Shown: in pieces, positions 1 through 22,328 of the stretch | How positions within the stretch are numbered: position 1 is the first letter of the stretch | Layout of the letters: every line of letters begins with the position of its first letter | From: a virus | DNA length: 22,328 bases | Reading direction: 5' to 3' (one strand) | Virus record (IMG/VR): IMGVR_UViG_3300009436_000123 | Coordinates: 1 to 22,328 of that record | Made by a program: the position numbers and the translations under genes | The notes under the pieces: model-generated | The model's database searches: none | What the model was told of the DNA's origin: nothing | What the model saw: only the letters and a program-made list of their open reading frames with translations

Positions 1-9
1 AAAACAAAC

Positions 10-2754
10 TTAAAACAAACTTTTCATGTAATCGAATATACCATCCAACCGCTCACGGCGAGCTTTAATTGCCGCAGGATCTTTCATTTCATCGGGAGAT
101 ATTTTGTGCAGAGGGATAGGGCGAGTAGATCCAGCAGTTTGGTACTGTGAAAGTTTATTAATACGACCAACATCTTCTTTGTATTGATTATAATTAATAT
201 CTAAAGATTTAGCAGAAAACTTAAATGACTCATTGTCCTTACCCACTAAAGGAACAAAACCTTCATCCGTAACTTTACCTCCTGTAAGTAATGTTTCTGA
301 TACACCTGAAGGTGACCTTCTTATTTTTTGCCTAACTTCTAAAGTGTACATAGGAACTCCATTATCATCCATTGTGTTGGATAATTTTACGTCGCCCGTT
401 CGCATTAATTTTATAATAACTTCAGCAGGAGAACCTAGCTCATTTAACATAGCCTCAACTGAGGGGTCCCCCATTTTCTTTATATTATACTGTAGAATAT
501 CCGAATCAATAGCATGCAGGACAGCTCGATGCACTCTCCCTGTAACGTATTCCTCGCCCCTCAGCGTATCTTGAGGTAGTTGCTCAGCAGTATCAGACAT
601 ACTAGTTAGTTTATCTTGAGCAAAATCACCACCAAACATTGAGTTAAGTCTAATTAGTGGACTACTTTCTATAGCCAACACGGAACCACGGAGAGCAGTA
701 GCCGAAGTTCGTTTAACAAAAGACATAAAATCTCCCGCAAAAGAACCATCTTCTCTTTTAGCCATCATAACAACCGAAGTATTACCGTAAGCGTTTTCGT
801 GGATTTCTACTCTATCGTTAATGTGAGTGGTAACTAGTTGGTCTAATGACTCCAACGATAGATTAGGGTCATCACTTAACTTCTCAATAGCAAAACCCTC
901 AGCATAATTTGCCCAGTAATTACCATCCGCTTCTGACATAACACCGAAGCTATTAATAACTTTTGAAATAAGTGAGTTGTCACCATTTTTATGCTCTTTC
1001 CATGTTGTGTATTTTGCACGAGCAGGAGACTCCTCTTCTAAACCAGCAAACCACTCACCACGATTCATGCCCTGTAAAACATAACTTTGGGCTTTAACAT
1101 CCATTTCTTGATCTTGAATAGCGTTGTTCTGTAACCCTGCCGCTATCATATTTAATTCAGGTGTAGCATCTGACTCTATGTGACTAGCAATAAAATTAGC
1201 TACACGCTTTTCACCCAACATATTTTTGGTGACACCCAGCGCCGCTACATAAGCTTTGCCGTTATTTGGGTTAGCTTTAAGCGCAGCTCTAAGAAAGTTT
1301 ACAGTTGTATTTAGTCCGACAAACTCGCTGTTAGTATAATCAACCGACGTAACGGGAGAGAAGTGTTCATTGGCTTCTCTAATAAACCCCATAGACGCTT
1401 CTGGGTTCTCTAAATCATAAGCATTTAACGCTTGGTTCTGGGAGTTTTTACCCATTTCAAAACGACGGGCATTCTCAGGACTTTGTGCAGCTAGTGCCGC
1501 TGTTGTATTTAACTGACGTTCTCCTGCAAATACCTTATTGCTACTATGCTCCGTTGGTACTGAAGTTATGGAATCCATGGCATGTTGCATGTGACTAATA
1601 AACGCATTACGTTCAGTTGGTCTCATGTTATCAAACATTGTACCTTCAGGGTCTACTTCATTTAGAAACTCTTCAGCAGTCTTGTCTGGATTAAATTTTA
1701 AATATTCAACTAACCCTGTTCGATTGTCTACGGAACCAAATTCTATAACAAGAGCATTCAATTTATTTACTGAAGTTAATTGCTTTGATACCGCTGGACT
1801 TAGCTGTTTCCCGTCATACTGACTAATTGTGTCTACCAATTTAGCAGAAAGATTTAAGTCAAAATGAGTAGATGTTTTTACCTTTTCAACAGCGTTGGTA
1901 AGTATTGATTCAGCCGCACCAGTCAGTGGTACATTGACACCCTTGGGTTCAGCTACACGAAGGGCTTCAATAGACTTCATGAGCTTACCGTTATACCTAC
2001 CATACGAATCACTCTGGGCTACCATATCTTTCATGATATCCACATCCTTGTTCCAAGCAGTCACCGAAGTATACTTACTCTTACTAGATTCAAATGCCGC
2101 CAACTGATTAGTCGCAAGATGGGTTAGCTCTCTTTCAAGAGTTTCCATTGCTGGAGCTGTAGCACCCACAGACAAATCCCCGTTGTGCAGTAGCTCGGAG
2201 CGATCAATAAGCTCCATCATACCCGAAGTACCAAGGTTACCTTCAGAGATGTTAAGTTGTGCAGCACTACCAACTTCTTTTAACGAACGGCTAAATTTAG
2301 CTGTGTATTGAGAGTTAACTGTACTGGTGTCTAATGCTCCACGTTTAGCCGTGTACCAAGCATCTGCTGCAATCTGCTTAGACTTCCAGTCTCCTTCTTT
2401 AATTTTTAAAGGTTTATCTGTAGCCGCTGCAAATGCATTTAATGGAGCTCCTTGGAGTTTATCCATCTCGGCCATCGCAGCTTCATACGCTTCCGTGTCT
2501 TCAGCCTTTGCAGCCGCCGAAGCAGCAGCAGCCTGAGTGTTAACTTCCTGCTGGTAAGTGTTAGTCGCATCGGTAATAGCCTGACTGTTCAAGGCTTGCC
2601 TACGCTTAGCAAATTGACCTGCGGCTCCAGCTACTTGTCCTACAGCTTGTGCAATAGCTCCCATACCACCATCGGAAACAGGGAGACCTACTCCATGTGA
2701 AAGTGCTGAAGGTTTCTCTGATTGCTGTGTTTGATGTCTTAATTGAATAGCCAT
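10..2754 (-). CDS. Large internal virion / DNA-ejection protein (probable)
   Basis: A 914-residue soluble protein is the last gene of the structural block, 3 bases after the gp14-like gene. The first ~130 residues are rich in Ala, Gln and Lys and look helical (AIAQAVGQVAGAAGQF, then an AAAASAAAKAE stretch). The remainder is a long mixed sequence without transmembrane segments or a catalytic motif I recognise. Size, helical N-terminus and position after adaptor, nozzle and gp14-like genes match the large internal core proteins of podoviruses, which are ejected with the genome to form a channel across the host envelope. That role is inferred from order, not from a diagnostic motif. The stop codon lies at 10-12, so the gene is complete. 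A lytic-transglycosylase domain such as that of T7 gp16 is not evident here and might be carried by a gene beyond the window. Confidence 0.75.
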   Translation of the reverse strand: MAIQLRHQTQQSEKPSALSHGVGLPVSDGGMGAIAQAVGQVAGAAGQFAKRRQALNSQAITDATNTYQQEVNTQAAAASAAAKAEDTEAYEAAMAEMDKLQGAPLNAFAAATDKPLKIKEGDWKSKQIAADAWYTAKRGALDTSTVNSQYTAKFSRSLKEVGSAAQLNISEGNLGTSGMMELIDRSELLHNGDLSVGATAPAMETLERELTHLATNQLAAFESSKSKYTSVTAWNKDVDIMKDMVAQSDSYGRYNGKLMKSIEALRVAEPKGVNVPLTGAAESILTNAVEKVKTSTHFDLNLSAKLVDTISQYDGKQLSPAVSKQLTSVNKLNALVIEFGSVDNRTGLVEYLKFNPDKTAEEFLNEVDPEGTMFDNMRPTERNAFISHMQHAMDSITSVPTEHSSNKVFAGERQLNTTAALAAQSPENARRFEMGKNSQNQALNAYDLENPEASMGFIREANEHFSPVTSVDYTNSEFVGLNTTVNFLRAALKANPNNGKAYVAALGVTKNMLGEKRVANFIASHIESDATPELNMIAAGLQNNAIQDQEMDVKAQSYVLQGMNRGEWFAGLEEESPARAKYTTWKEHKNGDNSLISKVINSFGVMSEADGNYWANYAEGFAIEKLSDDPNLSLESLDQLVTTHINDRVEIHENAYGNTSVVMMAKREDGSFAGDFMSFVKRTSATALRGSVLAIESSPLIRLNSMFGGDFAQDKLTSMSDTAEQLPQDTLRGEEYVTGRVHRAVLHAIDSDILQYNIKKMGDPSVEAMLNELGSPAEVIIKLMRTGDVKLSNTMDDNGVPMYTLEVRQKIRRSPSGVSETLLTGGKVTDEGFVPLVGKDNESFKFSAKSLDINYNQYKEDVGRINKLSQYQTAGSTRPIPLHKISPDEMKDPAAIKARRERLDGIFDYMKSLF

Positions 2755-2757
2755 GAT

Positions 2758-3372
2758 TTACTTATCGTACGATGCTTTTTGACCTGCGGCAGAACCAAGA
2801 GACCCTACAAATGCGGCAGCCCCACCAATCCTAGCGGCGCTTGCTTGATTCTTTAGGCTTGAAGATTGGTAGCGACCTTCAGCAATAGCTAGATCAGAAC
2901 TGTATCGACCCATTTCAATCGCTCGCTTACCACGTAAGTCCCCTAGCTCAGCAGACTTACTTTGCTGATAGCCTTCCTGACCACCGCTATAAAGTATTTT
3001 AGCCTCTTCTTTTTCCAACGTAAGTGACTCTGCATTTAGTAGATCTTCAAAAGATGCTCCAGCCAAACCAGCGCGGCCAGCTTTAGCTTCTTGTGAAGCT
3101 AAAGAAGCTGCAATCTGTTTGTCAGCAAGATCCGCCTGTTTGTTAGTCTCAATCAGGACCTCTTGTTTATTAAACTCTGCAACACCAGATTGAAACTGCT
3201 CGTCTTGAGCACGACCAATGGCATTGTTACGTTCAATTTGCGCACGGTTAGCAGCAAGCAACTCAGCCTGTTTGGCTTGTTGCTCCATACCTTGAGCTTG
3301 CAAATAAGCACCACGTGCTTGAATAGCACCCGAGACTACTGTTACTGCTATTGCTGTTCCGATGAAGGACAT
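2758..3372 (-). CDS. Internal virion protein, T7 gp14-like
   Basis: A 204-residue protein opens with a hydrophobic helix (MSFIGTAIAVTVVSGAIQA) and continues as an Ala/Gln/Glu-rich, probably coiled-coil segment to about residue 165. It ends in an Ala/Gly-rich stretch (IGGAAAFVGSLGSAAG). This layout, about 200 residues with a membrane-seeking N-terminus and long amphipathic helices, is typical of the gp14-type ejection proteins that enter the outer membrane during genome delivery. It lies between the cupin gene and the large internal protein; its start overlaps the end of the cupin gene by 25 bases. The ATG is preceded by AAATTATT, the AT-rich start context seen at many genes here, with no Shine-Dalgarno sequence. 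Confidence 0.8.
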   Translation of the reverse strand: MSFIGTAIAVTVVSGAIQARGAYLQAQGMEQQAKQAELLAANRAQIERNNAIGRAQDEQFQSGVAEFNKQEVLIETNKQADLADKQIAASLASQEAKAGRAGLAGASFEDLLNAESLTLEKEEAKILYSGGQEGYQQSKSAELGDLRGKRAIEMGRYSSDLAIAEGRYQSSSLKNQASAARIGGAAAFVGSLGSAAGQKASYDK

Positions 3373-3791
3373 AATAATTTGTTTACCGATTCTAACGGGA
3401 TTCTTGAGTTTGTGTAATCAACCAACTTATCTTCTAAAACTTTAGTATCCGTAATGTTTTCAGGGTTGGGGTGAACGGTCTGCCAAATGCAGTCTTCCGT
3501 AATATGTAAAATTTTCTGGACACCCGCCTCAGATTTAAAAGTACACGGAGCTTTGATCTCTACAATCTCACCATCTATTACAACACGAGCAGAACCAGAA
3601 ATAACCACATTCAAATGCTCGGTAAGATGTGTAGCCCCCAGTACAAATGTACCCGCTGGCATAGTCACCTGACGAACATAGATGTCTGGAGCAAAGTGCT
3701 CCTCTAATGGGCACTCTACAGTCTGTGTCTGAGGAGAGTTCTCGTTCAAGTATTCCTCCATCTTAGGGACATCTACTAGAATTTCGGTCAT
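3348..3791 (-). CDS. Cupin-fold small protein in the tail module
   Basis: A 147-residue protein contains a cupin-like stretch at about residues 45-95: PAGTFVLGATHLTEHLNVV, then SGSARVVIDGE and a further beta-rich segment. His55 and His59 sit where cupins place metal ligands, but I cannot show that metal is bound. The start overlaps the nozzle-gene stop by one base (TAATG), so translation is probably coupled. Cupin-like proteins occur next to nozzle or internal-protein genes in some podoviruses. A virion or assembly role is inferred from that position; an enzymatic role is also possible. The last 25 bases overlap the gp14-like gene. Confidence 0.7.
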   Translation of the reverse strand: MTEILVDVPKMEEYLNENSPQTQTVECPLEEHFAPDIYVRQVTMPAGTFVLGATHLTEHLNVVISGSARVVIDGEIVEIKAPCTFKSEAGVQKILHITEDCIWQTVHPNPENITDTKVLEDKLVDYTNSRIPLESVNKLLCPSSEQQ

Positions 3792-6700
3792 TAGATTTCC
3801 GTCTTAAGGACGGCGGATACGAGAGTTAATGGGTAAGGATTGTCTTGGACAATGTGGATAGTTTTATCAACATCAAATTGAGATGCAATAATATTATGCT
3901 CATCCATAAAACCTGTATAAAGGCTAGTACCGCCCTTTGGTGCAATGGTCTCAAGTTCTGTTTCGCTAAACCCGACCTTATAACCCATACTCTTATATAA
4001 ATATGGGCGAATAGATACTGTGCGCTTAATTTGACCGTACGCATTCTTTCCTGCGCTGTCAAAAGCTTGAGGATTCATTTGTAGCTTACCTACATAGGGC
4101 AACCCCACTAATGTGTATTGAGAGGCTTGTAGGCCATCTGGTAGCGTGTTACCACCTGAGCTAACCGACACATTACCAAGATCTACACCATCAACAACAA
4201 TACGAGCCTTACCGTTCTGTATAACACGAGTAGGGACAGTAATGTGGTCTGTTGGAGTAGTTACTGCTGTGTAAACATGAGAATCAAGGAACCGACCATT
4301 AGGTTTATAATCACCAGAAAGATCATCCGAAAACTGCACCGAAAGACGTTCGAGTTGGTTAGCAGGACCTGAGTCATCGACTCGTTCCACAACCGCCCAT
4401 AACTGGTCTTCAGAACTTGTCTCATCCCCCTTAGGAAGAACAACAATATCTTTAAACACGCCAGCTGGTGTGCTGTGCTTCGCCCATGCGTAGAAATCGT
4501 CCTCTTTTCGGTAGGTTAATGAGTACAAAGCACCCTTCTCCGTAAGAATCCAAAACGCAGAGTTTGGATTAAACTGGAAGGTCATAGTCTTAATAGCATC
4601 ATCTTCAAACAAATCAGGAACTAACTTAGTAACCGTAGATACAACAAACTGCTGTGTCTGGAAATCAAACTTAAACTCATGTAACTGCTTACCACTAATG
4701 TGTGGAAAGAACACAGACGCTCCTGTACGAATACCTTGAACATGAGACCCAATAGATGTCTCCTGTGTAATTCGAATATTAGAAGGAGTGATAGCTGCCG
4801 AAAACTCATTCGGACGAAGTTGCCACTCATTAGACTCTGTACCCGCAATCAAAGTAGGTCCCGCACATAACCACCTGATAATCGTAGCATCTGTACCTAA
4901 CTGATATGTAATGCCTGTAGTATCAAGAACATCACCATCTTCTTCGGCTGTCCTGAAGTCCGTTGGGTCATTCAAATTAGACAACCAAACAAGGTTCGGA
5001 TCTTTTCTACTACCTGCAAAAACACGGCGTTGCTCATAAAATGAGACACAGTACGGGTAGTTATTAAGAAACCAAGCGCCCATACGGAACTTAGTAAACA
5101 CACCATCATTTGTAGGTTCCCCTGTAATATCATCAAGAGGAATAGATGTACGAAGGTCTACATCAACAATGTAATTACTTTGCACATTCGTAATCTTACA
5201 AAGAACCCACTTATCAAGTAATGAACCAAGGATATAACGACCTACGTCTCTACCTGAGTCAAAAAACAATTTACTGGATGTAACCTTAGCCGTATGGCTA
5301 GCAAGATTGTCGGGATCAGTAATCAAATCGTAAGCTGAAACAATACCTGTAGGTACAACTAATTTAGGATAACTTACAGAATTTTGCGCGTACACAGTAG
5401 AACACTCGACGACATCAAACTGTCTCTGAGTAGACATGTTAGCTGTGATAGCACCCGTAGACGTAGTACCCTTAGCTGCTCCACCCCATGATGATGTATC
5501 ATTGCCTAATGACGTATACGTATATAAGTCATGACTCATAGCAAACCTATTAGTACCACCTGTCTTTCTTACAGCAGCCGCTAAATCAGTATTTCTATTT
5601 GTTCCAGTGCCATCAAAAGTAATAAGCCCCAATATAGTCGAACCCCACTCATACGTTTCGTAAATAGAACCTGATTCAAAGTCTTCACCATTATAACTGT
5701 CGTAAATAAAATCAACAGGGTGGTCTTCAACCCCACGGTAATCGTTAATTAAAGCCCAACGTACATCACCATCTTGGGAGTTATACTCTGCCGAACCCAC
5801 GGGATCGCAAACATTAGTAAATAGTTGATTACCACCAACACGGACCCATGCACCAATATGCGAGGTTCTAAAGATTAAGGCATCCGCACGTACATGAGTT
5901 TCGCCATCAGGCACCCTGTCACTCTTTGTCCACGGTGCGTGTGTCTCATCCCCAATAATAGCAGCTAAACGGACCGAAGGGTCTTTGATGTTTACTACCT
6001 TATCTACAGGGTCTACATAAATAGTTCCACTTGTAGGATTAGCTGGAGCTGCTGGAGTTGTTGTGGTAGATAAAGCACGGCCTAACCCGTATTGGTTTCC
6101 TACTTTATACTCGACATAAACTACATCAGTAGTCAGTCCGTTTCCTGCATGTGCAGTGACCACGGCAGAAAAATCAGCACTGTTACTTGATGTTAGTCGA
6201 ATAATCTCTTCCTCATCTGTAACACGAAGAATTGTATCTGTCGTATCAATCGGCAAAAATGGGTGTGCTGTAAATTCTATCTGCTCCCACTTCCACGGAG
6301 TAAGCCCCTCCGCACCCTCTGCTCCTGCGTGTAGTGGAACAATACCAGCGCCTTCGTCGGCACCATGAAGAGTAAAGTTATCGCTACTATCTAATGAAAC
6401 TTCCTCGTAAATTGAATTTGCTGTCATCGAGAACGGGGGGTGCAGTGGATGGGTGAAGATTAACTTCTCCACTTCAGCGGCCCAACGTACATCTTTAATT
6501 TGGTCATCCGAATAGGGTATGTTTACAGTATTTCCAAACCCATCGTCTTGCCCATTAATTCGTGCGTACAACAAAGCACCTGACCTAGAGTGAACACATA
6601 ACGCACCTGCCGACAACGTCAGCAAGTATCGGTTCTCGTTGTTAATTGAAAAATCAATCAGTTTAATATTCCCAGACCCTAATGTACGCATCCACTCAAA

Positions 6701-6856
6701 GCCTTCACGGTAACGTGTGGGCCCTTGGATAGAGGGTATAAAATTCTCGTGCTGCTGAAGGCCCTTATTGAACTTATCAATGTCAATACGACCGCGCAAA
6801 TGAGGGCTCATTAAGCCCCCTGTGAAATCTGTATTTGTAGTATTATACGTCGCCAT
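3791..6856 (-). CDS. Tail nozzle protein (tail tubular protein B, T7 gp12-like)
   Basis: A 1021-residue protein begins MATYNTTNTDFTGGLMSP, then HLRGRIDIDKFNKGLQQ and ENFIPSIQGPTRYREG. This is the characteristic opening of podovirus nozzle proteins (fTGGlmSPrl.GRvDl.kY..Gl...eNfi...qG...rRpG). The rest is beta-rich, as expected for the propeller of the gp12 family, and includes FEQRRVFAGSRKDPNLVWLS near the middle, another recurring motif of these proteins. Six copies would form the distal tail tube through which DNA leaves. It is somewhat longer than T7 gp12 (about 790 residues), as in many marine relatives. The start overlaps the adaptor gene by 14 bases and the stop overlaps the cupin start by one base. 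Confidence 0.93.
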   Translation of the reverse strand: MATYNTTNTDFTGGLMSPHLRGRIDIDKFNKGLQQHENFIPSIQGPTRYREGFEWMRTLGSGNIKLIDFSINNENRYLLTLSAGALCVHSRSGALLYARINGQDDGFGNTVNIPYSDDQIKDVRWAAEVEKLIFTHPLHPPFSMTANSIYEEVSLDSSDNFTLHGADEGAGIVPLHAGAEGAEGLTPWKWEQIEFTAHPFLPIDTTDTILRVTDEEEIIRLTSSNSADFSAVVTAHAGNGLTTDVVYVEYKVGNQYGLGRALSTTTTPAAPANPTSGTIYVDPVDKVVNIKDPSVRLAAIIGDETHAPWTKSDRVPDGETHVRADALIFRTSHIGAWVRVGGNQLFTNVCDPVGSAEYNSQDGDVRWALINDYRGVEDHPVDFIYDSYNGEDFESGSIYETYEWGSTILGLITFDGTGTNRNTDLAAAVRKTGGTNRFAMSHDLYTYTSLGNDTSSWGGAAKGTTSTGAITANMSTQRQFDVVECSTVYAQNSVSYPKLVVPTGIVSAYDLITDPDNLASHTAKVTSSKLFFDSGRDVGRYILGSLLDKWVLCKITNVQSNYIVDVDLRTSIPLDDITGEPTNDGVFTKFRMGAWFLNNYPYCVSFYEQRRVFAGSRKDPNLVWLSNLNDPTDFRTAEEDGDVLDTTGITYQLGTDATIIRWLCAGPTLIAGTESNEWQLRPNEFSAAITPSNIRITQETSIGSHVQGIRTGASVFFPHISGKQLHEFKFDFQTQQFVVSTVTKLVPDLFEDDAIKTMTFQFNPNSAFWILTEKGALYSLTYRKEDDFYAWAKHSTPAGVFKDIVVLPKGDETSSEDQLWAVVERVDDSGPANQLERLSVQFSDDLSGDYKPNGRFLDSHVYTAVTTPTDHITVPTRVIQNGKARIVVDGVDLGNVSVSSGGNTLPDGLQASQYTLVGLPYVGKLQMNPQAFDSAGKNAYGQIKRTVSIRPYLYKSMGYKVGFSETELETIAPKGGTSLYTGFMDEHNIIASQFDVDKTIHIVQDNPYPLTLVSAVLKTEI

Positions 6857-7460
6857 ATTGATGAGAATGGATATAGGATGAATTGTCGTCCGATATAGAT
6901 CTCAAAGGAGCCTTATCTTGGGACGCTCTTCGTTTTGCCTGTTTAATGGCTTTTTCATACTCCCGATTCATCATCTCACGTTCATTAATCTCACCTGTTA
7001 ATGGTTTCGCAATACGTGCCGCCAATCGGTATACAAGGGCAGAAATCAAATAATCAGGAAGAACAGACGCATCGGTTATCGTCTTCCCGTAATGTAAAAA
7101 GATTGGTGTTTCATTGGCTAGTATTCTTAAGCTAGCTACATCAGATCCTTCAATTCGGTAATCGGAATTTTGGAATCCCTCGGTTGTTGTTACCTTATTA
7201 AGGTAATTAAAATCATTGGGTATACTAAAGCTATAATCAAATTCAGTGTCCACCGCAGGGGCACCGACAGAAACTAACTTAGAAACCACTCGAAGAATGG
7301 GAAAGTCATAGGTGCTTAATACTTCTTTAAGCACCGAAGAAAAGGCAGGAGAAACCACACGAGCCGCCGAACTGGACGGACTGTCGAAATCTGCTTGAGT
7401 AATTGTAGCACTACCTAATTCCAGTAGTGCTTGATTCGCTATCTCTAAATTAGTTGCCAT
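6843..7460 (-). CDS. Tail adaptor protein (tail tubular protein A, T7 gp11-like)
   Basis: A 205-residue protein begins MATNLEIANQALLELGSATI, with a helical start followed by a YDFPILRV segment and FSIPNDFNYLNKV. Later come DYLISALVYRLAARIAKPLTG and a basic helix (YEKAIKQAKRRASQDK). This matches the gp11/gp4-type adaptors that ring the portal and carry the nozzle: N-terminal helix bundle, central beta part, C-terminal helices. The ATG lies 10 bases after a strong hairpin terminator, so this gene probably needs read-through or its own promoter. Start context is TTTTCATTATG, without a Shine-Dalgarno sequence. Confidence 0.9.
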   Translation of the reverse strand: MATNLEIANQALLELGSATITQADFDSPSSSAARVVSPAFSSVLKEVLSTYDFPILRVVSKLVSVGAPAVDTEFDYSFSIPNDFNYLNKVTTTEGFQNSDYRIEGSDVASLRILANETPIFLHYGKTITDASVLPDYLISALVYRLAARIAKPLTGEINEREMMNREYEKAIKQAKRRASQDKAPLRSISDDNSSYIHSHQYGDV

Positions 7461-7461
7461 A

Positions 7462-7500
7462 ATGAAAAGGGTCCCTCACCCAACCCGAAGGTGAGGGACC
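7462..7500 (-). terminator. Rho-independent terminator after the capsid/decoration genes
   Basis: A perfect 11-bp stem (7490-7500 pairing with 7470-7480) has a 9-base loop. On the minus strand it is followed by CTTTTCATT, a moderate U-tract. It sits 20 bases past the decoration-gene stop and just before the adaptor ATG, comparable to the terminator after the T7 capsid gene. It would give more capsid than tail transcript. Confidence 0.85.
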
Positions 7501-7519
7501 ACTGGTTCATTGTCGAGGA

Positions 7520-7924
7520 CTAAGAGTTCTCGACGTAGAGGATGTAACCTACAAAACTGGTCACAGTAGCAGCCGCAGTTGCGAATACGCTAGTGAGTTC
7601 AGTAGTAGTTGCTTGATAAGCTTCGAAAGCGGCAGCAGCAGTGATACCATCGACGAATACGTCTACAGCGGTATCTACTGGAGTTGCTTTCGCAGTCCAA
7701 CCAATGTCAATCGCGCCAGTGATCGCAGTAACAGCACCACCAATAATGGTGACGTCTTTACCGAACTCAGCTAGCTCAATTTGATCTCCCGTGGCAGCAG
7801 CACCCGAGGAGAATTTTTTAATACGAACTCGCGCACCTGACTCGATAGGAGCCAAAGGCGAGGGATTTTCAGCGCGAACTTGAGTAAGTTCAACACCGAC
7901 TTTGTCGAATGTAATAGCAGCCAT
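7520..7924 (-). CDS. Probable head decoration / minor capsid protein
   Basis: A 134-residue protein is rich in Ala, Thr, Val and Gly, with a beta-like pattern (SGARVRIKKFSSGAAATGDQ, then VTIIGGAVTAITGAIDIGW) and no membrane segment. It lies 24 bases after the major capsid gene and shares a terminator with it, so the two should be made from one transcript at comparable levels. Decoration, cement or head-fibre proteins commonly occupy this slot. I do not recognise a family, so the role is inferred from position and composition. The start context is ACATATATTATG, a good match to the AT-rich start motif of this genome. Confidence 0.6.
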   Translation of the reverse strand: MAAITFDKVGVELTQVRAENPSPLAPIESGARVRIKKFSSGAAATGDQIELAEFGKDVTIIGGAVTAITGAIDIGWTAKATPVDTAVDVFVDGITAAAAFEAYQATTTELTSVFATAAATVTSFVGYILYVENS

Positions 7925-7948
7925 AATATATGTTCCTTTTTGTTGTTG

Positions 7949-8992
7949 TTAAGCTTCTAGGCAACGGATCTCACCAGCAACTTCACCCCACATACGCGAT
8001 GCGCCAATGGATTGTTTGAAGTGCATGTAAGGAATGTTCTTCTTGCTAGGGTCACGCCACATGTTGCCCTTGAGGTCATCACCAATGGTGAGCTTCAGAG
8101 CCTTAGGAGTGAATACCATGCAACGACGCTCATCACCACCAGCACCAGTAGACAGAGGAAGACGCTCGCAAAGAATGAAGCGGTATCCCATGAATGTAGT
8201 GATGTTACCTTCTGCAAGGTTCTTACGAACGCTGTAGTCGGAGTTGATGATTTCATCTTGCCCGAGAAGATTCTCAAGCTGGTATGAAGTGAGCAGCATA
8301 GGAAGTACATCGTCTTGCTGGATTGCTTCAACACGAAGCATAGCAGAACGGAGTCCCTTAAGCTTCTCGATAGTCAGACCCGATGCAGTGCCAGAAGCAG
8401 CATCGAAGTTAGCACCAACCGAGATACCTTCTTTATTACCAGCAGCAAGTGTGTAACGACCAGCTGTAGCTGCGATCTTGTTCGAGGAGCCATTGCTGTA
8501 CTCACCAACAGTGATCGTAGCACTGTTCTCTGCTGTAGCAGCAGTTGCGTACGACATGACAGTGCTGCCTTCTTTACCTGTGTAGGCATCAGCGAAATAC
8601 TTCTCAATCAAGAAGTCATCACGCTTGCGCTTACCAGACTTCAAAAGAGCCGCATTGTAGCCGTTAGAAGGATCCGAAACGACCTTCATGAGGTCCTTAG
8701 GATCAATGTATTTACCCAGTTCAAAGTGACGTAGAGAAATACGGCGATTGTCGTGAGGCACTTCAGAAACTGGATTGTCACCATAACGTGTGGTGTCCTC
8801 CGTCATTTCTTCGGCTTCACCCATACGCTGGTAGCTCTTGAACTCGCTGGATTGTGTGTCACGATCAACTAGTGGATCGAGAATAGATGTTTCTTGCTGG
8901 TAGGCTTGTTCGAAACCTTCCTGAAACTGACGAACATAAGCTTCTTCGATAGCCGAAGAGCCTTGTCCTGTGTATACTGAATTGTCAGGCAT
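7949..8992 (-). CDS. Major capsid protein (podovirus gp10-like, HK97 fold)
   Basis: A 347-residue protein has the hallmarks of podovirus capsid proteins: an N-terminal helical arm (EEAYVRQFQEGFEQAYQQ), then SILDPLVDRDTQSSEF, the RYGDNPVSEVPHDNRRIS segment with the basic/aromatic stretch LRHFELGKYIDPKDLMKV, an insertion, and a C-terminal half with LPMLLTSYQLENLLGQDE and GYRFILCERLP. The length is near that of T7 gp10A (345). It follows the scaffold gene after a terminator and a ~125-base leader. The start is AAATATTATG, the clearest form of the local start motif, as might be expected for the most abundant protein. Confidence 0.93.
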   Translation of the reverse strand: MPDNSVYTGQGSSAIEEAYVRQFQEGFEQAYQQETSILDPLVDRDTQSSEFKSYQRMGEAEEMTEDTTRYGDNPVSEVPHDNRRISLRHFELGKYIDPKDLMKVVSDPSNGYNAALLKSGKRKRDDFLIEKYFADAYTGKEGSTVMSYATAATAENSATITVGEYSNGSSNKIAATAGRYTLAAGNKEGISVGANFDAASGTASGLTIEKLKGLRSAMLRVEAIQQDDVLPMLLTSYQLENLLGQDEIINSDYSVRKNLAEGNITTFMGYRFILCERLPLSTGAGGDERRCMVFTPKALKLTIGDDLKGNMWRDPSKKNIPYMHFKQSIGASRMWGEVAGEIRCLEA

Positions 8993-9118
8993 AATATTTA
9001 AAAGAATAGAGATTAACGAGAATGCGTATAATTTACGCGTTTTTTTTTCGTGTAGCTACCCTTACGGACTACGCTGACACTTACGGTGCCCACGGCTTTC
9101 TAAAGCTGTACATGGACC
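8993..9118 (-). promoter_or_regulatory. Leader of the major capsid gene, likely holding its promoter
   Basis: This gap between the scaffold terminator and the capsid ATG contains nine adenines on the minus strand (9040-9048), beside a small palindrome (GCGTA at 9024-9028 with TACGC at 9034-9038) around an AT-rich core. It also holds a 7-base direct repeat, CTTACGG, at 9060 and 9079. Because a terminator lies upstream, capsid expression should need a promoter or antitermination here. I see no convincing -35/-10 pair on the minus strand, so the exact element is not assigned. Confidence 0.35.
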
Positions 9119-9164
9119 AAAAAAAGGCTACCCACATCATCTTATTAAGATGTCATGGGTAGCC
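9119..9164 (-). terminator. Rho-independent terminator after the scaffold gene
   Basis: On the minus strand a 9-bp stem (9156-9164 with 9126-9134) is extended by an inner 6-bp stem (9047-style geometry at 9147-9152 with 9138-9143) closed by a three-base loop. It is followed directly by seven U residues (9119-9125). It starts 17 bases past the scaffold stop and separates head-assembly genes from the capsid gene. Confidence 0.92.
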
Positions 9165-9180
9165 TGTCAAGGTTTAGTCT

Positions 9181-10116
9181 TTAACTTCCCGAGTAAAGCT
9201 TCTGATACATCGCTGTACGCTGCTTCAAGAAGCTTTCACGTCGTGCCTTATCAGAAGGTGTCAACGTCGCCAGCTTGTTCTCAGGCATAAACATTAGTTC
9301 GCTATGCTCCTGATCAAACTGGTCGATCTGGGATTTGATACCAGCAACCGTGTCCTGACCAAAGGATGAGCCCCCTCCAGCAGTCGGCATACCCGCATCA
9401 CCAACCATAGGTGCTAGGGAATGAAACAGCTTTAGGACAGCAGGGTGGTTACCAACAACTGGGCTCCACTCCATCAACTGCTTCAACTCAGGGATTTGCT
9501 GAGCAAAAGCTTCGAACGTCTCATTGGCACTCTTGTGGTTAATTGCGTAATCAGCACCCCACTCAGAACGCAGTTCATTAGTTTGATTCTGTACAGACTC
9601 TTGAATCTGAGCATCAAGTGTGCTTTCAGACATCACCTGTCGTGTAGCCCACTCAGACTCCAATGCACTAAACTGCTTAGGTGTCAGACCAATGTTATGA
9701 GCCACCTCTTTGAGTTGATTCTGGATCTCCTCAGGAAACTGCATCTCCTTAATGTCCTGACCTTCTAGTTGAACGCTATGCTTCTCAGCAGACACATACC
9801 CGTCCATAGTTTCGGGACGCAGCTTTGAGTAGAAGTCTTGGTAGTCTGTATCTGTCCAATCTTCTTGTGGTACTGCTAGTCTCTTCTTACCCAAAGCTGA
9901 CTGTGCATTAATAGCCTGTTCAGCCAAAGACTGGAAGCTTTTAGTTTCCTTAAATAAGTTTTTGTCCCGCAGGTCATCTGGTAAGCCAGATACAAACTGT
10001 TGGTAGTTGTCCTCGGAACCAAAGTCTAATGATTCAGCAGCTGATTCGGGTGCGATACCTCCACCAATACCTGCTGAAGTTTCTTCTACGGTTTCTTCTG
10101 TTAGTTCTTCACTCAT
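9181..10116 (-). CDS. Capsid scaffold / assembly protein
   Basis: A 311-residue, strongly acidic, helix-rich protein begins MSEELTEETVEETSAGIGG. It contains ELRSEWGADYAINHKSANE, a segment often seen in podovirus scaffolds, followed by EWSPVVGNHPAVLKLFHSLA. It ends in a basic helix (SDKARRESFLKQRTAMYQKL), where scaffold proteins usually contact capsid. Length and position between portal and capsid match T7 gp9. Its ATG overlaps the preceding gene as ATGA, suggesting coupled translation; an AAAGGAAC stretch 7 bases upstream is one of the few Shine-Dalgarno-like sequences here. The coding sequence ends 17 bases before a strong terminator. Confidence 0.9.
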   Translation of the reverse strand: MSEELTEETVEETSAGIGGGIAPESAAESLDFGSEDNYQQFVSGLPDDLRDKNLFKETKSFQSLAEQAINAQSALGKKRLAVPQEDWTDTDYQDFYSKLRPETMDGYVSAEKHSVQLEGQDIKEMQFPEEIQNQLKEVAHNIGLTPKQFSALESEWATRQVMSESTLDAQIQESVQNQTNELRSEWGADYAINHKSANETFEAFAQQIPELKQLMEWSPVVGNHPAVLKLFHSLAPMVGDAGMPTAGGGSSFGQDTVAGIKSQIDQFDQEHSELMFMPENKLATLTPSDKARRESFLKQRTAMYQKLYSGS

Positions 10117-10373
10117 GGGTTCTGTTCCTTTTCTATTATGTCTATTAGGTTTTGCGGGTCATCACGACCCATTAGATTCACATAACTCATAGCCAAGTGT
10201 CGCTTACCTTCATTGAAGGCCGTCACCTGAGGATCGGAAGAAAATTTTGGAAAGGTCACACCGCAGTCCCTAAGGAGTCGCCGAAAAAATCGGTCTCCAG
10301 CTGGGGTGGCTGCGATAGATAACAAATCATCACGAAACTGCTGTCGGGCTCTGAGTTTTTTAAGTGGGTTCAT
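10113..10373 (-). CDS. Bbp19-like small phage protein
   Basis: An 86-residue basic protein with the pattern LLSIAATPAGDRFFRRLLRD, then CGVTFPKFSSDPQVTAFNEG and KRHLAMSYVNLM. I recognise this as the Bbp19-like family, named after a Bordetella phage BPP-1 gene and typically found between portal and scaffold or capsid genes. Its function is not established; its place suggests a part in head assembly. It starts 4 bases after the portal stop and overlaps the scaffold start by 4 bases (ATGA). Confidence 0.8.
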   Translation of the reverse strand: MNPLKKLRARQQFRDDLLSIAATPAGDRFFRRLLRDCGVTFPKFSSDPQVTAFNEGKRHLAMSYVNLMGRDDPQNLIDIIEKEQNP

Positions 10374-10376
10374 TCT

Positions 10377-12020
10377 TTACATATTCAATAACTGACCAAT
10401 GCCCTCGGGATCCGTAGATCGGGCAGAAGCAATATCCTTCATAGCACCAGCCATCTGAGGCATTGCTGCCGCTTGCTGCTGTTGTGATTCAGCCTCCTCG
10501 CGTTGTTCGCGAGCAGCTGTAACTTCGTCTTTACTTTTGACGACATTACGAGGGATGTTACGCATACGAGCGTAGTTATCGAAAAGGTTGTGTGTATCTA
10601 AGTTTTCCGCCATGGATGGATCCTGTTGGAGCAATGGTGTAATATCCTGAAGGAATCCAGACATATTACTAATTGCACCTGCATACTGTGCATGGGCTGC
10701 GGGACTTGTATAAACAATCTCCAACCCACGTCCTGCAAGCGACTCTGGAGCCGATTGCATTACAGGATGGTTCTTGTCTTGTAGGAAATCTATTACGTGC
10801 TCGATAGCTGGAGCAAGATACTCACTCTCTTGTCGAGCAAGGAGTGGTCCAAGCTGTTGTAGCATCTGACCACGCTCATCGTGGATCTCAGTTACCGACT
10901 GACGCTCTTTCTTCTGCTCACGAATAATCTGGTCAACGAAGAATGACTTCGTGATCTGACCTTGATAGTTCGAGATCATCTCCAAAGTAAGGTTCGGCTG
11001 ACTGCCACTAGTAAGCGGCTGAGGCATTGGTGACCCTGCTTCATGGAACAAGACCTGACCCGCGCCATATGTAATGGGCAACATGATCGAATCATCTTCA
11101 GCAACAAGCGGTGGGTTATTGGCGATCTCTGCACTACGCAGGATTTCCTTCACCATCTTGTTAAGAACACGGATCTGACTCATGCAAGTAGCCGCTGGTC
11201 CACGACCAAGGACTTCACCAGCAATAACCATCCAACGAGGAACGATAAACGGAAAGTAACCCTTCCCAGTTTGCAAAAGAACGGCATCCAACTCAGGTAC
11301 CCAATAAGATACCTTGTACGGACGCTGGTTGCCGATACGTCCCCCTTTACGGGCTGCTGGATCATTCGAAGGTTCGACCGAAAAGACCAGCTCGTATTTC
11401 TTGTTAGCTGCATACGGGTCGAATCCTTTAGTGTTGACCACATCAGGAAATTGTTGCGCGAGCGCCTTCGTGCTGAGGAACTTGCGGTAGAACATAGTGT
11501 CTACCGTACCTTCATCATTAACATCAAAGAAACTATCTGCTAGTGCGCAGGATTTAAAGTTAGGGATCGCTTTGTCTCTGTTCACATAAACAACAGCATT
11601 ACCGAAGGAACCAATATCATGGAACGCTTCATGGCTGGCTGCATAGAACTGACTAGCGGGTGTTGCGTAGATGTGACTGATTGTGTCACTGAGTCGCTCT
11701 AAAAAGATTAACTCATCATCCTTTAGTTCAGCCGAAGGCGTACCCTCAGGCTTTAAATAAGCCCAACGATCCGCCTTCGGAATCAAATAAGAACTAAGTC
11801 CGTTAGCGAACATTTGGTTCGCCCATACAGGTGTACTATCGTAGATAGGTTTGGATTGATCATCCTCCCGATTACTAGTCAGACCCATGGATCCCGTAAA
11901 ACGGGCTTTATTGGGAGCAACGTACTTCTGTGCATCAGAAAGCATCTCTTCGTGACCAGCACGGAGAAGCTTTAAATGTTCGTATCGCTCTTGGAGTCTA
12001 ACTAATTCAGGGGTCTTCAT
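10377..12020 (-). CDS. Portal (head-tail connector) protein
   Basis: A 547-residue protein of the podovirus head-tail connector family. Supporting segments are LRAGHEEMLSDAQKYVAPNK near the N-terminus, YDSTPVWANQMFANGLSSYL at ~90, FHDIGSFGNAVVYV at ~150, and the central long-helix part RVLNKMVKEILRSAEIANNP. A C-terminal Gln/Ala-rich helix (AAREQREEAESQQQQAAAM) is common in these proteins. Twelve copies would form the vertex ring through which DNA is packaged and ejected. Length is close to T7 gp8 (536). It starts immediately after the proline-tract gene's stop (TAA then ATG). Confidence 0.93.
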   Translation of the reverse strand: MKTPELVRLQERYEHLKLLRAGHEEMLSDAQKYVAPNKARFTGSMGLTSNREDDQSKPIYDSTPVWANQMFANGLSSYLIPKADRWAYLKPEGTPSAELKDDELIFLERLSDTISHIYATPASQFYAASHEAFHDIGSFGNAVVYVNRDKAIPNFKSCALADSFFDVNDEGTVDTMFYRKFLSTKALAQQFPDVVNTKGFDPYAANKKYELVFSVEPSNDPAARKGGRIGNQRPYKVSYWVPELDAVLLQTGKGYFPFIVPRWMVIAGEVLGRGPAATCMSQIRVLNKMVKEILRSAEIANNPPLVAEDDSIMLPITYGAGQVLFHEAGSPMPQPLTSGSQPNLTLEMISNYQGQITKSFFVDQIIREQKKERQSVTEIHDERGQMLQQLGPLLARQESEYLAPAIEHVIDFLQDKNHPVMQSAPESLAGRGLEIVYTSPAAHAQYAGAISNMSGFLQDITPLLQQDPSMAENLDTHNLFDNYARMRNIPRNVVKSKDEVTAAREQREEAESQQQQAAAMPQMAGAMKDIASARSTDPEGIGQLLNM

Positions 12021-12230
12021 TTACAATCCGCTACCTAGCGATTTCTTTTTTGTCGCATCACTACCAGAGAGTGCTGTCTTTTTAGTCGCACTACGCTGAA
12101 CCGCTGTTGGGTTCACGGCCTTGGCTGCTTTTTGGGCAGCCTGAATAGGCTTACGCGCAATTGGAGTAGGGGGCGGTGGAGGGGGCGGAGGCGGTGGAGG
12201 CGGTGGAGGCGTTTTTGGTTTTGATCCCAT
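12021..12230 (-). CDS. Small polyproline-tract basic protein
   Basis: A 69-residue protein starts MGSKPKT, runs into 14 prolines (residues 8-21), then a basic Ala/Lys tail (KPIQAAQKAAKAVNP, later SGSDATKKKSLGSG). Small Pro-run proteins of unknown function are often seen just before the portal gene in marine podoviruses, and this fits. The start AAAATATTATGGG matches the local start motif. Its first 80 bases overlap the end of the upstream gene in another frame, and the overlapping stretch is the proline tract itself. A run of 14 prolines would be expected to stall ribosomes unless EF-P assists. Confidence 0.75.
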   Translation of the reverse strand: MGSKPKTPPPPPPPPPPPPPPTPIARKPIQAAQKAAKAVNPTAVQRSATKKTALSGSDATKKKSLGSGL

Positions 12231-12576
12231 AATATTTTCTTAGTTTGTAAGTAGAAAGAAACCGAAGTTCGGTGTCCAAGTATTTTAAGTATCTATGAAA
12301 ACCAATCCTGTCAAGAGAGTAAGGCATCAGTTTACAAAAGGTTAACATATTTGATCCTGACGTATAATCTATGTGCCAATAGTCCCCTTTAGCATCCGTC
12401 GCTTTTCGAAACAAGAAGATAGCTGTGGGGCCTATGTACGTGTGGTACTCATCCTCGGGTAACCGATACAGATAGGAATCCAGAAGATCCCCAAAGTTCT
12501 CGCCGCGAAGTCGGTATAACTTATGGGCATCTTCCAACAAAGATGTACGAACGGGGGCTGTGCTAGTTATGGACAT
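12151..12576 (-). CDS. Conserved small protein between terminase and portal; possibly GNAT-like
   Basis: A 141-residue protein with a well-structured core: LLDSYLYRLPEDEYHTYIG, then AIFLFRKATDAKGDYWHIDY and MPYSLDRIGFHRYLKYLDTE, LRFLSTYKLRKYYG. Alternating strands followed by helices, plus the LRFL-type motif near the end, recall GNAT-like small podovirus proteins such as T7 gp13. The likeness is weak and no acetyl-CoA motif is visible. The start overlaps the large-terminase stop by one base (TAATG). The last ~23 residues are a low-complexity Ala/Ser/Thr tail produced by reading the next gene's proline codons in another frame, so that tail may be a secondary extension. Confidence 0.75.
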   Translation of the reverse strand: MSITSTAPVRTSLLEDAHKLYRLRGENFGDLLDSYLYRLPEDEYHTYIGPTAIFLFRKATDAKGDYWHIDYTSGSNMLTFCKLMPYSLDRIGFHRYLKYLDTELRFLSTYKLRKYYGIKTKNASTASTASAPSTAPYSNCA

Positions 12577-13901
12577 TAAAAATCAACCTCTCTTATCTTA
12601 TACGTGTTCCGATCCTTCCGAGTTCGGGCATTACGGTCATATTCACGGTTCGCCTTGAGCCCAACAGCCAATGTCGAGAAAGCATCGGCACCATGGGACG
12701 CATTATTGTGGATAGCCTGTTTCTTGAACACTTGCTTAGACTCGTCCCACTCTTTGGCGTAGTTCTTCAAATGCTCGATACCCAAGGAACAATTAGTCGT
12801 ATCAAACCAGCATTTCGGTAGTGTCTGACGTACCGCCTCGATCTGGTCGCTCTTACCCATCCGTTTAACAACAGTTGGCTTGATACCTAGAGATCTGAGA
12901 GTTTCGATACGAGATTTCCCTGTTCCAAGCTCCCTAACCGCCACATCATGAGGTAAGTAGTGCTTTCCATACGTAAAATCATGTAAGGACGACAATCTTT
13001 GCAGTTCCTTAGCATAAAACGGTAATCCCTCACCAGAGTTCTCATAGTAAAAGATAGGACGCAGCTCATTTCGGTATTGTTGGGCAAACCAGATGCTCGT
13101 GCTGTCATCCATACCCAAATCCCACCCAGTAATCACTGGCAACGCTGGATCGGGGCTGATCTTGTCCAACATCTGCCCCTTGTGGTACAATTTAGTCAAT
13201 ATGTCCCCATAATAGGAACCCTCGACTGGTGTATCAAAGCTAGACATGAACTCCTGCTGGAACAATGCCTCACTCATCTCATCTCGCGCCTTACGCAGAT
13301 CAGCTGGCTTAATAGCCTTAGTTTTAGTCACAGGTAAGTGACTAACAAACCAATCAGGGTCTGCTTCAGCCTTCTTCAACAACTTGTACATGTGGTTCTT
13401 ACCACGAGGCGTACTATTGAATATAGCCCAACCACCATTCTCCGCTAACACAGGATTCAAGAAGTGCCAAATACTGGGGTCGCACAAAGCATACTCCGAA
13501 AATATAATACCAATAGGGTTCGTACCAACCACTCGGTCAGGGTTATCCGCACCAACCAACTGAATCACGGAACCATTGGTCAGCGTCAGAGACATTTCCT
13601 GCTCAGACTTACGGACAACCAACTCGCGGGGCACGAAGTCAATGAACTTACGCCCCTCACCATCCTGACCCTGCCACAGAATCTTACGCAACTGATTCTG
13701 GAACGGACCTACATAAAGATACAGCCCCTTCCGCTGGAGCGCCTTAATCGCCATTACATTGATACAAGTCAAATCCTTACCCGCACGTCGATGCCATACA
13801 AGCACTGCTCGTAAGCTTTTCGCACTGGGTGCCATATACTTAAGCAAAGGTAACTGATAATGTCTAGGGATATATCCCTGCGCAGGTAATTGTACACTCA
13901 T
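12576..13901 (-). CDS. terL: Terminase large subunit
   Basis: A 441-residue packaging motor with ATPase and nuclease domains. Walker A is WHRRAGKD (residues 36-43), a known deviant form. Walker B is GIIFSEYA (131-138) with catalytic Glu136. The coupling motif is STPRGKNH (163-170). The RNase H-like nuclease shows Asp261 in GWDLG, Asp319 in LPHDVAVRE and Asp406 in HGADAF, the usual acidic triad. It cuts concatemers and pumps DNA through the portal. The length is normal to slightly short for podovirus TerL. It follows the small terminase after 19 bases, and its stop overlaps the next ATG by one base. Confidence 0.96.
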   Translation of the reverse strand: MSVQLPAQGYIPRHYQLPLLKYMAPSAKSLRAVLVWHRRAGKDLTCINVMAIKALQRKGLYLYVGPFQNQLRKILWQGQDGEGRKFIDFVPRELVVRKSEQEMSLTLTNGSVIQLVGADNPDRVVGTNPIGIIFSEYALCDPSIWHFLNPVLAENGGWAIFNSTPRGKNHMYKLLKKAEADPDWFVSHLPVTKTKAIKPADLRKARDEMSEALFQQEFMSSFDTPVEGSYYGDILTKLYHKGQMLDKISPDPALPVITGWDLGMDDSTSIWFAQQYRNELRPIFYYENSGEGLPFYAKELQRLSSLHDFTYGKHYLPHDVAVRELGTGKSRIETLRSLGIKPTVVKRMGKSDQIEAVRQTLPKCWFDTTNCSLGIEHLKNYAKEWDESKQVFKKQAIHNNASHGADAFSTLAVGLKANREYDRNARTRKDRNTYKIREVDF

Positions 13902-13920
13902 GGGCTGGTAGGTAGGTTGG

Positions 13921-14535
13921 TTAAATGGATCCGTCGTTCTCTGTTACATTGGCCGTGGCCTCTGGTGGCGTAAACTCACCGTAGTCGTATACCTCATCTT
14001 CATCTTCTTCCACATCAAACACGTCTACGTCATCAGCCGCCATAGCTGCGGCAACCAAATCCTTCTGGGTAGTCTGGGCGAAATCAACAACGTTAATAGT
14101 CATATTACTCTGCACATCAGCCTGAAGGTCAATTGTTTTCGGCTTAGCTGCAAAGAACCCACTCAACTCCTTAGTCACAGCGATTCTATCCTTAACGGGC
14201 AATACATACTCCCCATCTGCATCCTTCTCCGTCACAAACTCAATTAGTGCCCCTAGTGGATTGAATCCTGCATCCTCGAACATAGCCAAGACCATCTTAC
14301 GCTGCTGGGATGGAGTCGGGGCTTCAGACATCATCTCCAACAACTGCTGCTTTACCAACAACTTCTTCTCGGTAGACGCAGTCTCTCGTTGAATCTCCAT
14401 AAGCTTCTGGGAAGCTTTAGGCAAACGTTTCGTATCTCTCACACGCTTCCGCTCTTTTTGCTTGGTTACTTGCTTGGGTCGAACGCCGTTGGAGGTTTTC
14501 CTCTTATCTGCGAATGGGTCTCGTTTGATGGGCAT
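13921..14535 (-). CDS. Terminase small subunit (probable)
   Basis: A 204-residue protein is first in the structural block, directly before the large terminase. It has a basic N-terminus (KQKERKRVRDTKRLPKASQ), a helical middle with DAGFNPLGALIEFV and VKDRIAVTKELSGFFAAKPK, and a very acidic C-terminus (VDVFDVEEDEDEVYDYG). The middle segment resembles small terminase-type proteins I recall from aquatic podoviruses; such proteins recognise genome ends or concatemer junctions and recruit TerL. No classic helix-turn-helix is obvious, so the call rests mainly on position and overall pattern. Just upstream on the minus strand lies TTGACT with a TAGAAA hexamer 16 bases further on, a possible promoter very close to the ATG. 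Confidence 0.75.
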   Translation of the reverse strand: MPIKRDPFADKRKTSNGVRPKQVTKQKERKRVRDTKRLPKASQKLMEIQRETASTEKKLLVKQQLLEMMSEAPTPSQQRKMVLAMFEDAGFNPLGALIEFVTEKDADGEYVLPVKDRIAVTKELSGFFAAKPKTIDLQADVQSNMTINVVDFAQTTQKDLVAAAMAADDVDVFDVEEDEDEVYDYGEFTPPEATANVTENDGSI

Positions 14536-14547
14536 GGTTCTTTTCTA

Positions 14548-14573
14548 GGGTTCATGGGCTCTTAGTCAAGAAA
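14548..14573 (-). promoter_or_regulatory. Possible promoter of the late (structural) block
   Basis: On the minus strand TTGACT is followed after 16 bases by TAGAAA. The -10 element would be only about 7 bases from the small-terminase ATG, implying an almost leaderless transcript. It is a fair but not perfect sigma70-like match and is the best candidate between the inverted-repeat region and the first late gene. Confidence 0.25.
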
Positions 14574-14618
14574 TTCATGCCTGTTTCTTTCGAACAAGGA
14601 AAGGCCATTCCCTAAAAT

Positions 14619-14849
14619 CTACCAAATCTACCAGAGCTTTTTGGAATCTTGGTAGAACATTAAACAATAACATCTATCAACGACTTACAGAATATTTACC
14701 GATTTACCCTACCAAGCGACTAACTTTACCATAGTAGTTTCTTAAATGAAAATGTCTGGTAAATTGGTAGATATTACATAAGTCGTTGATAACCCTATAT
14801 CTCCACTTGTTCTACCAGAGGGGTGGTAAATGGCGAAATTTGTTGGTAG
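14619..14849. repeat. CTACCA-box cluster within a large inverted repeat (origin or control region)
   Basis: Seven exact CTACCA/TGGTAG hexamers lie at 14619, 14628, 14650, 14709, 14765, 14812 and 14844, with several degenerate TTACC/GGTAA copies between them. They form an imperfect inverted repeat centred near 14733. Its perfect 13-bp core is at 14675-14687 and 14779-14791. Matching outer boxes (14650-14659 with 14808-14817) and inner segments (14691-14708 with 14758-14775) are equally spaced from the centre. The AT-rich interior lies exactly between the divergent minus- and plus-strand gene blocks. Iteron-like boxes in an inverted repeat at a divergence point fit a replication origin, a binding array for a regulator of both blocks, or both. 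Which of these it is cannot be told from sequence. Confidence 0.75.
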
Positions 14850-14879
14850 AAAACGCTGTTTTTGGGGTAAATCGGCCTG

Positions 14880-14907
14880 TTTGGCTAACATAAACCGTTA
14901 GTATAAT
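14880..14907 (+). promoter_or_regulatory. Candidate rightward promoter
   Basis: A consensus TATAAT (14902-14907) has TTTGGC 16 bases upstream (14880-14885). A small inverted repeat, CTAAC with GTTAG, lies in the spacer and could be an operator. It would start a transcript near 14914, running through the C-rich stretch and the structured region towards the plus-strand genes. The -35 match is only moderate. Confidence 0.35.
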
Positions 14908-14934
14908 CGAAAAATCGGAATTTTGGGTTCGTGG

Positions 14935-15390
14935 GATGGGTCCCCCTACTCCCTTCGGACTCCAAAGTTCCCCATGCCCCCCCCTTCGCCCAGATTCCTT
15001 GTTCCAATGGCTCCGTGTTCCCGTTGCCCCAAGGCTCCGTGTTCCCATGGTTCCGTGCTCCCATGTATATATATACCCTGCACCCCAGCACCCCTGTTAC
15101 CATGCACCCATGCACCATGCTACCCTGTTACCATGCACCGTGGATGCGTGGGTTATATCCCACCGTCACCATGACACCATGACCCACACCCATCCGTGTC
15201 GCTCCACCACTGGGCTCACAGCCACCCTGACCCCTGTCATCCATCAACCCACATCACCCATCAGCCTACCCACGCCCCACCAAGGCTCTCTGCTGCCCTT
15301 CAAGCCCCTCTACCATCGTAACCATGGTAACACCCATCCAATGCACCCAAAGCAACCCTTGGCACAACAAGGGCTCTGGACATAGTTACC
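14935..15390 (+). repeat. C-rich, G-poor low-complexity stretch with short direct repeats
   Basis: This stretch has no supported gene. It is dominated by CCC, CCATG and CACC words. Three copies of GGYTCCGTGYTCCC lie at 15009, 15033 and 15049. An exact 17-bp direct repeat (CCCTGTTACCATGCACC) lies at 15092-15108 and 15123-15139. CACCATGA is repeated at 15167 and 15176. Short open frames cross it on both strands, but their products are low-complexity and have no good start signal. It resembles minisatellite-type DNA grown by slippage, or a weakly structured C-rich RNA leader. Confidence 0.7.
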
Positions 15391-15885
15391 CCGCAATCTC
15401 ACAAGTGGTTGCTTGATCGACCGCTCCTCGTCCCTCGTCGGGCACGATGCTTCACTGCCCTTCGTAGTTACTCTCAACGCTTCGCTCCGTTGTATGCCGC
15501 CTTAGGCGTCAAGCTCATTTACCATGGGCTCGGAAAGACCGCTCCGTCAGCGATGCACTGCCCATAGATTGGCTTAGGCCAATCACGCACCCCTGCTGCC
15601 CTAATGCCATCGTCACTGTAGCCCTAGCCGCCACTGTCTCATCAGGTTCGCTTATGCTCACCAGCTAAGCCATTGGACGGGGGCTACCACATTCCCTGAT
15701 GTCATTGGTCATCATGCGCACGGGTCATCACACCCTGCCGAGGGAAGCTGCGCTCCCTATCGCTGCAAGTGAAAACAAGGTATATTCCCGCAAGCGGGCC
15801 CCTTTCCTTGTTGCTGTTGGCCATTACGTGGGCAGACCCACGATGGCTCAACGCCCCTACGGGTTCACTGGCGTCTTCGCCTAGC
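15391..15885 (+). ncRNA. Putative large structured non-coding RNA (~490 nt)
   Basis: This gene-free stretch is tiled by stems that mostly do not conflict. Pairings seen: 15440-15444/15456-15460; 15475-15479/15488-15492; 15498-15501/15505-15508; 15524-15529/15560-15565 enclosing 15531-15534/15543-15546; 15567-15573/15578-15584; a long-range stem 15601-15611/15698-15708 (one mismatch) enclosing 15618-15624/15681-15687, which encloses 15650-15654/15666-15670; 15741-15745/15754-15758; 15774-15780/15806-15812 enclosing 15787-15790/15795-15798; and a long hairpin 15816-15852 with a CAGA loop. G-U pairs at 15602/15707 and 15819/15848 favour the plus strand. It is visibly GC-richer than the neighbouring genes. 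In size and habit it recalls large ornate phage RNAs such as GOLLD and ROOL, though I recognise neither consensus. Exact ends are guesses. Confidence 0.5.
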
Positions 15886-15951
15886 ACCCATGATTATTAT
15901 AGATAGCATCATCATCAAGATAAGATGCGCTTAACCAACATACTAAATATT

Positions 15952-16614
15952 ATGAAAGACTACAACCCAGACCTAGAAGACGCCTTAAACGATGAGTTCA
16001 ACGAGTTGCAATACGAACAGTATGACTCAACAGATGCAGCCTCAACCACTGCTGGCTGCATTACAGCCACCATACAGTATGCCTCATGCGGTTCCAAATA
16101 CACCGAGTCGTTCCAAAAAATCCAGCACCTTCGCGACTTCCTTGATTACAACAGTTGCTGGGCAGTGCTCGTAGGTTTCACCTCAAACGGTGAGACCTAT
16201 GAAACCCTTGCTGACTACCCCGATGAGTCGTCGTCAAAGCCTGAAGCACAAGGCGGGGACACATCGAATCCATGTAATAATAAAGAGGAATTATCCGACA
16301 ATCTTGTCACAACTAAATCAAATCAAACTAAATCAAATACTATGAAACCAATCGCAGCTATCGTAACTAACACAAAGACAGCCATCAGCAACATGACAGG
16401 TGAGGACGTCGTGATCCACGACATCTACACCATTGACGGCGAGTTTGTCCAAGTTTGGTCGGACACACCCGCACCTCTCGCTAAAATAAATGAAGAGACC
16501 TACGTCGTCTGCAAGGTTGACTCCTACAAGAAGCACGGGGAACCAGTCGAGCGCAAGCACTGGCACATCATCCCTACAGCATTCGCCGAAAAGATGATCA
16601 GCTCAGCCGTTTAA
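15952..16614 (+). CDS. Unknown two-part protein, first gene of the rightward block
   Basis: A 220-residue protein of unknown function. The start chosen is the ATG at 15952 because it follows CTAAATATT, the local start motif; an in-frame ATG at 15925 lacks it. Residues 1-95 form an acidic, Thr/Ser-rich part (MKDYNPDLEDALNDEF, later FLDYNSCWAVLVGF). A disordered Ser/Asn/Lys/Thr linker follows (about 96-130). From Met131 (16342) there is a compact domain: MKPIAAIVTNTKTAISNM, then GEDVVIHDIYTIDGEFVQVW and ending HWHIIPTAFAEKM. The internal ATG is directly preceded by a 15-bp-period repeat like those before two other starts, so a separate 90-residue product from 16342 is plausible. This may be two genes fused in frame, or one gene with an internal start. 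Confidence 0.7.
   Translation: MKDYNPDLEDALNDEFNELQYEQYDSTDAASTTAGCITATIQYASCGSKYTESFQKIQHLRDFLDYNSCWAVLVGFTSNGETYETLADYPDESSSKPEAQGGDTSNPCNNKEELSDNLVTTKSNQTKSNTMKPIAAIVTNTKTAISNMTGEDVVIHDIYTIDGEFVQVWSDTPAPLAKINEETYVVCKVDSYKKHGEPVERKHWHIIPTAFAEKMISSAV
16313..16338 (+). repeat. 15-bp-period direct repeat before an internal ATG
   Basis: CTAAATCAAAT occurs at 16313-16323 and again at 16328-16338, ending three bases before the in-frame ATG at 16342. The stretch is A-rich and nearly free of G. The same arrangement appears before the starts at 17697 and 22155. Confidence 0.75.
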
Positions 16615-16672
16615 TCCTTTCCTTCCTTCCAACCCACGTCCTAAGCACGACGTAAAACTGCTTTCCTTTATT

Positions 16673-17509
16673 ATGATTCCAAAACAATCTAAAACATCTC
16701 GCGCAGCTCACCAAAAAGCACTGGAAATCCCCAAGTCTTACGACTTGGACGATCCACTGGAGCAGGCACGACGTGACCTCTGGTCTATCGTGTATAGCGA
16801 AGCCAATGACGTCGCCGATTCTATCCGCAACCGTCACCTAGACGCTCAAGACGTGGTTGATCACTGGTATCTCGACCTAGAGAACAACGCACAGGTATCG
16901 CACGACTTCAAAGCCCACGACAAGGTCACGGGCTTCCAAACCATCTCGCAGGAGCTCAAAGCATTCGAGGAAAATGAAAATCAACTCGCCTACCAGCTCT
17001 GGGAACGTGAGTTCCGTAAGTGGTGGGACGGTGGCAAACAAGGCAAAAAGCCTGTGCTTCCTGCTAGGTCAACCTACCGCGTCTGCCAATTCAAGGATGT
17101 CGAAACCTTCGGCAACGCAGCTTGGTCAGAAGTAGAAGACGAAGTGGAATCCCTCGAACGTCTACGTGAACGTCGCAGCAGCATCCGTCAGGACGCTATG
17201 GACGATCCAGAAAACGCCTACGAGGACGAGCGTGGCAATCGCCGCTTAGCTCAATCCCGCTGTCTCTTCGACCGCTACGATCCACAGAACCCTAAGTTCA
17301 AGTTTCGTGGTCAAAAGGGTGTGCTCGGTGGCATTTATACAACCACAGACCCTGAGCCTACTTACCGTTCAGCCAAAAACCGTGGCTTGCTTGTCAAAGC
17401 TCTCCTTCGTTCCGACAACGTTCTCGATATCCTGCTCGCCAAGGGTATGAATCGTAAGTTCAGCTTCCCTGCAAAAAAGAGGGCTAAAGCGAACGCCAGT
17501 AAAATCTAA
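16673..17509 (+). CDS. Unknown charged protein, 278 residues
   Basis: A hydrophilic protein rich in Arg, Asp, Glu and Trp, with no membrane segment and no motif I can assign. Helical stretches include LEQARRDLWSIVYSEANDVA and a clearly charged helix EDEVESLERLRERRSSIRQD (around 158-177). A repeat of aromatic/basic residues (YQLWEREFRKWWDGG) sits near 112-125. The C-terminus is strongly basic (MNRKFSFPAKKRAKANASK), which suggests nucleic-acid binding but does not prove it. The start follows CTTTATT and lacks a Shine-Dalgarno sequence. A strong terminator begins 7 bases after the stop, so this gene and the previous one probably form one early transcript. Confidence 0.85.
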   Translation: MIPKQSKTSRAAHQKALEIPKSYDLDDPLEQARRDLWSIVYSEANDVADSIRNRHLDAQDVVDHWYLDLENNAQVSHDFKAHDKVTGFQTISQELKAFEENENQLAYQLWEREFRKWWDGGKQGKKPVLPARSTYRVCQFKDVETFGNAAWSEVEDEVESLERLRERRSSIRQDAMDDPENAYEDERGNRRLAQSRCLFDRYDPQNPKFKFRGQKGVLGGIYTTTDPEPTYRSAKNRGLLVKALLRSDNVLDILLAKGMNRKFSFPAKKRAKANASKI

Positions 17510-17515
17510 CACAGT

Positions 17516-17564
17516 GCGGTGGTAGCTCAAGTCTAAGTGCTTGGGTTACCATCGCCCTTTTTTT
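17516..17564 (+). terminator. Strong rho-independent terminator
   Basis: A continuous 16-bp stem (17516-17531 with 17540-17555, including three G-U pairs that only work on this strand) has an 8-base loop and is followed by CC and seven U residues. It ends the transcript of the gene at 16673-17509. Confidence 0.95.
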
Positions 17565-17577
17565 GATACGCAAGAAC

Positions 17578-17645
17578 GCCTCCGCAAGGGACACTGCCTC
17601 CGCAAGGGACACTGCCTCCGCAAGGGACACTGCCTCCGCAGGGGG
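17578..17645 (+). repeat. 18-bp tandem repeat, three and a half copies
   Basis: Three exact copies of GCCTCCGCAAGGGACACT lie at 17578-17595, 17596-17613 and 17614-17631, followed by a partial copy to about 17645. Each unit contains CCGCAAGG, which can form a very short stem with a GCAA (GNRA-type) loop. It lies in the untranslated leader between a terminator and the next gene. Confidence 0.95.
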
Positions 17646-17690
17646 AACAACTACACTTCTAACAACTACACTTCTAACAACTACACACAC
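17646..17690 (+). repeat. 15-bp tandem repeat in a gene leader
   Basis: AACAACTACACTTCT occurs twice exactly (17646-17660, 17661-17675), with a third partial copy (17676-17690) ending six bases before the ATG at 17697. It contains no G and should be unstructured. It directly follows the 18-bp repeat. Confidence 0.95.
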
Positions 17691-17696
17691 AATATA

Positions 17697-17939
17697 ATGA
17701 CTAATCCAAAATACGACGCCGCAATCAAACTAGCTGAACTCCGTGGTTACAAAGAACTACGTGCTGAACAACTCGATCAACTGCTAGAGCTTACAGCAAT
17801 ACCAGAACTCACTGTAACCGAAGCCCTTGATGCCGTGCTCAATGCACCCCAAGAACGCTTTAATCGCGGAGTAAAATTACTCCGCAAACAAGCCTCCATC
17901 GGATTATTTAATATCGCTAAATTACTAGAAAATAAATAA
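17697..17939 (+). CDS. Small helical protein of unknown function (80 residues)
   Basis: The start at 17697 (context CACAATATAATG) is preferred. A frame open from 17541 would begin inside the terminator hairpin and translate the repeats. The product begins MTNPKYDAAIKLAELRGYKE and is almost all helix, with LDQLLELTAIPELTVTEALD and a basic LKLLRKQASIGLFNIAKLLE-type end. The regular Leu spacing suggests a small helical bundle or dimer. It has no recognised family. It begins a run of very small genes separated by 4-10 bases. Confidence 0.75.
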   Translation: MTNPKYDAAIKLAELRGYKELRAEQLDQLLELTAIPELTVTEALDAVLNAPQERFNRGVKLLRKQASIGLFNIAKLLENK

Positions 17940-17947
17940 ACGACATT

Positions 17948-18025
17948 ATGACTACTCTAATTATACTCATTTGTGCCTTCGTTACCATCATCCTTGGAGC
18001 CATGATCTTCGGATCCGACATGTAA
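17948..18025 (+). CDS. 25-residue single-pass membrane peptide
   Basis: A tiny gene encodes MTTLIILICAFVTIILGAMI followed by FGSDM and TAA. Nearly the whole peptide is one hydrophobic helix. The ATG follows CGACATT, eight bases after the preceding stop, and the stop lies four bases before the next AATATTATG start. Good start context, tight spacing and membrane character support it as real. Possible roles include holin-like, superinfection-exclusion or membrane-anchoring peptide, none demonstrated. Confidence 0.65.
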   Translation: MTTLIILICAFVTIILGAMIFGSDM

Positions 18026-18029
18026 TATT

Positions 18030-18275
18030 ATGGACTTACTTATCATCGCATTCATCGCAGCCCTCGGCTATTTAATCATATTATGCAAGCTTTTTAGTCC
18101 TCAATTTGTGGCTAAAACGCAAGTTATGTGGGATGTATTGTTTACAATTGCAGTTCCTATCCTATTTTTAGGCACATTTAGTGGCATGACTACTGCATTT
18201 CTTTCTGGCGTTATATTTAGTGCCATGACATTTGTTTTATCTCTATGTCACACTAAACGACCTAAAAAGACTTAA
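18030..18275 (+). CDS. Small membrane protein, about three TM helices (81 residues)
   Basis: The sequence has three hydrophobic segments: residues 2-22 (DLLIIAFIAALGYLIILCKL), about 34-49 (WDVLFTIAVPILFLGT) and about 54-73 (TTAFLSGVIFSAMTFVLSLC). It ends in a short basic tail, HTKRPKKT, probably cytoplasmic. The start is TAATATTATG. A small multi-pass membrane protein near a lysozyme-like gene could be a holin, but the endolysin is 3.6 kb away, and an exclusion protein fits as well. Confidence 0.8.
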   Translation: MDLLIIAFIAALGYLIILCKLFSPQFVAKTQVMWDVLFTIAVPILFLGTFSGMTTAFLSGVIFSAMTFVLSLCHTKRPKKT

Positions 18276-18280
18276 TTATA

Positions 18281-18448
18281 ATGAATGATTCACTTAAACT
18301 ACTAGATGCTCAACTGTCAGACTCAGAGTTTCGAACTACGATAGCCAACTCACGCTTGCTCAAAGAATGCAAGGAAAAAGGCTTTCCTAAGCTAAAGGCT
18401 TATGGACTTATTCGATACCCTGACGAAAAGCCTGAGAAATCAGAGTAG
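18281..18448 (+). CDS. Small hydrophilic protein (55 residues)
   Basis: The sequence begins MNDSLKLLDAQLSDSEFRTT and continues as a basic/acidic mix ending RYPDEKPEKSE. It looks helical in its first half. The ATG at 18281 follows TTAATTATA, five bases after the preceding stop. I recognise no family; it is accepted on start context and packing. Confidence 0.6.
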   Translation: MNDSLKLLDAQLSDSEFRTTIANSRLLKECKEKGFPKLKAYGLIRYPDEKPEKSE

Positions 18449-18466
18449 TATTAATTTCAGCGGTTT

Positions 18467-18613
18467 ATGATCATACGTAAACTGATAACAAGAGTAATCG
18501 TCTTTGTTTTACCCATTGCTATTGAGGCTGTCTGCCTAGGTTTTAAACGCTGGATGCGTTTACAATCTTACAAGCAGCGCAAGCAACTCTACGACAAAGA
18601 TAAATTACAATAG
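18467..18613 (+). CDS. Small membrane-anchored basic protein (48 residues)
   Basis: The sequence has a short basic start (MIIRKLITR), a hydrophobic helix at about 10-25 (VIVFVLPIAIEAVCLG) and a basic tail (FKRWMRLQSYKQRKQLYDKD). Start context is CGGTTTATG. It is followed within five bases by a terminator hairpin, which supports it as the last gene of this small operon. Confidence 0.6.
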   Translation: MIIRKLITRVIVFVLPIAIEAVCLGFKRWMRLQSYKQRKQLYDKDKLQ

Positions 18614-18617
18614 TGCA

Positions 18618-18655
18618 GTGCTATGTTCCCTTTGGAGCATAGCACCCTAATTTTT
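18618..18655 (+). terminator. Rho-independent terminator
   Basis: A 12-bp stem (18618-18629 with 18634-18645, one G-U pair) has a CTTT loop, followed by CCTAA and five U residues. It ends the small-gene operon 17697-18613. Confidence 0.85.
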
Positions 18656-18738
18656 GGAAGTGGTAACTCAGTATCCCGAACCTCCAATTAAAATATTGGT
18701 TAAAAACTAGCGTGTCATTTGCGTTACCCGATGGGCTT

Positions 18739-18766
18739 TGAGGCTATCCTAGCAGCCTCACTTTCT
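18739..18766 (+). terminator. Hairpin just before the next gene (terminator or leader structure)
   Basis: A perfect 7-bp stem (TGAGGCT at 18739-18745 with AGCCTCA at 18754-18760) is followed by CTTTCTAATT and then the ATG at 18771. The U-tract is weak, and the position in the leader suggests a regulatory or RNA-processing hairpin as readily as a terminator. Confidence 0.45.
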
Positions 18767-18770
18767 AATT

Positions 18771-18974
18771 ATGACCAAAGTAAAAATAACATTCTACAAC
18801 ACTGTTCCACACAATGTGAGTAATTATACAATACACCGTTCAACAACTCCTAATAAAGTATTTATTAAGGAATATAATACAACCAACTACAAACTTGCTA
18901 TGTCTTATGCTATACGATTTGTAAACAAGCAACGCGAAGACTTAGGTAGAAACACAGTATTAGAAATTTTATGA
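18771..18974 (+). CDS. Small protein of unknown function (67 residues)
   Basis: The sequence begins MTKVKITFYNTVPHNVSNYT and includes IHRSTTPNKVFIKEYNTTN, with a final helix YKLAMSYAIRFVNKQREDLG. A beta-strand start and helical end suggest a compact fold. The start is CTAATTATG. Its stop overlaps the following ATG (ATGA). Codon use is more AT-rich than in its neighbours. No family recognised. Confidence 0.7.
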   Translation: MTKVKITFYNTVPHNVSNYTIHRSTTPNKVFIKEYNTTNYKLAMSYAIRFVNKQREDLGRNTVLEIL

Positions 18975-19147
18975 AACCTACAAAGACACCTACTAAAAAA
19001 GCAGCTAAAAAAGCCACCAAGAAAAAGGTATTCAAGGCTCCACCGATCCCTTCTGATATGTTTGAGAAACGTCTCCTCAAAATTGAAGCAGAGCTGAAGA
19101 GGTCAAGACGACTACACTTCAAGCTTGGTAAGATTGACCTTGACTAA
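18971..19147 (+). CDS. Lys/Ala/Thr-rich basic protein with histone H1-like tail (58 residues)
   Basis: The start at 18971 overlaps the previous stop (ATGA). The first 22 residues, MKPTKTPTKKAAKKATKKKV, carry KKAAKK-type repeats like those of histone H1 and bacterial H1-like proteins. They are followed by FKAPPIPSDMFEKRL and a charged helix, LKIEAELKRSRRLHFKLGK. The very high positive charge suggests binding to DNA or RNA, for example as a small nucleoid or anti-restriction protein, but this is inferred from composition only. A hairpin follows the stop. Confidence 0.7.
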   Translation: MKPTKTPTKKAAKKATKKKVFKAPPIPSDMFEKRLLKIEAELKRSRRLHFKLGKIDLD

Positions 19148-19152
19148 ATAAA

Positions 19153-19182
19153 GGATCCCGTGCCAACCACAACACGGGACCC
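19153..19182 (+). terminator. GC-rich hairpin after the basic-protein gene (weak terminator)
   Basis: A 7-bp stem (TCCCGTG at 19156-19162 with CACGGGA at 19173-19179), extendable past a bulged A, has a 10-base loop. It lacks a U-tract (CCCTCATTAAA follows), so termination is uncertain. The remaining ~75 bases up to 19258 hold no other clear feature. Confidence 0.4.
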
Positions 19183-19258
19183 TCATTAAACCAACCATAA
19201 TAACGAATACACAATATATTCAAGTATCAGAAAAGCGGTATATTGATGTGAGTCAACC

Positions 19259-19480
19259 ATGAAAACTACAGAAGCCCATATACTAGCCTCCCGATTTTAT
19301 CTTACAGATGAATTACCCGCAGACTTCGATAAATTAGATGAACAAGAAGTCATGGACTTCATCAAAAACCATAAATGGGAACCCTTTGAATACTGGGAAC
19401 CACACGGTATTTGGGAACTAATTGACGATTTAGCACGAGAATTTCACAACCAAACCAACCATGAAACATCTAGAACCTAA
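19259..19480 (+). CDS. Small acidic protein (73 residues)
   Basis: The sequence begins MKTTEAHILASRFYLTDELP, continues ADFDKLDEQEVMDFIKNHKW and ends IWELIDDLAREFHNQT. It is acidic, rich in Trp and aromatic residues, and predicted helical at both ends. Its last 20 bases overlap the start of the next gene. I do not recognise the family. The start context is GTCAACCATG rather than the AATATTATG form. Confidence 0.7.
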   Translation: MKTTEAHILASRFYLTDELPADFDKLDEQEVMDFIKNHKWEPFEYWEPHGIWELIDDLAREFHNQTNHETSRT

Positions 19481-19763
19481 ATTCAAAGAAATCGCTAGTA
19501 AATACACTAGCCAAGCTGGCGCGGCCAAGGCTCTCTACAAAGTATTAGTAGAATACGCTCAATCCTGCGGCATGGACCCCAGTATGGAGGTCTCAATCCG
19601 CTCACCAAAAGAAAACTTAGCTTTTGGTTTCCACGAATGCTGGTATGTAGGTTTCGAAGCTGGCGACTACCAATGGGCCATTGGAGCCAGTTTCACTCTA
19701 TCCAACATCCACTGGTACACAGAACCCTATTACTCCTTCGACCTTAACTTCACTAAAGCATGA
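19461..19763 (+). CDS. Unknown phage protein (100 residues)
   Basis: The sequence opens with a helix (MKHLEPKFKEIASKYTSQAG, AAKALYKVLVEYAQSCG). It turns beta-rich and aromatic: AFGFHECWYVGFEAGDYQWA, then SNIHWYTEPYYSFDLNF. The pattern suggests an alpha/beta small domain. It begins within the previous gene after the CAACCAACC leader, and its stop overlaps the next ATG (ATGA), so it is part of a coupled run. No known function. Confidence 0.75.
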   Translation: MKHLEPKFKEIASKYTSQAGAAKALYKVLVEYAQSCGMDPSMEVSIRSPKENLAFGFHECWYVGFEAGDYQWAIGASFTLSNIHWYTEPYYSFDLNFTKA

Positions 19764-19957
19764 ACAACAAAGACTTAAAATTAATAGACGACATCAGAGC
19801 TCTTGCTTACAAGAACTATGAAAAAGGCGGAGATATGATTATCGAATGCCTCGAAGACCATGAAATCTTAGAGCACATGAACTCTATCAAAGATGCAAAA
19901 GACTTTATGAAACTACAGTTTGAGCAACGCCGTGAAGTTGAATCCACTATTTTTTAA
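19760..19957 (+). CDS. Small helical acidic protein (65 residues)
   Basis: The sequence begins MNNKDLKLIDDIRALAYKNY, then EKGGDMIIECLEDHEILEHM and a final charged helix FMKLQFEQRREVESTIF. It is almost wholly helical and charged. It is translationally coupled to the preceding gene (ATGA) and ends 3 bases before the next ATG. Function unknown. Confidence 0.75.
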   Translation: MNNKDLKLIDDIRALAYKNYEKGGDMIIECLEDHEILEHMNSIKDAKDFMKLQFEQRREVESTIF

Positions 19958-19960
19958 TGT

Positions 19961-20362
19961 ATGAACACTAACATAAAACGTACCAAACAACCTTTCAACT
20001 ACGAGGAACCTGTACGAGTTTACTGGAACTTCCACCGTAAATGTTACAGTGTCCAACAGAACCGATTGGTTATTGGTCACACTGACTGCATCTCTCTTGT
20101 AGATGTAAAGTTCCATGTGTCCGAGGCTGGACGTCAGCGTGTCCTTAAGGAACGCAAAAAGAATGTCCATGCCTATGCCATAGGTACAATTAACATACCA
20201 GAAGATGTCTACTGGGACGTTAAGATCCAATACAACCCCTACCGACATAAATCCTTTTGTTTATGGGTAGACCCTGCAAGAACTGTATCCTCAGCTCATT
20301 CAGTATTACTCCGAACAAATGATAATGAACCCTACATGCTAGCAAGTAGAGACATATTATGA
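19961..20362 (+). CDS. Conserved phage protein with SEAGRQRVLKERKKNVHA motif
   Basis: A 133-residue protein of a family I recall as widespread among phages and usually left as hypothetical. Its recognisable parts are VRVYWNFHRKCYSVQQNR, a VGH/TD stretch, then VKFHVSEAGRQRVLKERKKN followed by VHAYAIGTI. The C-terminal part contains WDVKIQYNPYRHKSFCLWVD. The conserved strand/basic-helix core suggests nucleic-acid or protein binding, but no activity is established. The stop overlaps the next ATG (ATGA). Confidence 0.8.
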   Translation: MNTNIKRTKQPFNYEEPVRVYWNFHRKCYSVQQNRLVIGHTDCISLVDVKFHVSEAGRQRVLKERKKNVHAYAIGTINIPEDVYWDVKIQYNPYRHKSFCLWVDPARTVSSAHSVLLRTNDNEPYMLASRDIL

Positions 20363-20613
20363 AAGCTTTCCAAACTAAATTCATGCCAGCCACGGACACC
20401 AAAGGCCCCCGTATTAAAGCTACATGCTGGGGTAAAACGGCTACCGTGCCCATCGACTACGGACTAACAGGTTACCAAAACCACTTTGAATCAGTCAAAG
20501 AGCTAATTAAAAAGCATAACCTAGAAATAGACATTTCAACAATGGTCTACGGCAGCCACGACTTCAACAACACCTACACATTCTGTTTCCCCCAATCAAC
20601 TATAAACCTATGA
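20359..20613 (+). CDS. Conserved small phage protein (TKFMPATDTKGPRIKA type)
   Basis: An 84-residue protein begins MKAFQTKFMPATDTKGPRIK, a strongly conserved opening in a small phage family I recall, often located near the SEAGRQRVL-type gene, as here. The middle is a helix (HFESVKELIKKHNLEIDIS) and the end is beta/aromatic (VYGSHDFNNTYTFCFPQ). Coupled at both ends by ATGA overlaps. Function unknown. Confidence 0.8.
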   Translation: MKAFQTKFMPATDTKGPRIKATCWGKTATVPIDYGLTGYQNHFESVKELIKKHNLEIDISTMVYGSHDFNNTYTFCFPQSTINL

Positions 20614-20924
20614 TCGAAGCCCACATCAACCAAATGGTAAACGACGACAATCAGCTAGAAGCTGGTGACGGTCTTTTCATCGACCTCAAATATTACGGCG
20701 ACCAAGCCGTGGCAACCAGTGCAATCGAGTATCAAGTAGACGAAGACGGCGAAGAGTCGGAAGAGATCCTATCTGTACACGATGCAATGCAAGACTGGAT
20801 ACGACCAATTAGAAATGGTTACGGCGTTGACGGAGTTCTAGCTGTCCTTTGTCCAGATAAAGTATGGCGTAAAATCGTCTGGTTCAACGAAGACGGACAC
20901 GGTCAAGCATTTACACAAAACTAA
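20610..20924 (+). CDS. Acidic protein of unknown function (104 residues)
   Basis: A strongly acidic protein: EAGDGLFIDLKYYGDQAVAT, then EYQVDEDGEESEEILSVHDA and WIRPIRNGYGVDGVLAVLC, ending VWRKIVWFNEDGHGQAF. It is a probable small alpha/beta domain with a negatively charged central loop. The net charge would suit a DNA mimic, but no family is recognised. The start overlaps the preceding stop (ATGA). Confidence 0.75.
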   Translation: MIEAHINQMVNDDNQLEAGDGLFIDLKYYGDQAVATSAIEYQVDEDGEESEEILSVHDAMQDWIRPIRNGYGVDGVLAVLCPDKVWRKIVWFNEDGHGQAFTQN

Positions 20925-20928
20925 TATT

Positions 20929-21279
20929 ATGGGAAGATACTACAGCGGAGACATAGATGGCAAATTCTGGTTTGCCTTACAACAATCAAACGCAGCTGAT
21001 CGCTTTGGAAGTACAGGAGAGGCAACTCATTTGTCTTATTACTTTCATAAAGATCAACTGGATTATATTAAAAATGAACTTTCAGAAATTACTAAAAACA
21101 TTAATGTAACTAAACTCAATGAGTTCTTTGATCGTCAAAAAGGCTGGAGCGAAGATACAATAAAAGCTGCTGGCATCACCAGAAACGACTTAATAGAGTA
21201 CGCAGATTACAAACTAGGTATTCAAATTCGCGACATGCTCGAATCAAACGGTGAATGCTGTTTCGAAGCAGAACTATAA
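20929..21279 (+). CDS. Conserved phage protein (MGRYYxGDIxGKFWF family)
   Basis: A 116-residue protein begins MGRYYSGDIDGKFWFALQQS, then NAADRFGSTGEATHLSYYF, a highly recognisable opening of small proteins in many phage genomes that remain without function. The rest is helical (DQLDYIKNELSEITKNINVT, later LIEYADYKLGIQIRDMLE). The start is TAATATTATG, and the gene ends with the same motif leading into the next gene. Confidence 0.8.
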   Translation: MGRYYSGDIDGKFWFALQQSNAADRFGSTGEATHLSYYFHKDQLDYIKNELSEITKNINVTKLNEFFDRQKGWSEDTIKAAGITRNDLIEYADYKLGIQIRDMLESNGECCFEAEL

Positions 21280-21283
21280 TATT

Positions 21284-21454
21284 ATGAAAAACCCAATCCA
21301 AAACATAGGCTTATTCTACACACCAACAAGTATGGAAGATCTGCAAGACAAACTTGCACTTCATTACGGCTCGGAAGGTGTCGTTGCTCAAACAGCAGCG
21401 TGGATGGCTTGGAACCTAGCCTCCAAGATAATCGAAGAACAACTACAAGATTAA
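21284..21454 (+). CDS. Small helical protein (56 residues)
   Basis: The start at 21284 follows TATAATATT. An in-frame ATG at 21251 lies inside the previous gene without that motif, so it is not preferred. The sequence is MKNPIQNIGLFYTPTSMEDL, then QDKLALHYGSEGVVAQTAAW and a final helix MAWNLASKIIEEQLQD. No family recognised. Confidence 0.7.
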   Translation: MKNPIQNIGLFYTPTSMEDLQDKLALHYGSEGVVAQTAAWMAWNLASKIIEEQLQD

Positions 21455-21456
21455 CT

Positions 21457-21666
21457 ATGGAAAAAACAATAGAAAAAAACGCACACGGTGAGTTCAATGT
21501 GTATCAATTTGATACATACCCCGATGACAGCGTTCTAGCAGGTCAAACAAGGAAGCAATTTCTAGATATGTATGACACCGCAGAACTTGCAAAAAAAGAT
21601 TACCCCGATGCCGTAGAAGGCTATCGTGACGCACATAACCACTTCGATCACTTACCAGACTACTAA
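21457..21666 (+). CDS. Small phage protein ending in FDHLPD motif (69 residues)
   Basis: The start at 21457 lies three bases after the preceding stop. The sequence begins MEKTIEKNAHGEFNVYQFDT, with a helix AELAKKDYPDAVEGYRDAHN and the ending HFDHLPDY. A short helix followed by a YPDA...HFDHLPD-type end is something I recall from small phage proteins; function unknown. A longer frame open from 21400 is within the preceding gene and not preferred. Confidence 0.7.
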   Translation: MEKTIEKNAHGEFNVYQFDTYPDDSVLAGQTRKQFLDMYDTAELAKKDYPDAVEGYRDAHNHFDHLPDY

Positions 21667-21667
21667 T

Positions 21668-22030
21668 ATGACTTACTTATCTCTTATAATGGCTCTCATT
21701 ACAATTGAAAGCCAAGGCAACGACTTTGCAAAAGGCGACCGAGGAAAAGCTCTAGGCTGTCTACAGCTGCATGAAGCATACGTTTATGACGCAGCAGAAC
21801 ATGCTGGCGATTACTGGGTACACGAAGACGCCTATCAGCGTGACGTAGCTGTTAAAATCTTCATGGCATACATGGATAGATACGCAACCGTGGAACGCTT
21901 AGGACGTCATCCCACAATGGAAGACATTGCTCGCATACACAACGGTGGTCCAAATGGCTACAAAAAAGAATCAACCAAAGCATACTGGGCTAAGGTCAAA
22001 AAGGAACTAGATTCCTACGACATACTATAA
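21668..22030 (+). CDS. Lysozyme-like / SLT lytic transglycosylase (probable endolysin)
   Basis: A 120-residue protein with a transglycosylase/lysozyme fold pattern. The probable catalytic Glu14 is in ITIESQGNDFAKGD, followed by GKALGCLQLHEAYVYDA, matching the ES.G...A.G..GA.G..Q[IL] signature, and IARIHNGGPNGYKKESTKAY near the end, the usual N-GGP segment. Such short one-domain enzymes occur in phages and in PVC-group bacteria. The length is typical of a catalytic domain without a binding domain. The N-terminus is mildly hydrophobic (MTYLSLIMALITI), but it includes the catalytic helix, so it is not a signal peptide. It would cleave peptidoglycan at lysis. The start at 21668 follows CTACTAAT; earlier in-frame ATGs lie in the previous gene. 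Confidence 0.82.
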   Translation: MTYLSLIMALITIESQGNDFAKGDRGKALGCLQLHEAYVYDAAEHAGDYWVHEDAYQRDVAVKIFMAYMDRYATVERLGRHPTMEDIARIHNGGPNGYKKESTKAYWAKVKKELDSYDIL

Positions 22031-22049
22031 AAACCTTCAGTAGAAACCG

Positions 22050-22119
22050 TGATGTAGGGGTACATCATAACTACAAACCCCTTCGCCCTTCACTATCATT
22101 AGACGTGGAGTGGCGAAGG
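22050..22119 (+). promoter_or_regulatory. Two hairpins between the endolysin gene and the last gene
   Basis: The first hairpin has TGATGTA (22050-22056) pairing with TACATCA (22061-22067) round a GGGG loop. The second has an 8-bp stem (22080-22087 with 22112-22119), a bulged U and a further 6-bp stem (22088-22093 with 22105-22110). Neither is followed by a U-run, so they may be leader, processing or stability structures rather than terminators. Confidence 0.55.
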
Positions 22120-22126
22120 ACATTCT

Positions 22127-22153
22127 CAAGTCAAATAAAACCAAGTCAAATAA
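22127..22153 (+). repeat. 15-bp-period direct repeat before the last start codon
   Basis: CAAGTCAAATAA occurs at 22127-22138 and 22142-22153, one base before the ATG at 22155. The arrangement is the same as at 16313-16338 and 17646-17690. Confidence 0.85.
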
Positions 22154-22154
22154 T

Positions 22155-22328
22155 ATGAAGCTTACACTACAAATAGATACCACTCAAATCACAATCGAGA
22201 CAGATTACACACCAGCACTAACGGAGACCGTCGAACATCTGTACAGGCTCTGTGTCTGTTCTGGGTTCAGCCCTACAGGAGCCGCAGAAGCCTTCGTTGA
22301 ACGAGGTAATGATATGCTTGAGGCGGAA
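22155..22328 (+). CDS. Small protein, cut by the window end
   Basis: The frame stays open from the ATG at 22155 to the last base, giving 58 residues without a stop. The sequence begins MKLTLQIDTTQITIETDYTP, a beta-type start, followed by a helix (ETVEHLYRLCVCSGFSPTGA) and EAFVERGNDMLEAE. No family is recognised from this fragment. It begins after CAAATAATATG and the 15-bp-period repeat. Confidence 0.75.
   Translation, partial: MKLTLQIDTTQITIETDYTPALTETVEHLYRLCVCSGFSPTGAAEAFVERGNDMLEAE

Follow-up and report, generated by a model that had tools for sequence, protein, structure and literature searches.

The window, a 22,328-nucleotide stretch of viral DNA (IMG/VR record IMGVR_UViG_3300009436_000123), carries a leftward pair of terminase genes, encoding a large terminase (TerL, 441 aa, 12576-13901, minus strand) and a 204-aa protein in the small-terminase position (TerS, 13921-14535, minus strand), and early genes that run rightward from 15925. 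Between the two, next to TerS, lies a candidate replication origin (14619-14849, without strand) made of a mirror-symmetric array of short boxes and two inverted IHF-type sites. The seven CTACCA/TGGTAG hexamers counted here by an earlier note on this DNA are all exact: CTACCA is read on the plus strand at 14619-14624, 14628-14633, 14709-14714 and 14812-14817 and on the minus strand at 14650-14655, 14765-14770 and 14844-14849. Three one-base variants (TTACCA) lie within the same array, one in its central part (14726-14731, plus strand) and two on the minus strand (14757-14762 and 14824-14829). The inverted arms (14675-14708 and 14758-14791, 34 nt each, 85% complementary) share a perfect 13-bp core, TATCAACGACTTA, at 14675-14687 (plus strand; the right arm in the TerS orientation) and 14779-14791 (minus strand; the left arm in the TerS orientation). 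In its account of the arms and core, and of their position between leftward late and rightward early genes, the earlier note was correct. It had also judged the arrangement too regular for chance, which the window alone bears out only in part. The box array in the window sequence by itself is only moderately beyond chance: the densest 6-mer cluster per 231 bp holds seven copies at the element and four elsewhere in the window, and 60 first-order Markov simulations of 22 kb reached a maximum of six. The array is nevertheless certain, because each phage compared holds 6-13 copies of its own word at fixed, mirror-symmetric positions.

Several other sequences flank the element. Immediately 5' of TerS, TTGACT-16-TAGAAA (14542-14569, minus strand; TTGACA is found there in relatives) is likely a sigma-70-like promoter for TerS that leaves a very short leader, uncalled by a consensus scan. 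On the early side, a conserved run GGGGGGGG-CAT-GGGG(G) (14970-14988, minus strand) precedes a T-rich stretch that is likewise conserved (ATCCAATTTTCAATTTTTGAG in many relatives); the run is also present upstream of the element in many relatives, many contigs end nearby, and it is a possible G-quadruplex or unwinding element. Degenerate tandem CCATGG/CCGTGTTCCC repeats, GC-rich and apparently non-coding, occupy 15000-15200, between the element and the first early genes. A 178-aa ORF beside the element of a relative (G003), only 52% identical between close relatives, was discarded as probably no gene; it lies in a GC-rich repeat region.

Searches with TerL and with the arm word returned 33 distinct elements, hereafter class A, all of them (33/33) directly 5' of a TerS-TerL pair of this clade. 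Each class A element combines two IHF-type sites in inverted orientation with as many as 12 mirror-symmetric box slots. Outside the arm there are forward boxes at -64, -55 and -44 and a reverse box at -23, and inside it forward boxes at +3 and +12; the opposite half repeats this pattern in mirror image, and the layout does not depend on the word. The spacings of 9, 11 and 9 bp fall within the helical spacing of iterons (9-11 bp). On average 9.3 of the 12 slots are filled by the phage's own word, against 0.68 by the words of other phages, and five elements fill 12/12. The own word occurs in 5-13 copies per phage within ~300 bp, as a single full cluster per contig with one exception among the contigs checked; the window and G003 hold an additional three-copy cluster elsewhere. 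The conserved box spacing that the earlier note had proposed to seek in related phages is thus found in 33 elements, though the word itself differs.

About 15 box words are in use among class A phages: CTACCA (the window and G018), TTACCA (G001), TCCCA (G015), and also AGTACAC, GGTACAC, ATCACAC, TTCACAC, CTCACAC, TAGACAC, CAGACAC, TTGACAC, GTGACAC, CTGACAC, TAGTCAC and GCTACA. The word switches in all slots jointly while spacers and arms are retained, as in the close pair G003/L018 (TerL ~90%, TerS 88%), in which the spacers align and the word is replaced throughout. These fixed slots, 12 in number, the rewriting of the word between relatives and the IHF-type character of the arms had all escaped the earlier note. 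The arm-to-arm region is AT-rich (67%, vs 48-62% in the genomes). The TerS start is 47-204 bp from the element, and the AEP primase and UvrD genes are ~10 kb away. A relative whose TerL is 90% identical to that of the window (G001) has the full element twice; the second copy, at 38.15-38.40 kb, is flanked by a UvrD-type and an SNF2-type helicase gene that run in the same direction. No box array was found upstream of TerS/TerL in the distant named relatives HTVC010P, HTVC024P and ZP6, and Venkman (L213, 3299-3342) has only short direct repeats (TCTAGAGGT, 11-bp spacing) upstream of its terminase region. A TerL search of cellular genomes gave no relative, and a literature search by arm word no description of the element. 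A different phage (G025; L199, 7845-17956) holds ~10 dispersed intergenic copies of palindromic GTAAGTCSTTGAT/TATCAAGGACTTAC, nested in GGGGCCCC and TTGGCAC repeats and resembling a repeated element.

The core TATCAACGACTTA of both window arms fits the IHF consensus WATCARNNNNTTR (PMC8421141) exactly. Such matches are not rare by themselves, four being found across the window against 2.3 expected, and the weight therefore lies in their conservation: the left arm matches the consensus in 33/33 class A elements and the right arm in 11/33. Outside class A, the arm word recurs in unrelated phages (class B), as three direct repeats near another terminase type, and in an IncW region that we take to be oriT; cellular genomes have hardly any copies of it. 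The idea that the arms are simply a frequent host-chromosome word is thereby discarded, the 18-mer being present in 97 viral-contig stretches vs only three in 257 Gb of cellular genomes. The arm word would be common to unrelated phages because a host protein such as IHF reads it, and from the sequence match we infer that IHF binds the arms. Phage RNA-polymerase or sigma-70 promoters were also considered, but the spacing misfits -35/-10 and the TATA-like outer flanks make better sense as the AT-rich half of IHF sites; DnaA boxes were set aside on two mismatches in nine and variable flanks. The class B phages (L015, L057, L022, L049 and others) form a podovirus clade with the IHF-type word three times, at 21-22 bp spacing, upstream of their own TerS, and share with class A only this word and a few small genes. 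A small acidic protein (~85 aa) is encoded beside the terminase genes in G002 (L150, 38758-39015) and in class B loci, with 40-67% identity between the classes.

Which protein reads the box word? The primase gene of this phage lies beyond the end of the window, and the pairing of word and primase was compared in relatives. All five near-complete class A genomes share these non-structural gene families: PolA, an AEP-TOTE primase, UvrD, SNF2 and the Pam3-like proteins gp33 and gp34. Words were classed by their base -2 (G vs C/T), and alignment columns were tested over 14 genomes, against 3003 partitions. The two classes are separated by 30 of 268 variable columns in the AEP primase, 28 of 371 in UvrD and 8 of 134 in gp34, and for each of these three proteins the partition by word class is the best of all 3003. 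Word class is followed hardly or not at all by gp33 (4/117), SNF2 (3/255), TerL (1/157) and TerS (0/114 columns). TerS was rejected as the reader on this count and on its basic N-terminal part, which is nearly identical across many words. A recombinant phage (G039) compares with G003, whose word is TAGACAC, at 93% in TerL and 88% in TerS, and at 70% in AEP and 55% in UvrD; its own word, CTCACAC, resembles the ATCACAC of its closer AEP relatives (the G005 group). Judged by these identities, the word of the recombinant went with the primase and not with the terminase.

Within the primase, eight separating columns fall in residues 461-485 (P=2e-4). An AlphaFold model (mean pLDDT 83) predicts the C-terminus (404-496) to be a winged helix, and the eight columns map to helix 3, the wing and the adjacent strands of this predicted fold; words with G accompany the primase signature KRTLK.DT.R. 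In structural comparisons the C-terminal domain shows similarity to oriT-bound TcpK (Z 8.1) and, at scores that count as weak (Z <8), to the C-terminus of Cch, the SCCmec helicase (Z 6.6), and to SaPIbov1 Rep (Z 6.3, with a poor rmsd); the N-terminus is a CAPP-like PrimPol (Z 20.8). G and C/T words divide the phages along the deepest branching of the AEP tree. The association therefore amounts, for the most part, to a single phylogenetic contrast and one recombinant, and a partial Mantel test of AEP given TerL is weak (r=0.23, p=0.037; for TerS, p=0.006). UvrD or gp34 could be the reader instead of the primase. The earlier note had named the product of 16673-17509 (p278) as a protein to try on the boxes, but it is unlikely as a general reader: G001 has two elements and no homologue. 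A PRTRC/ParB-type reader was likewise rejected, the candidates amounting to a ThiF protein and a weak PRTRC_A match that are absent from G001. The cassette in question, with a ThiF-like E1 protein beside the weak PRTRC_A match (G005, 10129-13295, L177), is found in several class A phages.

A second, temperate family (class C) has an array of a similar kind, in which one IHF-type site is usually clear. Its words also differ between relatives (GCGCAC, GTGCCA/GGCACA, GTAGCA and GTGTCA). The AEP primase was not found in class C, where the primase-helicase is DUF5906/VapE-like; a recognition-helix-like segment at its C-terminus hardly differs between two genomes that share a word and is altered in a third genome with a different word (n=3). 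One class C phage (G030) encodes an integrase and an HTH_3 protein, and a palindrome, TGTGCCAGCGGCACA, with further box words lies at the start of its integrase gene (44419-44436, L233).

Taken together, the data incline us, if by a modest degree, towards an iteron-type replication origin, bent by IHF and read by the C-terminal domain of the primase. Two host IHF dimers would bend the DNA at the inverted arms, and each bend would gather up to six phage-specific boxes of 6-7 bp, four outside the arm and two inside, giving two mirror-image sets and 12 boxes in total. The boxes would be read by the C-terminal winged-helix domain of the phage AEP-type primase, probably helped by the adjacent UvrD-type helicase; the two proteins may then open the AT-rich centre, where the phage PolA would begin synthesis. 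The scaffold of arms, spacing and slot orientation would be kept while the word is rewritten in step with the recognition helix and wing of the primase. The origin proposed by the earlier note is supported by inference, from a box class that tracks the primase-helicase genes and an iteron-like layout with IHF-type sites. It is further supported by the second full copy in G001 because this copy sits between UvrD and SNF2 helicase genes. The GC-skew check that the note had suggested did not favour it: cumulative skew runs monotonically through both the window and G001 and does not turn at the element; such a turn is expected of a bidirectional origin and is not required of phage origins.

The earlier note had also seen in the element a control point of the two transcripts. 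As a transcription switch, the boxes would be operators of a phage regulator that, together with IHF-bent DNA, governs the divergent early and late transcripts, and word changes would be immunity-type divergence. The position at the late/early divergence in both class A and class C fits this scheme, as do the integrase, the HTH_3 protein and the looser second box cluster at the integrase start in G030, and the second G001 copy could serve the SNF2 gene. That copy, however, lies between two co-directional genes; the boxes are fixed relative to the IHF-type sites and not to the TerS start, whose distance varies over 47-204 bp; a consensus scan gave no promoter-like site at the element; and the word tracks the primase-helicase genes. 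Moreover, no HTH regulator was seen among the class A proteins scanned, and no regulator-like family is common to G001 and the other near-complete class A genomes. The control-point claim therefore fares poorly, and we regard a transcription switch as unlikely, though still deserving of attention.

A packaging start site (pac or cosB-like), read by TerS with IHF, would account for the location of the element beside TerS in all class A loci and for the resemblance of boxes flanking IHF-type sites to lambda cosB. Yet no TerS column separates the words and its basic N-terminal part barely changes with them, the recombinant retains a G003-like TerS while carrying another word, G001 has two full copies, and near-full-length contigs span the element and end at differing places; on balance this explanation is improbable. 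Least probable, and by our reckoning very doubtful, is a centromere-like or recombination site (parS or att-like) working with IHF. The occurrence of the IHF-type word in the presumed oriT region of IncW could be cited for it, but no ParA/ParB or integrase was seen among the class A proteins scanned, and the ThiF/PRTRC_A-like genes come without ParB and are missing from G001. Also in its favour is a precedent, the P1 parS site, in which box motifs surround an IHF site (PMC5016525).

Returning to the iteron-type origin, it is conceivable, although we hold this tentatively, that a fixed 12-slot, IHF-bent origin whose word was rewritten repeatedly in at least two families, together with the winged-helix head of the primase or primase-helicase, constitutes a replication self/non-self code, driven perhaps by competing phages or by satellites stealing replication. 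Replication specificity would then be a line of conflict between related phages. If true, the model would also provide origins for abundant uncultured phages, for which we found none described, and a natural series of ~20 matched word/reader pairs from which to learn how a winged helix picks its DNA word. Differing words in the same slots are a natural experiment in the joint change of a DNA-reading protein and its sites, and the series makes it testable how 10-12 sites can change in concert and still function.

The element has partial counterparts among known systems. Lambda-type O protein/ori pairs and R6K gamma-type origins combine type-specific iterons with a type-specific initiator domain, and R6K has an IHF site beside its iterons; unlike in these systems, no O- or pi-like initiator was found here, and the boxes are shorter and mirror-symmetric about a centre. 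In lambda cosB, R sites flank an IHF site and the R-site/TerS specificity differs between lambda and 21 (PMC4669245). Like cosB and P1 pac, the element has short, repeated, type-specific sites, here putative protein sites, around an IHF-type site and beside the small-terminase gene, but its word does not go with TerS, one genome has two full copies, and the symmetry of the element gives it no direction. P1 parS is similar in its hexamer/heptamer boxes around an IHF bend and in its box-specific recognition, which is presumed here as well, and differs in that no ParB was seen among the class A proteins scanned and that a 12-slot dyad stands here against one asymmetric site in P1. In the SaPI and SCCmec replicons, short iterons are reported to be read by the C-terminal domains of Rep and Cch2, Rep apparently acting as two hexamers (PMC7581432); by analogy, the 12 mirrored slots might accommodate two groups of six. 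These replicons share with the present element short repeated boxes (near the replication genes in their case), which here too would be read by the C-terminal domain of a replication protein, and the fold of the AEP C-terminus is similar to that of Cch, if weakly. Unlike in these islands, the box site of these free-living phages is distant from the primase gene; it is placed where late and early genes diverge and has strict dyad slots and two IHF-type sites in inverted orientation, and its suspected reader is an AEP primase rather than a fused initiator helicase.

Follow-up and report, generated by a model that had tools for sequence, protein, structure and literature searches.

The virus record analysed here, referred to as the window, comprises 22,328 bases and is an internal genome fragment whose leftward and rightward genes are separated by a non-coding gap at positions 14536-15924. 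Leftward from 14535, a gene in the position of the terminase small subunit (TerS; 13921-14535, minus strand, 204 aa) is followed by the terminase large subunit gene (TerL; 12576-13901, minus strand, matching phrog_2 and phrog_2472) and, as assigned by PHROGs, by those for a head-tail adaptor, the major head protein and the tail. The TerS-position gene, which is kept upstream of TerL in relatives, gave no PHROG or Pfam match and is named by position only. From about 15925 on, small early-type genes, most of which match no family, form a rightward operon, and its first open reading frame (15925-16614, plus strand) likely starts at 15952, aligned with the start in the relative L002. A destabilase-like lysozyme gene (Pfam PF05497, 21626-22030) lies in this early-side operon, and short GC-rich units (GCCTCCGCAAGGGACACT; CGCCTAGGCTCC-type) form arrays between early genes at 17578-17686 of the window (array 17578-17644) and at 1480-1760 of the relative L006. 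Relatives, all of them uncultivated viral contigs, were gathered via TerL, the early gene E2 and a DNA motif. The TerS-position gene and E2 found no isolate match among 50,697 phage records, TerL reached at most 46% identity to phage records, and the DNA of the region matched no isolate phage. Other lineages of the group were L006, L010, L012/L011/L016/L014, L015, L138, L147, L149, L140/L144, G001, L027, L028, L042, L163/L036 and L161/L045.

Within the gap, an iteron-bearing inverted repeat, a conserved motif, a palindrome and a hairpin-rich leader follow one another in this order. The inverted repeat (14675-14791, TATCAACGACTTAc...gTAAGTCGTTGATA) adjoins the terminase genes, is A+T-rich, has 34-nt arms that are 85% complementary and includes the short repeats TCTACCA/TGGTAGA. 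Its arms (TATCAACGACTTA...TAAGTCGTTGATA) are similar across lineages and the inner short repeats are lineage-specific, being TCTACCA in the window, TTACCA in L006, TTCCCA in L010, TGTAGC in L012, TGACCCC in L015 and AGACAC in L163, so that the element looks like a candidate origin or operator, bound by a protein whose specificity changes. The conserved motif (GGGTCCCCC-N-CCCCATGCCCCCCCC, 14938-14984, plus strand), which reads GGGTCCC...CCCCATGCCCCCC, recurs at the equivalent place in the group, where roughly 17 contigs have it; a scan of prokaryote genomes with it returned nine unrelated-looking matches. The first base of contig G001 (46,221 bases) is the second G of this motif, and its last 228 bp repeat the contig start exactly (contig ends L110 and L111). 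The same test on contig G006 gave a 127-bp overlap typical of assemblers, and the 228 bp of G001 are therefore no obvious artefact. Since G001 starts in the motif and carries this terminal repeat, the motif probably marks, on the evidence of this one contig, the physical left genome end (14938/14939, cut after the first G). On its far side, the G001 repeat ends in a palindrome loop (GTGGCTTAATG-CAACTGGCTTA-CATTAAGCCAC, 11 bp). A small palindrome of the window, GTGGG-TTATAT-CCCAC (15148-15163), is its counterpart by position only and would form the far end of a terminal repeat of about 217 bp. The hairpin-rich leader would then lie 450-950 bp inside the genome end and outside the terminal repeat. 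The preliminary description of this DNA had argued from 1.4 kb without genes to a functional RNA, an argument that loses its force once the gap is accounted for by a putative genome end, a packaging motif, iterons and a leader. A tRNA-like minus-strand reading near 15200 (GAGCC..GTGGTGGAGCG) was rejected, as ARAGORN called no tRNA and the D-stem does not form. The end motif was also present in L142 and L141, which have no detectable TerL match to the window, and this suggests that it is wider than the phage group.

The hairpin-rich non-coding leader itself occupies 15391-15885 (plus strand) and is directly preceded by a promoter-like TTGGCA-16-CATAGT at 15359-15386 (plus strand), a pattern for which one match was found and 1.6 are expected by chance. 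The sequence GGCTCTGkACATAGTyACC at 15359-15389, which covers the weak promoter-like −10, is common to L002 and nearly so to the distant L028; written as GGCTCTGtAyATAGTcACC, the element covers both relatives. All stems listed in the preliminary description were located in the sequence, and pairing counts bear them out. In the nested domain, the outer stem 15601-15611/15698-15708 has 10 of 11 positions paired, one of them G-U, around the perfect stem 15618-15624/15681-15687 (GTAGCCC/GGGCTAC) and the stem 15650-15654/15666-15670 (GCTTA/TAAGC); the bulged hairpin 15816-15852 was likewise confirmed. Most listed stems recur in the computed folds of the region, and the minimum-energy folds for RNA and for DNA alike contain the bulged hairpin and the inside of the nested domain. 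This base complementarity is real, yet by itself it is no evidence of function. Compared with dinucleotide shuffles, the plus-strand RNA fold gave a z of −2.3, with 1 of 100 shuffles equally good, the minus-strand RNA fold a z of −1.9, which shows no clear strand preference, and the fold with DNA parameters a z of −3.3. The stems thus exceed chance weakly. Such a value is ordinary for this genome: 7 of 31 other 495-nt tiles of the window, most of them genic, fold equally well or better against shuffles on the plus strand, and energy alone therefore does not single out 15391-15885.

Comparison with L002 (= L020), the only close relative that spans the whole gap (about 87% nucleotide identity), divides the leader into conserved blocks and variable segments. 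Block S1 (15394-15442, plus strand), with one mismatch to L002 and an 8-bp hairpin (AGTGGTTG/CGACCGCT) in the folds, is followed by the variable segment V1 (15443-15511), whose hairpins are unlike those of L002 (GGCTTC-TAAA-GAAGCC there). Next come S2 (15526-15557, 32 nt identical) and V2 (15561-15716), which contains the nested domain and is represented in L002 by only about 25 nt with an ATAGCC...GGCTAT hairpin. Block S3 (15726-15812, 87 nt identical) carries the hairpins AGGGA/TCCCT and ACAAGG-CCCGCAAGCGGG-CCTTGT and has a 7-nt match to S2 (CAGCGAT/ATCGCTG); V3 (15813-15854), the bulged hairpin, is missing in L002; S4 (15855-15889, 35 nt identical) forms the hairpin GGGT..GGCG-TCTT-CGCC..ACCC; and S5 (15901-15944, 44 nt identical) lies before the first early gene. 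All these segments are given on the plus strand. At the 4-fold degenerate sites of four genes, the window and L002 are 61-74% identical. Identical runs of 87, 35, 32 and 44 nt (S3, S4, S2 and S5) at such divergence indicate that something non-coding is constrained, but not the stems that had been singled out: L002 has neither the nested domain nor the bulged hairpin and carries different, shorter hairpins in two of the three variable segments, and its own leader (L020:6267-6645) folds with a z of −3.6. Covariation at the listed stems thus comes down to one relative that covers the region and lacks the main ones; a search for more close relatives with exact patterns from S2 and S3 gave L002 alone. 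Coding does not explain the conservation either. The best small open reading frame (15699-15884) runs over the 87-nt block and is out of frame after S3 in L002, and S3 shows no synonymous changes between the two; the absence of a credible gene thus stands, and ARAGORN found no tRNA in the region. Recent exchange between the window phage and L002, or DNA-level sites, could also have caused the identity of the identical blocks. The proposal of a functional RNA accordingly keeps its non-coding constraint and loses its chosen stems, and the large gap, the many stems and the stems chosen from them do not carry the conclusion drawn from them.

In four more distant relatives, an equivalent place is occupied by a structured RNA of about 220 nt, here called family X, with the first early gene following after 43-50 nt. 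The family was recognized from a 267-nt element that G001 and L028 both have directly ahead of this gene (73% identity), and the pattern of this element led to three more records; members are G001, L028/L162, L163/L036 and L161/L045/L165 (loci L111:629-850, L162:5825-6049, L163:13677-13917 and, on the minus strand, L161:2669-2909). The four distinct sequences have a common 58-pair fold with 98.3% of cells paired, a value that drops to 34-46% when the partners are slid. Sixteen pairs show compensatory changes on both sides, a number reached by 0 of 500 shuffles, although L161 and L163 are closely related and the independent events are fewer than these counts. Single-sequence folding z values are −4.3 and −5.5, and the covariance model of the family, R1, gives 222-232 bits on the early-gene (plus) strand versus at most 24 on the other. 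The fold keeps an invariant G-U pair and conserved unpaired segments. Just upstream, an H-type pseudoknot is possible in L161, L163, L028, L027 and G001, for example TTACTTGG-AGTCATC-CAAGTAACCAA-GATGACT, with stems that by eye vary compensatingly (L163:13633-13672 and equivalents). L027 retains this pseudoknot and the outer stem of family X (ACACAAC/GTTGTGT) around a different core, and domains therefore appear to be replaced wholesale. Family X has no match in Rfam and is the firm new result of this analysis, a real, previously uncatalogued folded RNA of the relatives; the preliminary description was right to see in 15391-15885 a non-coding element that merits attention, and a new phage RNA may indeed lie nearby.

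The window resembles family X in place (behind the end motif and just ahead of the early genes), phage group and the combination of a conserved core with variable arms: its last hairpin ends at 15889, 62 nt before the start at 15952, or 35 nt if the start is 15925. No match in sequence or structure could be detected between the two. Without filters, model R1 reached at best 5.6 bits in the window region and 3.4 in L002, and neither nhmmer nor a two-strand core-motif test found family X in the window above chance. As far as this can be judged by such searches, the window and L002 are not detectably family X and would carry a different or unrecognisably diverged leader. Kinship with GOLLD or ROOL, which had been suggested, also found no backing, as Rfam 15 at gathering thresholds (including OLE, HEARO and all other families) gave no match in the window or nine related loci, and permissive searches returned chance-level matches to miRNAs and the like alone. 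A phi29-type packaging RNA, which goes with a pRNA-dependent packaging ATPase and no TerL/TerS pair, does not fit the canonical terminase large subunit with its TerS-position gene. A T7-type RNA polymerase (PF00940) was not found in four relatives, in a search whose control gave no match either.

For 15391-15885 we favour, at about an even chance, a genome-end leader that is probably transcribed and structured and that evolves by exchange of hairpin arms. It would represent the non-coding leading region of a podovirus-like phage, extending from the putative left end at 14938/14939 to the first early gene; rightward early transcription from a promoter near 15359-15386 would most likely include it as a structured RNA leader or a small RNA, in which the short constrained cores S1-S5 would bear hairpin arms that are gained, lost and exchanged among relatives. 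Its role may be guessed at: the fold, made from the first-entering DNA, could act on the early message by controlling its processing, stability or translation, or could bind a host factor. In the window phage itself a structured RNA is plausible rather than proven. More broadly, and only tentatively, the leaders of the group might form an early RNA class just inside the genome end, in which place and short cores are kept and whole hairpin domains are swapped between lineages, with family X as one version and the leaders of the window and L002 as a second; such an RNA would belong to the first transcripts off the entering genome.

Among the other explanations, the best surviving one, which we still regard as unlikely, places the function in the DNA, with palindromes and blocks serving replication, packaging or protein binding near the genome end and transcript structure being irrelevant. 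It draws on the adjacent iteron-bearing inverted repeat and the putative terminal repeat, on the about equally strong folding of both strands and on the DNA z, which beats the RNA z; yet the blocks would lie 450-950 bp from the end, beyond the terminal repeat, and structure in the relatives is one-stranded, with 222 versus 24 bits for the two strands of G001 and with the G-U pair and unpaired segments kept in family X. It is improbable that the gap is a tolerant spacer in which small palindromic elements pile up and the tiled stems have no function, because S2-S5 are conserved far above synonymous sites, even though the stems differ between the window and L002, these phages have repeats of GC-rich palindromic units at other places (17578-17644; L006 1480-1760) and the fold is not unusual for the genome. 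Very improbable is a distant member of family X (the RNA of G001, L028, L163 and L161) with its sequence similarity lost, for which the equivalent place before the first early gene, the likeness of the S1 hairpin GGTTGCTTGAwCGACC to GGTTGCTrTGCGAACC of family X and the domain replacement in L027 would speak, but nhmmer, unfiltered cmsearch and the core-motif test all remain at chance level.

The genome-end leader may be compared with known systems. The T7-type left end consists of a terminal repeat, a leading region of about 0.9 kb, early promoters and leader hairpins for RNase III, and a hairpin end has been reported at T7 concatemer junctions. Similarly, the window would have a direct terminal repeat of about 0.2 kb, followed by a non-coding stretch of several hundred bases that leads to rightward early genes, and the palindrome in which the G001 repeat ends recalls the T7 concatemer-junction hairpin. 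In contrast to T7, the terminase and structural genes of the window run the opposite way from the other genome end, the leader is far richer in hairpins, and the repeat is known from one contig (G001). GOLLD and ROOL are phage-encoded structured RNAs of unknown function, and GOLLD, often >800 nt long and near tRNA islands, has one conserved and one less conserved part (PMC12286853). The window leader also has conserved and variable parts, but it is shorter, has no tRNA gene and no Rfam match. If our reading is correct, it would account for the long gene-free stretch in these phages, indicate where an uncultured podovirus group has its genome end and packaging signal, and add one covarying structured RNA family that Rfam lacks; swapping of leader-RNA domains would then be a case of fold and place outlasting sequence, which sequence-based RNA searches miss.

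Strong local folds were also found in the leaders of L012, L149, L028 and L027. That of L012 (L012:10440-10650), which recurs in near-identical relatives, is an imperfect, near-continuous hairpin of about 190 nt upstream of the early genes (about −94 kcal/mol, local z −7.5), and it may be related to family X (CCCCGACC facing GGTCAATGG). As divergent members of the family, L012 and L042 (CCCGACC/CAATGG strands) were suggestive by eye and not significant. Elsewhere in the window, the tile 7201-7695 folds with z values of about −4.4 and −4.2 on the two strands and spans the gene boundary at 7461-7519, where it perhaps contains a terminator.

Follow-up and report, generated by a model that had tools for sequence, protein, structure and literature searches.

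A/C-rich tandem arrays directly before three start codons of an uncultured virus of bacteria as candidate open leaders for translation initiation

Introduction

The leader of T7 gene 10 has a hairpin at its 5' end, followed by an unstructured A-rich stretch, and carries a strong Shine-Dalgarno sequence. The omega leader of tobacco mosaic virus is nearly G-free and CAA-rich, contains direct repeats and is reported to replace the Shine-Dalgarno sequence in bacteria. The leaders described here share the hairpin and the A-rich open stretch with T7 gene 10, but they have tandem arrays, which the T7 leader does not, and lack its strong Shine-Dalgarno sequence. They resemble omega, which comes from a plant RNA virus, without any claim of homology.

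Composition of the leader is also important for initiation in bacterial genes. In Salmonella, ACA triplets 5' of start codons enhance initiation, in one gene by more than 100-fold; the authors put protein S1 forward as a candidate and cite an ACAA repeat with which initiation needs no Shine-Dalgarno sequence (PMC3879156). In E. coli and Flavobacterium, initiation is promoted by leaders rich in A (PMC7043885, PMC6847099). The leaders studied here are like the C/A-rich enhancers of Salmonella yifK, dppA and gltI in having A/C-rich elements 5' of the start with no strict position. In contrast, those enhancers act together with a Shine-Dalgarno sequence and are not tandem arrays, and raised initiation was measured for them, whereas the present leaders are known from sequence (PMC3879156). 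The Kozak-like A-rich starts of Flavobacterium and E. coli are similar in their lack of Shine-Dalgarno pairing and their A-rich open leaders, but what determines them is A at single positions together with low structure, not repeats (PMC6847099, PMC7043885). In the partial literature that was covered, no report describing tandem arrays in phage leaders was seen.

Here, three arrays with a period of 15 bp were analysed. We propose that they may be open 5' leaders for Shine-Dalgarno-independent initiation that were lengthened by tandem duplication, a reading to which we give an even chance of being right.

Results

The virus record and its gene arrangement

The window, that is, the whole stretch of DNA analysed, is a record of 22,328 bases from an uncultured virus of bacteria and is probably a fragment of a virus genome. 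Its leftward genes include one for a portal (head-to-tail connector) protein, which has 31% identity to its best match among annotated phages, and small rightward genes, mostly without assignable function, follow from about 15,925 onward. No related prophage was found in bacterial and archaeal genomes, which were scanned once with the site 1 protein and once with the portal alignment, and no Rfam match was obtained for window positions 14500-22328 at E up to 1. Between the leftward and the rightward genes, short repeats containing CATG are dense in the window and in its relatives (7 to 10 CATG against about 1 to 2.5 expected), and this stretch may act as an origin or in control. Terminator-like or strong hairpins were also seen in the window at 18739-18770 and 7461-7510, about 8 to 10 nt 5' of the ATGs of the genes at 18771 (+) and 7460 (-). 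The features discussed below are listed in Table 1.

Table 1. Features of the three sites and of the region before the rightward genes (window positions unless a relative is named).
Feature	Position	Strand	Details
CATG-rich stretches	14800-15400; L001 1600-2300; L006 6500-7110; L103 1-300; L015 1-300
Block 5' of array 1 with GACAATCTTGTC inverted repeat	16285-16313	+	identical in L001, partly kept in L103; putative regulatory role
Site 1 array, A-rich, period 15	16310-16338	+	ends 3 nt before ATG 16342
Gene after site 1, 90 aa, no assigned function	16342-16614	+	protein conserved from ATG: L001 91%, L103 68%
Terminator-like hairpin with T run, 5' of site 2	17516-17555	+	predicted by pattern and fold
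GC-rich 18-bp tandem array, 3.7 copies, 97% alike, predicted hairpins	17578-17644	+	directly 5' of array 2
Site 2 leader	17641-17696	+	G run followed by 51 G-free nt
Site 2 array, period 15, 2.7 exact copies	17646-17686	+	ends 10 nt before ATG 17697
Gene after site 2, 80 aa, no assigned function	17697-17939	+	homologues in L006, L026, L103, L022
Cassette (hairpins, leader, gene) common to L134, 96% identity	22031-22328	+	runs past window end
Predicted hairpin 5' of array 3	22080-22119	+	fold prediction
Site 3 array, period 15	22127-22153	+	ends 1 nt before ATG 22155
Gene after site 3, at least 58 aa, no assigned function	22155-22328	+	runs off window

Period-15 arrays are placed at start codons

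Mechanical gene calling failed to find the site 1 and site 3 genes, and 34 starts of the window were chosen by hand, with the ATG at 15925 excluded. For each 60-nt leader, the best self-match at periods of 6-25 was compared with 1000 dinucleotide shuffles. The leaders of sites 1, 2 and 3 reached 13, 26 and 12 matching bases (shuffle P of 0.001, 0.000 and 0.002, respectively), and none of the 31 remaining hand-set starts reached 12. The original prediction of period-15 repeats before three ATGs was thus confirmed by the shuffles (P of about 0.002 or less). The arrays had also been said to end one to six bases before the ATG, which holds for sites 1 (3 nt) and 3 (1 nt) but not for site 2, where the end of the exact array lies 10 nt away. 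Among 984 leaders of other viral loci, which were retrieved by A/C-rich patterns and hence are a non-random background, seven had an array at that threshold, one of them with period 15; identical arrays were counted once, and the relatives L044 and L129 were omitted.

A gapless scan of nine family sequences (about 150 kb, with slight overlap) detected period-15 arrays only at the three window sites and once each in L001 and L103. All five adjoin or contain a start codon, which counts for the leader model. The scan is blind to arrays with indels, and a period-15 row with an indel, found by Tandem Repeats Finder at L015 9203-9231, is outside the count of five. These results indicate that the arrays are real and that their placement at starts is beyond chance. 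The main rival explanation is neutral slippage, in which G-poor leaders free of coding constraint gain and keep short duplications without function. Period-15 arrays occur at starts but are missing from the remaining non-coding sequence scanned, which argues against slippage. We regard slippage as a possible but doubtful explanation when the observations at sites 1 and 2 below are also considered.

The three leaders are predicted to be open, and two of them are alike

The Shine-Dalgarno sequence is absent from the last 20 nt at all three sites, as had been claimed. Its absence is not a special trait of these sites, since 30 of the 34 starts have no GGAG, GAGG, AGGA or AAGG in the last 20 nt; this count favours the leader model. 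The predicted energies from -30 to +30 were -0.4, 0.0 and 0.0 kcal/mol for sites 1, 2 and 3, and when every set of three was drawn from the 34 starts, 0.08% had equally low predicted structure, so the claim of unstructured leaders was upheld by predicted fold. This low structure and the shuffle results both favour the leader model. The last 40 nt contain 1, 0 and 5 G, respectively, and the median of the starts is 6. G was as scarce as at the three sites together in 0.9% of triples. Site 3 alone is ordinary in this respect, which counts against the leader model; the description of the leaders as nearly without G is right for sites 1 and 2 but not for site 3. Because a G-poor repeated sequence is open by composition, the openness and the repeat are not independent facts.

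Leaders 1 and 3 have 22 of 30 identical bases beside the ATG, which is the best of 561 leader pairs (the next best has 18) and was attained in 1 of 100,000 shuffles. Both can be read as A-rich units of five bases that keep a common register relative to the ATG. The site 2 array agrees with those of sites 1 and 3 at 12 and 14 of 30 bases. There are thus two kinds of array rather than three, and the statement that the sequences are different and unrelated did not survive for sites 1 and 3.

Site 1 keeps the period while the unit changes

The gene after site 1 is present in L001 (84% DNA identity at site 1), where the array is longer by exactly 15 bp, which is one unit. L103 also has a period-15 array at site 1, with 2.2 exact copies of a different unit. 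This unit agrees with the window unit at 12 of 15 positions, and the three changes are identical in both copies, a pattern that may reflect concerted change or else duplication that recurred at a single place. The period was therefore kept in both relatives with the gene, although the unit itself changes. Slippage is favoured by the difference in unit copy number between close relatives and by the inner period of 5 in the units of sites 1 and 3; the persistence of period 15 in L103 despite the changed unit speaks against it. In a search of viral contigs for a 16-mer of site 1, 76 loci were found, of which L044 is the L001 contig and the other 75 are, by eye, unlike the site beyond the 16-mer.

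The arrays could instead be coding repeats, with the true starts upstream and N-terminal repeats of five residues encoded by the arrays. Each of the three window arrays can be read through in the frame of its gene from an upstream ORF start (ATG 15925, TTG 17541 and GTG 22110). In both the window and L001 the upstream frame continues through array 1 into the gene, and the 15-bp difference of L001 preserves the frame. However, L103 has an in-frame stop directly 5' of array 1, and the conservation of the protein with L103 begins at the site 1 ATG. Codon differences in the upstream frame were 3 synonymous and 8 nonsynonymous in 30 codons, against 18 and 7 in 89 codons of the gene. Coding repeats are accordingly considered very improbable, and a fusion protein at site 1 was rejected because of the L103 stop. 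In L103, the start codon is inside the unit, which results in two in-frame ATGs 15 nt apart. The in-frame stop, together with the two unit copies that changed alike, suggests that the array is a leader in L103, in favour of the leader model, and array 1 is taken as leader rather than coding sequence from these comparisons.

A different function at the DNA level was also considered, in which the repeats are promoter or operator elements, bound by RNA polymerase or a regulator, whose place near the ATG follows from the shortness of the leaders. The conserved inverted repeat directly 5' of array 1 fits such an element. In contrast, none of the ten sigma-70-like sites listed (two hexamers with 16-18 nt spacing, which covers the sigma-70 type only) lies on the + strand over an array. 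With the evidence from sites 2 and 3 given below, we consider this explanation improbable.

Site 2 keeps composition and architecture but not the repeat

The G run and the nearly G-free A/C-rich leader of site 2 were retained in all four relatives examined (L006, L022, L026 and L103), which supports the leader model. In L022, L026 and L103, the G run is followed by a single copy of the unit, and the ATG is 18-19 nt past the G run. In these three relatives the leader precedes genes other than the homologue of 17697, which lies further downstream. In L006 the leader does precede the homologue, and the G run is followed by 39 A/C-rich nt with one G and no 15-bp period. The 15-bp repeat was found at site 2 in none of the four relatives, which counts against the leader model. 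Conservation in relatives was thus seen for the period at site 1 (2 of 2) but not for the repeat at site 2 (0 of 4). That the site 2 relatives manage without the repeat favours slippage, whereas the continued exclusion of G at this site argues against it.

ACA triplets are enriched in the site 2 leader of the window (9 against a shuffle mean of 3.5, P 0.0016). The leaders of the four relatives showed no enrichment over shuffles (P 0.10 to 0.49), which also counts against the leader model. The search for the site 2 motif with an ATG gave 26 loci, of which three are window relatives (L025, L026 and L129); the remaining 23 appear to be chance matches. The 18-bp array upstream is reduced to two partial copies in L022 and was not seen in L026 and L103, and an origin with iterons at site 2 was rejected for this reason. 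A promoter would be expected near the terminator-like hairpin that precedes site 2, but the unlikeness of this array to those of sites 1 and 3 counts against promoter or operator DNA.

Site 3 is part of a stretch shared with another phage type

Window positions 22031-22328 (298 bp) correspond to L134 2782-3076 at 96% identity. One array base differs, and the two copies are too similar to test selection on the array. The shared stretch starts directly after the stop of the upstream gene in both sequences, and this start is possibly an attachment site or cassette boundary. The 5' neighbours are different, being integrase-like in L134 (with matches to annotated integrases) and lysozyme-like (Destabilase) in the window. 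Among the L134 genes is one for a T7-type single-subunit RNA polymerase, and AP013544 and OR420755 match the L134 polymerase, integrase, single-strand-binding protein and endonuclease. Because a stretch of such identity is shared with a different phage type, the hairpins, the leader and the gene of site 3 seem to travel as a unit between phage groups. The site 3 protein was not found in ten related records, although such an empty result shows little.

None of the four L134 proteins had a match in the family stretches examined. For the polymerase, this speaks against promoter or operator DNA, and a promoter for an L134-like phage RNA polymerase was rejected because the examined stretches of G001-G003 contain no polymerase match. 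L134 also has a CA-rich, nearly G-free repeat at 7683-7712, before an in-frame ATG inside a primase-like gene; T7 gene 4 has its internal start at the corresponding place.

Leader arrays with other periods

Arrays in other leaders of the window family and related phages have periods of 8 to 18, 20 and 22. In L132, an A-rich array with periods of 18, 9 and 8 stops 6 nt short of the ATG of a 261-aa ORF. MW202510 (L135), which among annotated phages has the closest portal, carries a 22-bp unit at 2629-2678 that is repeated up to the ATG of the annotated gene at 2679, and in L134 an A/C-rich 20-bp repeat stops 22 nt short of a start. In the control phages L136-L138, one array, 31 nt from the start, was found among 153 mechanically called starts. 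Long tandem repeats that look coding were also seen at L006 1852-2587 (periods of 63 and 380 bp) and L134 3531-3705 (12 and 36 bp).

Period 15 is therefore common in the phage family of the window and not general, and only at site 1 is there support for a special role of this length. The idea that one 15-nt spacing was selected independently at three unrelated sites is not supported: sites 1 and 3 share a leader, the relatives of site 2 carry a single copy of the unit or a different leader, and other periods occur elsewhere.

Discussion

An open leader kept by composition is a better reading of these observations than one spacing selected at unrelated sites. The part of the original prediction that concerned an open A/C-rich leader at a start without Shine-Dalgarno sequence is backed as far as sequence goes, with the composition and architecture of site 2 kept in four of four relatives. 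In the proposed leader, a hairpin, which is strong at sites 2 and 3 and only weak at site 1, would come first, followed by an A/C-rich stretch that does not pair and then by the ATG. The open stretch would be the landing place for the 30S subunit, recruited by openness and A/C content, perhaps through protein S1. Short tandem duplications would extend the leader, and they may be tolerated or favoured because composition, and not the exact sequence, matters. Such a leader would raise translation, and its copy number would change the output. Other first genes, such as that at 18771, have no array, which counts against this model.

A wider possibility is that these phages, most of whose genes have no Shine-Dalgarno sequence, tune translation by gain and loss of short A/C-rich leader units, that hairpin, expandable leader and gene form a cassette that moves between groups sharing a host, and that steps of 15 nt are preferred at site 1 because they fit both the five-base repeat and the reading frame. 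We regard this as a speculative and rather unlikely extension.

At site 1, one conserved gene is preceded by alleles with two units, with three units and with two units of altered sequence, which could serve directly as a test series. Should the leaders act in the proposed way, the number of units would be a simple expression dial, and these leaders would be natural cases of initiation by openness and composition rather than by pairing with 16S rRNA.
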